The notes beneath the pieces are model-generated. The model saw only the letters and a program-made list of their open reading frames with translations. It was not told where the DNA came from and did not search any database. The translations under genes were made by a program, and so were the position numbers. This document shows, piece after piece, positions 1 to 49,799 of a DNA stretch of 49,799 nucleotides. Location of the stretch: the NCBI GenBank assembly GCA_030019415.1, contig JASEEX010000005.1:1-49799 (forward strand), read 5' to 3'. Within the stretch, counting starts at the first letter, position 1. Every line of letters begins with the position of its first letter. This stretch comes from Thermodesulfovibrionales bacterium. Lineage in GTDB: Bacteria > Nitrospirota > Thermodesulfovibrionia > Thermodesulfovibrionales > SM23-35.

Positions 1-2
1 CA

Positions 3-194
3 ACAGATAATATTTTCACAGAGAGATTATGGAGGACATTAAAATACGAGGAGGTGTACATTAGAGATTATCAGAATGTTTGGGAAGCAAGACAAGGTAT
101 CAGCGGCTATATGAACTTTTACAACCAGGAAAGACCACATCAGTCTCTTGGTAATAAGACACCGGCAGAGGTATATTTTGGTAGAACCAACTAA
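3..194 (+). pseudogene. IS3-type transposase, C-terminal end (cut by window edge)
   Basis: Frame 3 is open from the window start to a TAA at 192-194 and reads as the last ~63 residues of an IS3-family OrfB integrase. It has the RLWRTLKYEEVY segment that follows the catalytic Glu, and the terminal YNQERPHQSLG...TPAEVYF signature. The catalytic DDE residues would lie mostly upstream of the window, so intactness cannot be judged. It differs in sequence from the complete IS3-type element at 13.9-15.1 kb. A GGGTCCACCTTAAG-like end follows near 248-261 and may be the right terminal repeat; its partner is outside the window. The element abuts and has probably truncated the RmlC gene that follows. 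Confidence 0.85.
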
Positions 195-335
195 AACAAT
201 GACTCAAAACTGTAACTTAAAAATTGCAATTTTTTGTCTTGACAAATGGGTCCACCTTAAGTTTAAGTTGGCAACATAGTAAAAGTATTAACTCTATGAA
301 CTGCTCACAGCTTACTGCTTATTAATCCCTATAGA

Positions 336-539
336 ATGCTTTACGTTCCTAAAGGTTTTGCACATGGCTTTCAGACATTAAAGGATAATACAGTGGTTTT
401 TTATCAGATGTCTGAATTTTATCATCCAGAATGTGCCCAAGGCGTAAGATGGAATGACCCTGCGTTTGGGATTGAATGGCCACTATCGGTCAAAATTACA
501 TCTGAAAAAGATTTGAGTTATAGGGATTTTGAAAAGTGA
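336..539 (+). pseudogene. dTDP-4-dehydrorhamnose 3,5-epimerase (RmlC-like), 5'-truncated
   Basis: The 67 residues match the C-terminal half of RmlC/RfbC epimerases: VPKGFAHGFQTL (the beta-strand with the active-site region), then FYHPECAQGVRWNDPAFGIEWP. A full enzyme has about 180 residues. The N-terminal half, including its catalytic His, is absent. Open reading upstream ends at a TGA at 297-299, about 40 bases after the putative IS end, so the loss is best explained by the insertion at the left. The stop overlaps the GTG of the next gene (GTGA, 536-539), which shows that they were once translationally coupled. Epimerase activity is unlikely to remain. Confidence 0.8.
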
Positions 540-1462
540 AAAAAATTCTTTTAACCGGTGCCAGTGGTTTTATAGGGCAACACGCAATTCCGTTTTTGCT
601 TAAAAAAGGATATGAAGTGCACGCGGTAGATATTTCTAAAAAACCTTCTCATATAATTAGAAACAGGAAACTTTTTTGGCATGAATGTGATTTGTTAAAT
701 TATAAACAGCAAAAAATTTTGTTTAAGGAGATTAAACCTACCCATCTTCTCCATTTTGCTTGGTATGCAGTTCCTGGGAAATACTGGATTTCTTTCGAAA
801 ATATTAAATGGGTACAAGCAAGTTTAGAATTAGTAATAAATTTTCATGAGTTGGGGGGCAAGAGGGCGGTGTTTGCAGGCACCTGTGCTGAATATGATTG
901 GAATTATGGATATTGTTCTGAGGGAATAACTCCTACCAGGCCCCGAACTCTTTATGGAAATTGCAAAAATAGCCTTCAAGAGATACTTTCTCAATTTTCT
1001 AAACAAACCGGTATAAGCATCGTTTGGGGAAGGATATTTTTTCTTTACGGACCTTATGAAGCAAAAAATCGCTTAGTTCCTTTTATTATAACTTCGCTAC
1101 TGCAAGATCACCCAGCCCAATGTACCCATGGGGATCAAATTAGAGATTTTCTTCATGTTGAAGATGTAGCTTCAGCCTTCGTCAGTTTGTTGCAAAGTAA
1201 TGTAGAGGGTCCTGTGAACATTGCATCGGGTCAGCCAGTAGCCCTTAAGACCATTATTTATACTATTGCAGATTTATTAGGTAAAAGACATTTGGTTCAA
1301 CTTGGTGTTTTACCAGCCCCAGAGAATGAACCCCATTTTCTCATAGCAGATGTACGAAAGCTTAATCAGCAAGTTGGCTGGAAGCCTAAGATAACTCTTG
1401 AGGCAGGTTTAAAAAGTACCATTGAATGGTGGAAACAGAATTTAAAGGGGAACAAACTGTGA
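536..1462 (+). CDS. NAD-dependent sugar epimerase/dehydratase (extended SDR)
   Basis: This is a 308-residue extended short-chain dehydrogenase. It has the N-terminal Rossmann motif TGASGFIG (residues 7-14), an acidic D32 after the second strand, and the catalytic YxxxK as Y140-x3-K144 with T116 nearby in GTCAEY. The C-terminal half carries the RDFLHVEDVA substrate-domain signature. The length is usual for nucleotide-sugar 4,6-dehydratases, 4-epimerases and reductases. The exact sugar substrate cannot be read from sequence. It starts with GTG overlapping the RmlC stop and overlaps the next methyltransferase by 4 bases, so it sits inside a tight polysaccharide operon and probably supplies an activated deoxy- or branched sugar. 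Confidence 0.85.
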   Translation: MKKILLTGASGFIGQHAIPFLLKKGYEVHAVDISKKPSHIIRNRKLFWHECDLLNYKQQKILFKEIKPTHLLHFAWYAVPGKYWISFENIKWVQASLELVINFHELGGKRAVFAGTCAEYDWNYGYCSEGITPTRPRTLYGNCKNSLQEILSQFSKQTGISIVWGRIFFLYGPYEAKNRLVPFIITSLLQDHPAQCTHGDQIRDFLHVEDVASAFVSLLQSNVEGPVNIASGQPVALKTIIYTIADLLGKRHLVQLGVLPAPENEPHFLIADVRKLNQQVGWKPKITLEAGLKSTIEWWKQNLKGNKL

Positions 1463-2609
1463 ATTGTCCCATTTGCCGATCCTCTAACACGAGCGTATTT
1501 CTGAAGCGCTTTCAGGTTCCTGTGCATCAAAATTTGTTATGTCTTTCTAAAGAAGAAGCAAGAAATATAAAGAGGGGTAATTTGTCCATGACCATTTGTG
1601 AAGAATGTGGTTTTGTTTTTAATCACGCTTTTGATGCGGATTTGCTTTCCTATGGTAAAGATTACGATAACACTCAAATATGTTCTCCTATGTTTCAGAC
1701 TTATATTGATAGTTTGATTTATCATCTAATCAACGAACAAGGTGTAGTTAACAAGGCCGTTGTCGAGGTTGGTTGTGGCAAAGGTTCTTTTTTAAAATCC
1801 CTATGCTTAAAAGGAAGAAATTGCGGTATTGGCTTCGACCCTAGCTATGTGGGCCCAAGCATTCTTATGGATGGAAGGCTGAGGTTTGAGCGCAGTTTTT
1901 ATGGTCCAGGTTGTGAGTCTATTCCTGCTGATGTGGTTATTTGCAGACATGTGATAGAGCACGTTTCTGACCCTGTGAACTTGTTAAAAGCGGTCAGGCA
2001 AGCTTTGAGAAAATCGCCACGTGCACAGGTGTTTTTTGAGACACCAGATTTGGACTGGATTCTTAAAAATTACGTATTTTGGGACTTTTTTTATGAACAT
2101 TGCTCCTATTTCACACAACAATCTTTGAGTATTGCATTCGAATCCGCAGGGTTTGAAGTAGAGAGTATCCGCAACGTTTTTCAAGGTCAATATATTTGGT
2201 TAGAGGCTAAACCAAGTAATAAACAAAACCATAATATTAGAACATCTTCAGGACAAATACCTAATTTGGCAAAACAGTTTGCTAAAAAGGAAGAATTACT
2301 TATCCAGCACTACCAAAAACGTCTTAAAGAATTGCATTCATTAGGACGGGTGGCGATTTGGGGCGCTGGGGCAAAAGGGGTTACCTTTGCTAATCTGGTT
2401 GATCCGCATTGTGAATGGATTGATTGTGTGGTGGATTAAATCCTAACAAACAAGGGAATTTTGTTCCAGGAACAGGGTATTCAATCATTTCCTACTCCGA
2501 GTTGCCAAAGCGAAATATGGCTACAGCCATCGTAATGAATCCTAACTATTATGAAGAAAATCAGTTAATACTCCAAAAAGCGGGAATTAAACTTAATTTG
2601 ATTGATTAG
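1459..2609 (+). pseudogene. Sugar C-methyltransferase (TylC3/NovU type), frameshifted
   Basis: The product has the three-part layout of NDP-sugar C-methyltransferases. An N-terminal zinc-binding segment (CPICRS then ICEEC) comes first, followed by a class I SAM domain with VEVGCGKGSFL, and a C-terminal domain starting at VAIWGAGAKG. The first frame stops at 2437-2439 after WIDCVVD. The missing end (LNPNKQGNFVPGTGYSI onward, to 2609) continues in another frame that shares the T at 2436, so one base appears to be lost in a short T run. Restored length would be about 383 residues. The start was set at the GTG at 1459, which overlaps the epimerase stop as GTGA, rather than at 1426. It is either genuinely broken or a sequencing indel. 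Confidence 0.8.
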
Positions 2610-2616
2610 GAGAACA

Positions 2617-3381
2617 ATGAAATTAACGATTGATTCAACTACAAAAATACTGGTTCTGGAAGTCAATGGGAAATTTCGCAAAATTGATCTTTACTCAAAA
2701 GAGGCTTTTGAACTGATTTCCCAACAATGGCTAAAGGTAGGATGGAACCAGAAATATTCTTACACTTTTAGCTGGATGGGACGACCAATAATCCAACTTC
2801 CTGAAGACATGGTGCGTATTCAAGAGGTAATTTATAGAGTTAAGCCAGATGTTATCATCGAGACAGGTATCGCTCATGGCGGATCATTAATTTTTTATGC
2901 CAGTTTGTGTGAAGTGATGAAAAAAGGACGGATAATTGGTATTGATATAGAGATACGTCCACATAATCGAAAAGCTATTGAAGCACACCAATTGCTTCCG
3001 CTAATTACTCTGGTTGAAGGTGACTCAACTGATCCTCAAGTTGTTAGTCAGGTAAAATCGTTAACAAGACCTGATGAGCATGTTATGGTTATTTTAGATT
3101 CTTGTCATACTAAAGAGCATGTTCTAAAGGAACTCGAAGCATATCATGATTTAGTAACTCAGGGTTCATATATTGTGGTTACTGACGGTATCATGGAGGA
3201 TCTATATGACGTTCCTCGGGGCAAGGATGAATGGAGAAAAGATAATCCCAAGGCAGCAGCCGTTGAATTTGCATCAAAGCATCCTGAATTTAGAATTGAA
3301 GAACCTGCATTCCCTTTCAATGAAAGTGAGATCACCAAAAGAGTAACGCACTGGCCTGATGCATTTTTGAGAAGAATTTGA
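2617..3381 (+). CDS. CmcI-like (cephalosporin hydroxylase family) methyltransferase
   Basis: The ~254-residue protein matches the CmcI/rhamnosyl O-methyltransferase family. It has VIIETGIAHGGSLIFYA (SAM-binding loop), IIGIDIEIRP (acidic loop), VEGDSTDP, VILDSCHTKEHVL (metal-site Asp and His region) and a final ITKRVTHWPDAFLRR. Despite the historical name, members in polysaccharide loci are mostly thought to be SAM-dependent O-methyltransferases. The start was set at the ATG at 2617 because AGGAG lies at 2609-2613; the upstream TTG at 2602 has no ribosome site. It follows the broken C-methyltransferase directly and probably methylates a sugar hydroxyl of the surface glycan. Confidence 0.8.
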   Translation: MKLTIDSTTKILVLEVNGKFRKIDLYSKEAFELISQQWLKVGWNQKYSYTFSWMGRPIIQLPEDMVRIQEVIYRVKPDVIIETGIAHGGSLIFYASLCEVMKKGRIIGIDIEIRPHNRKAIEAHQLLPLITLVEGDSTDPQVVSQVKSLTRPDEHVMVILDSCHTKEHVLKELEAYHDLVTQGSYIVVTDGIMEDLYDVPRGKDEWRKDNPKAAAVEFASKHPEFRIEEPAFPFNESEITKRVTHWPDAFLRRI

Positions 3382-3538
3382 TATGTCACGGCTTTCTGTT
3401 CAATCCCCTCAGATTATCTCAGTGCATCTATTGTTTTTTGCTCGGTCATATTTTAAATGTTTCGAGAAACGTTTTATCGCCTTTTACAGGCGTTAAAATT
3501 GTTGTGTAGTACGAAAATTAACTAAAGGAGATGACATT

Positions 3539-4747
3539 ATGCCGCTATTTTCGATTGTAATACCAACCCGCAACCGCGCTCATCTATTGCGTTATGCCCT
3601 ACAGAGTGCACTAAGTCAGACATTTGATGACTATGAAATTGTGATTAGCGACAACCATTCAGATGATAACACGGCACAAGTAGTAAAAAAGCTTAGCAAT
3701 AGCCAGGTGAAGTATTTTAAGACTGATCAGGTTTTATCTATGACTAATAACTGGGAATTTGCTTTAAGCAAGGCTTCTGGTGAGTGGATTACCTTTTTGT
3801 GCGATGACGATGCAATGTGTCCACGAACATTAGAGAAACTCGGAAGCATTATTGCGAACCGCCCAACATCCGTTATAAAATGGGCCCGTGATACTTATTA
3901 CCACAATAACTGCTATGAGCCTATATTACGAAATAAGCTTATACATCATCCCTTCACAAATCAGATAGTAGATATCGATAGTCGAACACAGCTGGCAATG
4001 TTATTTGAACGCCGCGAGGATGGGAATGCACCAAAGATGCTTAATTCATGTTGTCATCGAGAAGTAATTAACAAAATCGTGCGCCAAGTTGGCCGTTTCT
4101 TTTTAGGCTTAGCTCCCGACTATTCTGCTTCTGCTGCAATGCTTGCTGTAGTAGATAGCTATACTTACATAGATACACCGCTCATGATCGGCGGTATTGC
4201 AAAAGAGAGCAGCGGGGGATTTGCTAGATACGCCAGGGGAGAAATGCCTTTTGCGCTTTTGGAAGAGTCGCAAGAGTACAATCTATTTGGGAATGTTCCG
4301 CTCCAGTTGCCAGTTCAAACCAACATAATGGTTGAAACATTGTTGAAAGTAAAGGAAGCGATGCCAGAGCTTCTTTCGGATGTAAATATCTGCTGGTATC
4401 GGTATTTCATTTTGTGCTATGAAGAATTGATGGATCTTAAAAGTATACATGGCATGAATATCTCTGTAATGAAGAAGCACTTTCGTTCTGTTCTTGCCCA
4501 ACAGTCACTGAACTTAAGGGTGCTGGTAGGTGTTTATATGCTACGAACGCTGTTTTCGCATATTATACGAACATTGCTCCGACCCATAATTAACCGGCAC
4601 CCAACACTATTCCACCTTAAATTATTAATTCGAAAATTGTTGCTCCAATCTAAAATAAAAATAGTTGATGGCAAGATTGCTGATTTCAGCAATATCTTTG
4701 AAGCAGCGCAGTATCTTGATAGGCTTGTGTCTCTTAAGGAAAGGTAA
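3539..4747 (+). CDS. Family 2 glycosyltransferase
   Basis: This 402-residue protein opens with FSIVIPTRNRAHLLRYALQS, the GT-A nucleotide-binding start of GT2 enzymes. ISDNHSDDNT and the metal-binding DxD-like CDDDAM (about residues 94-98) follow. The region after ~residue 230 is family-specific and not recognisable. The ATG has a good AAAGGAG site about 9 bases upstream. A 157-base gap without coding signal separates it from the CmcI-like gene, so it may start a new transcript. The role inferred is sugar transfer during repeat-unit assembly at the cytoplasmic membrane; donor and acceptor are unknown. Confidence 0.85.
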   Translation: MPLFSIVIPTRNRAHLLRYALQSALSQTFDDYEIVISDNHSDDNTAQVVKKLSNSQVKYFKTDQVLSMTNNWEFALSKASGEWITFLCDDDAMCPRTLEKLGSIIANRPTSVIKWARDTYYHNNCYEPILRNKLIHHPFTNQIVDIDSRTQLAMLFERREDGNAPKMLNSCCHREVINKIVRQVGRFFLGLAPDYSASAAMLAVVDSYTYIDTPLMIGGIAKESSGGFARYARGEMPFALLEESQEYNLFGNVPLQLPVQTNIMVETLLKVKEAMPELLSDVNICWYRYFILCYEELMDLKSIHGMNISVMKKHFRSVLAQQSLNLRVLVGVYMLRTLFSHIIRTLLRPIINRHPTLFHLKLLIRKLLLQSKIKIVDGKIADFSNIFEAAQYLDRLVSLKER

Positions 4748-4826
4748 TGTAGAAAGCCCATGGTAAGAAAAAAGGTGGTTACGCCAGTGAAGATAGATTG
4801 CAAGGAGCATAATTATCAAAACCGAT

Positions 4827-6026
4827 ATGACCAATAAGGAAGATTCTCCAAAATACAAATTAGCCATACTTACATCCCACCCCATTCAGTATCATGTGCC
4901 TCTTTTTCAAAAGATAGCCCAGCATTCCAGAATTGACCTTATGGTATATTTTTGTTCTGACTATGGTGTGACTGAAAAGATAGACCCAGGATTTGGCGTT
5001 GCTTTTAAATGGGATATACCGCTTTTAGAAGGCTATAGCTATAAATTTCTTAAGAATTATTTGCCAGGTATATCTGGGGGCAGATTATGGCTTTCATTTA
5101 ATCCAGGTATTATAAAAGAACTCTGGAAAGAAAGGTATGATGCTGTTCTCATTCACGGGTATGTTGCACTTTCTAATTGGTTAGCCATAATTGGGGCAAG
5201 ATTAAATAATACATCGGTAATACTTCGTGGTGAAACTATCCTTAGACATAATCAAAATAAGTTGCTCCAATTTATAAAAAAAGCTTATTTAAAATTATTT
5301 TTTAGTAGGATAAAAGCTTTTTTACCAATAGGCACACGTAGCCGAGAATTTTTTTTAACTTATGGTGTTCCTGAGAGTCGGATGTTTCCGACGCCTTATT
5401 CAGTCGATAATGAATTCTTTATAGAACAGAGGGAAATATGGCAGGATAATATAAATGAAATAAAAGAAGAGCTTGGTATTCCTAAAGATACTCCTGTAAT
5501 CCTCTATGCTTCAAAGATTACCAAGAGAAAACACCCAATGGATATTCTTAAAGCCTTTGAGAAATTAAAAGAAAAAGCAACTCTTGTTTTTGTTGGTGAT
5601 GGGAATTCGCGGCCAACTTTAGAGAAGTATGTCGAGAGAAGAAATATTGGTAATGTTTTCTTTGTCGGTTTCAAAAATCAAAGTGAACTGCCCAAGTATT
5701 ACACGATTGCCGATGTTTTCGTTTTGCCTTCTTCTTATGAACCCTGGGGATTGGCGATAAATGAGGCGATGTGTTTTGGCCTTCCTATTATCACCACGGA
5801 GGCAGTTGCTGCTTCAGCGGACCTCGTTTGTCATGGAGAAAATGGATTTATATATCCTGTAGGTGATATTGACAAATTGACAAACAGCTTATCCAAACTA
5901 TTACAGGAGACTGAACTCAGAATAAAAATGGGTAAACGCTCTTCAGAGATAATCGCTAAATGGAGTTATAAAGAAGATGAGGAAGGTATATTGGCATCCC
6001 TAGAATATGTAAAACGAGGCAATTAA
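4827..6026 (+). CDS. Family 4 glycosyltransferase
   Basis: This 399-residue GT-B enzyme has an N-terminal acceptor domain starting KLAILTSHPIQYHVPLF. The C-terminal donor domain contains ILYASKITKRKHP, VGDGNSRPTLE and the EPWGLAINEAMCFGLPII segment with the E-x7-E type donor-site motif. Length and domain order are normal. The TAA at 6024-6026 overlaps the ATG of the FkbM remnant. The start at 4827 is the first ATG in frame before conserved sequence; no strong ribosome site is visible. It probably adds a hexose to the lipid-linked glycan. Confidence 0.85.
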   Translation: MTNKEDSPKYKLAILTSHPIQYHVPLFQKIAQHSRIDLMVYFCSDYGVTEKIDPGFGVAFKWDIPLLEGYSYKFLKNYLPGISGGRLWLSFNPGIIKELWKERYDAVLIHGYVALSNWLAIIGARLNNTSVILRGETILRHNQNKLLQFIKKAYLKLFFSRIKAFLPIGTRSREFFLTYGVPESRMFPTPYSVDNEFFIEQREIWQDNINEIKEELGIPKDTPVILYASKITKRKHPMDILKAFEKLKEKATLVFVGDGNSRPTLEKYVERRNIGNVFFVGFKNQSELPKYYTIADVFVLPSSYEPWGLAINEAMCFGLPIITTEAVAASADLVCHGENGFIYPVGDIDKLTNSLSKLLQETELRIKMGKRSSEIIAKWSYKEDEEGILASLEYVKRGN

Positions 6027-6762
6027 TGTTAAACCTTTCAAAAATTTCTAACAGAAATATCATCGGAAAACTTTTCAGATTTCCTCTAAAATTTATCCCT
6101 GAGGGAACTATAGTGCCTATTTTGCAAGGCAAACTAAAAGGTAAGAAATGGATTGTGGGGTCAAGCAATCATGGATGCTAGATAGGTAGTTACGAATACG
6201 AAAAGCAACGCCTTTTTACTAAAACAATCACAGAAGGATCTGTCGTATACGATATTGGTGCTCATGTAGGTTTCTATACACTCTTAGCTTCAGAATTAGT
6301 TGGCCCAAACGGAAAGGTCATTGTTTTCGAGCCATTACCCATAAATATTCATTACCTGAAAGAGCATTTGCGAATCAATCATTGTGGGAATGTGACAGTT
6401 TTTGAATCAGCGGTTGCTGAGCGAAGTGGTGTCATTGCTTTCGAAGATGGAATAAATAGTCATACTGGCCACTTATCTTCAAAAGGTAATCGTGAGGTAA
6501 GAGTGGTTAGCCTTGATGACCTTGTTACAAAAGGTGAAATACCCCCCAGACTATATGAAAATTGATGTAGAAGGAGCTGAGGTATCAGTTTTAAGGGGTG
6601 CAATGGATACACTTGAGCATTATTATCCAAAAATTTTTCTGGCTACCCATGGAATTGAAGTGCATCAACAATGCTGTAAAATTTTTAAAATCAATAGGCT
6701 ATGATTTACAATCCATAAGTAAAAAAAACATAGATGAGACTAACGAAATATTAGCTGATTAA
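6026..6762 (+). pseudogene. FkbM-family methyltransferase, multiply broken
   Basis: Pieces in three frames add up to a normal FkbM methyltransferase. They are DIGAHVGFYTLLASE (SAM site), VFEPLPINIHYL, SLDDLV, YMKIDVEGAEVSVLRGA, and an ending KSIGYDLQSISKKN. The frame starting at the ATG at 6026 is stopped by TAG at 6179-6181, where family members usually have a Trp/Leu between HGC and IGSYE. It shifts once at the C6 run near 6541-6546 and again near 6676-6690 in an A/T-rich stretch. One nonsense codon plus two frameshifts argue for a real pseudogene, although the C run may be an error site. It overlaps the upstream glycosyltransferase by 3 bases. Confidence 0.8.
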
Positions 6763-6929
6763 AAATTAAAAGAGAATAGATTTTAATCAATGGTACAATT
6801 ACCAAACAAGTTAAAATAGATTTACCAAAATTCGAAAATGGACTATGGCCACAGCTACATTCCAAACAATGAGTTGACGGGAGATAAAAGGCGATAGGAA
6901 ATGGGCATGTTCCTGGAAGGAGTAAAGGA

Positions 6930-8093
6930 GTGAAAAGAAAGCTCAAGATTCTCTTTACCCACCGCTTTAGCTTTGGCGGCGGTCTTATTATTACCCACTA
7001 TTTGTGTAATCACCTTGTTACCTTGGGACATGAGGTTGCATGTATTTATATCAAAAATAAATTGGCACATACCAAGCTTCCTATGTTTGATAATCCTCAA
7101 TATAAGATTGTATGGTTAGAATCCCTGCCTATGATAACTTTCTGGACCCTGAATAGGTTCTTGAAGTCCTATCTAAAAAATAATCAAATTGACGCAATTA
7201 TCTCAACTGGACCAGAAGGAGGTTATCTCAAAAACCTTTGTTCAAAAAAGTCCATAATACATATAGCTTCCTATCATCACCCTAATCCAACTTATGCAGA
7301 TGCAAGAGTTTTTCTACCTAACTTAAAATGCTTTAACCCTTGGAATATAGGTAAGTGGCTTCATCGTTGGGACTTGTACTTTGAACGCTTAACCTTATTA
7401 AAGGCAGATGTGGTTCACTGCCTTAGTGAATATCAAAAAACGAAAGCCTCGGAAACCTTGGGTATTCCTGAGGCCAAAATGGTGGTTATCTATTGTGGTG
7501 TTGATATAGAAAAGTTCTCTCCGAGTTGGGATATGAAAGAACCTCGAATTCTTTATTGCGGTGGACTTGTTTCTAATAAAGGAATTGGTATTCTACTTGA
7601 AGCACTTTCCGGAGTAATTAAAAAACATAATGTGTCTCTGGATATTTTAGGAAATGGCAACTGGAAGCCATATAAACAGAAAGCTATAGATTTGGGTATT
7701 ATTGATAAAGTTCATTATCACGGATATGTGGCAAATGATCAAATAGGAGAGTATTATAAAGAAGCCTACCTTTTCGTGGCTCCAACCAAACATGAGAGTT
7801 TCGGGTTGACACTTGCTGAAGCTATGGCGGCTGAACTTCCGGTTGTATCGACTTTAACTACGGCTATTTCTGAAGTGGTAAAGGATGGCGTAACAGGATT
7901 TCTTGTTCCCTGGAACGATGTAAACGCGCTGGCAGATGCTATAACCAAGCTCCTTGATAGTCCTGAAATGGCTAAGTCTATGGGACAGGCTGGTAGAGAG
8001 CGAGTAGAACGGATGTTCACCTGGGATAAAGCAGCTCAGCAAATGGAAGAGTTGATTATTCAAACTTTGAAAGTCAAGGAATTGATAAGATGA
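6930..8093 (+). CDS. Family 4 glycosyltransferase
   Basis: This is a 387-residue GT-B glycosyltransferase. The N-terminal half starts ILFTHRFSFGGGLIITHYLC, a glycine-rich acceptor-domain loop. The C-terminal half has ILYCGGLVSNKGIGILLEAL, DILGNGNW, VHYHGYV and HESFGLTLAEAMAAELPVV with the two conserved Glu residues of the donor site. The GTG start at 6930 is preceded by GGAGTAAAGGAG. It overlaps the next membrane protein by 4 bases (ATGA), so the two are co-translated. The 167 bases before it contain only the tail of the FkbM remnant and nothing else recognised. Confidence 0.85.
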   Translation: MKRKLKILFTHRFSFGGGLIITHYLCNHLVTLGHEVACIYIKNKLAHTKLPMFDNPQYKIVWLESLPMITFWTLNRFLKSYLKNNQIDAIISTGPEGGYLKNLCSKKSIIHIASYHHPNPTYADARVFLPNLKCFNPWNIGKWLHRWDLYFERLTLLKADVVHCLSEYQKTKASETLGIPEAKMVVIYCGVDIEKFSPSWDMKEPRILYCGGLVSNKGIGILLEALSGVIKKHNVSLDILGNGNWKPYKQKAIDLGIIDKVHYHGYVANDQIGEYYKEAYLFVAPTKHESFGLTLAEAMAAELPVVSTLTTAISEVVKDGVTGFLVPWNDVNALADAITKLLDSPEMAKSMGQAGRERVERMFTWDKAAQQMEELIIQTLKVKELIR

Positions 8094-9538
8094 CAAATAT
8101 CTTTCAATTAATTTATAGCCTTATTTCTAATCCACTTCTTTTACTAAATTTAACTTTACTCTTTGCTGTAACCATCGTTGTACTTCCTCGCTGGCGCAAT
8201 GGAATTATCCTTATTTTCATCTGGCTTTATCTTGAGGATATTATCCGCAGACTTCTTCCCGGTCAACCTCCCCATGTAATGCTTATAAAAGATGGTCTAC
8301 TTCTCTTAACCTATTTTGCCTTTTTTGTCACCCTCGTTATTAAACAAAACAATAGGAGCCCATTCATTCTTTGGAAACCCCCTTTCATCATAGGATTTCT
8401 GATTTTTGGAGGATGGTGTGTTGTTGGAACAGTTAACCCGCATTTGCCGAGTCCCTTGTTTGCCGCCATTGGACTTCGAAGTTATCTTTGGTATGTACCC
8501 ATACTCTTTTTAGGATACTATATGTTTTCGAGGGAAAGGGGTTTAATGAAGTTTTGCCGGATTTTGGTTTATACAAGTATCCCCTTGACCATTATCGCTA
8601 TTATTCAATACATATTTTATGATCTTATATCTCCCCTTATTCGGCCCCTAGAAGGAGCACATCAATTCCATAGTTTTGGCTTGCTGGAAGGAAGTGGTAT
8701 TAAATTGGTACCCTCTATATTTCGAAGCGCAGCGGTATATAGTTTATTCACACTTCTTCTATTTTTCCTTGGAATGGGATTGCGATTTTATCCTCACAAC
8801 TCACCAAGGCAGAGGTTTTTTATCAACATTTCTATTTTATTTGCTGCAGTTGGAGTATTTATGAGCGGTGTAAGAGCCCCCATGTATCTATTAATCTTTG
8901 GGACATTAGGCTACATGTTTACATACAAAAGGGATTTTCCATCAAACGTTTGGAGTCGGCGAAAATCGATATTACTACCCATTGCTCTCCTATCAATAGG
9001 AGTTTTTCTTATAATCTATCTCGTTTTTCAAGACATTAGTAAGTATTTTATCCATTCGCCACATGAGTTATTACCTGAGCGATCTAAAACCTTGACACAG
9101 GATATACTTTTTGCAGTAGAAAATTCTGGTTTCTTAGGATTTGGAACTGGATCCAGAAGTCAGGGTCTGCAATATATCCCTGAAGGCGAAGAATGGGCTG
9201 TAAAAGATGAGTGGGGGGTTGAGGGTATCTTTGCAAAGATATGGTATGAATTAGGCCCCATTGGAGAATTAATTTTTATTTTCTTTTTTGCTCAGATGTT
9301 TTTGAGCTGGCTGAAAGAGCGTCGTAAATTAAAAGGAACTACTTTATATAGTTTGGGTCTCGCTATTTGTATGTATTTAGTTCTCATATCTTTATGGTCT
9401 ATCAAAGGGCACCAGATATTTGGTGATGCTACGACATTGGTGTGCTTCTGGTTTTTTATGGGAGTATTATTTCGGCTAAAGAATTTTGCTAATCAAGAAA
9501 CGAGATATAAAAAAGATGGATGTGGACAATCTACATAA
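8090..9538 (+). CDS. O-antigen polymerase/ligase-like membrane protein (Wzy/WaaL type)
   Basis: The 482-residue protein is strongly hydrophobic with about ten predicted membrane segments. There is a large extracytoplasmic loop around residues 310-390 before the last two segments, and a GVRAPMYLLIFGTLGYM segment typical of the Wzy_C/O-antigen ligase superfamily. GFGTGSRSQG in the loop resembles the FGxG motif of these enzymes. Sequence alone cannot separate a polymerase from a ligase. It overlaps both neighbours, which are a glycosyltransferase and a methyltransferase. The inferred role is polymerisation of repeat units, or attachment to a lipid carrier, on the outer face of the cytoplasmic membrane. 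Confidence 0.75.
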   Translation: MTNIFQLIYSLISNPLLLLNLTLLFAVTIVVLPRWRNGIILIFIWLYLEDIIRRLLPGQPPHVMLIKDGLLLLTYFAFFVTLVIKQNNRSPFILWKPPFIIGFLIFGGWCVVGTVNPHLPSPLFAAIGLRSYLWYVPILFLGYYMFSRERGLMKFCRILVYTSIPLTIIAIIQYIFYDLISPLIRPLEGAHQFHSFGLLEGSGIKLVPSIFRSAAVYSLFTLLLFFLGMGLRFYPHNSPRQRFFINISILFAAVGVFMSGVRAPMYLLIFGTLGYMFTYKRDFPSNVWSRRKSILLPIALLSIGVFLIIYLVFQDISKYFIHSPHELLPERSKTLTQDILFAVENSGFLGFGTGSRSQGLQYIPEGEEWAVKDEWGVEGIFAKIWYELGPIGELIFIFFFAQMFLSWLKERRKLKGTTLYSLGLAICMYLVLISLWSIKGHQIFGDATTLVCFWFFMGVLFRLKNFANQETRYKKDGCGQST

Positions 9539-10223
9539 GAGGTATTACTTAAATAAGTCTGGTTGGGTTGATGGGACGACTCAGTTCAAAAGGATGATAG
9601 AAACCCGGTTAAGTCCAGAGTATAAGATTCTCGATATTGGGGCTGGCAAGGACTCGAACCACAACTATAAAGGATGTGTGCGGTGTGTGGTTGGCATTGA
9701 TATTTCTGAAGATGTATTGGATAATTCCAATCTTGACGAGGCATATCAGTGTTGTGTTACCAGCATGCCTTTTGAAGATAATTGTTTTGATCTGGCGTTT
9801 GCAGATTATACAATTGAGCATTTACCAGAGCCGATAAAGGCAGCTCAAGAGATTTACCGCGTGTTGAAACCAGGAGGAATCTTTATTATTCGGGCGCCGA
9901 ACTTATTGCATTACACTGTATTGATATCGCGGTTCACCCCATACTCGCTCCATATTCTTCTGCGAGCAAAACTGCAAGGCAAACAGGAAGAAGATACATT
10001 TAAGACTTATTACCGATGTAACACACAGCGTCAGGTAAAACAAGTTTTTGAAAAAGCCGGTTTTACCCTTGAACACCTTGAGATGGTTGAGAAAGAACCA
10101 AGTTACTTGATGAAGTGGGGCTGGACATTTATGCTTGGTTTATTTTATGAAAGACTTGTGAATAGCACAAAGTGGCTTGAGAACTTCAGAGCAAACATAT
10201 TCGCTGTTTTCAGAAAAGGATGA
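9516..10223 (+). CDS. Class I SAM-dependent methyltransferase
   Basis: About 235 residues form a Methyltransf_11 type domain. It has YKILDIGAGKDSN (motif I), VVGIDIS with the acidic ribose-binding residue, MPFEDNCFDLAFADYTIEHL (motif IV) and RVLKPGGIFIIRAPN (motif V/VI). The ATG at 9516 was preferred over an in-frame upstream start at 9486, because conserved sequence begins later and the shorter form still overlaps the membrane-protein gene by 23 bases. Unlike three other methyltransferases in this locus, it is intact. The likely substrate is a sugar or lipid intermediate of the glycan. Confidence 0.75.
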   Translation: MDVDNLHKRYYLNKSGWVDGTTQFKRMIETRLSPEYKILDIGAGKDSNHNYKGCVRCVVGIDISEDVLDNSNLDEAYQCCVTSMPFEDNCFDLAFADYTIEHLPEPIKAAQEIYRVLKPGGIFIIRAPNLLHYTVLISRFTPYSLHILLRAKLQGKQEEDTFKTYYRCNTQRQVKQVFEKAGFTLEHLEMVEKEPSYLMKWGWTFMLGLFYERLVNSTKWLENFRANIFAVFRKG

Positions 10224-10260
10224 TGAGAAAGGGCAGTGAAATGGAGGAAGTTTTGTAGAC

Positions 10261-11553
10261 ATGAAACTTTTGTGTGTAATTCCAAGTTATTGGCCAGCTT
10301 TTCAGTATGGAGGGCCTATTGCCTCTAATCACAATTTGAACAAGGCACTTGTAAAGAAGGGAATTGATGTAACTGTTTATACCACTAATGTTGGTCTGGG
10401 CGAAAGAGTCCCTATTAATAAAGAGGTTGATGTTGATGGGGTAAAGGTTACTTATTTTGGATTTATGAAGTTCTTTGAGTTTATGGGCACAACAGGCTGG
10501 CAGTTTTCTTTGCCAATGACAAGGGCTTTGAGAAAAAACATCAAAAATTTTGACCTGGTTTGTGTTATTTCTGTCTGGAATTATCCTGTAACAGTTGCTT
10601 CGCACTATTCCCGGAAATATAAAAAACCATATATTATCTCTCCAAGAGGTCTTCTTTATCCTTACACTACTGGAAAGAAATCCTGGAAAAAACTGCCTTA
10701 TTACTATCTTGTTGCAAAGAGGGATTTAAAAGGTGCAGCAGCCATTCATTACACCACGGATGATGAGGCAGAGAAGTGTCATTTATTCCTGGGCTTAAAG
10801 AACCAGGCAATTGTTATTCCCAATGGGATAGACTTGTCCAAGTTTAATGACCTCCCTCCAAAGGAAACTTTTAAAGAACGCTATCCATATCTTAAAGACA
10901 AAAAGGTGATACTTTTCTTAAGCAGAATTAATTGGAAAAAGGGATTGGATATTTTAGCAAAGGCTTTCGGAATGTTAGCTAAAGAGAGAGATGATGTGCA
11001 TCTGTTGATTGTGGGGAATGATGAAGGGGGCTATAGTGAGAAGGTTAAAGGGTGGGTTAAGGAGTATGGAATGAATTATGTAGATTGTGGATTAAAGGGT
11101 AACCCTGCTGAAGTAGTAAAAGGCACACTTCACAGGGGAGGGAGATTAGGCATAAAAGAAGGTATAAAAGATGTGCATGTGACTTTTACTGGAATGCTGA
11201 CCGGGCAAGATAAATTGAAGGCTTATGTGGGCAGTGATCTGTTTGTCCTGCCTTCATATTCGGAAAACTTTGGAATGGCTGCGGTTGAGGCGATGGCTTG
11301 TGGTGTTCCTGTGGTTATATCGAATAAGGTAGGAATATATAAAGAAATTCAAGAAAATAAGGCTGGTATTGTAGTTGATACAAATGCTGAAAGTCTCTAT
11401 AAGGGTATAAAATCCGTTCTGGACAACGAGAACCTTGCAAGGGAATTATCTACAAACGGAAAGAAATTGGTTGAAAATTATTATGACATAGATAAAGTAG
11501 CAGATAGGATGATGGAGGTGTATGAAGGAACGTTAAAACGTTGGAATGTTTAA
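10261..11553 (+). CDS. Family 4 glycosyltransferase with a short insertion
   Basis: This 430-residue GT4 enzyme starts LLCVIPSYWPAFQYGGPI. The donor domain has KVILFLSRINWKKGLDILA, LLIVGNDEGGYSEKVK and YSENFGMAAVEAMACGVPVV. Compared with the usual pattern (KEYG, then a short strand, then FTGML) it has about 30 extra residues between KEYGM and HVTFTGML (roughly residues 274-305), without an obvious domain. GT4 sequences of this type otherwise end near 400 residues. The gene is followed by a short AACGTT-rich repeat (11530-11562). It probably transfers a sugar during repeat-unit assembly. Confidence 0.8.
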   Translation: MKLLCVIPSYWPAFQYGGPIASNHNLNKALVKKGIDVTVYTTNVGLGERVPINKEVDVDGVKVTYFGFMKFFEFMGTTGWQFSLPMTRALRKNIKNFDLVCVISVWNYPVTVASHYSRKYKKPYIISPRGLLYPYTTGKKSWKKLPYYYLVAKRDLKGAAAIHYTTDDEAEKCHLFLGLKNQAIVIPNGIDLSKFNDLPPKETFKERYPYLKDKKVILFLSRINWKKGLDILAKAFGMLAKERDDVHLLIVGNDEGGYSEKVKGWVKEYGMNYVDCGLKGNPAEVVKGTLHRGGRLGIKEGIKDVHVTFTGMLTGQDKLKAYVGSDLFVLPSYSENFGMAAVEAMACGVPVVISNKVGIYKEIQENKAGIVVDTNAESLYKGIKSVLDNENLARELSTNGKKLVENYYDIDKVADRMMEVYEGTLKRWNV

Positions 11554-11562
11554 CGTTAGAAC
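11530..11562. repeat. Short AACGTT-rich interspersed repeat
   Basis: Around the glycosyltransferase stop, the sequence repeats AACGTT/AACGTTGGAA/AACGTTAGAAC three times. Part of it is translated as the last residues of the enzyme. It looks like a short-period dispersed repeat that has become attached to the gene end. Confidence 0.45.
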
Positions 11563-11571
11563 GGGATAATA

Positions 11572-12206
11572 TTGAAACATTACACCGAATACAAATGGGA
11601 AAATACAAAAACCTGTGCTCATGATTACATTGTTCCTGTAATTATTAAAGTAATCAAAGAATTAAAAATATCTTCGGATGCAAAGATTCTGGATGCGGGT
11701 TGTGGGGGGGCAGCCTGGTATATACCCTTTATAATCACTTTGGTTTCAAAAGTGTTTATGGTTTTGATGCTTCAAAATCAGGTATTGAATTAGCTAAAAG
11801 GAGCTTTCCTGAACTGGCAGAGAACTTTTTTATTCATAATGCTTATGAATCTAAATTACCATCCAATGTTTCACAAAAATATGACCTGATAATTTCAATG
11901 GAGGTCATAGAGCACCTGTATGATCCAGAGAAATATTTAAGGAATATTTATATGTGGCTAAAGGAAAATGGGTATTTAATAATAACCACGCCCTATCATG
12001 GATATTTAAAGAACGTGTTGATAGCTCTGCTGAATAAATTTGATAGGCATTTTGAGCCATTATGGGAAGGTGGCCATATAAAGTTCTTCTCAAAGAATAC
12101 ACTTTATAAACTTCTTGAAGAGACAGGGATAAAACCGATGAAGTTTTATGGGGCAGGAAGGCTACCTTTCTTATGGAAAGCTATGATTGTAATAGGATCG
12201 AAGTGA
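11572..12206 (+). pseudogene. Class I SAM-dependent methyltransferase, frameshifted at a G7 run
   Basis: The 5' part (KHYTEYKWENTK to ILDAGCGG) and the 3' part (SLVYTLYNHFGFKSVYGFDASKSGIELA through ISMEVIEHLYDPEKYL) are the two halves of one methyltransferase of about 210 residues. They lie in different frames that meet at the run of seven G at 11704-11710, inside the SAM-binding GxGxG loop. Adding or removing a single G would restore the gene. It is either a sequencing/assembly indel or a phase-variable switch. The TTG at 11572 is the only start before conserved sequence. The stop overlaps the next glycosyltransferase start (GTGA). Confidence 0.75.
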
Positions 12207-13108
12207 GTAAACTCCCTATTTCTGTTATCATTCTTACTCACAACGAGGAGAAAAATATTCGTTACGCTTTAGAATCTATAAAAGACCTTTCCTCAGAGAT
12301 ATTTATTGTTGATTCTTTTAGTGAAGATAATACCTTAGACATATGCAGGAAGTATACGGATAAGGTGTATCAGCATCCTTTTGAAACGCAAGCTAAACAG
12401 TTTAACTGGGCTTTGGATAATTTACCCGTTACTCCAGGGTGGATTATGCGTTTAGATGCGGATGAAATGGTGACACCAGAACTTGCAAATGAATTATCTT
12501 ATGTTCTTCCTAACATATCGCCTGATATCACTGGTCTTTATGTAAAACGAAGAGTCTATTTTATGGGGAGGTGGATCAAGCACGGAGGATATTATCCGAT
12601 ATGGCTTTTAAGGATATTTCAGAAAGAGAAGGGTCAATGTGAAGAGCGGTTTATGGATGAACATGTAGTAGTAACCGGGGGAAGAACAATCCGGCTAAAA
12701 CACGATATTATCGATTATAATCGAAAAGGTCTCTCTTTTTGGATAGATAAACATAACCAATTTGCTACGAGAGAAATGATTGACCTTTTGGCATTAGGTT
12801 CTCATCAGAATGTTTCTAACTTAGCGATTAAAGCTTCTTTAAAAGGCTTTCAGGGAAGCCAGAAGCGCTGGCTTAAAGAGAATGTTTATGTCCATTTGCC
12901 TCTTTTTTTTAGATCTTTTTTGTATTTTCTCTACCGCTATTTTTTTCGCTTAGGTTTTCTTGATGGGAAAGAGGGCTTAATCTTTCATTTCCTGCAAGGA
13001 TTTTGGTTTCGTTTTTTAGTGGATGCGAAGATTTTCGAAATGAAAAGAAATTCAAAAAGCGTGGTTAAGTCCAAAAACCAAATACCTCCATTCCGATCTA
13101 TGAGCTAA
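12203..13108 (+). CDS. Family 2 glycosyltransferase (WaaE/KdtX-like)
   Basis: About 301 residues begin KLPISVIILTHNEEKNIRYALESI, with IFIVDSFSEDNT and MRLDADEM as the nucleotide- and metal-binding segments. The overall pattern (FEGGQW-like FETQAKQFNWAL, ERFMDEHV near the middle, aromatic C-terminal helix) resembles the WaaE/KdtX lipopolysaccharide core glucosyltransferase group. The start was placed at the GTG at 12203, which overlaps the preceding stop; the ATG at 12173 would extend 10 residues into the upstream gene. It is probably involved in core or capsule glycan assembly; the acceptor is not known. Confidence 0.8.
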   Translation: MSKLPISVIILTHNEEKNIRYALESIKDLSSEIFIVDSFSEDNTLDICRKYTDKVYQHPFETQAKQFNWALDNLPVTPGWIMRLDADEMVTPELANELSYVLPNISPDITGLYVKRRVYFMGRWIKHGGYYPIWLLRIFQKEKGQCEERFMDEHVVVTGGRTIRLKHDIIDYNRKGLSFWIDKHNQFATREMIDLLALGSHQNVSNLAIKASLKGFQGSQKRWLKENVYVHLPLFFRSFLYFLYRYFFRLGFLDGKEGLIFHFLQGFWFRFLVDAKIFEMKRNSKSVVKSKNQIPPFRSMS

Positions 13109-13120
13109 GTGTTTTAAAAA

Positions 13121-13711
13121 ATGAAGAAAAAGAAATTAGTCTTACCTATCACGGCTTTAGCATTTGCACTAATTTTATTGTGCTTAGCCTTTATAGACCA
13201 GTGGCTAATAATCCAGGATAAACCAGAAAAAGTAGATGCAATCATATGTTTAGGTGGGGGAAGTGGTGAAAGATTACAAAAGGTTGTTGAACTCTATAAA
13301 AGGGGATATGCACCTATGGTTATTTTAACGGCGTCCGATATAACTGACGCTGAGTTTCGAGAGTTTGCGGTGGATTTATCAAAGCGTTTTTTAATTCACA
13401 AAGGTGTCCTACCTCAATCAATTGTCTTGGAATTCGAGAGTGATAGCTCTTATTCTGAGGCAAAGAATATAAAGGCTTTCATGACCTCTAAAGATTTACA
13501 CTCTGCCATTATTGTAAGTGATACATATCATATGAGGCGGGCAAGTTATGTTTTTAAGAAAGTATTTCACGATGGCAATGGCAATACCAAATTGCTTTTT
13601 GTTCCTGCAGAGGCAAAATGGGCCGAGAGGCCTTGGTGGAGAAATGAGAGAAGTTTGGTGTATGTATTTAATGAGGTTTTGAAACTGGGATATTATTGGG
13701 TGAAGTATTGA
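13121..13711 (+). CDS. DUF218/YdcF-SanA-like envelope protein
   Basis: The 196-residue protein has a single N-terminal membrane anchor (residues ~5-24) followed by a DUF218 domain. That domain shows VDAIICLGGGSGERLQKVVELYKRGYA, VILTASD, SSYSEAKNI and SAIIVSDTYHMRRA. The family includes SanA, ElyC and YdcF and is linked to envelope integrity, undecaprenyl carrier balance and polysaccharide export; biochemical activity is mostly unknown. It closes the plus-strand polysaccharide gene run. The 158 bases between it and the IS element hold no gene that I can see. Confidence 0.8.
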   Translation: MKKKKLVLPITALAFALILLCLAFIDQWLIIQDKPEKVDAIICLGGGSGERLQKVVELYKRGYAPMVILTASDITDAEFREFAVDLSKRFLIHKGVLPQSIVLEFESDSSYSEAKNIKAFMTSKDLHSAIIVSDTYHMRRASYVFKKVFHDGNGNTKLLFVPAEAKWAERPWWRNERSLVYVFNEVLKLGYYWVKY

Positions 13712-13909
13712 AATGAAACGAAAAATTCAAAACTAGCGTTCAGGTAAACTTAAGCTTATAGAGGTTTCGGATTCCCTTTGCTCATTTAAGTGACTAACTG
13801 ATTGCACTCATAACATCGCTAAGTGATTTCTAATGCACAGAAATCTCATTGTAGGGTTTGACGAAATTAGGAACAATTGATAAGTTAGTCCTCCGGAAGG
13901 AGGAAACAG

Positions 13910-14194
13910 ATGGCAAGGAAGAAATGGAGCGTAGAAGAGAAGCAGAAAATAGTATTGGCTGGTCTCAGGAATGAGGCATCAGTAGCTGAACTGTGCAGAC
14001 AGTATGGGGTCAGCGATGTCATGTATTACAAATGGAAGAAGGCGTTTTTGGAAGGCGGACTCAACGGGCTTAAAGGCAATAGCAAAACAGGAGATCACGA
14101 GTCGGCCTTAAAGAAAGAAAACGAAGAGTTAAAGGCATTGATAGGAGAACTTACAGTAGAGAACCGTTTTTTAAAAAGAATACAAGGGTCATAA
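13910..14194 (+). CDS. IS3-family transposase OrfA (HTH)
   Basis: These 94 residues carry an N-terminal HTH_Tnp_1 domain (KWSVEEKQKIVLAGLRNEASVAELCRQYGVS) that binds the IS ends. A leucine-zipper-like C-terminal coiled coil (LKKENEELKALIGELTVENRFLKR) is typical of OrfA multimerisation. GGAGG precedes the ATG closely. At 14170-14176 the message contains T TTA AAA in the reading phase, a classical -1 slippery heptamer, shortly before the stop. Slippage there would fuse OrfA to OrfB to make the full transposase. Confidence 0.9.
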   Translation: MARKKWSVEEKQKIVLAGLRNEASVAELCRQYGVSDVMYYKWKKAFLEGGLNGLKGNSKTGDHESALKKENEELKALIGELTVENRFLKRIQGS

Positions 14195-14205
14195 AGGATT
14201 ACACA

Positions 14206-15102
14206 GTGATAGAGGTAGTGAGAAAAGAAGAGCAGATCTCAATCAACAGGGCATGTAGGATACTTGGACTTCCAAGGACAGAGTATTACCGGAAGGTCTA
14301 CGGACTCAGGGACTATCAGAAGAAAGACAAGGCTCTAAGGGAGATAGAACCTGAGAAGAAACAGGCCATTGAGAGACTTTCTCTTACAGAGCAGGAATAC
14401 GGGCACAAGAAGATATGGGCGTTGCTGAAATTCAGGCACAACATAGAGATAACGAAATACGAGACATACAAGGCGATGAAAGCGATTGGGCTGCTTTTAC
14501 CCTGCAATTACACAAAAGGACTCAAGGAGCAGATGGAAGCCAGAAGGCAGTACCTGCATAAACCTGAAGGGATAAACCAACTCTGGCAGGTAGACTTCAC
14601 AGAGTTTCAGATACCGGAATACGGAACATACTATTCAACGAATGTACTGGATTACTTCTCAAGATACGTCCTTGCATGTTTGATAAGGGCAAGCCATACA
14701 GCAGATGACCTTATTGATGCCATTGAGATGGCAAAAAGGGAAGCACAGAGCATATTAGGAGAAGATTGTTTCCCTGAGAAAGTGCTTTTGGTCAGTGATC
14801 AGGGACCAGCAATGAAGTCTAAGACCTTCAGGAGATACACACAGGGTTCCATATTCAGGCATGTGCTGGCAAGAGGACATCATCCGCAAACCATAGGGAT
14901 GCTTGAGCGGTTCAATCAGAGTCAGAAATACGAAAGGATCTATCGGAGGGAGTATACAGACCCTATTGATGCAGAGATTGATTTGGAAGCCTACAGGATA
15001 AAATACAATACCTATAGGCCGCATGAGGCGCTGGGATATAATGTCCCGGCTAATTATTATAAACTTGAAAACCTGGTGGGACTAACTTTAAACTCGAAAT
15101 AG
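14206..15102 (+). CDS. IS3-family transposase OrfB (DDE integrase)
   Basis: This 298-residue rve-type catalytic subunit has an HTH_21 region (YGHKKIWALLKFRHNIEITK) followed by the DDE core. The first Asp is in WQVDFTEF, the second in LLVSDQGPAM, and the Glu in GMLERFNQSQK, with the terminal YRPHEALGY signature. The frame is open upstream through the OrfA slippery site at 14170-14176, so the functional protein is probably an OrfAB fusion and the GTG at 14206 is nominal. All catalytic residues are present, so the element may still be active. Confidence 0.9.
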   Translation: MIEVVRKEEQISINRACRILGLPRTEYYRKVYGLRDYQKKDKALREIEPEKKQAIERLSLTEQEYGHKKIWALLKFRHNIEITKYETYKAMKAIGLLLPCNYTKGLKEQMEARRQYLHKPEGINQLWQVDFTEFQIPEYGTYYSTNVLDYFSRYVLACLIRASHTADDLIDAIEMAKREAQSILGEDCFPEKVLLVSDQGPAMKSKTFRRYTQGSIFRHVLARGHHPQTIGMLERFNQSQKYERIYRREYTDPIDAEIDLEAYRIKYNTYRPHEALGYNVPANYYKLENLVGLTLNSK

Positions 15103-15112
15103 TTGTTCCAAA

Positions 15113-15295
15113 AATGTCGAGCAGAACAGTAGCGCCCAAATATTTTATTTCTTTTTCCAAATCCTCTGCGTCTTTATTACTTTTCAAAAAATTAAAGCTT
15201 ATACTCGCACCTTCCCTGGCTAATTCAATAGCGATAGCCCGCCCTATCCCCCTCGTAGCGCCACTAATGATAACTGTCTTATTTTTAAGTGACAT
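15113..15295 (-). pseudogene. SDR-family oxidoreductase (FabG-like), truncated by IS3
   Basis: On the minus strand from the ATG at 15295 the sequence reads MSLKNKTVIISGATRGIGRAIA..., the TGxxxGIG cofactor motif of short-chain dehydrogenases. It then gives AIELAREGASISFNFLKS and AEDLEKEIKYLGA. The SDR similarity stops around 15113, where IS3-type DNA begins; the catalytic Ser-Tyr-Lys part is missing. The same frame is open upstream (to 15367), so the ATG at 15295 is a choice based on where SDR similarity begins. No matching 3' half was found on the other side of the IS, so a deletion may have accompanied the insertion. Confidence 0.7.
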
Positions 15296-15423
15296 TTCTG
15301 GTATAAGCCTTCTCAATCCTAATCTACCATAACCAAAAAATCCCTTTAAATCAAGTATTTTCTGCAATCTCCCTATCCCCTGGGGTAAGGGATTGATGTG
15401 AGGGAAATCGGAGATGCTTCCGT

Positions 15424-17151
15424 TTATGCCGAGGTGCTTTTTCTCTTTAATGTCTTTACAAGAGAATCATAGCTCATTGTGTTCAGGATATCTCCCTTCT
15501 CAAGCCAACCCTTTCTTGCAATCGAGACCCCATAGGCCATATAGTCGAAATGGCTAATTAAATGAGCGTCTGTGCCTATTACCAGTGGTATTCCCATCTC
15601 CTTTGCCATCCTTGCATGTACATCATTTAGATCAAGTCTGAGGGGGTATGCATTTATCTCGATAGCCGTTCCTGTTTCTTTAGCCATCTTAAGAATCTCA
15701 TTCATGTCAACATCATAGGCATCCCTCTCTCCAATCAATCTGCCTGTTGGGTGGGCGATAATAGAGACATAAGGGTTCCTCATTGCAGATACCAGTCTTT
15801 TTGTCAGTTGCTCTCTATTCTGCCTGAAACCTGAGTGGATTGAGGCGACAACGACATCCATCATTTTCAGCACATCATCAGGAAGATCCATACGTCCGTC
15901 ATTCCTTATATCTACCTCGATACCTGCAATCAGCCTGAACCCCTTTAATCTTTTATTCATTGAATCTATCTCCTTCTTCTGCCCTAACAGCCTTTCTGCA
16001 GTAAGTCCCCTCGCAATACCGAGACCCTTTGAGTGGTCTGTAATGGCTATGTACTCATACCCTCTCTCCCGGGCCTCTTCTATCAGCTCCTCGAAATCAT
16101 GGCTTCCATCGCTCCATTTACTGTGGACATGGAGATCGCCTTTTATATCCTTGAGCTCAACGAGCCTCGGCAGCCTTCCAGCCAGTGCAGCCTCTATCTC
16201 GCCTGTGTCCTCCCTCAGTTCTGGAGGTATATAGGGAAGACCTAAAATCCTGTATATATCCTTTTCTTCTTTCCCACCAACCTTCTTGTCATCCTTTTCC
16301 CTGAATATACCGTATTCATTTATCTTGAGGCCTGATTTCATAGCCATTTCTCTCAATCTTATGTTGTGGGCCTTGCTGCCCGTAAAGTATGCCAGCGCAG
16401 CACCAAAGCTATCCTCCTCAACAACACGCAGATCAACCTGAAGTCTCTCACGGATTATTACACTTGATTTTGTGGGTCCCTGCATAAGGACATCCTTAAC
16501 ATGAGGCAGGTGAACGAAGGCACTCATAACAGCCTTTGGATCCTGCGATGTGGCAAGTATGTCTATGTCCTTTATCGTATCCTTCCACCTCCTTATACTT
16601 CCTGCGATGCTCAGCTTTTTAACAGGGGCTTTCCTTCTCAGGTGCTCGAGAATATCATTGGCAACAGGAAAAACCTTTCCGAGGGGCTGTCTTTCCATCC
16701 CCCGTTTCAGCATCTCAATCCCTTTGAGTATATTTTCCTCCGTCTTTTCCTTTATCCCTGGCAGGCCACTAAGCTTGTGTTCCCTGGCAAGCTGTTCAAG
16801 GGTTTCTATATCTCTTACATTTAATCTCTCAAAAAGAAGCTTTGCCGTTTTTGGGCCAAGACTTGGTACAGAAAGAAGCATGCTGAGACCTTCAGGCACC
16901 TCCTTCTTGAGGTCTTCATAAAACTGAAGCTTCCCTGTCTTGACATATTCTTCTATCTTGCCTGCGAGATCCTGTCCAATTCCAGGGACTTTCATAAGTT
17001 CATCCCTTGGTGTTTCCGCAACATCCCTCGTAAGCCCCTCTATATTCTGTGCTGCACGTCTGTAAGCCCTTATCCTGAAGGGATTCTCGCCCTTTATCTC
17101 AAGCAGGTCAGCTATGTCATTAAAAATCCTCGCAATCTCCTGATTCTTCAT
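15424..17151 (-). CDS. polX: DNA polymerase/3'-5' exonuclease PolX
   Basis: The 575 residues match bacterial family X polymerases in length and order. There is an N-terminal 8-kDa-like HhH region (IRAYRRAAQNIEGL, VPGIGQDLAGKI, VPSLGPKTAKLL, LPGIKEKTEENI). A nucleotidyltransferase palm follows with GSIRRWKDTIKDIDILA (metal Asp pair) and LQVDLRVV. The C-terminal PHP domain has DLHVHSKWSDG, ITDHSKGL, IEVDI, AHPTGR and GTDAH metal ligands, which give the 3'-5' exonuclease. It is a single-copy base-excision-repair/gap-filling enzyme and a housekeeping gene unrelated to its neighbours. All key metal ligands appear present. Confidence 0.93.
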   Translation of the reverse strand: MKNQEIARIFNDIADLLEIKGENPFRIRAYRRAAQNIEGLTRDVAETPRDELMKVPGIGQDLAGKIEEYVKTGKLQFYEDLKKEVPEGLSMLLSVPSLGPKTAKLLFERLNVRDIETLEQLAREHKLSGLPGIKEKTEENILKGIEMLKRGMERQPLGKVFPVANDILEHLRRKAPVKKLSIAGSIRRWKDTIKDIDILATSQDPKAVMSAFVHLPHVKDVLMQGPTKSSVIIRERLQVDLRVVEEDSFGAALAYFTGSKAHNIRLREMAMKSGLKINEYGIFREKDDKKVGGKEEKDIYRILGLPYIPPELREDTGEIEAALAGRLPRLVELKDIKGDLHVHSKWSDGSHDFEELIEEARERGYEYIAITDHSKGLGIARGLTAERLLGQKKEIDSMNKRLKGFRLIAGIEVDIRNDGRMDLPDDVLKMMDVVVASIHSGFRQNREQLTKRLVSAMRNPYVSIIAHPTGRLIGERDAYDVDMNEILKMAKETGTAIEINAYPLRLDLNDVHARMAKEMGIPLVIGTDAHLISHFDYMAYGVSIARKGWLEKGDILNTMSYDSLVKTLKRKSTSA

Positions 17152-17225
17152 AAGAAAAGTATAACAAAAACGAGGGGATATTCTTAATCACTACTTTTAT
17201 TACTCTTGATGATAGGCTTTTGCAA

Positions 17226-18158
17226 AGGGGTCAGGTCTTGAATCTTGACATTTAACTTTTAAAGATGATATAAGCATTCTGTGGCAAGGCCATTGAGGAT
17301 AGAATATGACGGAGCTATATATCATGTAACATCGCGGGGAAATGCGAGGGAGCATATATATAAGGATGGGGAAGATCGAAAGATATTTCTTAACATTCTG
17401 GAAAGAGTGATCAAAAGATACAACTGGCTCTGTCATGCCTACTGTCTGATGAACAATCACTACCACTCGGTCATCGAGACCCTGGATGGGAACCTTTCTA
17501 AAGGGATGAGACAGTTAAACGGAGTATACACACAACTTTTCAACAAGAGGCATCACAGGGTTGGGCATGTATTTCAGGGCAGGTATAAAGCGATACTCAT
17601 TCAGAAGGAGAGCCATCTTCTTGAGGTTTGTAGGTATGTAGTATTGAACCCTATAAGGGCAAAGGTAGTAAAAAGCCTTGAGGGGTGGAAGTGGAGCAGT
17701 TACCGTGCTACTGCTGGCATAGAAAAGCCTCAATCCTGTCTTACAACAGACTGGATATTGGGGCAATTTGGTACCAAGGCAGGTTTAGCAAGACAGAGAT
17801 ACAGGAAATTTGTAAAAGCCGGTATAGCAGAAGAACCGATATGGGCAAAAGTCAAAGGTCAGATTTTACTTGGTGGGGATGAATTTATTAAAGGATTTAT
17901 TAGTTATTTGAGAGGGCGAGAAGATATAAAAGAGGTTCCTAAGAGCCAGAGATATATCAGCAGGCCAAGCCTTGATAGTATGTTTACGGGGAAAGTGTTA
18001 AAAGATAAACATATAAGAGATAAGAAGATAGTAGAGGTGGTATATAGATATGGGTATACTCAGAAGGAGGTTGCTGATTATCTTAAGATGCACTATTCAA
18101 CAATAAGCAGACTGATAAAAGAAAATGAAATAATATCAAAATACAAGACCTGACCCCT
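17226..18158 (+). mobile_element. REP/RAYT-type element bounded by a perfect 15-bp inverted repeat
   Basis: The Y1-type transposase gene is flanked by AGGGGTCAGGTCTTG (17226-17240) and its exact reverse complement CAAGACCTGACCCCT (18144-18158). The right copy overlaps the gene's stop region. These outer repeats delimit a 933-bp unit. Terminal GGTCAGG repeats are common beside such transposases and are the probable recognition sequences. Confidence 0.7.
17281..18153 (+). CDS. REP-associated tyrosine transposase (Y1/HUH) with C-terminal HTH
   Basis: This 290-residue protein has the IS200-like Y1 fold typical of RAYTs. It starts ARPLRIEYDGAIYHVTSRGN, carries the HUH-type motif NNHYH in YCLMNNHYHSVIET, then GHVFQGRYKAIL and the CRYVVLNPIRAKVV helix region with the catalytic Tyr. 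The last ~80 residues (KIVEVVYRYGYTQKEVADYLKMHYSTISRLI) form a DnaA-like/HTH_38-like DNA-binding domain. The start is GTG at 17281. It cuts single-stranded DNA at hairpins; the inverted repeat around it is the likely target. The gene looks intact. Confidence 0.88.
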   Translation: MARPLRIEYDGAIYHVTSRGNAREHIYKDGEDRKIFLNILERVIKRYNWLCHAYCLMNNHYHSVIETLDGNLSKGMRQLNGVYTQLFNKRHHRVGHVFQGRYKAILIQKESHLLEVCRYVVLNPIRAKVVKSLEGWKWSSYRATAGIEKPQSCLTTDWILGQFGTKAGLARQRYRKFVKAGIAEEPIWAKVKGQILLGGDEFIKGFISYLRGREDIKEVPKSQRYISRPSLDSMFTGKVLKDKHIRDKKIVEVVYRYGYTQKEVADYLKMHYSTISRLIKENEIISKYKT

Positions 18159-18208
18159 ATTGTTTTGTTCCCCTATTTGAGATTAAGGACTTATAGGTGA
18201 AATCCTCG

Positions 18209-19156
18209 TCATTCCCCTATCTCTTCAATAACTGCTGCTGCTAAGAGCGGGAACATTATCTCGTGATGTCCTGTAAGGGCATAAGCGGAGCCCTTATTTA
18301 TAGTAGGTCTTCTGAGGACATTTTCCCTCGGCCTGTAATGCTGAATAAAATCCATATTCACTGTGGTGATGTTTTCAACTTTTTTGCCGAGATTCCTCGC
18401 TACCGTGAGCGCCTTCAAAAAAACCTCTGGCATAATGACCGCAGAGCCGAGATTTATATATACACCACCCTCAAGGTCAGAGACAACGGAAGTAAAAAGT
18501 TTAAAATCACTGAAGCTACCTTCACCAATAGCTGGACCATTAGCATCGGGATGCATATGAATAATATCAGTTCCTATAGCAACATGCACGGTAGCAGGGA
18601 TATCAAGTCCATGGGCAGAGGCAAAGATACTTTTCCCCTTGAACCTGAATCTGCTATTGTATATCATCTTGCCAACTGACTTTCCTATACCGTATCCTTT
18701 CTTTACTCCTTCTATTATTGCCTTGTTAAGATGCTTTCCCGTCTCTCTTGCCATGCCAAAGGTGGCAGCTTGCAATTCTTCCTCGACGTTCTCAGAGGTG
18801 TGACCTATAAAGGAGATTTCGAAGTCATGGATGATGCATGCACCATTCGTTGCTATGGCAGTGATGATGCCATTTTTTATGAGGTCAATAATAATAGGTG
18901 AAAGGCCAACCTTTATTGGATGTGCACCCATACCGAGGATTACAGGTCTTCTGTTCCCTCTTGCCCTCACAATAGCCCTAACAGTGGCCCTGAAGTCATC
19001 AACGGCAAGGATGGGGGGAAGCTTATCGATAAATACCTTAAAGGTATCTCCCTTAAAAGGAGGGGTGGCAAGGGCATCAAGTGAGACCTTATCTTTTCTT
19101 TTGCCTAAAGAATAGGTCTTCACCCTCCTCAGCGATACAGGTCTATATTTTTGCAT
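18209..19156 (-). CDS. Deoxyhypusine-synthase-like conserved protein
   Basis: The 315-residue protein has conserved-looking blocks ILGMGAHPIKVGLSPIIID, ITAIATNGACIIHDFEISFIG, HGLDIPATVHVAIGTDIIHMHP, VYINLGSAVIMPEVFLKAL and LTGHHEIMFPLLAAA. I recall this set from a bacterial family annotated loosely as deoxyhypusine synthase-like (NAD-binding Rossmann core). The active-site Lys region of true deoxyhypusine synthase is not evident, and bacteria usually lack eIF5A, so the real reaction is unknown. It lies alone between the RAYT element and a hypothetical gene, reading in the same direction as the gas vesicle array. Confidence 0.45.
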   Translation of the reverse strand: MQKYRPVSLRRVKTYSLGKRKDKVSLDALATPPFKGDTFKVFIDKLPPILAVDDFRATVRAIVRARGNRRPVILGMGAHPIKVGLSPIIIDLIKNGIITAIATNGACIIHDFEISFIGHTSENVEEELQAATFGMARETGKHLNKAIIEGVKKGYGIGKSVGKMIYNSRFRFKGKSIFASAHGLDIPATVHVAIGTDIIHMHPDANGPAIGEGSFSDFKLFTSVVSDLEGGVYINLGSAVIMPEVFLKALTVARNLGKKVENITTVNMDFIQHYRPRENVLRRPTINKGSAYALTGHHEIMFPLLAAAVIEEIGE

Positions 19157-19237
19157 GGATAAATCTTAACACAAAAAAGTGTGGCCTTGGAATAGAAATA
19201 GAGCTCTACAGATACAAGAAAGAAAACCCTGCGGTTT

Positions 19238-19265
19238 ACCCCTTCACCTTTGTAAAGGTGAGGGG
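19238..19265. repeat. Dispersed palindrome at a gene 3' end
   Basis: CCTTCACCTTT and AAAGGTGAGG form a hairpin with a 2-3 base loop that spans the stop codon of the hypothetical gene, so the last residues (PPSPLQR) are encoded by the repeat. No U tract follows on either strand, which is why I call it a dispersed palindrome and not a terminator. Confidence 0.5.
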
Positions 19266-19939
19266 GGTGGGGAGAGAAGATATTTAGATAATTCCTCAAA
19301 TCGTCTGGTGTCGCTTTTACTATGGAGAAGGGCCTCCTGATATTCCCTTATCTTTTTTGTGTCTTTTATCTCTTTTACCTGGATATCTTCAGGGAGTTCA
19401 GGGATTATCTCATGATAGGCACCTATAAATAAGATTCCAGTTTCTCCCTGATTTAATGTCTCATTTATCCTGTTAGCTATAAATCTATCTCTTTCCTTGA
19501 GTAACTTATTTTTAGCCAATCTGTATTTCAAATACGATGATAATTTCTCAGTTAAACCCCCGGCACCGGTCATCTTAAGTAACAAGTCCCTCTCTTTCTT
19601 GACTAAAGCGAAATCCTCGGTTTTTACTAAAATTGCACCTCTCTGGATGAGCTTCGATATAATTTCATAATTTTTGCTGCCACCTTTCAGTCCCTCCTCA
19701 AGTATCTTCTGGCCCGTAGCCCCATCTGCAACCATCCCATCCTGATATATCTTGAAGTTGGATACCTCCAGTGTATCAAAATATCTGTCAATGGAATCCC
19801 AGAAACCCTTCACTGTCTCCTTGTGTCTCTGCCAGACCTTCTCTCCTAAGCGGGCAATGCCTCTTTTAGTTACATCTTTTGCTAAGGATCCGAGGTCGGC
19901 ACCCATATGTATAATAGGGACATAAATCAATGTTCTCAT
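19244..19939 (-). CDS. Conserved hypothetical protein
   Basis: These 231 residues have no signal peptide or membrane segment. The N-terminus MRTLIYVPIIHMGADLG and the segment GILFIGAYHEIIPEL suggest an alpha/beta domain around a helical middle (residues ~85-165, KERDLLLKMTGAGGLTEKLSSYLKYRLAKN). I do not recognise the family with certainty. The last residues come from a palindromic repeat. It lies 81 bases downstream of the Cdc48-like gene in the same direction and may be at the end of the same transcript. Confidence 0.6.
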   Translation of the reverse strand: MRTLIYVPIIHMGADLGSLAKDVTKRGIARLGEKVWQRHKETVKGFWDSIDRYFDTLEVSNFKIYQDGMVADGATGQKILEEGLKGGSKNYEIISKLIQRGAILVKTEDFALVKKERDLLLKMTGAGGLTEKLSSYLKYRLAKNKLLKERDRFIANRINETLNQGETGILFIGAYHEIIPELPEDIQVKEIKDTKKIREYQEALLHSKSDTRRFEELSKYLLSPPPSPLQR

Positions 19940-20020
19940 ATGGATTCTCCTTGAATATCACTACGCTTGTGCATCTCTACCTTCACTCTCCGCCTCCATA
20001 CCGTGAGACCGAGTTTTTTT

Positions 20021-22123
20021 CTAACTTTTAAGTGCTTCCTCAAAATGCCTCCTTGAAATCCTGAGTTTTGTGCTCTGTGCTTTGTCTTCTGTCCTCTGAC
20101 TTAAAAATTCCCTTATCGCCAGCATAGAAGCCCTCCTTGAGATAGCCTCTATATCTGAACCCGCCAGGCCCTGGGTGGTTTTAGCCAGAGCTTCGAGATC
20201 GACATCCTCGGCTAAGGGTTTCCCCTTAGTATGAATCTTAAAAATCTCCAACCTTATCTTTTCATCAGGGATGGGCAGTTCCAGTTGAAGGTCGAATCTG
20301 CCGGCTCTAAGCAAGGCCGGGTCGATAATATCAGGTCTATTAGTAGCTGCGAGCACCACTACTCCTTTAAGCTCCTCTATCCCATCGAGTTCAGTAAGGA
20401 GCTGGCTGATGACCCGCTCGGTGACATGGGAATCAGCACTTGCCCCACGGACAGGGGCAATGGCATCTATTTCATCAAAGAAGATAATGCAAGGGCTGGC
20501 TTGTTTGGCCTTCTTAAATACCTCCCTTATGCCTTTCTCTGATTCTCCTACCCATTTCGAGAGCAAAGCCGGGCCTTTAACCGAGATAAAATTCACCCCG
20601 CTCTCATTAGCTACTGCTTTAGCAAGCAAGGTCTTCCCTGTGCCAGGAGCCCCGGTAAGGAGGATTCCTTTAGGAGGATTGGTATTAGCATGCCTGAATA
20701 GATCTTGATACTTGAGAGGCCACATAATGGTCTCCATAAGCACGCTTTTTGCATCTTCAAGACCACCTACATCGCTCCATTTTACATTGGGGATCTCAGT
20801 AAAAACCTCTCTTATCGCCGAGGGTTCAACTTCCTTTAATGCCTCCATGAAATCATCCATAGTTACTTCCAACTCAAGGAGCAGCTCATAGGGGATATAG
20901 TCGGCCTCGAACTCGATCTTGGGCATGATCTTTCTCAGAGTTATCATCGCTGCCTCCCTCGCTAATGCTTCTAAATCAGCTCCAACAAAACCATGGGTAA
21001 TCTCAGCAAGTTTTTCAAGGTCAACATCAGAGGCTAAAGGCATCCCCCTTGTGTGAATCTGAAGTATCTCCAGCCTTCCGTTCTTATCAGGGATACTTAT
21101 CGAAATCTCCCGGTCAAATCTGCCCGGCCTTCTTAAAGCAGGATCGAGCACATTAGGTATATTGGTAGCTCCGATAACGACCACTTGTCCCCTCGATTTT
21201 AGGCCGTCCATTAGGGCCAGAAGCTGAGCTACAACCCTTCTTTCTACCTGCTGATCGCCTCTGACATCCTCTCTTTTAGAAGCTATGGCATCGATCTCAT
21301 CCATAAAAATTATCGCCGGGGCATTTTCACTTGCATTCTCGAAGATGGCCCTTAGATGCGCCTCCGATTCTCCATAAAACTTATGAATGACCTCAGGTCC
21401 AGTTATATGGAAAAAGTTTGCAACTGTCTCATTGGCCACTGCCCTGGCAATCAGGGTTTTGCCGCAACCCGGAGGACCATGCAAGAGGACACCTTTGGGG
21501 GCCTCTATTCCTAATCTCTCAAAGACCTCAGGGTATTTTAAAGGAAGCTCGATCATCTCCCTTATCCTTTGAATCTCTCGACGTAGCCCCCCAATATCCT
21601 CATAGGTAACCCCGACCCCTTCTTTTTCCGTAGTCTTTTCCCCTTTTATTTTTATGGTAGTGGTAGGTTGGATCACTACAATTCCTTTTGGGCTGGTATC
21701 GAGCACAGAGAATTCCTGGTAGCGGGTACCAAAGAGGGTAACCCTTACCTTATCTCCCGAGGTTACTGCTAACCCATCAAGTAACCTCCCGATATACTTT
21801 GTATCTCCTTCCTTAACGGTTCCTCGAGAGGTTATAGGGGCCATGACCACAATATGGGCGGCTGTATAGTCTATCTTTTGAATCTCTGCCTTTTCCCCTA
21901 AGCTGATCTGGGCGTTTTCTCGAGTAATGCCGTCTATCTGGATGATATCCTTGTCTCTATCCTCCATATAGGCAGGCATAAGCTTGGCTGGGGTTGCCCT
22001 CTTGCCCGTTATCCGGATAATGTCTCCTACCTCGGCCCCAATCCTCGCCATATCTTTGGGGTCAATTCTGGCTATTCCTCTGCCTACATCCTTGGGTAGG
22101 GCTTCTTTTACTTTTAGTGTCAT
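20021..22123 (-). CDS. Cdc48/VAT-type AAA ATPase (two AAA modules)
   Basis: About 700 residues follow the Cdc48/p97/VAT plan. The N-domain begins [20 protein letters not shown] and ends near residue 170. D1 has HGPPGCGKT (Walker A, ~222-229), [11 protein letters not shown] (Walker B) and [11 protein letters not shown]2 has TGAPGTGKT (~497), [12 protein letters not shown], and RAGRFD arginine-finger segments. It unfolds proteins or pulls subunits from complexes and membranes. Such full-length proteins are common in archaea and patchy in bacteria. The ATG at 22123 was preferred (MTLKVKEAL) because an AGGA lies just upstream; 22141 is the alternative. As the last large gene of the gas vesicle array, it may remodel or clear shell subunits. 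Confidence 0.92.
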
Positions 22124-22194
22124 AATAAATCCTAAATTCAAAATCCTAAATCCTAAACAAATTCAAATGTACAAAATAAAGGCTCATCACATAT

Positions 22195-22905
22195 TTACCC
22201 CCAATTGGTGTGGGGGTTTATTTTTTTAATCCTGACTTCTACGATACCGTTCTTATATGTATATGAAAGTGTTTCTTTCTTGACCTGCACAGGTAGAAGG
22301 ACCTCTTTACGATACTTCCTGTTCTTACCCACTGCTGAAATCTCTAATATATCCCCTTTTAAATCTAATGATATGCCATCTTCGCTAACCCCAGGGATCT
22401 CAGCTATAACCACTACCTCATCTTTTTCATCGAACACATCTGATAAGGGCTCCCTCTCTTCTTCTATGACGGGGCCTTCAGGGGTCTTTTTGATATTGCC
22501 GAATTGCTCGATGATAGGCTTGCCTCCTATCCCCATTTTCACGGTGAAGCCATACATCCCTTTAACCTTTTCACCAAGACCTTTTATCTCACCAATTCGG
22601 GTAACCTCCTCTTTCCCCTCCTCAACCATCTTAGAGACGAGATCAAACAGACTGCTGATTCCCTTAAACAGGCCACCAAGGCCAAAATCGATCTCCACAC
22701 CTTCCTTTTTCCTTTTCTCGGTCATTCCAACACCTCCTATTTTTCTTTGTAATTCCTCTAACCTTTGAATTATGATAGGCAAAGGCCTAGTTAAACCCCC
22801 TTCCCATCTCCTCACTGTTTGAAGCGATACACCGAGAAGTTGGGCAAACCTCTCCTGGGATAAACCAAAACTTAAACGCAGGTTCTTAATGCCTTTCCTT
22901 TCCAT
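22195..22905 (-). CDS. HTH (XRE) domain fused to GvpH-like Hsp20 protein
   Basis: The 236-residue frame has two parts. Residues 1-58 are an XRE-type HTH (LRLSFGLSQERFAQLLGVSLQTVRRWEGG). Residues 61-236 are a gas vesicle GvpH/Hsp20 protein starting MTEKRKKEGVEIDFGLGGLFKG and ending in an alpha-crystallin domain (DVFDEKDEVVVIAEIPGV, KNGIVEVRIKK). An internal ATG at 22725 begins the GvpH part and has a strong AGGAGGT 6 bases before it. The locus may therefore make both a DNA-binding chaperone fusion and free GvpH. Small heat-shock folds in gvp clusters are thought to help handle GvpA. The very C-terminus (INPHTNWG) is encoded by a palindrome at ~22198-22218. Confidence 0.75.
   Translation of the reverse strand: MERKGIKNLRLSFGLSQERFAQLLGVSLQTVRRWEGGLTRPLPIIIQRLEELQRKIGGVGMTEKRKKEGVEIDFGLGGLFKGISSLFDLVSKMVEEGKEEVTRIGEIKGLGEKVKGMYGFTVKMGIGGKPIIEQFGNIKKTPEGPVIEEEREPLSDVFDEKDEVVVIAEIPGVSEDGISLDLKGDILEISAVGKNRKYRKEVLLPVQVKKETLSYTYKNGIVEVRIKKINPHTNWG
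22725..22738 (-). promoter_or_regulatory. Internal ribosome binding site and ATG for GvpH part
   Basis: On the minus strand AGGAGGTGTTGGAATG sits exactly where the HTH domain ends and the GvpH-type N-terminus begins. The spacing (6 bases) and strength are better than for most starts in the array, which supports a second translation start inside the fusion. Confidence 0.6.
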
Positions 22906-22980
22906 TGTTGAACTATTTATAACATATGTTTAATCATATGTCAATACATTTTTAAAAATTTTGTTACGTAAAAATCATTT

Positions 22981-23165
22981 ATGGACATATGGGAAACTAT
23001 TTGTGGACATTGTGTTTTGTTTGTCATTCCCCGCTTTAAGCGGGGAATCCAGGGGTTTCCCGTGAAAACGGGAATCCAGTTCCTATATTTCTGGATTCTC
23101 CAGTCAAGCGTTCGACTGAGCTCACGCCGAAGGCTGGAGAATGACGAATTAGTGGAATCTGGATT
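22981..23165. repeat. Composite dispersed repeat with hairpins (intergenic)
   Basis: The 267-base gap between two Hsp20-type genes holds no gene. It contains ATTCCCCGCTT/AAGCGGGGAAT (23026-23036 and 23038-23048, perfect 11-bp arms), a second TTCCCGTG/ACGGGAA hairpin near 23056-23073, and repeated pieces reading GGAATCCAG, TCTGGATTCTC and GAGAATGACG on both sides. This looks like a nested dispersed repetitive sequence, not a regulatory region specific to the genes. Confidence 0.65.
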
Positions 23166-23172
23166 CTCTGGC

Positions 23173-24078
23173 TCAGGTTCTGTCATCAGCATTTAACCTT
23201 TTTGGGATTAATTTCTGCAATCTGACTTCCAGTATATTATTATGGTATCTCTTCATAATCTCTTCGCTCTCAACCTTTGCTGGAAGAGAAATCTCCTCAT
23301 AGTAGTTAGCCTCGGGGGTCTTACAAGAGACTATAAGTTTATCTGCATCAACTCCTAATAATATATCCTCGATTTTCGCACCTTTTAATTCCATAATGAT
23401 ATTTAGATGATCTCCTTCATCAAAGATATCTAATAGCGATTCCTTCCGATCTACTTTTGCGCCGAAGGCGGATAATTTATCGCCTCCAATAATCCACCAG
23501 CTAAACATAACCTTCTTTCCAGTAGGTTCATCAATTTTAGACCTTTCAAATACTAAAACTGGGAAACCTATCAGCTTCTGACTTGTGGGGTTAATAATAT
23601 TTCTTATGCGATGAAGGACATCCATATGATTTACTGCATTATAAGTCTGAGCCAATTCATTAATACTAGCGTGCCTATTTTGCCAGACAAAGAGAAGTAT
23701 ATTTTGGCTCTCAGGGTCCAGCTCTTTAATAATCTTATCTATTTTCTCCTGATTTATTTCTAATAGGCTCCTTTCAAATATCCTATTTTTCCAGGTCTCT
23801 ACATCTTTTACCATAATCCAGGCCTTTGAACTTTCTCCATAGGAAATACAGAGTGCATCTTTACTCCTTAAGATAAAGCCCCTTTGTTGGACACTGATTT
23901 CTTTTATATTTTCCACGAGTGTCTGGAATATAATCCTCGTCGGCTGCCAGAGAAAAAGTCTTTCGTTAGTCAGATATAAATGCCCTGGCTTCCAGCCGCT
24001 GCGCAGATTATCTTTATAAAAACCTGGGTTGGTTAGGATAACTTCTTCATTCGCTTTTAACTCAGGCTTATTTTTCAT
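23173..24078 (-). CDS. GRAM-like domain fused to Hsp20 (alpha-crystallin) domain
   Basis: The ~301-residue protein has an N-terminal GRAM/PH-like domain (residues ~8-105). It contains ANEEVILTNPGFY, W-KPGHLYLTNERLFLW and a following strand-rich region ending before a helical middle (KIDKIIKELDPESQNILLFVWQNRHA, resembling a winged-helix turn). The C-terminal ~100 residues resemble the Hsp20 proteins of this array: LLDIFDEGDHLNIIMELKGAKIEDI, and a final YHNNILEVRLQKL. GRAM domains usually bind lipids or proteins. I know of no standard gas vesicle protein with this layout. The ATG at 24078 follows the upstream TAA by one base. Confidence 0.65.
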   Translation of the reverse strand: MKNKPELKANEEVILTNPGFYKDNLRSGWKPGHLYLTNERLFLWQPTRIIFQTLVENIKEISVQQRGFILRSKDALCISYGESSKAWIMVKDVETWKNRIFERSLLEINQEKIDKIIKELDPESQNILLFVWQNRHASINELAQTYNAVNHMDVLHRIRNIINPTSQKLIGFPVLVFERSKIDEPTGKKVMFSWWIIGGDKLSAFGAKVDRKESLLDIFDEGDHLNIIMELKGAKIEDILLGVDADKLIVSCKTPEANYYEEISLPAKVESEEIMKRYHNNILEVRLQKLIPKRLNADDRT

Positions 24079-24079
24079 C

Positions 24080-24448
24080 TTAGTAATCAATAATCACTTT
24101 TTTAAATGACTTGCCAGAGACTTTTGTGTCATTCTCAGATTGTGATTTATCTTTCTTTCTATAGTATTTATAAGTAAAACCTGGATGTCTGGCTCCACCA
24201 GGTTTACCCCGCCCCTGCGCGCAGGGGCGGGGTTTATTATCTTCATATTCTCTCCGTCTAAATTTTGCCATTTCATCAAATTCTTTCCCTGTAGAATGGA
24301 CTACCTGGCCATCTTCACCGGTTGAGTATTTAACTGGGTATATTCTTCTCTTTTTTAGCAATTCATCCCAATCCATAGCTGTTGAATGTCTCACTCTTGT
24401 CCCACGGCCAGTGGAATATCCCGAAGCTTTAGTTGTCTTGGATTTCAT
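24080..24448 (-). CDS. Small protein with two STG/HST repeats and a palindromic insertion
   Basis: The 122-residue, Lys/Arg-rich protein is not recognised. It contains two copies of a ~24-residue unit: YSTG-x6-V-x-HSTAMDWDELLKKRR (residues 11-35) and YSTG-x6-V-HSTGKEFDEMAKFRR (41-65). Residues ~72-85 (KPRPCAQGRGKPGG) are encoded by a GC-rich perfect palindrome at 24206-24233, inserted in frame. The Ser-Thr-Gly/His-Ser-Thr repeats might be phosphorylation or binding motifs, but nothing shows this. It sits between the TPR/hydrolase-like gene (13 bases upstream) and the GRAM-Hsp20 gene. Confidence 0.6.
   Translation of the reverse strand: MKSKTTKASGYSTGRGTRVRHSTAMDWDELLKKRRIYPVKYSTGEDGQVVHSTGKEFDEMAKFRRREYEDNKPRPCAQGRGKPGGARHPGFTYKYYRKKDKSQSENDTKVSGKSFKKVIIDY
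24206..24233. repeat. GC-rich palindrome inserted in frame in a coding sequence
   Basis: ACCCCGCCCCTGC and GCAGGGGCGGGGT form a 13-bp perfect stem with a 2-base loop inside the small repeat protein. A related but tandem version lies in the first ArsA gene at 28891-28980. Confidence 0.75.
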
Positions 24449-24461
24449 TTTTTTCTTTAAC

Positions 24462-25400
24462 TTAGCTTGGCCTTACGGCCTTGGCTAAGGTTATATCCTC
24501 GCTAATCTTAAATACTCCCTCACAGTATCTGTCACCACCCGCAAGGGTTGAGTTGAACTCAAAACTGGCATCGGGGTTAATTGCACGAGCCACGGTATTT
24601 ATATATTCTGCACACATACAAGAACATTTAAACCATCCCGGGTCTTTATCCAATTCCAAGCTTTTAATCACACTGTACTGCCAGCAGACAGGAATTCGGA
24701 TTGATGAAGAATTCTCACTTCTATCCACCACCTTAACCTTAGGGCTTCCGATAATTGCGCTCATTGCTCCATAAGTGTTGGCTATGGCAATAGCGCCATT
24801 TCCTTTAATCCCGAGTTTTTCCTTGACCCAGAGATATTTTTGTCCAACTGAGCTTAAGCTTTTCTTTCTGATATCCAAAAGAAATTCCCAGGAAACTCCT
24901 CTCTTTACATATTCTCTCTCTGCCTGATAATTAGACCTCATAGTTTTAACTAAGTACATAATCCTGATCCAATCCTTACTGGCTATGTCAAATTTGACTC
25001 TAACAGGAAGCTTCTTTATTACCTCTTCTATGGAATCGAAAATCATATCCTTCAATTCAGGAACAGACTCTTCAAATATTTCCTGTGCCTTAACTATGCA
25101 ATCAACCGCCTTTTTGTGCTCTCCTTTAGCCTGGTAGATTTCACCGAGTGTAACATAAGGAACTGTTTCATCCTGTGCTCTATTTATTGCTTCTTCTACA
25201 CAAACAAGAGCTTCGTCAAGCTGGCCTGCATTCATATATACATTTGCAAGGTTATTATAAATAAGAACATTATTTGTCCCTTCTTTCAAAGCCTCTTTGT
25301 AGTATTTAATCGCATTTTCATAATCACTGCCAGTAGCATATTTATATGCCATCCTCAGTGTTGGGCTCCAGCCAATCTTATCCACACTGTAAATAGCCAT
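24462..25400 (-). CDS. TPR protein with amino-thiazoline-carboxylate-hydrolase-like domain
   Basis: Residues ~15-110 are three to four TPR units (SDYENAIKYYKEALKEGTNNVLIYNNLANVYMNAGQLDEALVCVEEAI and following). Residues ~125-312 resemble the L-2-amino-thiazoline-4-carboxylate hydrolase-like family, with a Cys-rich end: WFKCSCMCAEYINTVARAINP and GGDRYCEGVFKI. In that family conserved Cys residues near the C-terminus are usual; in most genomes its true substrate is not known. The B12-radical SAM gene lies immediately upstream in the operon, so a small-molecule or cofactor reaction is possible. The TPR part would give it a protein partner. Confidence 0.6.
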   Translation of the reverse strand: MAIYSVDKIGWSPTLRMAYKYATGSDYENAIKYYKEALKEGTNNVLIYNNLANVYMNAGQLDEALVCVEEAINRAQDETVPYVTLGEIYQAKGEHKKAVDCIVKAQEIFEESVPELKDMIFDSIEEVIKKLPVRVKFDIASKDWIRIMYLVKTMRSNYQAEREYVKRGVSWEFLLDIRKKSLSSVGQKYLWVKEKLGIKGNGAIAIANTYGAMSAIIGSPKVKVVDRSENSSSIRIPVCWQYSVIKSLELDKDPGWFKCSCMCAEYINTVARAINPDASFEFNSTLAGGDRYCEGVFKISEDITLAKAVRPS

Positions 25401-25414
25401 TTTTTATCTTCCCA

Positions 25415-26833
25415 TTAAACAAATTGGCGCAGTTTCTCCCTGAATTGAAATTCATAAAGTGCTCTTTCGTAGAGTGTGGCAAGTTCTTCGTCTGTTATAT
25501 GTTCCAATTTGATAATGCCTTTCCCCAGCTGGTATGAATATTGACTCCAGTCTGTAGAGTTTAACATATTATTTTTCTTGCAGTATTCATACAGCCCAGT
25601 TCCAGGGAAAGGGGTTACTATTGAAAAGCCTGCGCTGTCCATTCCATAATCCAAAGCCAACTCTATGGCAAGGTTTATTGTATCCTCAACGGTCTCAACA
25701 GACTCTGTAGGATACCCCATCATAAAGTAGCCGTAAGAAGAGATGCCAATCTTTGAAGTCATCTCTATAGTTTCCTTGACCTGCTTTATGGTAAACCCCT
25801 TCTGGCAAAAGTCCAGTATTCTCTGATTTCCGAATTCGATTCCGTAGAAGATGACCTTACAGTTGGCCTTTTTTAGTTCTTGCAATATTTCTTCAGACAT
25901 AAGGCCAACTCTACCATCGCAAGCCCAAGAAAGCTCATCCAGACCTCGCCTAAGCATTCCCCTGCACAACTCAATAGTCCATTTTTTGTTTACTATAAGA
26001 AGGTCATCAACAAATCTGACATATCTTACAGCAAACTTCTCATAAATCTCATCCAGTTCATCCAGGACATTCTCTACAGACCTCCTGCGGTGCACCCTAC
26101 CCCATATGGCAGGGGCATCACAGAATTGACAAAGGTAGGGACATCCCCTTGTGGCTAACATGGGGCTAAAAGTCTCACCTTCAGTCCATGACCCTTTATA
26201 AACTGAATTCTGTAAAAGCTCCCTGGCAGGAAAGGGTAATGTATCAAGGTCGGCAACATTTGGTCTATCAGGGGTAACAATAACCTTTTCCTTTTCCTTA
26301 AAGGTTATGCCTTTTACCTCTCGGAGATCGCCACCCTCTAAAACAGCTTTAATCAACTCAAGAGTGGTTATCTCACCTTCGCCCCTTACGCAGAAATCAA
26401 CGCATGGCTCATTGATAATAGTTCTATGTTCAAAATGGACATGCGGACCTCCTAAGATTACCTTTACCCCGTTAGAAAATATTCTGCTGTCTTTAGATGA
26501 TTTTCTAACGGGGTTTATATCCGGATTGATTTCTTTTATTCGAGCTGCAAGATAGAGGGCACTGCTAATCCTGGCTGTAATAGCGGTTATCCCAACAAAA
26601 TGGGGGTTCTCTTTTCTGACTTCCTCGATTACTTCATCGTGTGAAAGCCCCCTGCTCCTGGCTTCAATTAGGCGAACATCAATACCGTTCTGCTTAAGGA
26701 CCGCGGCTATATACAAAAGTCCAAGCGGCGGGTAGACCTCATGCATCTGGGTGCTTTGGGATGCACCTTTGTTCTGATAGGAATGAGGAGTCTCATCGGG
26801 TGGGTCGATTAAAATACATTTAATCTTTCTCAT
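25415..26833 (-). CDS. B12-binding radical SAM protein
   Basis: This 472-residue protein has the BchE/P-methylase-like layout. The cobalamin-binding N-terminal domain shows YPPLGLLYIAAVLKQNGIDVRLIEA, VGITAITARI and VILGGPHVHFEH. The radical SAM barrel has the [4Fe-4S] motif RGCPYLCQFC, followed by YVRFVDDLLIVNKKW and a GYPTESVETVEDTI segment. The substrate is unknown. Between INPD and VKVILGG it contains a 17-residue insert (NPVRKSSKDSRIFSNGV) encoded by a palindromic repeat, placed in a surface loop of the B12 domain. It overlaps the ArsA gene upstream by 14 bases, which puts it firmly inside the gas vesicle array. Possibly it modifies a protein or lipid partner. Confidence 0.85.
   Translation of the reverse strand: MRKIKCILIDPPDETPHSYQNKGASQSTQMHEVYPPLGLLYIAAVLKQNGIDVRLIEARSRGLSHDEVIEEVRKENPHFVGITAITARISSALYLAARIKEINPDINPVRKSSKDSRIFSNGVKVILGGPHVHFEHRTIINEPCVDFCVRGEGEITTLELIKAVLEGGDLREVKGITFKEKEKVIVTPDRPNVADLDTLPFPARELLQNSVYKGSWTEGETFSPMLATRGCPYLCQFCDAPAIWGRVHRRRSVENVLDELDEIYEKFAVRYVRFVDDLLIVNKKWTIELCRGMLRRGLDELSWACDGRVGLMSEEILQELKKANCKVIFYGIEFGNQRILDFCQKGFTIKQVKETIEMTSKIGISSYGYFMMGYPTESVETVEDTINLAIELALDYGMDSAGFSIVTPFPGTGLYEYCKKNNMLNSTDWSQYSYQLGKGIIKLEHITDEELATLYERALYEFQFREKLRQFV
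26466..26514. repeat. Palindromic element inserted in frame (NPVRKSS type)
   Basis: CCCCGTTAGAAAAT (26467-26480) and ATTTTCTAACGGGG (26500-26513) are perfect inverted arms around a 19-base loop. The whole element is read in frame through the radical SAM gene as NPVRKSS...FSNGV. A second, shorter copy with the same arms is at 29594-29630 in another gene. Confidence 0.85.
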
Positions 26834-29126
26834 ACATAAAATTAGATAATTTCGTTAAATCGTTTATCCCTCTTATCTCATGCGGATATAGCGGCACCTT
26901 TGCTATTCTATATCCCTTATATTCTGTTTTTTCATCTATCTGTTGTATATAGCTAATCTGCTCATTTCTCTTTGAGCGACAAAAATCGCAATCTGTGGGC
27001 GGAATTAGCATATTAACCAAAATAGTCTTGCAGGGAATACCCAGGTCTCTTATACTAAGAAGGAGGTCTTCAGTCTCAAGCAGGCCCATCGCCTCAGGGA
27101 TAGTTACCGCTATAAATTCTGATTTTTCGGGATTTGTAAGAAAGGCGTGCATTTTCTGCACTGTCTCTTGAGAGGCCAATATCTTTTTGGCTAACACTTC
27201 AATATTATCAACAGGAACTTCTCGATGATATTTTAGAAGTGCTCTATAAGTAATCCTCAGCCACTCCCTAACTAATTCCGGAAATTTTAAAAGTTCAACC
27301 AGATGCCCTGTAGGTGCTGTATCAAAAATATATATATCGAAATCTGCATTTTCAATAAATCCCATAATCTTTTCCAAAGCTAATACCTCTTCCAAGCCTG
27401 GTGGATAAGTATCGACAAATTCAACCATGACCTTCTCATCAAAATCTAACTTCCATTTTCTGCCTCCAGCAAGGTGACTATTCTGCCATTTTTTGAATGT
27501 ATCTTCTATATTTGTTTTATATTCCTTTCTAAAATCTTGATATAATCCTGCTCCATCTATTTCTAATGCGTAAAGATTGCCCTCAACCTTAATAGCAGTC
27601 ACTGTGTCTCCGATGAGTGTAGCAAAACTATCACTCAAAGAGTGAGCAGGGTCAGTAGAGAAAACTAATACTTTTTTGCCGGGATTGTGCCTGGCAATAG
27701 ATACGGCTGTAGCCGCAGAGACTGTGGTCTTTCCTACCCCACCTTTTCCGCCAAAGATAACAAACTGCAATTCCTTATTTAAAATCTCTCTTAACTCTCC
27801 CGGCTGAAAATTATCTTCATCTCTTAAGGGTCCCGATGTAGATTGCGTCAGTGAATATTGGTTACTGTTGCCGGATAAAAACTCACCAAACCTCAATAAC
27901 CCATCTTTCCCACGTACCTCATTGGGAAATACAGGTAGCCTCAGGAGATTGTAAGAAGCGAATTTACTGTCAATCTCTTTGAGGTAACTCTCTTGCCCTT
28001 TTCTTCTGGTTGAACAAAAGGTACACTCCTTTTCTTTTTGAAGACGATTCACAATAATATTACGCACAGGAATACCTTCTTGTTTTAGAGTAGCAAGGAG
28101 CCTCTCTGTCTCTGCTATACTTAACTCTTCTGGAATAGTAACAGGGATAAACTCACAATTTTCTGCATCTTTAAGAATCACTCTTATCTTTTCTAAATCT
28201 TCTGACAATGTATCCAGGAATGTCCGCACGTTGCCTTTTGGCGGCAGGCGTCCGGGTATTCTAAAGCCCAGGGTGGCTACCCCGATTGAAACTCGTTTAT
28301 ACCTAAGAAAGGATGTCTCGAAAAGCTCGATCCATTTGAGGACCTTAGCAGGCAACTCCAGCAGCCTGAGGGTATGGCCTGTAGGTGCGGTATCCCAGAT
28401 TACCATGTCATACTCATAAGGTCTGAATATCCCAAACTTGAGTAAATTCACTATCTCTAAGAGAATCATCATCTCCTGCATACCAGGCAATTTAAAGCTA
28501 AGAAAATCTCTTATATCTATCTGGTCAGTATTGAAAGACATATTATAGAGGTTGGCTATAGAAGATTTGTATTTCTCCTTAAATTTTTCAAGTAGAGCTT
28601 GCGAGTTCATCTCTATAGCCCAAAGGTTATCCACTCCTGTAACAGGCGTAACAGAACTATTTACAGGGCAGTCAAAGCTATCTCCTAATGAATGCGCCGG
28701 GTCGCTGGAGGCAACTAAAAATCTCTTTTCTGGATATTTTCGAGACAGATACATTGCTGTAGCACAGGAGGAGGTAGTCTTCCCAGTTCCACCTTTTCCG
28801 CCAAAGATAACTAATCTTAATTTTTCATTCTTTAAGAAACTAGGCATATTGCTATCAGAATCGGGTTCAGTTAGCTGTAGCTTTTCTTCCTTTACCCTGC
28901 TCCTGCACGCAGGGACAGGGTTTACCCTCGCTCCTCTGTGAGGGGCGGGGTTTACCCTCGCTCCTCTGTGAGGGGCGGGGTTTACCTCTTCATTATTTTG
29001 CACATTCGCTTCGCTCAGTACTCCCTTCGGTCGCAAATCCACTTCAGTTTTACTATGAACTATGTTGAGTTCGTGGCGCTCAATTATTTTTTTAAAGAAG
29101 ATAGCGACCTTATCTTCAGAGTTCAT
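26820..29126 (-). CDS. Tandem ArsA/Get3-type ATPase (copy 1)
   Basis: The 768 residues contain two full ArsA/Get3 modules. The first has FGGKGGTGKTT (109-118), AHSLGDSFD, IWDTAPTGHTLRLL and CTFCSTRR; the second has FGGKGGVGKTT (~455), DPAHSLSDSF, FDTAPTGHLVELL and CDFCRSKR. The CxxC pairs match the zinc/dimer cysteines of Get3. Both modules carry the deviant Walker A (GKGGxGKT) and the switch segments. Family members deliver hydrophobic tail-anchored proteins or drive arsenite export; no arsenic genes are nearby. The first ~93 residues are largely repeat-derived (three in-frame 10-residue units, ~48-77), so the true functional start may be near residue 94. The gas vesicle context suggests handling of hydrophobic shell subunits. 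Confidence 0.85.
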   Translation of the reverse strand: MNSEDKVAIFFKKIIERHELNIVHSKTEVDLRPKGVLSEANVQNNEEVNPAPHRGARVNPAPHRGARVNPVPACRSRVKEEKLQLTEPDSDSNMPSFLKNEKLRLVIFGGKGGTGKTTSSCATAMYLSRKYPEKRFLVASSDPAHSLGDSFDCPVNSSVTPVTGVDNLWAIEMNSQALLEKFKEKYKSSIANLYNMSFNTDQIDIRDFLSFKLPGMQEMMILLEIVNLLKFGIFRPYEYDMVIWDTAPTGHTLRLLELPAKVLKWIELFETSFLRYKRVSIGVATLGFRIPGRLPPKGNVRTFLDTLSEDLEKIRVILKDAENCEFIPVTIPEELSIAETERLLATLKQEGIPVRNIIVNRLQKEKECTFCSTRRKGQESYLKEIDSKFASYNLLRLPVFPNEVRGKDGLLRFGEFLSGNSNQYSLTQSTSGPLRDEDNFQPGELREILNKELQFVIFGGKGGVGKTTVSAATAVSIARHNPGKKVLVFSTDPAHSLSDSFATLIGDTVTAIKVEGNLYALEIDGAGLYQDFRKEYKTNIEDTFKKWQNSHLAGGRKWKLDFDEKVMVEFVDTYPPGLEEVLALEKIMGFIENADFDIYIFDTAPTGHLVELLKFPELVREWLRITYRALLKYHREVPVDNIEVLAKKILASQETVQKMHAFLTNPEKSEFIAVTIPEAMGLLETEDLLLSIRDLGIPCKTILVNMLIPPTDCDFCRSKRNEQISYIQQIDEKTEYKGYRIAKVPLYPHEIRGINDLTKLSNFMYEKD
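28891..28980. repeat. Three tandem 30-bp palindromic units within the ArsA gene
   Basis: Two identical 30-bp units (28921-28950 and 28951-28980, beginning TTTACCCTCGCTCCTC) and one diverged unit (28891-28920) are tandemly arranged. Each encodes ten residues in frame (NPAPHRGARV twice, NPVPACRSRV once). There are no spacers, so this is not a CRISPR array. The core resembles the single GC palindrome at 24206-24233. Confidence 0.85.
28998..29042. repeat. Dispersed repeat of TTCGCTTCGCTCAGTACTCC type in ArsA 5' region
   Basis: The stretch reading ATTCGCTTCGCTCAGTACTC then CCTTCGGTCGCAAA is translated as part of the ArsA N-terminus (LRPKGVLSEAN). Similar TTCGCTCGGGACTCTC then TTCGGTCGC sequence occurs at ~35596-35625 in the GvpG-like gene, so it is a dispersed repeat captured in coding sequence. 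Confidence 0.5.
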
Positions 29127-29151
29127 CCTAAACTCTCCCCTTTTTGGGTTT

Positions 29152-29295
29152 TCATCGTAATTTCATATATTTATTAGAAGCGACCTTGTCCTTATTTAAT
29201 GGTCCTTCCATATAAGTGATAAAACCTATGGCCTCTTTATATTCACCCTTTATGCTGTGAAGTCTACCTTGATAGAGGTGCTCCTCGGGTGCCAT
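29152..29295 (-). CDS. Small single-TPR-hairpin protein
   Basis: From the ATG at 29295, five bases after the AbrB-like gene's stop, the frame gives 47 residues containing one TPR-like helix pair (EEHLYQGRLHSIKGEYKEAIGFITYMEG). It may be a free-standing short protein or the remnant of a longer TPR protein, of which this array has two. The ribosome site is weak (GGAG 13 bases upstream), so translation may depend on coupling with the AbrB-like gene. No other feature is visible. Confidence 0.45.
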   Translation of the reverse strand: MAPEEHLYQGRLHSIKGEYKEAIGFITYMEGPLNKDKVASNKYMKLR

Positions 29296-29299
29296 CTTT

Positions 29300-29785
29300 T
29301 TAGTACTCCCACTTTTGGGTTTGCCACTTCTTTGCACTTCTTCCACTTTTTCCCAGGCGACCCATCTTCTCCTGAAGGGTAGTTAATCTAGCAGGCCCAC
29401 GGTTATGAATTACCAACCAGCAGCCATGATTTGGTCCGACTACTTTAATCTCCACTCGATAGTTGGGTTGTAATTTTGTTTCCTCCAGCAGATCATTGTT
29501 TAAGGTAAGTCTTCCGTTTTCGTCTATACCGCCTTGACATTCCATCATCGTAACTTCTAACTGTGAAAGGCGAGGATCATTTTGGGGATGATAAACCCCG
29601 TTAGAAATTGAAGATTTTCTAACGGGGTAAACAATCAAATAAGGCCAGCGACTGCTGTCTTTAATCCTAACTACTTTAATTCCAACTTGACTTCCGAGAT
29701 TTAATCCTGCTTCCCTTAAAATATTTGAAGGGATAGACAATTTACCCTCTTGGTCAATTTCACTAAATCCTTTTAACAGCGGCAT
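29300..29785 (-). CDS. Double SpoVT/AbrB-like swapped-hairpin protein
   Basis: The 161-residue protein contains two AbrB-type half-domains. Residues 1-55 have [25 protein letters not shown]...VGIKVV; residues ~84-133 have GGIDENGRLTLNNDLLEETKLQPNYRVEIKVVGPNHG. Between them an in-frame palindromic element (29594-29630) encodes YPVRKSSISNGVYHP. Each half resembles the 56-residue protein at 47456-47626, so this is a duplicated version. AbrB folds usually bind DNA as dimers and control stationary-phase genes; a single chain with two halves could self-pair. It overlaps the end of dnaK by 23 bases, so it may regulate or accompany the chaperone. Confidence 0.7.
   Translation of the reverse strand: MPLLKGFSEIDQEGKLSIPSNILREAGLNLGSQVGIKVVRIKDSSRWPYLIVYPVRKSSISNGVYHPQNDPRLSQLEVTMMECQGGIDENGRLTLNNDLLEETKLQPNYRVEIKVVGPNHGCWLVIHNRGPARLTTLQEKMGRLGKSGRSAKKWQTQKWEY
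29594..29630. repeat. Palindromic element inserted in frame (NPVRKSS type, short copy)
   Basis: ACCCCGTTAGAAA (29595-29607) and TTTCTAACGGGGT (29616-29628) are perfect 13-bp inverted arms with an 8-base centre. They match the element in the radical SAM gene at 26467-26513 but have a shorter loop. It is read in frame as PVRKSSISNGV inside the AbrB-like protein. Confidence 0.85.
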
Positions 29786-31529
29786 ATTTTGTCTCCATCT
29801 CTAAATTCATCTTTTTTCGCTTGAACGCATTATAAACAACCTCAACCAACTTCCTTAATTCATCAATTTTTACCCTCATTTCTTTATAGTTACCTTTGGA
29901 TAGAGCGGTTTTGATCGCTAAGGTCAATTTCTCCACTTTTTCTACATCGTTCTCATCTATTAAAGTTCCGCCTTCCTCTAAGACAACCTGGGCTGCTTGG
30001 ATCATGCTTTCTGCCCGAATACCCATCTGAATCTCTTCCTTACGCTTTTGGTCCTCTTCAGCATGGATGCGAGCATCTTCGAGCATCTTGTTAATCTCAT
30101 CCTTAGACAAGCGGTAAGAAGAACTAATCTGAATACTTTTTTCATTATCGGTGTGGATGTCTAAAGCCTTTACCTGTAAGATTCCGTTGGCATCTGTATG
30201 AAATGTTACCTCAATCTGGGCTTCGCCTCTTGGACCAGGTGGAATATCGGTAAGCTCAAACTTACCCAAACTTATATTATCAGAACTCAAGAGTCTTTCT
30301 CCTTGCAGGACATGGATATCAACCTGAGTCTGGTTATCTCTAGCGGTAGTAAATATCTGGCTTTTGGATGTAGGAATGGTGGTATTCCTTTCAATAATCT
30401 TAGCAAATATTCCTCCTTCAGTCTCGATTCCTAAAGAGAGTGGAATAACATCTAACAACACCGCATCTTTTATTTCCCCAATCAAGATATTGGCTTGAAT
30501 TGCCGCGCCAAGCGCTACTACCTCGTCCGGGTTGATATCCTTATATGGTTCTTTGCCCAAAAGCTGGCGAGCTAAACGCTGCACAGCAGGCATTCTGGTA
30601 GAACCTCCTACTAAAACTACCCTATCTATTTGTTTAGGTGTAAGCTTTGCATCAGCGAGGGCCTGTTTAGTGGGTTCTATCATCTTCTCTAATAAATCCC
30701 GGGTTAATTCTTCAAACTGTTCCCTGCTCAATGTCAGCCGCAAATCTTCTTTTTCCCAAAGAAATGGGATTCTAATGTCTGTAAATGTTTTTGTGGAAAG
30801 TTCCTTTTTTGCCTTCTCTGAAACCTCTTTCAACCGCTGTAAGGCCATCCTATCTTTCCTTATGTCAACACCATGCAACTTCTTAAAATTCTCAGCTGAA
30901 TAATCCATTATTATCTGGTCCCAGTCATCTCCGCCAAGATGTGTATTGCCGCCCACTGCCCTCACCTCAAATACGCCATTGCCCAATTCTAAAATGGATA
31001 CATCAAAAGTTCCTCCACCTAAATCCCAGATTAAAACATAGTGGACATCTTGCTTATGTAAGCCATAGGCCAGGGCAGCAGCAGTAGGTTCATTTATAAT
31101 CCGCATTACTTCTAAGCCGGCTAAGGCACCTGCCTCCATAGTCGCCTGGCGCTGATTGTCATTAAAATACGCAGGGACTGTAATTACTGCTTTCTCTATC
31201 TTCTCACCTAAATAATCTTGCGCATCTTCCTTAACCTTGCGAAGGATTAAGCTGGAAATCTCTTGCGGGGTAAATCTTCTCCCGTCAATCTCTACTTTAT
31301 AATCAGTGCCCATCCGGCGTTTAATAGAACTGATGGTGCGCTCTGGATTGGCAACTGCCTGGGTTCTGGCAAGACTGCCTATCAGTTGCCTTCCACCTTC
31401 GGCAAAGGCAACTATTGAAGGAGTAAGTCTTCCACCTTCAACATTGGGTATAATCTCAGGTCTCCCATTGTTCATAAAGGCGGCTAATGAAAAAGTAGTG
31501 CCTAAATCTATTCCTATTACTTTACTCAT
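29763..31529 (-). CDS. dnaK: Hsp70 chaperone DnaK
   Basis: The 588 residues include a complete nucleotide-binding domain. It has [53 protein letters not shown] and the linker region [19 protein letters not shown]. The substrate-binding beta domain ([31 protein letters not shown]) and a shortened helical lid follow. It is a little shorter than typical DnaK (~610-640) and lacks the usual acidic tail. The neighbours are AbrB-like and GvpJ-like genes, with no grpE or dnaJ operon, so this is likely a dedicated copy. It would fold or hold shell proteins with the J-domain fused to GvpF at 41.1 kb as its co-chaperone. Confidence 0.93.
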
Positions 31530-31604
31530 CGTTCGTCGCTACGCTCCTCACTTTTGGTAATTGGTAATTGGTTAAATGGTTAAATAATTACCAGTTATTC
31601 AGCT
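31530..31604. repeat. Spacer: GTCGCTACGCTCC element plus TTAACC-type repeat
   Basis: Upstream of dnaK the spacer has GTCGCTACGCTCC (31535-31547) followed by GGTAATTGGTAATTGGTTAAA and GGTTAAATAATTACC (31555-31597). On the minus strand the first piece gives GGAG before the start codon (14-base spacing). Both parts recur before other genes of the array. Confidence 0.6.
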
Positions 31605-32692
31605 GATAAAGCTACTTTGGTTATTTTCTTTTTTAGCCTGTGGCTGACCCAGCCACAGTTTGGGCAACCCTTTTCTAATAGTTCTAAAACAATTGCCTTC
31701 TTTCCGCATTGAGGGCAGGCTTCTATTCTTTCTCTGAATGAGATGATTCGGGCAAGTACCCTTTCCCATTCGAACATCCCATCCCCTGAAAAAGAGGCAA
31801 CCTTTCTTTCCGTAGTATCTTCATATATCACATCAAAAATCCTTTTCTTCTTTAATACCGGGCTTAAATTCCTCACCTCTATAGTAGAACCTAATATCTT
31901 TTCTGTAGGAACTTCGAAAGCCAATCTTTTTTCAAAATCACACCACCAGCATAGCCTCTTATTTGTTATATAGAGATGGCCCGGTTTCCAGGTCTCTTGT
32001 TGAATACCGGAAGCAGGAACTAAATACCATACCTTTTCCCCTCGGTGAGTAACCTCTTCTCCTTCTGTCAGGAAGTCAATTGGTCCCTCTTCAAACTCTG
32101 GAAGCACAGGGCTCTCCTCTAAAGAAAGCCCCGTAGTTTCTAAATTTTGCTCAATAGCATCTTTTAACTGGTTTGTTTCTACTGCGCTAAGCCGATGCAC
32201 TTGATCCTGTTTATCCATAAGATAAAGTACCTGTTTTTTCTTTTCTTTAACAAAATGCGCCTCCTCTCGCATTACCAATGCTTTTATTTCTTCTAATGGT
32301 ATCTGAAATGTGATTTCATCAAAATCTTGGCGGTAAAGAATAAGCCTTTTGTTAGTCAAATAAAAATAGCCTGGTCTCCAGGCATTATATATCCCTTTGC
32401 TGTAATAATAAGAGCCATGCATTTTCAGGGTAATCTCTTCTCCTTCAACTAAAGAAGGGGTATTTTTCTTCCAATGCTCTCTCTCCCAGGCCCGTATTTT
32501 CTCATCCCATGCCTTCATCATCCCATACTTGAGCATAGTCTCCATGCCAGCCAGGGCGGCTCTTAAATTGACGCCGATTAAAGGGATGCCGGCCACAGAG
32601 ATGATAATGTCAGCATTGATTACCAATCCTTTATCTAAGATTCGATCTAACAGATCTACTAAGGTTGCATGTGTATTTCTGGATGGTTCCAT
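31595..32692 (-). CDS. GvpA/GvpJ-family protein fused to two GRAM-like domains and a zinc ribbon
   Basis: The 365-residue protein starts with a GvpA/J shell domain (residues ~8-60: ATLVDLLDRILDKGLVINADIIISVAGIPLIGV...AALAGMETMLKYG). A helical linker is followed by two GRAM/PH-like domains. One is at ~80-185 (LVEGEEITLKMHG, AWRPGYFYLTNKRLILY), the other at ~207-320 (LTEGEEVTHRG, TWKPGHLYITNKRLCWW). The end is a zinc ribbon, CPQCGKKAIVLELLEKGCPNC. Ordinary GvpJ proteins are ~100-150 residues. The layout suggests a minor shell protein carrying an adapter that could bind lipid or partners. It starts at an ATG preceded by GGAGCGAAGCGACAG, a repeat that supplies the ribosome site. I know of no described homologue with this architecture. 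Confidence 0.8.
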   Translation of the reverse strand: MEPSRNTHATLVDLLDRILDKGLVINADIIISVAGIPLIGVNLRAALAGMETMLKYGMMKAWDEKIRAWEREHWKKNTPSLVEGEEITLKMHGSYYYSKGIYNAWRPGYFYLTNKRLILYRQDFDEITFQIPLEEIKALVMREEAHFVKEKKKQVLYLMDKQDQVHRLSAVETNQLKDAIEQNLETTGLSLEESPVLPEFEEGPIDFLTEGEEVTHRGEKVWYLVPASGIQQETWKPGHLYITNKRLCWWCDFEKRLAFEVPTEKILGSTIEVRNLSPVLKKKRIFDVIYEDTTERKVASFSGDGMFEWERVLARIISFRERIEACPQCGKKAIVLELLEKGCPNCGWVSHRLKKKITKVALSAE

Positions 32693-32707
32693 CTGTCGCT
32701 TCGCTCC
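32693..32707 (-). promoter_or_regulatory. Repeat-derived ribosome binding site (GGAGCGAAGCGACAG)
   Basis: Immediately before the ATG of the GvpJ-GRAM gene the minus strand reads GGAGCGAAGCGACAG. An almost identical GGAGCGTAGCGACAG precedes gvpK at 34027-34041. GGAG lies 11 bases before each ATG and is the only candidate ribosome site. Confidence 0.55.
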
Positions 32708-32825
32708 AATTTATAATTAAAAATTACCAGCGGTTTCCTTTGGCAACGTTCTCACTAAATTCACTATCTGCAGCGCAAGTTTATATGTCCTTTCTACTAT
32801 ATCTACTTTCATGTCTAATTTTTAA

Positions 32826-32855
32826 TTACTCATTCGCCTTTAGACGAATGAGTAA
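32826..32855. repeat. Perfect hairpin spanning the GvpF/L stop codon
   Basis: TTACTCATTCG (32826-32836) and CGAATGAGTAA (32845-32855) form an 11-bp stem with an 8-base loop across the end of the GvpF/L-type gene. The terminal residues and the TAA are inside the hairpin. No U tract follows, so intrinsic termination is doubtful; mRNA 3'-end protection is possible. Confidence 0.6.
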
Positions 32856-33649
32856 GGTGGCCAGGGACCGGTAAATCGAATGATTAAACCATCTTCTTTT
32901 TTAATCTCTTCTAAAACATTGCCAAGTTTTTCGACATTTTCATTGGCAACCAAACAAGATAAGTTCATAATCATCTGCAAGTTCTCATCCACCTTTTTAG
33001 TCTTCTCTATACGAATATCAAAAACTTCTTTTTTTATCCGGGTATAAAAGTCCTTAAAATATTCATCGGCCTTTTTCTCCATCTCTTTCCTTAATACATT
33101 CTTTATCTTTTCTTCATACATATAAGCTGTGCCCGGTGGTTTTGATTTTAACTCCTCTTTCAAATTCTTAATCTCTGTGGTATTTTGGGCTATTCTTTCA
33201 ACTATAACCTTAGGACTCCATAAGACCTGAACTCCATATTCTGCTTTGCCTTTAACTTTATTTAATTTTTCTTTTAGATTCTGGTAATCTTTTTGTAGCC
33301 ACTTTCTCATGTTTTCTTTTGGGTCTATATCCTCTTCTCCTATAATTATGGTATCAAAAGCTAATGGCAACACAGCGCCGAACTTTTGCCAGGCACAATC
33401 TACTACATTTTGGTGAGTCATTACCCAATTCTTTACTATATCTCTATCTTTTGATTCGTAGGGGCGAGATTCACAGTTATGAACAATAGCTGAAATTTCC
33501 TGGTATGGAAGAGCGTAGACCTCACTGCCATCAATTCCAATCTCACCAAAATTTACCTTTTCATTGCCATCTGCTATGCAGTAAAGATATATTGCCTCTC
33601 TTTTTAATTCTCGATTCTCGATTCTCGATTCTTGATTTGCATTATTCAT
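32840..33649 (-). CDS. gvpF/L: Gas vesicle protein GvpF/GvpL family (copy 1)
   Basis: The 269 residues have the GvpF/L landmarks. The N-terminal strand is AIYLYCIADGNEK, then FGEIGIDGSEVYALPYQEISAIVHNC. The middle has WVMTHQNVVDCAWQKFGAVLPLAFDTII, followed by a helical region with YGVQVLWSPK, and the C-terminal end is GLIIRFTGPWPPYSFV. GvpF/L proteins are minor structural/assembly factors that contact GvpA. The N-terminal ~16 residues (NNANQESRIENRELKRE) come from a short tandem repeat (ATTCTCG, 33605-33634). It is the most diverged of the four copies and lies just downstream of gvpK. Confidence 0.9.
   Translation of the reverse strand: MNNANQESRIENRELKREAIYLYCIADGNEKVNFGEIGIDGSEVYALPYQEISAIVHNCESRPYESKDRDIVKNWVMTHQNVVDCAWQKFGAVLPLAFDTIIIGEEDIDPKENMRKWLQKDYQNLKEKLNKVKGKAEYGVQVLWSPKVIVERIAQNTTEIKNLKEELKSKPPGTAYMYEEKIKNVLRKEMEKKADEYFKDFYTRIKKEVFDIRIEKTKKVDENLQMIMNLSCLVANENVEKLGNVLEEIKKEDGLIIRFTGPWPPYSFV
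33605..33634. repeat. ATTCTCG short tandem repeat at gene start
   Basis: The sequence repeats ATTCTCGATTCTCGATTC and then degenerates, inside the first codons of the GvpF/L-type gene. It encodes QESRIENRE. A comparable CATCGAG/CATCCAG repeat lies just outside the gene (33682-33704). Confidence 0.5.
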
Positions 33650-33702
33650 TTTTTAATCCATATTTTCACTTTTGCAAACATCAAGTATCCAGCATCGAGC
33701 AT

Positions 33703-34026
33703 CTAAATTCTCGCCTTTTCTGCTTCTTCTTCCCATCTCGTAGGATTGACTATTTTATCTATAACATCATTAACTATATTATCCAAACCATCTCTTACTG
33801 ATTGAACCGCTTCTCCAACTCCCTGTTCCTCTTTTATATGCTCTATCGCAACGTCAAGTTCCTTAAGCGCCCTGCCCAGGCGCTCTATCTCTTCTTCGTT
33901 TAAGCTTCCGCCCTCCATCCGCCTCACTGCCTGCAGCTTCAATGCATCCCTGATTATCTCAACCAAGGCAAGCACAAGACCTAAAACCCCACTTTTAAGA
34001 TTATCTTCATTGATATCTATAGGCAT
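33703..34026 (-). CDS. gvpK: Gas vesicle protein GvpK
   Basis: The 107 residues match GvpK in length and pattern. It has INEDNLKSGVLGLVLALVEIIRDALKLQAVRRMEGGSLNEEEIERLGRALKELDVAIEHIKEEQGV (the conserved core, listed here in pieces: NLKSGVLGLVLALVEIIRD, ALKLQAVRRMEGG, LGRALKELDVAIE). GvpK is required for vesicle formation in several organisms and is thought to act in assembly. The C-terminal tail (DNIVNDVIDKIVNP) is slightly longer than usual. It sits between GvpH and GvpF/L genes and starts at an ATG with the GGAGCGTAGCGACAG repeat as its ribosome site. Confidence 0.93.
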   Translation of the reverse strand: MPIDINEDNLKSGVLGLVLALVEIIRDALKLQAVRRMEGGSLNEEEIERLGRALKELDVAIEHIKEEQGVGEAVQSVRDGLDNIVNDVIDKIVNPTRWEEEAEKARI

Positions 34027-34145
34027 CTGTCGCTACGCTCCATATTGGTTAAATAAAAACCATTTAACTATTTAACTCATGAGTACCGAATTCTCTTTTA
34101 ACATAACTCGGTACTCTCAAGTATTTAACCTTTTAACCATTTAAC
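34027..34145. repeat. Spacer: GTCGCTACGCTCC element, TTAACC repeats and a GAGTACCGA hairpin
   Basis: Between gvpH and gvpK lie the CTGTCGCTACGCTCC element (34027-34041), then GGTTAAAT and ACCATTTAACTATTTAAC. A hairpin of GAGTACCGA (34081-34089) and TCGGTACTC (34108-34116) follows, then TTAACCTTTTAACCATTTAAC. No gene is present. Confidence 0.65.
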
Positions 34146-34767
34146 TTTTCTCTATTTTAACTTCCAGAATTCCGTTTTTATACGCCTTCTCTAATTTCCC
34201 TTTAGGTTCACAGGGGAGTTTCAACTCTTGATGATACTTACAGTCAGGAATATCTACAGATATGGTAAGTTTATCTCCTTGCAAATTAAGATTTATATCC
34301 TTCTCTTCAACCCCGGGTATCTCAGCAATCACTTTAATATGGTCTTTCTCATCAAAGATATCTGGTAGCCTTTCCTCTGGCTTAGGTGGAGGGCTTTTGG
34401 GTTTTTCTGCCGGTGGTCTTTCTTTGACAAAATATCTCTTTGCTGGCCTACCTCGCACACCCGGGGGTATACCTATAGAGATGCCTCGGTCTTCTTCAGC
34501 TCTTCTTAAAGGAGCTTCTCTTATCTTACGTTCTACCTCCTTCTCAATCTGTCCTAATTTTTCTTTAAATGCTGGAGACCTCATCACTCCCTTAAGTAGA
34601 CCCTCCAGACCCGGGATCATTCCCCCAACTCCCTTAAGGATTCCCTCTACTATGCCTTCAGACTCCTCTTCTTTTCCTTCAGCTTTTGCTTCTTTAAGTT
34701 TTCTTATCTCTTCTTTAAGTTTTCTTATCTCTTCCTCTTTTTCATTCTCTTTCTTACCCATTTTCAC
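34141..34767 (-). CDS. gvpH: GvpH-type Hsp20 protein
   Basis: The 208 residues have a highly charged N-terminal coiled coil (residues 1-45, EEEIRKLKEEIRKLKEAKAEG), the gas-vesicle-specific stretch EGIVEGILKGVGGMIPGLEGLL, a Pro-rich linker, and a C-terminal alpha-crystallin domain. The last includes LPDIFDEKDHIKVIAEIPGVEEKDI, LNLQGDKLTISV and YKNGILEVKIEK. GvpH proteins resemble small heat-shock proteins and are thought to chaperone GvpA or other shell components. It is located between the GvpA/J-zinc-ribbon gene and gvpK, which is a typical place in gvp clusters. It is closely related in its C-terminus to the proteins at 22.2 and 23.2 kb. Confidence 0.85.
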   Translation of the reverse strand: MKMGKKENEKEEEIRKLKEEIRKLKEAKAEGKEEESEGIVEGILKGVGGMIPGLEGLLKGVMRSPAFKEKLGQIEKEVERKIREAPLRRAEEDRGISIGIPPGVRGRPAKRYFVKERPPAEKPKSPPPKPEERLPDIFDEKDHIKVIAEIPGVEEKDINLNLQGDKLTISVDIPDCKYHQELKLPCEPKGKLEKAYKNGILEVKIEKS

Positions 34768-34806
34768 CTCTGTAAACCGGACACTGCAAACCGGAAACCT
34801 GAATTT

Positions 34807-35157
34807 TCATTCTGCCTTTATCCCCTTTGCCCTTGCACTTATCCAACCGCACCAGGGACATCCTTCATCGAGTAATTCTTCTGTTGGGACTTTTTTCCCG
34901 CATTGTGGACATTCTTCTTTACCCTTCAACGCCTCTTTCCAGGCTGCTGTTTCAACATCAGTGCCAGATGGAAATTCGAGGCCATACTTTGCTGCTGTCT
35001 CAAAAGAAGCTAACGCTGCCCTTATCTTAATTCCCAAAAGCTCAACCCCGGCAACAGATATAGCGATATCGGCATTTATCACTAAGCCCTTATCCAAGAC
35101 CCGATCTATAACATCAACTAAAGTAGCACTTGTCTCTCTTGTCGCCTCTATTGCCAT
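34807..35157 (-). CDS. gvpJ: GvpA/GvpJ-family shell protein with C-terminal zinc ribbon
   Basis: These 116 residues have a GvpA-superfamily core (residues ~10-60: SATLVDVIDRVLDKGLVINADIAISVAGVELLGIKIRAALASFETAAKYG). In true GvpA the middle is normally DAWARVSLVGIE and the helix ends in YLxYAE, so NADIAISVAG fits GvpJ/M types better. After a short linker it ends with a four-Cys zinc ribbon, C83-x2-C86 and C100-x2-C103 (CPQCGKKVPTEELLDEGCPWC). The same ribbon closes the GvpJ-GRAM protein at 31.6 kb. It is a probable shell or edge component with a cytoplasm-exposed binding knob. It starts at an ATG with GGAGATAATAGAA upstream. Confidence 0.85.
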   Translation of the reverse strand: MAIEATRETSATLVDVIDRVLDKGLVINADIAISVAGVELLGIKIRAALASFETAAKYGLEFPSGTDVETAAWKEALKGKEECPQCGKKVPTEELLDEGCPWCGWISARAKGIKAE

Positions 35158-35162
35158 TTCTA

Positions 35163-35558
35163 TTATCTCCTTACCACAACTCCCTGGCCTTTACATTTGG
35201 GGCAAGGCACAGGATAAGGTTTGCGCGGATATACCCCTGTTGCATTGCATATGGGACACTCATTAGAAGGCTCTATCTTTGTAACTACCCCTTTGCCACC
35301 GCAGGCCAAACAATGTATGCGGCTGGTGGTATATGGCTCTATTCCTCTACCATTACAAAAATTGCATTTCATTGTGGGGCCGCTAACCTTCACCTTACCT
35401 TTTCCTAAACACACCTGACAATCAGAAAGTTTGGATAAAAGCTGAAAGGGATCTTTCCCTGTTCCATTGCAAAAGGCACATATAACTTCCACCTTGTCTT
35501 TCTCTATCCTTTTAAGTTCCTCAGGCGCTATAGTAGCCCATCTTGGTTTTCTGGCCAT
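35163..35558 (-). CDS. DnaJ-type zinc-finger protein without J-domain
   Basis: The 131 residues contain repeated CxxCxGxG-like pairs: CAFCNGTG, CQVCLGKG, CNFCNGRG, CLACGGKG, CPICNATG and CPKCKGQG. This is the zinc-finger region of DnaJ, extended to six elements, with no J-domain or C-terminal substrate domains. Such proteins can act as holdases or disulfide/zinc-linked cochaperones. The array contains two more, at 46.1 and 48.8 kb, all with matching KDPF...LLS...CQVCLGKG or related order. It sits just upstream of the GvpJ-zinc-ribbon gene, which suggests a partner role in handling that protein. Confidence 0.8.
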   Translation of the reverse strand: MARKPRWATIAPEELKRIEKDKVEVICAFCNGTGKDPFQLLSKLSDCQVCLGKGKVKVSGPTMKCNFCNGRGIEPYTTSRIHCLACGGKGVVTKIEPSNECPICNATGVYPRKPYPVPCPKCKGQGVVVRR

Positions 35559-35577
35559 CTCTCACCTCCTCGTCTTA

Positions 35578-36171
35578 TTAGATATCTTTTTTCTCTCGAC
35601 TTCGCTCGGGACTCTCTTCGGTCGCTTTCTCTTCTAAATCCTTTATTCTCCTTTTAAGTTTCGTCTCTTGTATCTTATAATCTTCTTCACTTATTTCGCC
35701 CATCTCATAGCGCATCTTAAGCTCAAGGAGTTCCTGCTCTAAGGCAACCTTAGGTTCCCTCTCCTCTTCAGCCTGTGCTTTAACTTTCGAAGCAATTCCC
35801 TCAACCATTTTCATCGGTCCCATCACTGGTGATACTATTGCCTCACCTAAGGCTTTAAATAAACCTACATCTGTAGGTCTTGTTACCTTTCGAAGTCTAG
35901 TTATTGGCATACGAGACATAGCCCACTTTTTTCTGCCCGCCTTATTTTCCCAAAACTTTGGCAATGTAATATTGGGCGCAGCGCTAACCAAAGGGATAGG
36001 TTTAGAAACCAGAGGAATCTCTTTGCTAACCAGGGGTATAGCGCTTGCTACTTCTGGCATAGCCTTGCTAACTGAGGGTAACTTGCCAGCAGTAAAAGGA
36101 ATAAGCCTTCTTTTAGGTTTTTCTTTAGCTATTTCTATCTTTTTGGATCTTCTTTCCTTTTTAGGAGACAT
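35578..36171 (-). CDS. GvpG-type protein with long basic/Pro-rich N-terminal extension
   Basis: The C-terminal ~95 residues (from DVGLFKALGEAIVSPVMGPMKMVEGIASKV) resemble GvpG: a short hydrophobic segment and then ELLELKMRYEMGEISEEDYKIQETKLKRRIKDLEE, the typical GvpG helix. The N-terminal ~95 residues are basic, with repeats of the type SK-x-IPLVS (SKEIPLVSKPIPLVS, residues ~49-63) and no recognised domain. Its last residues (ESPERSREKKDI) derive from a dispersed repeat. The second GvpG at 38.7 kb is shorter and canonical. The unusual extension could tether the vesicle or a partner. GvpG usually works with GvpF/L. Confidence 0.65.
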   Translation of the reverse strand: MSPKKERRSKKIEIAKEKPKRRLIPFTAGKLPSVSKAMPEVASAIPLVSKEIPLVSKPIPLVSAAPNITLPKFWENKAGRKKWAMSRMPITRLRKVTRPTDVGLFKALGEAIVSPVMGPMKMVEGIASKVKAQAEEEREPKVALEQELLELKMRYEMGEISEEDYKIQETKLKRRIKDLEEKATEESPERSREKKDI

Positions 36172-36183
36172 AATTTACCTCTT

Positions 36184-38151
36184 TTATCCATATATCTTAT
36201 TAGAAAAATCCTTTAATCTATCAATACCTTTGACCTGATGGGGTAAAAGTTGCACTTGTCCAATCTGATATTGTGAAGACCTTTCTTTGTCTATCTCATG
36301 GATAACCTTAAGCTGCTCTCTTCTTTTTGATTCACAAAAATTACATCCAGTTGCAGGAAGAACCATATTAATCAAAATATAACTACAGGGAATCTTAAGC
36401 CGATGAAGACTATCAAGAAGGTCGTCCATCTCAGCTTTTCCCATAGCTTCCGGAATGCCTATAACCACAAATTGGCACCTTTGCGAATCTGTAAGAAGCT
36501 CCTGTACCTTTCTTACTTTTTTAGAAAACTCTATCATCTCCTCAGCCTGTTTTCCTAACCGCACCACACCTTTATATTTTATGAGTAACTTAAATATTGC
36601 ATTTAGCCACTCCCTAACAACCTGGGGCATCTCTAAGAACCGTAACAGATGTCCCGTGGCTGCTGAATCTAAGATATATATATCAAATTTTCCCTCATCC
36701 ATAAATTCTACCACCTTGGCTAAAGCCATAATCTCATCCAGACCAGGAGGAGATAGGGATATAAGCCCTTCTAAAATCTCCCTATCGAACTTAACATCCA
36801 CACCTGCTCCAATAAATTTATCAAAGGCCTCGCTTATTTCTTCCCTGTAATCCTCTTTAAAATTCTCGAGTAACTTTTGAGCATCTATCTCCAGGGCAAA
36901 TAGATTCTCGGGGACAGTCCCCCTCGGGAACAGTCCCCCTATCTCGGTCAGATCATCTCCAATAGATAAACCAAAACTATCAGATAGTGAATGGGCAGGG
37001 TCGGTAGAGAAGACCAGAACCTTTTTAGAGGGGAACCTTTTAGCCACATTAAGACCGGCGGCTGAAGCGATAGAGGTTTTGCCAACTCCACCTTTTCCAC
37101 CAAATATATAAAATATAATACCTTCCTTTATCAATTGAGATGGCTTTTGAAGTGATTTAGTGGAGAAAATTTTAGCATCCTTTGCAACTGGAATATGAGG
37201 TAGTTCCTCCTCAAACAATACCTTAGCATATTCTTTTAGGCGATCTGAGCCTCTGATTTGATATGGAAATGTAGGTATCCTTTGAAGTTTGAAATTTGTA
37301 AACCTTTGCCTGATTGTATCTAATTCTTTCTTTTGTTCTTCTTCTTCCCTGGAACAGAAGGGACACCCGTTTGTGCTACTTCTAATTCGATTGATGATAA
37401 TAGACTTCACCGAAATTCCATATTCTTTTAATATCTTCAGGAGCCTTTCTGTCTCTTCTATAGCCAAGGCCTGGGGTATAGTGACAGGTATAAATTCTGT
37501 TGAATCGTGGTCCTTTAACAATCTACTTACCCTATCTACATCCTTATTCATCGTCTCTAAAAATTCATCAGCATCGTCTTTTTTGTATTTGCCAGTAAAA
37601 TGCCTAACTAAAAATCTATGCTTGGATTGCATCAAATCTAAAACCTCAACCCATTTTTTCATCTGAGCAGGTAAGCCTAAAAGCCTGATAGTATGTCCTG
37701 TAGGTGCGGTATCCAGGATGATTAAATCAAATTTACCTTCTTTTAAAATATTGGCTATTTTTATTACCGCCATTATCTCATCTAAACCTGGAATAGAAAG
37801 AGAGAAGAAACTCTCTATATCCTGCCTATCAAAATATGTTCCTCTCTCGGCTATCTTTTTCATCACTGAGTCGTATTTTTTCTTAAACTCAGAGGCCTCT
37901 TCTTCAGCCTTCATCTCTAAAGCCCACAGATTATCTAAACCCTTTATGGGTATAATAGTATTGCCAATGCTACAGTCAAAACTATCACCCACTGAATGAG
38001 CAGGATCACAGGATACAATCAAAATCCTTTTCTCAGGATAGCGTTGGGCTAAATAAAGACTGGTAGCACAGGCTGATGTAGTCTTTCCGCATCCCCCCTT
38101 TCCTCCAAAGATTAAAAGAGAGCGATCTTGGATATTTCGAGCATCCAGCAT
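36184..38151 (-). CDS. Tandem ArsA/Get3-type ATPase (copy 2)
   Basis: The 655 residues comprise two ArsA/Get3 modules. One starts near the N-terminus (LLIFGGKGGCGKTT, DPAHSVGDSFD, LDTAPTGHTIRLL, CPFCSREEEE). The other starts near residue 345 (IFYIFGGKGGVGKTS, DPAHSLSDSFG, LDSAATGHLLRFL, CNFCESKRREQ). It is a paralogue of the 768-residue protein at 26.8 kb and lacks that protein's N-terminal extension. Between DLTEIG and ENLFALEID it carries about ten extra residues (GLFPRGTVP) encoded by a GGGGACAGTCCCC-type repeat (~36909-36941). It lies between GvpO and a GvpG-type gene, so its job is most likely tied to gas vesicle assembly. Confidence 0.88.
   Translation of the reverse strand: MLDARNIQDRSLLIFGGKGGCGKTTSACATSLYLAQRYPEKRILIVSCDPAHSVGDSFDCSIGNTIIPIKGLDNLWALEMKAEEEASEFKKKYDSVMKKIAERGTYFDRQDIESFFSLSIPGLDEIMAVIKIANILKEGKFDLIILDTAPTGHTIRLLGLPAQMKKWVEVLDLMQSKHRFLVRHFTGKYKKDDADEFLETMNKDVDRVSRLLKDHDSTEFIPVTIPQALAIEETERLLKILKEYGISVKSIIINRIRSSTNGCPFCSREEEEQKKELDTIRQRFTNFKLQRIPTFPYQIRGSDRLKEYAKVLFEEELPHIPVAKDAKIFSTKSLQKPSQLIKEGIIFYIFGGKGGVGKTSIASAAGLNVAKRFPSKKVLVFSTDPAHSLSDSFGLSIGDDLTEIGGLFPRGTVPENLFALEIDAQKLLENFKEDYREEISEAFDKFIGAGVDVKFDREILEGLISLSPPGLDEIMALAKVVEFMDEGKFDIYILDSAATGHLLRFLEMPQVVREWLNAIFKLLIKYKGVVRLGKQAEEMIEFSKKVRKVQELLTDSQRCQFVVIGIPEAMGKAEMDDLLDSLHRLKIPCSYILINMVLPATGCNFCESKRREQLKVIHEIDKERSSQYQIGQVQLLPHQVKGIDRLKDFSNKIYG
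36909..36941. repeat. GGGGACAGTCCCC-type repeat inserted in frame in ArsA copy 2
   Basis: The stretch reads GGGGACAGTCCCCC then TCGGGAACAGTCCCCC, two near-copies containing the palindromic core GGGACAGTCCC. The reading frame of the ATPase continues through it. The first ArsA module lacks the corresponding residues. Confidence 0.65.
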
Positions 38152-38164
38152 CGAGTATCGAAGG

Positions 38165-38434
38165 TTATTCTACTTCAACCGCTTCGGTATCCACTCTCTT
38201 TCTTAATCTGGTCCGATTAAATTCAATCACATTTCCATCATCATCTAAGATTACTTCGTAGACGGCTAATATATCCATCTGGTCTGGAATAGAATGTTTC
38301 TCTACCATTTCCATGGTAACCTTCCAACCTTTCTCTTCTTTAACCGCTCCTATCGTAGTAGAAAGTTCCAATCCTGTAATCTTACTTAACTCCTCACGTG
38401 CCTTCTCAATTAACTGTTGCATTGACTTTGCCAT
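38165..38434 (-). CDS. gvpO: Gas vesicle protein GvpO
   Basis: From the ATG at 38434, with AAAGGAGGAAGAAA as a strong ribosome site, the 89 residues match GvpO. They read LIEKAREELSKITGLELSTTIGAVKEEKGWKVTMEMVEKHSIPDQMDILAVYEVILDDDGNVIEFNRTRLRKRV (pieces: ARDxLxxITG-like, GWxVTxEMVEK, DxLAxYEVxLDxxGxxxxFxRxxRYxR). GvpO is a small alpha/beta protein needed for vesicle formation in haloarchaea, of unclear action. A longer frame (38545) runs back into the zinc-ribbon gene and is not used. GvpO-like domains also seem to appear in the 388-residue protein at 44.8 kb. Confidence 0.9.
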   Translation of the reverse strand: MAKSMQQLIEKAREELSKITGLELSTTIGAVKEEKGWKVTMEMVEKHSIPDQMDILAVYEVILDDDGNVIEFNRTRLRKRVDTEAVEVE

Positions 38435-38457
38435 TTTCTTCCTCCTTTTCTGATAAG

Positions 38458-38655
38458 TTATGATTTTTTCTTCACCCTCGCCCCACAGGAAGGGCAAAAT
38501 GTATAACTGTATATATATCGCCACATTGCCCCGCACTCTGGACACTCAATATCCAGGGACTCTCCACATTCTGAACAAAATTTACGGTCTCCACTGGTCA
38601 CCGTGCCGCATTTAGGACATCTAAATGGTCCCAGGGCTTCCGCTCGTTCCGCCAT
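38458..38655 (-). CDS. Double zinc-ribbon small protein
   Basis: The 65 residues consist almost only of two zinc ribbons: CPKCGTVTSGDRKFCSECG (residues ~13-31) and CPECGAMW...FCPSCG (~38-59), with a basic tail. Such modules mediate protein or nucleic-acid contacts. Between the two ribbons lies DIECPECGAMWRYIYSY. It lies between gvpG and gvpO and may supply a structural or adaptor role similar to the ribbons fused to the GvpJ-like proteins. It starts at an ATG with a GGAGG ribosome site. Confidence 0.7.
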   Translation of the reverse strand: MAERAEALGPFRCPKCGTVTSGDRKFCSECGESLDIECPECGAMWRYIYSYTFCPSCGARVKKKS

Positions 38656-38680
38656 TTTCCCATCACCTCCTCTCTTTTGT

Positions 38681-38752
38681 TAAATGGTAACTGGTAATTG
38701 GTTAAATTATTCAACAATTTAACCTTTTAACTATTTAACCAATTAACCAGAT
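38681..38752. repeat. TTAACC-type spacer repeat
   Basis: The spacer before the zinc-ribbon gene contains GTTAAATGGTAACTGG, TAATTGGTTAAATTATT and then AATTTAACC, TTTTAACTATTTAACC, AATTAACC. The left half is rich in GGTTAAAT and the right half in its complement ATTTAACC, so it can fold back on itself. Confidence 0.7.
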
Positions 38753-39066
38753 TGTTTTCTTTCTTCATACTTCCTGATGGCTTCTAATCTCTCCAAAAGT
38801 TTTGACTCTTTCTTTTCATATTCTTCCTCACCTATCTCACCCATCTCAAAGCGCATCTGGAGTTCTAACAATTCCTCTTGCACCTTAGATTTATCGGTTA
38901 TCTCAGCATCGGCCGTCTCTTTTAGCTTCTTCCCAATCCATACCACTCCTTTTACTGGTATTAAAAAAGGGAATACCACGTCAAGCAAGCCAAAACCTAA
39001 GCCTCCATCAGATTCCCTGACTTGGCCGGGATTTCCTGTGGTAATTTTCTTAAAGGGTTTCTTCAT
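38743..39066 (-). CDS. gvpG: Gas vesicle protein GvpG
   Basis: The 107 residues carry the GvpG pattern: GFGLLDVVFPFLIPVKGVVWIGKKLKE (hydrophobic start) followed by VQEELLELQMRFEMGEIGEEEYEKKESKLLERLEAIRKYEE. GvpG is a short accessory protein that binds GvpF/L in assembly models. The ATG at 39066 overlaps the end of the upstream GvpF/L gene by 4 bases (ATGA), showing coupled translation. It is shorter and more regular than the GvpG-type protein at 35.6 kb. The first ~22 residues (KKPFKKITTGNPGQVRES) are an unusual basic extension. Confidence 0.88.
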   Translation of the reverse strand: MKKPFKKITTGNPGQVRESDGGLGFGLLDVVFPFLIPVKGVVWIGKKLKETADAEITDKSKVQEELLELQMRFEMGEIGEEEYEKKESKLLERLEAIRKYEERKQSG

Positions 39067-39887
39067 TCTCCTCCTTCTAAGACTATCACTAATTCCACAA
39101 AATTAATTGGTGGGACTGGCCCTACATACTTAAATTTTATTTTTTCATTATAAGTTGTAGCCAATTTATCCACTAACCTATCAAATTCTTCCATCCTGGA
39201 CTTCTCTACCAGGAAAGCAGAGTTTGTTATCATATTATCGCCAACTATCTTGTTGCTGCACCAATCGACACAGGTCTTCTTTAAAACATCTAAAATATCT
39301 TTTTCTTCTTTTGCCTTTTTGCGTTCTAAAGCATTCTTTACCATCTCACCCAAAGTTGCTTTTCCTCCAAACGGCTGGGTAATGGGTTCTAATGCCAACT
39401 TTTGCCTTAATTTCTTAATCTGGCTATTTTCATCAACAATCTCTTGAAAGATTACCTTCATATCGGTCCAGAAAGCCTTAAGACCCAATTCTATCTTATT
39501 ATTCATCTTGGTCAACAAAGCCTTAAGTTCTTCATACCTGGCCTTAAGTACTTCTTCTCTTATCCTCTCAGCAGCACAAACTCCATCTTTACTGCTGGCA
39601 ACTGTGCTAAACCTTACCGGCAAAACAGTAAAATCTTTCATCAACTCTTCTAAAACCTTCTGGTGAGCCATAGTGTTTTCTCTTGAAATAGGATACTTTA
39701 TAACTGGAGAGACGCTGATAATTGCTGCGATATCTTGATAAGAGATAGCATGAACTTCATCTCCTCGTCCTCCAATCGCTGGCGAAGTAAACCCGGTTAG
39801 ATGCTTACTATCAAATTCTCTTCCTTCGGCTCCGATTACGGCGTAGATATATCTTCCTTCTTCTTTGTTCTGTTGCACTGAGCTCAT
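39063..39887 (-). CDS. gvpF/L: Gas vesicle protein GvpF/GvpL family (copy 2)
   Basis: About 274 residues show the GvpF/L pattern: RYIYAVIGAEGREFD, GDEVHAISYQDIAAIISVSP, MAHQKVLEELMKDFTVLPVRFSTVASS, ELGLKAFWTDMKVIFQEI, NSAFLVEKSRMEEFDRLV and KIKFKYVGPVPPINFV. The ATG at 39887 was chosen over 39908 because it overlaps the upstream stop as ATGA; it begins SSVQQNKEEGRYIY. The gene is a close relative of the one before it (39884-40627). It ends 4 bases inside gvpG. Proteins of this family link GvpA to other minor proteins at the growing vesicle tip. Confidence 0.92.
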   Translation of the reverse strand: MSSVQQNKEEGRYIYAVIGAEGREFDSKHLTGFTSPAIGGRGDEVHAISYQDIAAIISVSPVIKYPISRENTMAHQKVLEELMKDFTVLPVRFSTVASSKDGVCAAERIREEVLKARYEELKALLTKMNNKIELGLKAFWTDMKVIFQEIVDENSQIKKLRQKLALEPITQPFGGKATLGEMVKNALERKKAKEEKDILDVLKKTCVDWCSNKIVGDNMITNSAFLVEKSRMEEFDRLVDKLATTYNEKIKFKYVGPVPPINFVELVIVLEGGE

Positions 39888-40627
39888 TCGCTTCCCTCTT
39901 GCCCCCACTTTATAACCAATTCTGCAAAATTAAATGGCGCTACTGGACCTACATACTTAAATTTCAACCTATCCTTATATTTTTGACTTAAGTCTTCTAT
40001 AAGGTCATCAAATTCTCTCTCATGAGCCTTATCTACCAAGAAGGCGCAATTTAATATCATATTATCGCCTACTATCTTATTGCTGCGCAGACTAACGCAT
40101 TTAGGCCTTAATACATCTAAAATCTCTTCTGCTTCATCTTCTCTTTTCTTCTCCAGAGCCTCTTTAACCCTCTTGCCCAAATCCACCTTTTCGTCTAAAG
40201 AAAGGGAAGTAGGTGGCGAAAGAGTTGAGCCAATTTCCTTAAAAACATTTTCCATATCCTGCCAGAAAACCTTTAGACCCAGTTCTACCTTATTATCCAT
40301 ACTCCTTAATAAGTTCTTAAGTTCCTGATACTTCTTCATTAAAAGATTCCTGACTTCTTCAGCGCTGGTGGCAACAGTGCAAAATCTAACCGGAAGCACA
40401 GTGTAATCCTTCATTGCCTCCTCTATCACCTTTTCATGGGCGATCAGGTTTTCCCGGCTAATCACGTATTTAGTCATAGGAGTGGAACTAATCACACAGG
40501 CCAAATCACGAAAACACAAAGTGTGTACCTCATCACCTCTATCTCCGATCCCTATGGGACCAAAATTCCTCCCCTGAGATTCATTAATTACACAATATAG
40601 ATATTTTCCCTTATCCGTGTCGCTCAC
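39884..40627 (-). CDS. gvpF/L: Gas vesicle protein GvpF/GvpL family (copy 3)
   Basis: The 247 residues share the pattern KYLYCVINESQGRNFGPIGI, GDEVHTLCFRDLACVISSTPM, LIAHEKVIEEAMKDYTVLPVRFCTVATS, ELGLKVFWQDMENVF, NCAFLVDKAHEREFDDLI and RLKFKYVGPVAPFNFA with the next copy, and the two are adjacent and overlapping. The start is GTG at 40627, inside a CGAACGGAGTGAGCGACA repeat, so the start itself appears repeat-derived. It is a recent tandem duplicate of the gene downstream, on general similarity. Confidence 0.92.
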   Translation of the reverse strand: MSDTDKGKYLYCVINESQGRNFGPIGIGDRGDEVHTLCFRDLACVISSTPMTKYVISRENLIAHEKVIEEAMKDYTVLPVRFCTVATSAEEVRNLLMKKYQELKNLLRSMDNKVELGLKVFWQDMENVFKEIGSTLSPPTSLSLDEKVDLGKRVKEALEKKREDEAEEILDVLRPKCVSLRSNKIVGDNMILNCAFLVDKAHEREFDDLIEDLSQKYKDRLKFKYVGPVAPFNFAELVIKWGQEGSE

Positions 40628-40680
40628 TCCGTTCGCTATTTGGTTAAATGGTAATTGGTAATTGGTTAAATAGTTAATTC
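40628..40680. repeat. TTAACC-type spacer repeat
   Basis: CCGTTCGCTATTTGGTTAAA then TGGTAATTGGTAATTGG and TTAAATAGTTAATTCC fill the spacer between the four-helix-bundle gene and the third GvpF/L gene. It has the same order, gene-start element then GGTTAAAT units, as other spacers. Confidence 0.65.
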
Positions 40681-41079
40681 CTCTAGTTCCTCAACTCCCT
40701 CTTTACATTTACGTAAGTATCTAATATAACCATTTATCTTTTTCAATACTTTATATCCTTCTTCTTTTAACTTGTTCAAATAATCCACTTCTATGTAGTT
40801 TTCATTTATACATATATTTAAATCATCTATAAGCTCCTCGAGGGAACCACGAGATTGCCTTAGAAATTGAATATTTTCCTGATAATGATACCTTCCATGT
40901 CCTTCAGCAATGCAATTAGTTAAAGAAACTGCTGCTCGGCGCATCTGATTTACTAAATTATATTTCTCATATTCTGGTAATTCTTTGGTTAACTTATATA
41001 TATTTTTTCTAAATTCTCTTGCCATCTTATAAACTTCTAAATCTTCAAATGTCTTAAAATCTATTTCTCTTTTTTCCAT
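40666..41079 (-). CDS. Four-helix bundle protein (S23/IVP family)
   Basis: The 137 residues match the TIGR02436/S23 four-helix bundle family: TFEDLEVYKMAREFRKNIYKLTKELPEYEKYNLVNQMRRAAVSLTNCIAEGHGR (listed in parts: LEVYKMAREF, YNLVNQMRRAAVS, CIAEGHGR), then FLRQSRGSLEELIDDLNIC. The family is often encoded in 23S rRNA intervening sequences or mobile spots; the function is unknown. Here it splits two GvpF/L genes, flanked by TTAACC repeats on both sides. This suggests it came in with the repeats and is perhaps not a working part of the vesicle machinery. Confidence 0.85.
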   Translation of the reverse strand: MEKREIDFKTFEDLEVYKMAREFRKNIYKLTKELPEYEKYNLVNQMRRAAVSLTNCIAEGHGRYHYQENIQFLRQSRGSLEELIDDLNICINENYIEVDYLNKLKEEGYKVLKKINGYIRYLRKCKEGVEELEELTI

Positions 41080-41114
41080 TTAACCATTTAACCTTTTAAC
41101 CATTTAACCAACTA
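41080..41114. repeat. TTAACC-type spacer repeat
   Basis: TTTAACC occurs four times in about 35 bases (ATTTAACC, TTTTAACC, ATTTAACC, AACTAAGG). It separates the GvpF-DnaJ fusion gene from the four-helix-bundle gene. Confidence 0.65.
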
Positions 41115-42131
41115 AGGTCTTATTATCTCAATCACAATAAAATCCTTTTGCCTATTATCCTTGAAATTGATATTTTCTCCCTGATAACAACTGGTTAATA
41201 ACCTATAAGCATAGGTTACTTTTTCAAACTCCTCCTTAAGTTGGCTATTTTCAGGGTGCTTATCAGGGTGATTTCTTTGGGCGAACTCACGATAAGATTC
41301 TTTTATCTCCTCTAAAGATGTACTCTCTCCCAAACCTAACAATCTCTTTGCCTCATCTATCTGGCTATATCCTACCTTTTTCAACTGGCAGGTGGCAAAA
41401 CTGTAAGGAGGTAGAGGCCCTACGCATCTAAAATTCACCTTCTGATTGTATTCTTTATCTAATTCCTTAAGTGCGGTATCGAAATCCGGCTCTTTAACCT
41501 TTTCGAGCAAAAAGGCGCAGTTTAAAATCATCTTATCATCCATCAATTGATGCTTTTGAGAATCAATCGTAAATTTCTTTAGGAAATCTATTATATGAGC
41601 CTCTTCTTTTTCTCTTCTTTTGTCCAGGGCATCCTTAACCATCATTCCTATCTTTATTCTATCCTGGAGAGTTTGGTGGGGAGATCTTTTAGCAATTTCC
41701 GCCTTAAATTTTCTTATTCCTTTATCTACATCTCCTATCTCTTTTATAATGCTATTTAGATCATTATAGGTAGCCGTCACATCGAGTTCTATCTTGCCAT
41801 CCATATTGATGAGTAGCTCTTTAAATTGAGAATAGCCCCTTTTTAGAACCTCTATAACCTCATCATTGGAAGCAAATGTCCCGAACTTCATAGGTATAAT
41901 ACTATGGTCTTGCATAACTTTCTCGATTACTGTCTGGTGTTTCACCAGAAGACGGCCCAGAGTCTCTTTCAGCATAGATGAATAATCTTGAACAGGTGAA
42001 TTACTAACTACGCAAGCGACGTCTTGATGAACTATTGCATAAACTTCTTCATTGGCATTGATTCCGCAGGGGCCAAAAGATTTTTTCTCATTTGTTTTTA
42101 TTATACCGTAAAGATATTTTCCCTCTCCCAC
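41112..42131 (-). CDS. GvpF/GvpL fused to a C-terminal J-domain
   Basis: Residues 1-245 are a GvpF/L protein (KYLYGIIKTNEKKSFGPCGI, VVSNSPVQ, LVKHQTVIEKVMQDHSIIPMKFGTFASN, NCAFLLEKVKEPDFDTAL, VNFRCVGPLPPYSFA). Residues ~255-330 are a J-domain: DEAKRLLGLGESTSLEEIKESYREFAQRNHPDKHPENSQLKEEF (pieces: LGLGESTSLEEIKESYRE, NHPDKHPE, KVTYAYRLL) with the HPD motif intact. A J-domain recruits and stimulates Hsp70, and a DnaK lies at 29.8 kb in the same array. This gives a direct candidate link from the GvpA-contacting factor to the chaperone. The start is GTG at 42131, one base after the stop of a tiny upstream gene. Confidence 0.88.
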   Translation of the reverse strand: MGEGKYLYGIIKTNEKKSFGPCGINANEEVYAIVHQDVACVVSNSPVQDYSSMLKETLGRLLVKHQTVIEKVMQDHSIIPMKFGTFASNDEVIEVLKRGYSQFKELLINMDGKIELDVTATYNDLNSIIKEIGDVDKGIRKFKAEIAKRSPHQTLQDRIKIGMMVKDALDKRREKEEAHIIDFLKKFTIDSQKHQLMDDKMILNCAFLLEKVKEPDFDTALKELDKEYNQKVNFRCVGPLPPYSFATCQLKKVGYSQIDEAKRLLGLGESTSLEEIKESYREFAQRNHPDKHPENSQLKEEFEKVTYAYRLLTSCYQGENINFKDNRQKDFIVIEIIRP

Positions 42132-42132
42132 C

Positions 42133-42231
42133 TTACTCCCCTTGTTTTTTGAGTTTTATCTCCAAAATCCCGTTCTTACCAAAATCGATTTTTAAGCCTT
42201 CTTCTTCCTTCTCCTTTTCTTTTGAAGTCAA
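42133..42231 (-). CDS. Mini GvpH-like peptide (internally deleted Hsp20 relic)
   Basis: A TTG at 42231, preceded by GGGGGTG, opens a 32-residue frame ending one base before the GvpF-J-domain gene. Its first half (TSKEKEKEEEGLKIDFG) looks like the N-terminus of GvpH proteins (EGVEIDFG in the 22.2-kb protein). Its second half (KNGILEIKLKKQGE) looks like the final strand of their Hsp20 domain (KNGILEVKIEK in the 34.1-kb protein). The middle seems deleted. It may be a leader/coupling peptide or a decaying gene; translation is plausible but unproven. Confidence 0.45.
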   Translation of the reverse strand: MTSKEKEKEEEGLKIDFGKNGILEIKLKKQGE

Positions 42232-42276
42232 TGGATTTCACCCCCTTTACTAAATGCCCAATAATATCTTGCTAAA

Positions 42277-42597
42277 CTATCTCTTCTTTCTTCTTACTCC
42301 CTTTGACCTCTTCCCTATTTTAGGTACTTCCGGCCTGATTCTTTCTGGCCTTTTCTTTACTTCCGGTACCTCTGGAGGACCCTCCAGAACCCTCTTCCCT
42401 TTTGGGGCCAGTCTATATGTAGTCCTGCCCGCCCTGGCTACATAACCGCCTTTAATTAAAGATTTAATGAGGATGTCTGCATATCCGGTGGTAAACCCCA
42501 GTTTAGGGCCTATTTTTGAGACGCAGGCCACTTTCCCCAGGTCTCTAATCATCTCTAAAACCCTCAATTCACTTCTGGCTACTCCCATTTTACTCAC
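42277..42597 (-). CDS. Winged-helix-like protein with basic tail
   Basis: These 106 residues have an N-terminal winged-helix-like domain (SELRVLEMIRDLGKVACVSKIGPKLGFTTGYADILIKSLIKGGYVARAG, in parts: ELRVLEMIRDLGKVACVSK, ADILIKSLIKGGYVAR) and a ~35-residue Lys/Arg/Pro tail (KKRPERIRPEVPK...KGVRRKKR). It is the first of three neighbouring small proteins with the same fold and phase of conserved residues. The tail could bind DNA or an acidic partner. No regulator of this type is standard in gvp clusters. Confidence 0.6.
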   Translation of the reverse strand: MSKMGVARSELRVLEMIRDLGKVACVSKIGPKLGFTTGYADILIKSLIKGGYVARAGRTTYRLAPKGKRVLEGPPEVPEVKKRPERIRPEVPKIGKRSKGVRRKKR

Positions 42598-42611
42598 CCC
42601 CTTCTCTTATT

Positions 42612-42824
42612 CTACTTGCCCAATACAGCCTTTCCCTTTGCTGTTATCCGACACATCCCCGCTGCCGATAGGTCAATATAATCGGCTCTTGCCAAAGAAG
42701 TACAAAGGAGCCGAGCATAGGTTATTTCTATCCCCATCCTTCGGCTCACAACTTGAACCGGGATTTCCCCGCCTTCTTCATTAATTATTTTTAATGCCCG
42801 CAATTCGCTACCAGTAGGTTGCAT
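42612..42824 (-). CDS. Winged-helix-like small protein
   Basis: The 70 residues read as a stand-alone winged helix: SELRALKIINEEGGEIPVQVVSRRMGIEITYARLLCTSLARADYIDLSAAGMCRITAKGKAVL (in pieces: ELRALKIINEEGGEI, ARLLCTSLARADYIDL, CRITAKGKAVL). It is related to its neighbours by the order ELRxLKII, R-x2-GI-x2-YA, L-x-ARADYIDL, then a KGK turn. Gaps to its neighbours are 6-15 bases, so the three genes form one transcript with the gvp array. Confidence 0.6.
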   Translation of the reverse strand: MQPTGSELRALKIINEEGGEIPVQVVSRRMGIEITYARLLCTSLARADYIDLSAAGMCRITAKGKAVLGK

Positions 42825-42830
42825 ATTTGA

Positions 42831-43076
42831 CTACCCTCCACCTTTCAAAACAGGTATGGGACCAGTTGTTCTAACAGGACTGATGGCTTTCTGCCCCGCC
42901 CCGGTAAGTTGAAATCTTCCGTTACCTCTTTCTATCAGATAGCCGTCTTTCACTAAACCCTGGCAAATTTCAGTCACATATTCTGTGGATACCCCTACTT
43001 TTCGAGCTATAGCTTCCCTGTCAGCCTCTTTTAATTCTGCAACAATCTTTAGAACTTGCTTCTCGTTACCTCTCAT
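42831..43076 (-). CDS. Winged-helix-like small protein
   Basis: The 81 residues form a compact winged helix (NEKQVLKIVAELKEADREAIARKVGVSTEYVTEICQGLVKDGYLIERGNGRFQLTGAGQKAIS, in pieces: KQVLKIVAELKEADREAIAR, EICQGLVKDGYLI, FQLTGAGQKAI). It ends in a Pro/Gly-rich tail. The region resembles the C-terminal part of the zinc-finger protein at 46.1 kb (REVLEVVKELSRADRVAVAR), so this small gene may be a separated form of that module. Regulatory DNA binding or a protein contact is possible; nothing decides this. Confidence 0.6.
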   Translation of the reverse strand: MRGNEKQVLKIVAELKEADREAIARKVGVSTEYVTEICQGLVKDGYLIERGNGRFQLTGAGQKAISPVRTTGPIPVLKGGG

Positions 43077-43097
43077 AATAACATCCTTACCCTTCGC

Positions 43098-43832
43098 TCA
43101 GTCGGAAAACCGATGGCCGGTCAATTTCGCAAATTCTTCTAATGCCAATAAAGCCTCGGCCTTTTGCCCTTTCTCGTTATAAAGCATTCCTAAATTATAG
43201 TGGGCCTCTGCAAACCGAGGGTCAAGCTCTATAGCCTTCTTATATTCACCGATAGCCTCTTCTATCATTCCTTTTTTCCTATAAGAAAGGGCTAAATTGA
43301 AATGGGTATTAGCATCAACAAAATCCAGGTCGGTAGCCTTATTTAATTCCTTAATAGAATCATCAAGCATTCCCATTACACCATAAATTACACCCAGATT
43401 ATAATGCGCTTCTCCTAAAGCTGGGTCAATCTCAATCGCCTCTCTGTATTCCTCTTGCGCCTTTTGGTAATCACCTATTCTGTCATAGGCTATACCTAAA
43501 TTATTATGAGCACGTGAATTTCTGGGATTTATCTCAATAGCTTTTTTATAAGCCGAGATAGCATCTTGAAAATTACCCAGGTTTAGATAAATTATCCCTA
43601 AATTATCCCAGGCCTGATCTAAGCGAGGATTAATCTTGAGGGCTTTTTTATATTCTTCCAAAGCCAGCCAGTATTGCTTTCTGTCCTTATAGAGAATACC
43701 TAAGTTGTTATGGGCTTCGGCCAAATTGGGATCTAACTCCAACGCCTTCAGGTATTCAGCTATAGCCTGGTCTTGAGGGCCATTTCTTTTAAAACGGTTT
43801 GCCTGCTCAAAATGGATTTGTGCTTCTTTCAT
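43098..43832 (-). CDS. TPR-repeat protein (about seven repeats)
   Basis: The 244 residues are made entirely of ~34-residue TPR units (for example QAIAEYLKALELDPNLAEAHNNLGILY, and ALEEYKKALKINPRLDQAWDNLGIIY). Each has the W/L-G-A-P consensus positions, from residue ~5 to ~240. There is no signal peptide, so it is cytoplasmic. TPR scaffolds often dock Hsp70 or hold multiprotein assemblies, which fits the chaperone-rich array. It lies just upstream of the winged-helix trio and just downstream of gvpN, separated from the latter by a TTAACC repeat spacer. Confidence 0.8.
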   Translation of the reverse strand: MKEAQIHFEQANRFKRNGPQDQAIAEYLKALELDPNLAEAHNNLGILYKDRKQYWLALEEYKKALKINPRLDQAWDNLGIIYLNLGNFQDAISAYKKAIEINPRNSRAHNNLGIAYDRIGDYQKAQEEYREAIEIDPALGEAHYNLGVIYGVMGMLDDSIKELNKATDLDFVDANTHFNLALSYRKKGMIEEAIGEYKKAIELDPRFAEAHYNLGMLYNEKGQKAEALLALEEFAKLTGHRFSD

Positions 43833-43893
43833 ATTGGTTAAATGGTAATTGGTAACTGGTTAAATGGTCATAACAATTTAACTATTTAACCAA
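43833..43893. repeat. TTAACC-type spacer repeat
   Basis: ATTGGTTAAATGGTAATTGG, TAACTGGTTAAATGG then AACAATTTAACTATTTAACC occupy the whole 61-base spacer between gvpN and the TPR gene. The left half is the approximate inverse complement of the right half. Confidence 0.7.
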
Positions 43894-44817
43894 TTAACAA
43901 ATCCCCTTGATTAACTCTAATATCTTTCCTTTAATATCTTTTTCCTTATCTCTATCTACAGAATCTATTTCTGAATCCAGGATATCCAGACAGCTCTGGA
44001 CAAAACTCTCATCAGAAGAACTGGCACTCGAGCCAGATAACCTCATTACCTTGCCAATCATTATAGCGGCACGGATGGTCGGAATAGCGCCATCTTTATC
44101 CTGGTCTCTTATGGCTCTTATTATATTTACTATTTTCTTTGCATCTGAACGAGATATACCCGCCTTTGCAGTAGTTATAGCTACTTCGGTTTCACGATTA
44201 TAATGCTGTAGTTTTATGGTAATCATCCTATCTCGAAGAGCATCCTGAGCCCTATACACACCAGCGTATTCGTGAGGATTGCTGGTAAAGATAGCGCAAA
44301 AGTTTGGATGAACCCTTAAGTATCCCTCTATACCTCTGGCTGCAGGCAAATCTAATATCCTCTCTTCCAGCACAGATAAAAGGACATTATTTGCCTCTGC
44401 CCTTGACCTTGTGAACTCATCGTAGATGAGAGTGAACCCGTGTTTGCAGGCTACGGTCAAACGATTATCTACCCATCTACCTACCACATCCTCTTCAGTC
44501 TTAAGTACCGAGTGAATGAAGTTATCCACCATTTTTTTCTTGCGGTATCCAAATTCTGAACCTACCAAATCTGAGGTGCCGAATTCTTCGTCTCCATGAA
44601 TTAATATAGTGGGCTGGCCCAACTGAGCGGCTAAATACATAGCCAGGGTAGTCTTACCTGTTCCTGCCGGGCCTGAAAAGTGAATTGGATAGCCTGCTTG
44701 AATGTACAAAAGAGCCCGCTTTATTATATTTTTTACATATGGTGTCTGGACAAATGCAGGCTGTTCTTTTGCCAGCATTATCGGCTGAACTTCGGCAATC
44801 GTATCAATCTCATTCAT
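43894..44817 (-). CDS. gvpN: Gas vesicle protein GvpN, MoxR-type AAA+ ATPase (copy 1)
   Basis: The 307 residues match GvpN. There is a short N-terminal arm (EQPAFVQTPYVKNIIKRALLYIQAGYPIHFSG), then Walker A GPAGTGKTTLAMYLA, HGDEEFGTSDLVGSE, Walker B FTLIYDEFTRSRAEANNVLLSVLEE, and the sensor/arginine-finger region FTSNPHEYAG and LRDRMITIKL. GvpN hydrolyses ATP and enlarges or extends vesicles in known systems. A second copy, clearly paralogous, is at 47.7 kb, 3 kb away; the middle regions (HGDEEF, YDEFTRSR) are identical in key residues. Confidence 0.93.
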   Translation of the reverse strand: MNEIDTIAEVQPIMLAKEQPAFVQTPYVKNIIKRALLYIQAGYPIHFSGPAGTGKTTLAMYLAAQLGQPTILIHGDEEFGTSDLVGSEFGYRKKKMVDNFIHSVLKTEEDVVGRWVDNRLTVACKHGFTLIYDEFTRSRAEANNVLLSVLEERILDLPAARGIEGYLRVHPNFCAIFTSNPHEYAGVYRAQDALRDRMITIKLQHYNRETEVAITTAKAGISRSDAKKIVNIIRAIRDQDKDGAIPTIRAAIMIGKVMRLSGSSASSSDESFVQSCLDILDSEIDSVDRDKEKDIKGKILELIKGIC

Positions 44818-44833
44818 CTTCTTTCCCTCCTTT

Positions 44834-46000
44834 TTAACGCTGATTCCCGCTGATATCTGCGTTCATCTGCGTTTCATCTATATCATCGCCTTTTTCCTCA
44901 AGCGCGAATTCTAATTTTCCATCTTTCCAATTAATCTCTATTTCCTCAGTTACTACAGGAGGTTTACCACTTCTTTTTATATTACGTATTCTCATCTCTT
45001 CCCAGGACTCAACAGTGGCAAGCCATCCACTTTCAGTGCGTTCTAAACTAATGAGCCGGCCGATTCTTGAAAGCTTATCTTCCAGAAACTGCTGAGTTTC
45101 TTTCTCATTATCTATATTAAAGGATATCCCTTCCAGAGACTCTCTAAGGGGTTTGGTTAATATCTCTTCTCTTAAACTCTCAATTATCTCTTCATCCTCT
45201 ACTTTTTCATAAGAGGTAATCTCGAGGTTCTCGTCAATCTTCACTCTATAAATAACTGGAATATCAAATCCTAATAATCGGCGAAGCTTTTTCTCTTCCC
45301 AGGGCTCTATCCATACGAGGCACTCGTTTTCTTTCCATTCAATGTCAAAGACTTCTCCTGCATTCTCTAATGATTCTTCCAGAAGAGCGGATAATTCTTT
45401 AGGATTCATAGTATCTCTTTTATCTCTCAGCCCTTTACTAAACTCTATCAGGGCTTCGCTCAGGACTTCTTTATGCCCCTCAATCCTCATCCTTATTTCT
45501 TCTTTTCTTCTCCCAGCTTCTTCTCTTCTCTGCTTCCACATAGCTGCTTCTTGTTCTAAATCATGGAATCTGGTATCCTGATTTCTTTTTCCCAATGCCC
45601 TGGCCCATTCCATGGCTATTAATTTTTTTCTGATGGCTACTATTGTAGCCATATTAAGCGGTATCTGTTTCTTCTTTTTTTCATCCTCTTCTTTTTGCCA
45701 GGGTTTATATTGAACCCATCCTATCTCATCCGATTCTCCTTTCGCCGAAGTAGATAATCTCCGCTTGTCATAATCCACTACTTCCTTAGCGAAAGTCTCT
45801 CGAAAAGAAGGTCCGAAGGCTTCTTCTTTTTTTAGCGTCTCCTTTTGTCTTTGCCTAACTTCGGCCTCCTTTTTCTTCTTCCATGCTAAGGCTGCCTGTT
45901 CTAAAAGAGATGGGCCCTCGGTCTTCTTCCTGAATATCCTGGCCTTTTCTTTAGATATCTCTTTTATGGCCTCTGCTCTTACGTTGACATTTTTCTCCAT
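44834..46000 (-). CDS. Charged coiled-coil protein with GvpO-like C-terminal domains
   Basis: The 388 residues begin with a very charged, Lys/Glu-rich, mostly helical half (EKARIFRKKTEG, KKKKEAEVRQRQKETLKKEEA, RREEAGRRKEEIRMRIEGHKEVLSEAL). The C-terminal half carries two ~90-residue units. Each resembles GvpO in order: a start like FDIEWKENECLVWIEPWEE or LISLERTESGWLATVESWEE, then an arginine-rich helix, then PVIYRVKIDENLEI or PVVTEEIEINWKDGKLEF. The GvpO at 38.2 kb has GWKVTMEMVEK...AVYEVILDDDG. The match is by eye only. The last ~14 residues come from a dispersed repeat. It lies between gvpN and the zinc-finger gene. No full homologue is known to me. Confidence 0.6.
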   Translation of the reverse strand: MEKNVNVRAEAIKEISKEKARIFRKKTEGPSLLEQAALAWKKKKEAEVRQRQKETLKKEEAFGPSFRETFAKEVVDYDKRRLSTSAKGESDEIGWVQYKPWQKEEDEKKKKQIPLNMATIVAIRKKLIAMEWARALGKRNQDTRFHDLEQEAAMWKQRREEAGRRKEEIRMRIEGHKEVLSEALIEFSKGLRDKRDTMNPKELSALLEESLENAGEVFDIEWKENECLVWIEPWEEKKLRRLLGFDIPVIYRVKIDENLEITSYEKVEDEEIIESLREEILTKPLRESLEGISFNIDNEKETQQFLEDKLSRIGRLISLERTESGWLATVESWEEMRIRNIKRSGKPPVVTEEIEINWKDGKLEFALEEKGDDIDETQMNADISGNQR

Positions 46001-46018
46001 TTCAACTCCTTCGGAGTT

Positions 46019-46072
46019 AGTTTACCGTTTACGGTTTGTCTTACAGTAAACCGTACACCGTAAACTGTTCAC
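46019..46072. repeat. Spacer repeat of the GTTTACCG type with inverted halves
   Basis: AGTTTACCGTTTACGG and ACAGTAAACCGTACACCG, TAAACTGTTCACC are arranged as an imperfect inverted repeat of short units containing GTAAACCG. Related GTAAACCGGAC/GCAAACCGGAAACC sequence occurs in the 34.78-34.80-kb spacer. It differs in sequence from the TTAACC family but has the same place, between genes. Confidence 0.6.
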
Positions 46073-46074
46073 CC

Positions 46075-46830
46075 TTAACTTAATGCCTTCTCACCACAAG
46101 GAGTAAGACTATATAAAATACCATCTCTTATGAGAAGTCCTTTTTTGACTAAGGCATTACAGAGTTGTTCTGCATAAGCAGATGAAACAGGAGGTGCCAT
46201 ATTCCTGGCCACCGCAACCCTGTCAGCCCGACTTAATTCTTTAACTACTTCCAATACCTCTCGTTCACTTCCTGATGCTGAGCCGACCGGCACTTCTTTT
46301 ACCTTACTTTTAAATTTCTCTTCAACAAAACTACCAACTTCTTCTAAATAATAAGTTTCTTCCTTTACCCTGTTAGAAACAGTCACAACACCTCTTCCTC
46401 GACAGGTTATGCAGACAAGTTTATTAGTGGGTTCAGCCCCTGTTCCTCGACAATGAGGACATATCTCTACAGGCTCATCCACATGGATAACACCTTTACC
46501 TCTACAGGCGGTGCAGGTAACATTGGTTCTGGGTCGCTCTTCCCCTCTTCCCTTACAATAAGCGCACTTGACTGCAGGGGGTTCAACAGAAACTGTACCT
46601 TTACCTTTGCAGACAGAACATTTTGAACCTCTGGGCTTCTCACCTGTTCCGCTGCAAAATCCACAGGGATATACCTCATCTTCCAAAAGTTCACCTATTT
46701 GATGGCTGCTGTATTGGCCTGCTGGTCCTAATTTAACCGGCTGCCATATCCATTCATCCTTTAATTTCTTTATACCACCTTTCCCAATCTGTATCCTTTT
46801 ATGTGATCTTGAATCCCACTCCCAATCCAT
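46075..46830 (-). CDS. DnaJ-type zinc-finger protein with C-terminal winged helix
   Basis: From the ATG at 46830 (MDWEWDSRSHKRIQIGKGG; AGGAGGTAAG ribosome site), the ~251 residues contain four CxxCxGxG-type elements: CGFCSGTG, CSVCKGKG, CAYCKGRG and CTACRGKG, plus CPHCRGTG and CITCRGRG, so six CxxC pairs in all. The C-terminal ~65 residues form a winged helix (REVLEVVKELSRADRVAVARN...LCNALVKKGLLIRDGILYSLTP) much like the 42.8-kb protein. This joins the two accessory folds of the array in one chain. The in-frame upstream extension to 46908 is repeat sequence. Confidence 0.75.
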   Translation of the reverse strand: MDWEWDSRSHKRIQIGKGGIKKLKDEWIWQPVKLGPAGQYSSHQIGELLEDEVYPCGFCSGTGEKPRGSKCSVCKGKGTVSVEPPAVKCAYCKGRGEERPRTNVTCTACRGKGVIHVDEPVEICPHCRGTGAEPTNKLVCITCRGRGVVTVSNRVKEETYYLEEVGSFVEEKFKSKVKEVPVGSASGSEREVLEVVKELSRADRVAVARNMAPPVSSAYAEQLCNALVKKGLLIRDGILYSLTPCGEKALS

Positions 46831-46858
46831 CTTACCTCCTCGCCCTCGCTCGTCGGCT

Positions 46859-46930
46859 TGGTTAAATAGTAATTGGTAATTGGTTAAATTATTTAGCCAT
46901 TTAACCATTTAACCATTTAACCATTTAACC
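46859..46930. repeat. TTAACC-type spacer repeat with tandem ATTTAACC units
   Basis: After GGTTAAATAGTAATTGG and TAATTGGTTAAATTATTT come four consecutive exact 8-base units CATTTAAC(C) from ~46898 to 46930. It shows clearly that this spacer family grows by short tandem copying. Confidence 0.75.
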
Positions 46931-46933
46931 AAA

Positions 46934-47332
46934 TCAATAGCTCCAATCCATCTTCTTCATATGTCCAGGGGTCTTCTTCTTTTGCTCGGTATCTCTATTC
47001 GTCTCTTCTTCCGATTCTTCTATCCCCCCTTTAGTAACCTTGGGCATCTGTCTTTCTCTTCGTAGCAGGTCTTTCTTTATATCTCGCCAAGAATCTGAAA
47101 CCTCTTTCAGTTGTTTTCCTAAAATCTCGCCATATTTTTCCACCCGTTCTTTTTCCCTGCTTCTTATATACATATCCAGATAATCCTGACCTTCAGTCTT
47201 TGGCTTGGAATGCACCCTGGACTGGATATTGGTTTTTGGGGGAATACTATCGCCTCTACTTGGCTTCCTCTTTCTTCCTTCCTCATCTTCCCAAGGGGCA
47301 AATTTATCCCTCTCTTTTTTAAGGTCTGTCAT
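46934..47332 (-). CDS. Charged small protein, unknown
   Basis: The 132 residues are strongly charged and probably disordered at both ends. There is a likely coiled-coil segment between YLDMYIRSREKERVEKYGEIL and GKQLKEVSDSWRDIKKDLLRRERQ (residues ~50-95). I do not recognise a family. GEILGKQLKEVSDSWRDIKKDLLRR is reminiscent in length and heptad of GvpC-like or other vesicle-binding helices, but no repeat is present. It starts at an ATG preceded by GGGGGTGATGAATT, and the neighbours are the AbrB-like 56-residue gene and the zinc-finger gene. It is probably a gas vesicle accessory protein. Confidence 0.6.
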   Translation of the reverse strand: MTDLKKERDKFAPWEDEEGRKRKPSRGDSIPPKTNIQSRVHSKPKTEGQDYLDMYIRSREKERVEKYGEILGKQLKEVSDSWRDIKKDLLRRERQMPKVTKGGIEESEEETNRDTEQKKKTPGHMKKMDWSY

Positions 47333-47348
47333 AATTCATCACCCCCTT

Positions 47349-47455
47349 CGTCGCTTCGCTTTTGGTAATTGGTTATTGGTTAAATAGTTAAATAATCACA
47401 AGGCTAAATGACTTTAATTACCATTTAACCAGTTACCATTCACCATTTAACCAGA
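47349..47455. repeat. Spacer: CGTCGCTTCGCT element plus TTAACC-type repeats
   Basis: CGTCGCTTCGCT (47349-47360) is followed by GGTAATTGGTTATTGGTTAA, ATAGTTAAATAATC, and then ATTACCATTTAACCAG and CACCATTTAACCAG. The spacer divides the charged-protein gene from the AbrB-like gene. Confidence 0.7.
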
Positions 47456-47626
47456 TTAACGGGCAGCCTTGCGCTTATTGATAATTAGGTACGGACCATT
47501 ATTGGGTCCCTGGACCTTAATCTCAACTAACTGCCCTTCTTCTAACTTTACTTCCCGGCGAATATTGCTGGGAATAGCAATTTTGCCTTGTTCATCAACC
47601 CTCGAAAATCCTCTCATTAGTGCCAT
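47456..47626 (-). CDS. AbrB/SpoVT-like swapped-hairpin small protein
   Basis: On the minus strand from the ATG at 47626 (AAAGGAGGAAGAAG before it), 56 residues read ALMRGFSRVDEQGKIAIPSN, then IRREVKLEEGQLVEIKVQGP, and NNGPYLIINKRKAAR. RVDEQGKIAIPSNIR is the AbrB signature and the length is that of a single swapped-hairpin domain. It resembles each half of the 161-residue protein at 29.3 kb. It may bind DNA upstream of vesicle genes; this is not shown. The TAA at 47456 touches the TTAACC spacer repeat. Confidence 0.75.
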   Translation of the reverse strand: MALMRGFSRVDEQGKIAIPSNIRREVKLEEGQLVEIKVQGPNNGPYLIINKRKAAR

Positions 47627-47644
47627 CTTCTTCCTCCTTTCAGT

Positions 47645-47732
47645 CGGAATTGGTTAAATACTAATTGGTTAAATAGTTAAATGGCCGAATGATTTTAATT
47701 ACCAGTTACCATTCACCAGTTACCAATTAACA
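47645..47732. repeat. TTAACC-type spacer repeat
   Basis: GGAATTGGTTAAATACTAATTGG and TTAAATAGTTAAATGG are followed by AATTACCAGTTACC and ATTCACCAGTTACC. It is the spacer between gvpN copy 2 and the AbrB-like gene and overlaps the gvpN stop. Confidence 0.7.
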
Positions 47733-48644
47733 ATACTGCTTAATCAACTCGTTTATTATCTCTCTTACCTTTGCCTGATGGGTCCTGGAGCCAACCCGGC
47801 TTGTCTCCGAAGTCAGTATCTCTAATGCCAATTCTCTAAAAATGGGGTTCTTCTTAGAGACTACCCCTCCTCTTACCTTCAAGGTCTTGCCAATCATAAT
47901 GGGACCACGAATAGTTGGTGCGTATTCGCATTTGCCAGATTCCCTTAACCCCCTTACCACATTGACTATCCTTTCTGAATCTCCAAGAGAAAGACCTGTC
48001 TTGGCTGCGGTAATAGATACCTCCGTCTCTTTATCAAAGTGGTCCAAATCGAGAGTAATCATTCTATCCCTTAAAGCGTCCTGGCTTCGATACACCCCTG
48101 CATACTCTTCAGGGTTAGAAGTAAAGATAGCGGTAAAGTTAGGGTCAACGCGAAGGTAACTTTCTCCACCTTCCCTTGCCGCAGGTAAATCTAACATCTT
48201 TTCTTGAAGGACAGAAAGTAAGGTATTATTTGCTTCGGGGCGGGAACGAGTAAACTCGTCGTAGATTAAGGTAAATCCGTATTTGCAGGCAACAGTCAAG
48301 CGGTTATCCACCCAGCGCCTCTGCATATCCTCTTCGGTCTTTAAAACTGAGTGGATAAAATTGTCTACTACTTTTCTTAAGCGGTAGCCGTACTCTCCTC
48401 CAACCAAATCCGAAGAGGAGAATTCTTCGTCTCCGTGGATCATTACCACTGGCCGGCCTATATTAGAGGCCACATGCATGGCTAAGGTAGTCTTACCTGT
48501 GCCAGACACACCTCTGAAATGTATGGGAAATCCAGCAGAGACATAAGCCAATGCCCTCTCGGTTATAGCTTTTACCTGGGGGGTCTCCACAAAATTGGGC
48601 AGGGGCCTTGGCTCTAATACAGTAGTTAATTCATCAATTGGCAT
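47727..48644 (-). CDS. gvpN: Gas vesicle protein GvpN, MoxR-type AAA+ ATPase (copy 2)
   Basis: The 305 residues are GvpN by the N-terminal VETPQVKAITERALAYVSAGFPIHF, Walker A GVSGTGKTTLAMHVA, HGDEEFSSSDLVGGEYG, Walker B FTLIYDEFTRSRPEANNTLL, FTSNPEEYAG, LRDRMITLDL and the C-terminal helical lid. It has the same length and conserved core as copy 1. Such duplication is unusual for gvpN and may reflect two shell types or hetero-oligomerisation. It starts at an ATG after AAGGAGGTGTAAA and follows the small zinc-finger gene. Confidence 0.93.
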   Translation of the reverse strand: MPIDELTTVLEPRPLPNFVETPQVKAITERALAYVSAGFPIHFRGVSGTGKTTLAMHVASNIGRPVVMIHGDEEFSSSDLVGGEYGYRLRKVVDNFIHSVLKTEEDMQRRWVDNRLTVACKYGFTLIYDEFTRSRPEANNTLLSVLQEKMLDLPAAREGGESYLRVDPNFTAIFTSNPEEYAGVYRSQDALRDRMITLDLDHFDKETEVSITAAKTGLSLGDSERIVNVVRGLRESGKCEYAPTIRGPIMIGKTLKVRGGVVSKKNPIFRELALEILTSETSRVGSRTHQAKVREIINELIKQYC

Positions 48645-48764
48645 TTTACACCTCCTTAATTAACAAGCGCATCTGCCATTATGCCATTAGCAGATGGGCT
48701 AATTAGTTTTACTTTCCCCTATGAATTTATCCAGGAGGGGCAATATCTTGTAAAAGATCAGTAT

Positions 48765-49073
48765 TTATTTAACACCCTTACCTCTACAAGCAAGACAAGG
48801 AAGACCATCTGGAGCCTGGCCACTGCCTTTGCATTCAGAACAAGTCTTTGCGCCTTCTGACACGGTAACTACACCCTTGCCCCCGCATACAGTACATGTA
48901 ATCCTTTTATCAAGGTAAATACCTGTTCCCTTGCAGAAGGCGCATTTTATAGTTGGGGGTGTAACGCTTACTTTACCTTTTCCCAAACAGACCTGGCAGA
49001 TAGACAACGGTGATAAAAGCCCAAAGGGGTCTTTACCTTTGCCTTTACAAAAGGCACATTCTATTACACTCAT
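48765..49073 (-). CDS. DnaJ-type zinc-finger small protein
   Basis: The 102 residues contain six CxxC pairs with Gly-x-Gly: CAFCKGKG, CQVCLGKG, CAFCKGTG, CTVCGGKG, CSECKGSG and CLACRGKG. There is a KDPFGLLSPLS bridge like the one in the 35.2-kb protein. There is no J-domain. It is probably a zinc-binding cochaperone or holdase. The 120-base gap to the gvpN gene (48645-48764) holds no gene and no clear repeat, so a transcript boundary cannot be excluded. Confidence 0.75.
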   Translation of the reverse strand: MSVIECAFCKGKGKDPFGLLSPLSICQVCLGKGKVSVTPPTIKCAFCKGTGIYLDKRITCTVCGGKGVVTVSEGAKTCSECKGSGQAPDGLPCLACRGKGVK

Positions 49074-49225
49074 TATCTCACCTCATTTCATTTTTGCAAC
49101 CGCGGAGTCTCGGAATTCCGTGTTCCCGTACCTATTAATCCGTCATTTCGTTCCTGAATCAAGTTCAGAACAAGACTTGACCCCGTACTTGCCTGTCCTG
49201 CTTTTTAATTTCTGAAGCCACCATT

Positions 49226-49799
49226 CTATTTCTTCATGGCAAAATACAATGAGCCTTCTTTTTCTACCCTCTCTTCATCAAGGAGCGCTCGAATTACAGG
49301 GATTAAAGTCCTCCAATTCTTCAGACCCAGTATATCGGACACCTGAGTCATTCTTAGGCCCCCCGGACTCTCTTCCAGGGTTTTCAAGACTTGTTCTTTC
49401 AAGCCTTCTTCAACCCTTTCTGCCTCTTCAAAGGCTTCTTCAAGAAGTCTTTCTTCTTCTATTACTTCTGGAGGCCTTGCCTCTTCAATTACTTCTTTCA
49501 CAGGTCTTACCTTTACCTCTGCCTTAACCACTGGTTTAATTCCTCTTTTCTTAGCCATCGTAGACAACAGATCTTTCCAGGCTCTAGCAGTTTCTACCCG
49601 CTCTTTCTTATAATCTGCCAGAAGATCAGCAACCGCAGCGGCTCTCTCATTATCCTCTGCATTAAACCCCTGAAGAAGCTTGGAAACATCAGCGGCCCTA
49701 GCTTTATCTTCTTCCTTACATTCACTTAAGTACTTAGCCATATCCGCAGCTCTAGCTTTATCTTCTTCCTTACATTCACTTAAGTACTTAGCCATATCC
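49226..49799 (-). CDS. Repeat-bearing helical protein with winged-helix end (cut by window edge)
   Basis: At least 190 residues; the 5' end is beyond the window. The visible N-terminal part has two exact 18-residue copies (MAKYLSECKEEDKARAAD), then diverged copies (VSKLLQGFNAEDNERAAA, VADLLADYKKERVETARAW), all amphipathic helix. A Pro/Glu/Val-rich middle (VKAEVKVRPVKEVIEEARPPEVIEEERLLEEAFEE) follows, and the last ~60 residues form a winged helix (GGLRMTQVSDILGLKNWRTLIPVIRALLDEERVEKEG). The tandem helical repeats recall GvpC, which wraps vesicle shells, but its repeat unit is normally 33 residues. The 54-bp DNA unit repeats exactly at the edge, so the gene continues and may hold many copies. 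Confidence 0.7.
   Translation of the reverse strand, partial: DMAKYLSECKEEDKARAADMAKYLSECKEEDKARAADVSKLLQGFNAEDNERAAAVADLLADYKKERVETARAWKDLLSTMAKKRGIKPVVKAEVKVRPVKEVIEEARPPEVIEEERLLEEAFEEAERVEEGLKEQVLKTLEESPGGLRMTQVSDILGLKNWRTLIPVIRALLDEERVEKEGSLYFAMKK
49709..49799. repeat. 54-bp tandem direct repeat in coding sequence
   Basis: Between ~49692 and the window end, a 54-bp unit containing TCTTCTTCCTTACATTCACT and TAAGTACTTAGCCATATCC occurs twice exactly, each encoding 18 residues. The second copy is cut off by the window edge, so copy number cannot be known here. Confidence 0.75.

Follow-up and report, generated by a model that had tools for sequence, protein, structure and literature searches.

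The 49,799-nucleotide stretch of DNA analysed here (the window) comes from contig JASEEX010000005.1 of a Thermodesulfovibrionales bacterium and contains a gas-vesicle (gvp) gene cluster. One gene of the cluster encodes a protein in which a GRAM/PH domain and an Hsp20 domain are joined through a third domain, designated X (GRAM-X-Hsp20, hereafter the fusion). This gene, its domains, and the genes on either side are as follows.

23173..24078, minus strand: GRAM-X-Hsp20 gene, 301 aa (ORF and translation)
23764..24078, minus strand: GRAM/PH domain, residues 1-105
23473..23757, minus strand: domain X, residues 108-202, probable winged helix
23191..23442, minus strand: Hsp20/GvpH alpha-crystallin domain, residues 213-296
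24080..24448, minus strand: STG-repeat protein gene, 122 aa, upstream and co-operonic (no Pfam match; homologs only in contig L018 of a related genome, G401)
22195..22905, minus strand: HTH-GvpH protein gene, downstream (HTH_3 38.8 bits, HSP20 22.0 bits, NF041800 151 bits, above the cut-off of 140)

The first-pass annotation had placed a two-part fusion of GRAM and Hsp20 at 23173-24078. These coordinates are correct and belong to a minus-strand gene; its ATG is at 24078 and its stop codon at 23173-23175, with an alternative TTG start at 24090, whereas the plus strand of the same interval contains many stop codons. Both predicted parts are present, but the count of two domains does not hold, as the roughly 95 aa that separate them form a third domain, which had been overlooked. 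The ortholog of the gene, at L018:7035-7946, encodes a protein that is 81% identical in the best segment. Gene order around the fusion is the same in the window and in L018, and G401 has further gvp genes elsewhere in its genome. Comparison of the two genes gave a dN of 0.127 and a dS of 0.866, for an overall dN/dS of about 0.15; the individual domains range from 0.13 to 0.15, and the linker between X and Hsp20 is free to vary. The ortholog, the conserved gene order, and the low dN/dS together establish a real, constrained gene, and purifying selection throughout the protein therefore indicates that all three domains are in use. Genome searches recovered the fusion in two genomes only, its own (G000) and G401.

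Like known gas-vesicle accessory proteins, the fusion is encoded in a gvp cluster, here one with J, K, L/F, M, N, and O genes. The stop codon of the upstream STG-repeat gene lies 1 nt before the ATG of the fusion, and the identical 1-nt junction in L018 suggests that the two genes are translationally coupled. The STG-repeat protein belongs to a family of small proteins with S/A-T-G-x-G repeats and no Pfam match, represented by 24080-24448 (minus strand) and by two copies in L018 (736-1128 and 6707-7045). Genes for a B12-binding radical SAM protein (25415-26833, minus strand) and a duplicated ArsA ATPase (26820-29126, minus strand) adjoin the fusion in both the window and L018; ArsA is already known from gvp clusters (PMC2963123). 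Repeated MAKYLSECKEEDKARAAD segments, possibly GvpC-like, occur at 49226-49795 (minus strand) and at L019:89-442. In the window, the MAKYLSECKEEDKARAAD segments run into an assembly N stretch just past the window end.

A second block of the cluster bears directly on the fusion.

34807..35157, minus strand: GvpJ-zinc ribbon gene
34141..34767, minus strand: GvpH-like Hsp20 gene of the J-H-K-L-M block (Pfam HSP20 22.1 bits)
33703..34026, minus strand: GvpK gene (Pfam GvpK 71 bits)
32840..33649, minus strand: GvpL/GvpF gene (Pfam 218 bits)
31595..32692, minus strand: GvpM-GRAM-GRAM-zinc ribbon gene, encoding the 31.6-kb protein (Gas_vesicle 62 bits, GRAM 26.3, Vps36 GLUE 32.4)
32129..32467, minus strand: GRAM 1 of GvpM (profile E 5.7e-42)
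31739..32083, minus strand: GRAM 2 of GvpM (profile E 3.1e-34)

The 31.6-kb protein had been labeled GvpJ-GRAM. By NCBIfam scores, it is GvpM-like rather than GvpJ (98 bits with NF046091 GvpM, 57 bits with GvpJ), and it is the short 34.8-kb protein that scores as GvpJ (NF046090, 103 bits, versus GvpM, 59 bits); all four scores are below the curated cut-offs. The distinction matters because, in Halobacterium, GvpH attaches to the C-terminal part of GvpM and keeps GvpM from aggregating (PMC6107691, PMC7688916), activities that are established for the Halobacterium protein only. A CPxC...CPWCGW zinc ribbon is present on GvpJ (34807-35157, minus strand), on GvpM-GRAM-GRAM (31595-32692, minus strand), and on an Hsp20 protein of a third genome, G014 (L020:5323-5733).

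The N-terminus of the fusion was expected to share a sequence pattern with the 31.6-kb protein, and it does. Its WKPGHLYLTNERL matches WRPGYFYLTNKRL and WKPGHLYITNKRL of that protein, BLASTP aligns it with the two GRAM domains at 2e-11 and 2e-7, and a leave-out profile, built from the other GRAM domains without the fusion and its ortholog, finds it with an E value of 1.1e-18. An AlphaFold2 model, calculated from an alignment to which the window and L018 contributed five divergent GRAM sequences, has a mean pLDDT of 88.9. It contains seven strands (residues 13-23, 30-37, 40-45, 48-54, 58-68, 71-80, and 84-90), which form a barrel capped by a C-terminal helix (residues 93-104). PH and PH-like domains lead the Foldseek search (GRK2 PH, 1.3e-5; Vps36 PH, 2.3e-5; Lam6 PH-like, 1e-4). 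VIA comparisons agree, with Z scores of 13.1 for GRK2 PH (rmsd 2.7 over 99 residues), 12.7 for MTMR2 PH-GRAM (rmsd 2.0 over 96 residues), and 12.6 for Vps36/EAP45 GLUE. The best PDB sequence matches to the GRAM profile are the PH proteins BBS5 and TAPP1, with weak E values of 0.015 to 0.13. The model thus assigns residues 1-105 to the PH/GRAM fold with high confidence, and the lack of structural similarity to GRAM/PH folds that would have spoken against the earlier assignment was looked for and not found. The fusion misses the Pfam GRAM cut-off (PF02893, 23.6 bits), being unmatched in hmmscan and scoring 11.4 bits in a genome search, whereas the homologous domains of GvpM pass it. Resolution in the GRAM tree is poor, and the only groupings are those of the GvpM GRAM2 copies (90/93) and of the fusion with its ortholog (94/99).

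The shared W-x-x-G-x-LYLTN-x-RL string had been taken to suggest a common target, membrane or protein, for the GRAM domains of this system. It is an ordinary signature of GRAM/PH strands 2-3, with a similar pattern in BBS5, and thus shows a common family but not by itself a common target. A membrane target would mean that the GRAM domains of the fusion and GvpM attach to lipid head groups and tether the assembly factory, or the gas vesicle itself, to the cell membrane. We consider this unlikely. Phosphoinositide binding is frequent among GRAM/PH folds, the nearest folds include the lipid binders MTMR2 PH-GRAM and TAPP1 PH, and the net charge of the domain is +4 in the fusion and +6 in the ortholog. 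Across all GRAM copies, however, net charge ranges from -3 to +14, and the window's GvpM has two GRAM domains that are both slightly acidic, so charge lends no support to a shared anionic-membrane target. In addition, gas vesicles are not membrane-bound, and the usual phosphoinositides are absent from most bacteria. Archaeal CheF provides a prokaryotic precedent: its PH-like domains, which lack a lipid site, have been interpreted as protein platforms (PMC9126983). CheF, with its tandem PH domains, shares the seven-strand, C-terminal-helix fold with the fusion GRAM, as do MTMR2 PH-GRAM, Vps36 GLUE, and GRK2 PH; these relatives have other partners and less than 20% identity, and their ubiquitin, phosphoinositide, or CheY binding has no counterpart in the evidence for the fusion GRAM. 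A protein target or a GRAM-GRAM contact would fit the known GvpH-GvpM interaction better than a shared anionic membrane.

The C-terminal half matches the Hsp20/GvpH domains of the array, as the first-pass annotation had proposed. It is 41% identical to the Hsp20 protein of the J-H-K-L-M block and 35% identical to the other Hsp20/GvpH protein of the cluster (BLASTP 1e-16 and 2e-13), and a leave-out Hsp20 profile built from these sister proteins finds it with an E value of 4.6e-19. The similarities at both ends of the fusion thus greatly exceed what chance would give. Its predicted alpha-crystallin beta-sandwich is that of the Hsp20/alpha-crystallin superfamily. With the weak full-length model, Foldseek matches the alpha-crystallin domain of Sulfolobus Hsp20.1 (4rzk; E 5.5e-5, prob 1.00, 32% identity), and VIA gives middling Z scores of up to 7.6 for alpha-crystallin domains; the sequence evidence for Hsp20 identity is stronger than the structural evidence. 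The fusion scores 63.6 bits with the NCBIfam archaeal Hsp20 model NF041800, below its cut-off, and likewise stays under the Pfam thresholds for GvpH, GRAM, and HSP20. Pfam GvpH (PF05455) does not match it in hmmscan, and the sister proteins reach 11.6-14.7 against a cut-off of 22. Because this model is not reached, "GvpH-like" as applied here denotes kinship through the sister proteins rather than filed family membership. Haloarchaeal GvpH and the fusion are alike in having a C-terminal alpha-crystallin domain, a gvp operon context, and GvpM as the expected client. They differ in that haloarchaeal GvpH has neither GRAM nor X, while the fusion lacks the N-terminal region of GvpH. The downstream sister protein (22195-22905, minus strand) carries an XRE-type HTH in-frame at its N-terminus, with an internal ATG at the usual GvpH start; among the GvpH proteins of relatives, it alone was found to have an HTH.

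Domain X has no Pfam match above cut-off and no PDB sequence match. In the full-length model (pLDDT 50), too weak to define how the domains are placed relative to one another, X is predicted at a pLDDT of about 40-67 to have three helices and then a beta hairpin, the order of a winged helix, and it is probably a winged-helix domain. A Pfam Death-domain match in the middle of the fusion (19 bits, cut-off 22.6) was rejected because the ortholog lacks it. When plasmids were searched by tblastn, X found proteins in Natrinema zhouii (33.7% identity, 6e-10) and Natronococcus occultus (31%, 2e-4), and an X profile finds both at 3e-16 and 2e-11. The alignment of the four X sequences has 22 invariant columns. 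A survey of 19 related genomes, the majority gvp-positive, found X only in G000 and G401. A match in genome G300 (L071) was rejected as chance, since it is antisense to a 1088-aa ORF, and the haloarchaeal X protein (P0002) matched nothing in phage records. The two haloarchaeal hypothetical proteins, WP_226778586.1 and WP_245549726.1, share X (27-34% identity) and a gvp-cluster location with the fusion; they lack GRAM and Hsp20 and have a different N-terminal extension.

In both plasmids, the X gene, unannotated in the Natrinema and Natronococcus gvp clusters, has the GvpJ-zinc ribbon gene on one side and gvpK on the other; gvpL and another GvpJ/M-type gene come after gvpK. The window's GvpJ-zinc ribbon protein is 62-64% identical over its full length to the Natrinema, Natronococcus, and Streptomyces proteins, and the slot between J and K that holds X in the two haloarchaea holds an Hsp20/GvpH gene in the window. 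Block order is thus J-H-K-L-M in the window (H being Hsp20), J-X-K-L-M-type in Natrinema, and J-M-K-L in Streptomyces. Given its position between the GvpJ-zinc ribbon gene and gvpK, X appears to be an unannotated gas-vesicle accessory domain common to bacteria and archaea. A different role would follow if X were a DNA-binding winged helix, in which case the fusion would control gvp transcription, with GRAM and Hsp20 sensing free Gvp subunits. The helix-helix-helix-hairpin suggested by the model, the XRE-type HTH on the sister GvpH, and a very weak TrmB/HTH score of the haloarchaeal X protein are consistent with such a regulator. X, however, is almost neutral (12 basic versus 11 acidic residues) and is above cut-off for no DNA-binding family, and the haloarchaeal gene lies inside a structural/accessory block with a separate TetR regulator present. 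Regulation is a rather improbable function for the fusion.

The repeated tie between GRAM and gas-vesicle components, first proposed from the window alone, extends to other genomes. The GRAM profile finds three domains in the window's own genome, six in G401, and one in G014, and all ten are in gvp clusters or contigs. They are carried by GvpM-GRAM-GRAM-zinc ribbon (in the window and in G401), by GvpM-GRAM (G014), by the fusion, by a protein consisting of GRAM alone (L018:1608-2033), and by a 423-aa GvpK-GvpM-GRAM-GRAM protein encoded on contig 225 of G401 (L079:700-1971). In genome searches of the GRAM-bearing genomes, neither of two generic Pfam models, GRAM and bPH_3, produced a match over its cut-off, and their best own-genome matches were the cluster's own GvpM GRAM domains. 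On a plasmid of Streptomyces sp. SGAir0924, a 303-aa "GvpJ" is GvpM-like (NF046091, 92 bits) and contains a single clear GRAM domain (5.7e-14) plus another stretch whose match to GRAM is weak. Its cluster runs J-ZnR, M-GRAM-GRAM, K, L, and the J-ZnR protein is 64% identical to that of the window. As this GvpM-GRAM-GRAM is outside the group, the link between GRAM and GvpM is not an accident of a single lineage. The GvpM-GRAM-GRAM(-zinc ribbon) proteins of the window, G401, and the Streptomyces plasmid share homologous GRAM domains and a gvp-cluster setting with the fusion; they carry a GvpA/J/M-type shell-protein core in place of X and Hsp20.

Gas_vesicle genes occur in 15 of 296 genomes of the phylum sample. 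The other gvp clusters examined in the phylum have no GRAM and often encode GvpJ-GvpK fusions instead (L056, L057, L058, L059, L060, L061, L062); extended GvpJ proteins of these clusters, considered as GRAM carriers, proved to be such fusions. GRAM was not found in 145 relatives of G401, and no stretch of the viral contigs matched the GRAM pattern. Weak matches to the GRAM profile are present in G237, G288, G045, and G048. The observed spread of GRAM-Gvp and of X is a lower bound.

Our studies lead us to propose, at somewhat better than even confidence, that the fusion is a GvpH-type gas-vesicle chaperone adaptor, brought to GvpM by docking through its GRAM domain. GRAM occurs in GvpM, Hsp20 in GvpH, and X in haloarchaeal clusters, and all three domains are thus linked to gas vesicles independently. 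The alpha-crystallin chaperone domain would be carried on an adaptor made of GRAM/PH and the winged-helix-like X. Hsp20 would hold aggregation-prone GvpA/J/M-type subunits, GvpM above all, as Halobacterium GvpH does. Because the client GvpM itself has two GRAM domains, the GRAM domain of the fusion could dock the chaperone beside its client, at the complex where GvpM-GRAM is installed. Docking might be GRAM to GRAM, or both proteins might use their GRAM domains to bind a single partner within the GvpF/L-K-J complex. X may add a protein contact at the J-K place that is held by X or GvpH in related operons. A counterpoint is that the cluster has two other Hsp20 proteins, and the fusion may act otherwise. 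Alternatively, it might coat or cap the finished vesicle in the manner of GvpC, its GRAM meeting that of GvpM at the tips. The GRAM domains on GvpM and the fragile vesicles made by Halobacterium without GvpH (PMC6107691) are compatible with a shell-associated stabilizer, but GvpC-like repeats are not seen in the fusion, and an Hsp20 domain speaks for a chaperone that acts transiently. We regard stabilization as improbable.

Beyond the chaperone-adaptor role of the fusion itself, we see about an even chance that GRAM/PH is a dedicated docking module of a cross-phylum gas-vesicle assembly subtype, joining a GvpH-type chaperone, GvpM, and GvpK in a single complex, and that X is an undescribed accessory family of bacteria and haloarchaea. 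In the open-access literature searched, no paper paired "gas vesicle" with "GRAM domain," or combined it with "PH domain" and "gvp." The roles of the accessory Gvp proteins, and the way in which they find one another, have long been an open question, to which a GRAM docking domain would bring a new, testable ingredient of gas-vesicle building. The analysis also names X, an unannotated accessory domain that gvp clusters of haloarchaea contain, organisms with established genetics. That GRAM, X, and Hsp20 are each found on their own in other gas-vesicle genes as well points to the fusion being a dedicated assembly helper. With a suspected chaperone and its suspected client fused to the same domain family, the GvpH-GvpM step would gain a direct, testable hypothesis.

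Follow-up and report, generated by a model that had tools for sequence, protein, structure and literature searches.

In Halobacterium, the N-terminal 25 amino acids of GvpM bind GvpL, and a dispensable stretch of 25 C-terminal amino acids binds GvpF, GvpH and GvpL (PMC8716928, PMC7688916). In the same organism, the accessory protein GvpH stops GvpM from aggregating and GvpM acts early (PMC7688916); this early requirement and the binding of GvpL are known for Halobacterium GvpM only. Homologs of GvpA have been proposed as nucleators (PMC9994262) and may be located at the tips of vesicles (PMC11445434).

We analyzed a stretch of 49,799 nucleotides from a Thermodesulfovibrionales bacterium (hereafter the window) in which a gas-vesicle cluster encodes a gvpM-like protein. 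This protein has in common with Halobacterium salinarum GvpM (about 84 amino acids) a shell-type domain containing the motif METMLKYG, and it is about 51% identical to haloarchaeal GvpM over residues 1-67. Haloarchaeal GvpM ends in a short C-terminal tail, whereas the window protein continues into two PH domains and a zinc ribbon.

Identity and layout of the gvpM-like protein

The gvpM-like gene occupies positions 31595-32692 of the minus strand and encodes 365 amino acids, exactly as an earlier note on this DNA had read it. Its parts, all on the same strand, are a GvpM-type shell domain (residues 1-64; 32501-32692), a basic and Trp-rich continuation of helix 2 assigned by a helix model and charge (residues 65-80; 32453-32500), a first PH/GRAM domain supported by Pfam, AF2 and VIA (GRAM1, residues 81-188; 32129-32452), a linker that is acidic by charge and poorly conserved in sequence (residues 189-206; 32075-32128), a second PH/GRAM domain (GRAM2, residues 207-322; 31727-32074) and a predicted zinc ribbon tail with CPQC...CPNC (residues 323-365; 31598-31726). 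Two GRAM signature motifs, WRPGYFYLTNKRL and WKPGHLYITNKRL, are found in this reading frame. The full-length model predicts, with low confidence (pLDDT 52.7), a helix over residues 43-77, and the WD...RAWE of residues 65-80 is also present in the full-length ortholog described below.

The Pfam Gas_vesicle model (PF00741) matches residues 10-48 with an E-value of 4e-17 (62.4 bits against a cut-off of 25), so the shell-type N-terminus claimed by the earlier note holds. The GvpJ label that it attached to this domain does not. Among the NCBIfam models, the shell domain scores 98.4 bits with haloarchaeal GvpM versus 57 bits with GvpJ and 45 bits with GvpA, while a ribbon-bearing paralog in the J slot (34807-35157, minus strand) scores 103 bits with haloarchaeal GvpJ versus 59 bits with GvpM and is the true GvpJ of the cluster. 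GvpM is the top profile for all six of the GRAM-bearing proteins that we found, and GvpJ is the top profile for the ribbon paralogs of both the window and Streptomyces. As the score of 98.4 bits falls below the 109-bit cut-off of halo_gas_GvpM, an exception-type model for haloarchaea, the window protein is not a haloarchaeal GvpM in NCBI's sense, and we therefore refer to it as GvpM-type.

Gene order leads to the same assignment. The window order is gvpJ with its ribbon, an Hsp20-like (GvpH-like) gene (34141-34767; PF00011 just above the cut-off), gvpK (33703-34026; PF05121, E 7.5e-20), a gvpF/L gene in the gvpL slot (32840-33649; PF06386, E 2e-64) and then the adjoining gvpM-like gene, all on the minus strand. 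This order corresponds to J-K-L-M in Halobacterium pNRC200, where gvpM likewise comes after gvpL, and the J-(Hsp20)-K-L-M order also occurs in a Planctomycetota genome (G254) and in a bacterium from the same family as the host (G1103). Together, the profile preference and the position in the M slot correct the label from GvpJ to GvpM-type, and we regard this identity and the fold of the protein as very nearly certain.

Fold of the PH/GRAM domains and the zinc ribbon

Residues 75-158 match Vps36 GLUE (E 1e-7) and GRAM (E 7e-6) above the Pfam cut-offs and PH just below its cut-off. As the full-length AF2 model was too poor (pLDDT 52.7), we folded GRAM1 alone, using an alignment of GRAM1 and three relatives, and obtained a model of seven strands and a C-terminal helix (pLDDT 88.7, pTM 0.82). 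Searches with Foldseek and VIA-align matched this model to PH, GRAM and GLUE structures at VIA Z-scores of 12-14, including the GLUE domain of EAP45 (Z 13.4, 104 aligned residues, 2.7 A), the TAPP1 PH domain (Z 13.3), the MTMR2 GRAM domain (Z 13.1) and yeast Vps36 (Z 12.5), and the nearest solved PDB chain by sequence is the PH domain of BBS5 (E 1e-5). GRAM1 is thus confidently predicted to adopt a PH fold, though a fold match by itself reveals no ligand. Vps36 GLUE, GRAM and BBS5 PH have this fold in common with GRAM1, but Vps36 and BBS5 are eukaryotic membrane-traffic proteins whose architecture is not that of the window protein and whose function is not transferable. The bacterial PH domains of the PHb family (PF08000) are, like the window modules, bacterial members of the PH superfamily and can oligomerise (PMC2817789); PHb is, however, another Pfam family, and it is for this family that ring formation is described.

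On its own, GRAM2 scores under the Pfam cut-offs. A profile built from eight other GRAM sequences, none of them a GRAM2, nevertheless detects it with an E-value of 2.4e-11 (Z=5000) and detects the GRAM2 of the full-length ortholog with an E-value of 1.5e-14, and on this sequence evidence GRAM2 is assigned to the same family as GRAM1. The two GRAM/PH-like domains proposed in the earlier note, along with the PH fold that it proposed to check by structure prediction, are therefore upheld, GRAM1 by Pfam and by the structure matches of the domain modelled alone, and GRAM2 by the independent profile. The invariant columns of the alignment are a generic family signature, so they pin down no binding site.

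The Pfam GRAM model gave only a weak match across the host genome, and our own GRAM profile found three copies there, all inside the gas-vesicle cluster. Across eight genomes carrying gas-vesicle genes, this profile placed GRAM domains of this type in gvp loci only. The second GRAM fusion of the window cluster is a 305-amino-acid protein (23173-24090, minus strand) in which a GRAM domain is followed by a middle region and an Hsp20-like domain.

The cysteines of the tail, C326-x2-C329 and C343-x2-C346, make two CPxC knuckles, in agreement with the zinc ribbon that the earlier note had recognized; all Pfam matches to this region are below cut-off. As this ribbon is closest to that of the J gene in its own cluster (65% identity over 31 amino acids), its similarity weakly suggests, given the shortness of the ribbon, an exchange within the gas-vesicle cluster.

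Relatives of the fusion and its genomic neighbours

The six GRAM-bearing GvpM proteins come from the window, from Streptomyces and from four further genomes (G1204, G254, G198 and G1103). The genome from a Planctomycetota class (G1204, locus L115) encodes a full-length ortholog of 365 amino acids, with 53% identity over residues 1-360 and an identical arrangement of the four parts. In this genome gvpM and gvpJ lie on different contigs, with gvpM beside further ArsA genes; a further GRAM-containing protein of 164 amino acids (L130, 6846-7337) adjoins these ArsA genes and the gvpM ortholog. Identity between the window protein and this ortholog is 77% in the GvpM-type domain, 51% in GRAM1, 43% in GRAM2 and 54% in the ribbon. 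Codon positions diverge unequally in every part, the third most and the second least, which indicates purifying selection over the entire protein, and the GC content of the GRAM and ribbon parts is inside the range of the neighbouring genes.

A plasmid of Streptomyces sp. SGAir0924 (NZ_CP027299.1) encodes a 303-amino-acid RefSeq protein (WP_137962300.1) that is annotated as GvpJ and is GvpM-type by profile. Like the window protein, it has a GvpM-type domain followed by GRAM1, here with a divergent second PH-like stretch (E 0.0026), and its neighbours are a ribbon-type GvpJ, gvpK and gvpF/L; it differs in having no zinc ribbon and in a GRAM1 that scores below the Pfam thresholds. Positions 15001-17594 of this plasmid (L126) hold only ribbon-type GvpJ, GvpM-GRAM, GvpK and GvpF/L together, and no other GvpA-family match was found on the plasmid.

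The remaining relatives are shorter in GRAM content. The GvpM of G254, another Planctomycetota genome, has one GRAM domain and the start of an apparent second, and those of a Nanoarchaeota MAG (G198) and of G1103 have one each. In two further genomes (G199 and G929), a GvpM without GRAM occupies the same place, so the GRAM domain is a lineage-variable addition and not a universal requirement. It may have been gained once or repeatedly, as the shell-domain tree fits both alike. No relative was found on the viral contigs searched.

The earlier note knew of no described gas-vesicle protein with this layout. In the literature covered, with subscription papers outside its scope, we found no paper that pairs gas vesicles with a GRAM domain, and nothing relevant on gas vesicles with a PH domain, pleckstrin or zinc ribbon; the layout is not unique, however, given the Streptomyces RefSeq protein and several MAG proteins. 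We conclude that the architecture is real, conserved and apparently undescribed; it belongs to a known protein family, and its relatives extend to other phyla and to an archaeon.

Chaperones are unusually abundant in the window cluster, which has an Hsp70, a GvpF-J domain protein, several Hsp20 proteins, DnaJ-type Cys-rich proteins, two double ArsA ATPases and a CDC48-like ATPase. ArsA and Hsp20 have already been noted in gvp operons (PMC2963123). The Hsp70 gene (29763-31529, minus strand; PF00012, E 7e-215) adjoins gvpM in the window and in G254, and this neighbour is missing from some loci. The GRAM-Hsp20 fusion has an ortholog in G1204, such that both full-length gvpM orthologs are accompanied by this fusion (n=2 genomes). 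No GRAM-Hsp20 was found in searches of five whole cluster-bearing genomes (G198, G199, G254, G589 and G606) or on the G1103 cluster contig, and the comparable Hsp20 proteins of three archaeal loci (L084, L085 and L099) have no GRAM. In the GRAM tree, GRAM1, GRAM2 and Hsp20-GRAM each pair the window with G1204, with supports (81/80, 94/92 and 84/91, respectively) below the tool's strong threshold.

Several other minus-strand genes of the window belong to this chaperone set. A GvpF/L fused to a DnaJ J-domain is encoded at 41112-42131, in a cluster with its own Hsp70. Three Cys-rich proteins (35163-35558, 46075-46908 and 48765-49073) carry CxxCxGxG-type repeats of the DnaJ kind, called by Pfam for the first and by sequence and similarity for the other two. 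A CDC48-like double AAA ATPase lies near the gvp genes (20021-22141) and is also found on the gvp contigs of G199, G254, G1103 and G1204.

Possible roles of the PH/GRAM modules

The reading that we favor, with a probability of roughly 45%, is that the window protein is a GvpM-type factor of assembly or nucleation whose external PH modules dock proteins, such as chaperones, or oligomerise. By analogy with Halobacterium GvpM, it would act early in gas-vesicle assembly; its shell domain would become part of the nucleus or tip and bind GvpL, and its C-terminus would remain in the cytosol. The short, dispensable docking tail of GvpM would here have been enlarged into PH modules and a ribbon. As docking or oligomerising handles, the PH modules might hold GvpM at the nucleation site and recruit to this aggregation-prone protein the chaperones of the cluster, namely the Hsp20 proteins (including the GRAM-Hsp20 fusion), Hsp70, the J-domain GvpF and the ArsA ATPases. 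The counterparts of GvpH in the window are Hsp20-like, and bacterial PH structures form rings, have no lipid site and have been argued to bind proteins (PMC2817789).

A folded, soluble C-terminal module of GvpM, present in bacteria as well as in an archaeon, provides a handle on vesicle nucleation and on the role of GvpM. The PH module could be expressed alone as a bait for partners or lipids, and the Streptomyces copy is available from a named, sequenced strain. That GvpM tolerates large natural C-terminal fusions may also be useful for engineering.

Lipid binding is common among GRAM and PH domains, and ArsA belongs to the Get3-like ATPase family. The PH modules might accordingly attach to the cell membrane on its inner side and set the site of vesicle nucleation there, a reading that fits the structural closeness of GRAM1 to the lipid-binding MTMR2 GRAM, TAPP1 PH and Vps36 GLUE domains, the basic helix at residues 65-80 and the ArsA genes in the cluster. 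However, neither any GRAM1 nor the window GRAM2 contains the canonical K-Xn-[KR]-X-R lipid motif of strands 1-2, and the single regex match, in the GRAM2 of G1204, does not fall within the conserved signature. With a pI of 5.9 and a net charge of -2, GRAM1 is slightly acidic, and GRAM2 is near neutral (net charge about +1), the fold alone shows no ligand, and the lack of a lipid site in bacterial PH structures also speaks against anchoring. We consider membrane anchoring by the PH modules unlikely.

It is similarly doubtful that the PH domains act with no specific partner, keeping a hydrophobic GvpM soluble or sterically capping the tip. The tendency of GvpM to aggregate (PMC7688916) is in favor of such a role, as are the differences among relatives in the presence and number of GRAM domains, the restriction of invariant residues to the fold signature and the poor conservation of the linker. 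A plain tag would, however, need less than the 43-53% identity maintained under purifying selection, and the pairing of the window with G1204 in three GRAM lineages also argues against a simple spacer, albeit at supports below the strong threshold.

Somewhat less probable still, the tandem PH modules, by themselves or on the membrane, might assemble into a ring or patch that sets the start site and diameter of the bicone, a dedicated nucleation platform built from GvpM. Lastly, an assembly or annotation chimera, in which coding sequence for GRAM and ribbon parts was joined to an unrelated gvp gene, might be suspected from the MAG origin of the sequence and the few close relatives given by an initial scan, but we reject it with next to no reservation, since the full-length G1204 ortholog and shorter GRAM-bearing relatives occur in unrelated assemblies, the GC content is in range and the third-position excess indicates purifying selection in all domains.

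The same leader sequence, GGAGCGWAGCGAC, immediately precedes three start codons on the minus strand, those of hsp70 (leader at 31532-31547), gvpM (leader at 32692-32707) and gvpK (leader at 34026-34041), with 3 matches versus 0.01 expected; it may be a shared translation initiation mark or a small repeat.
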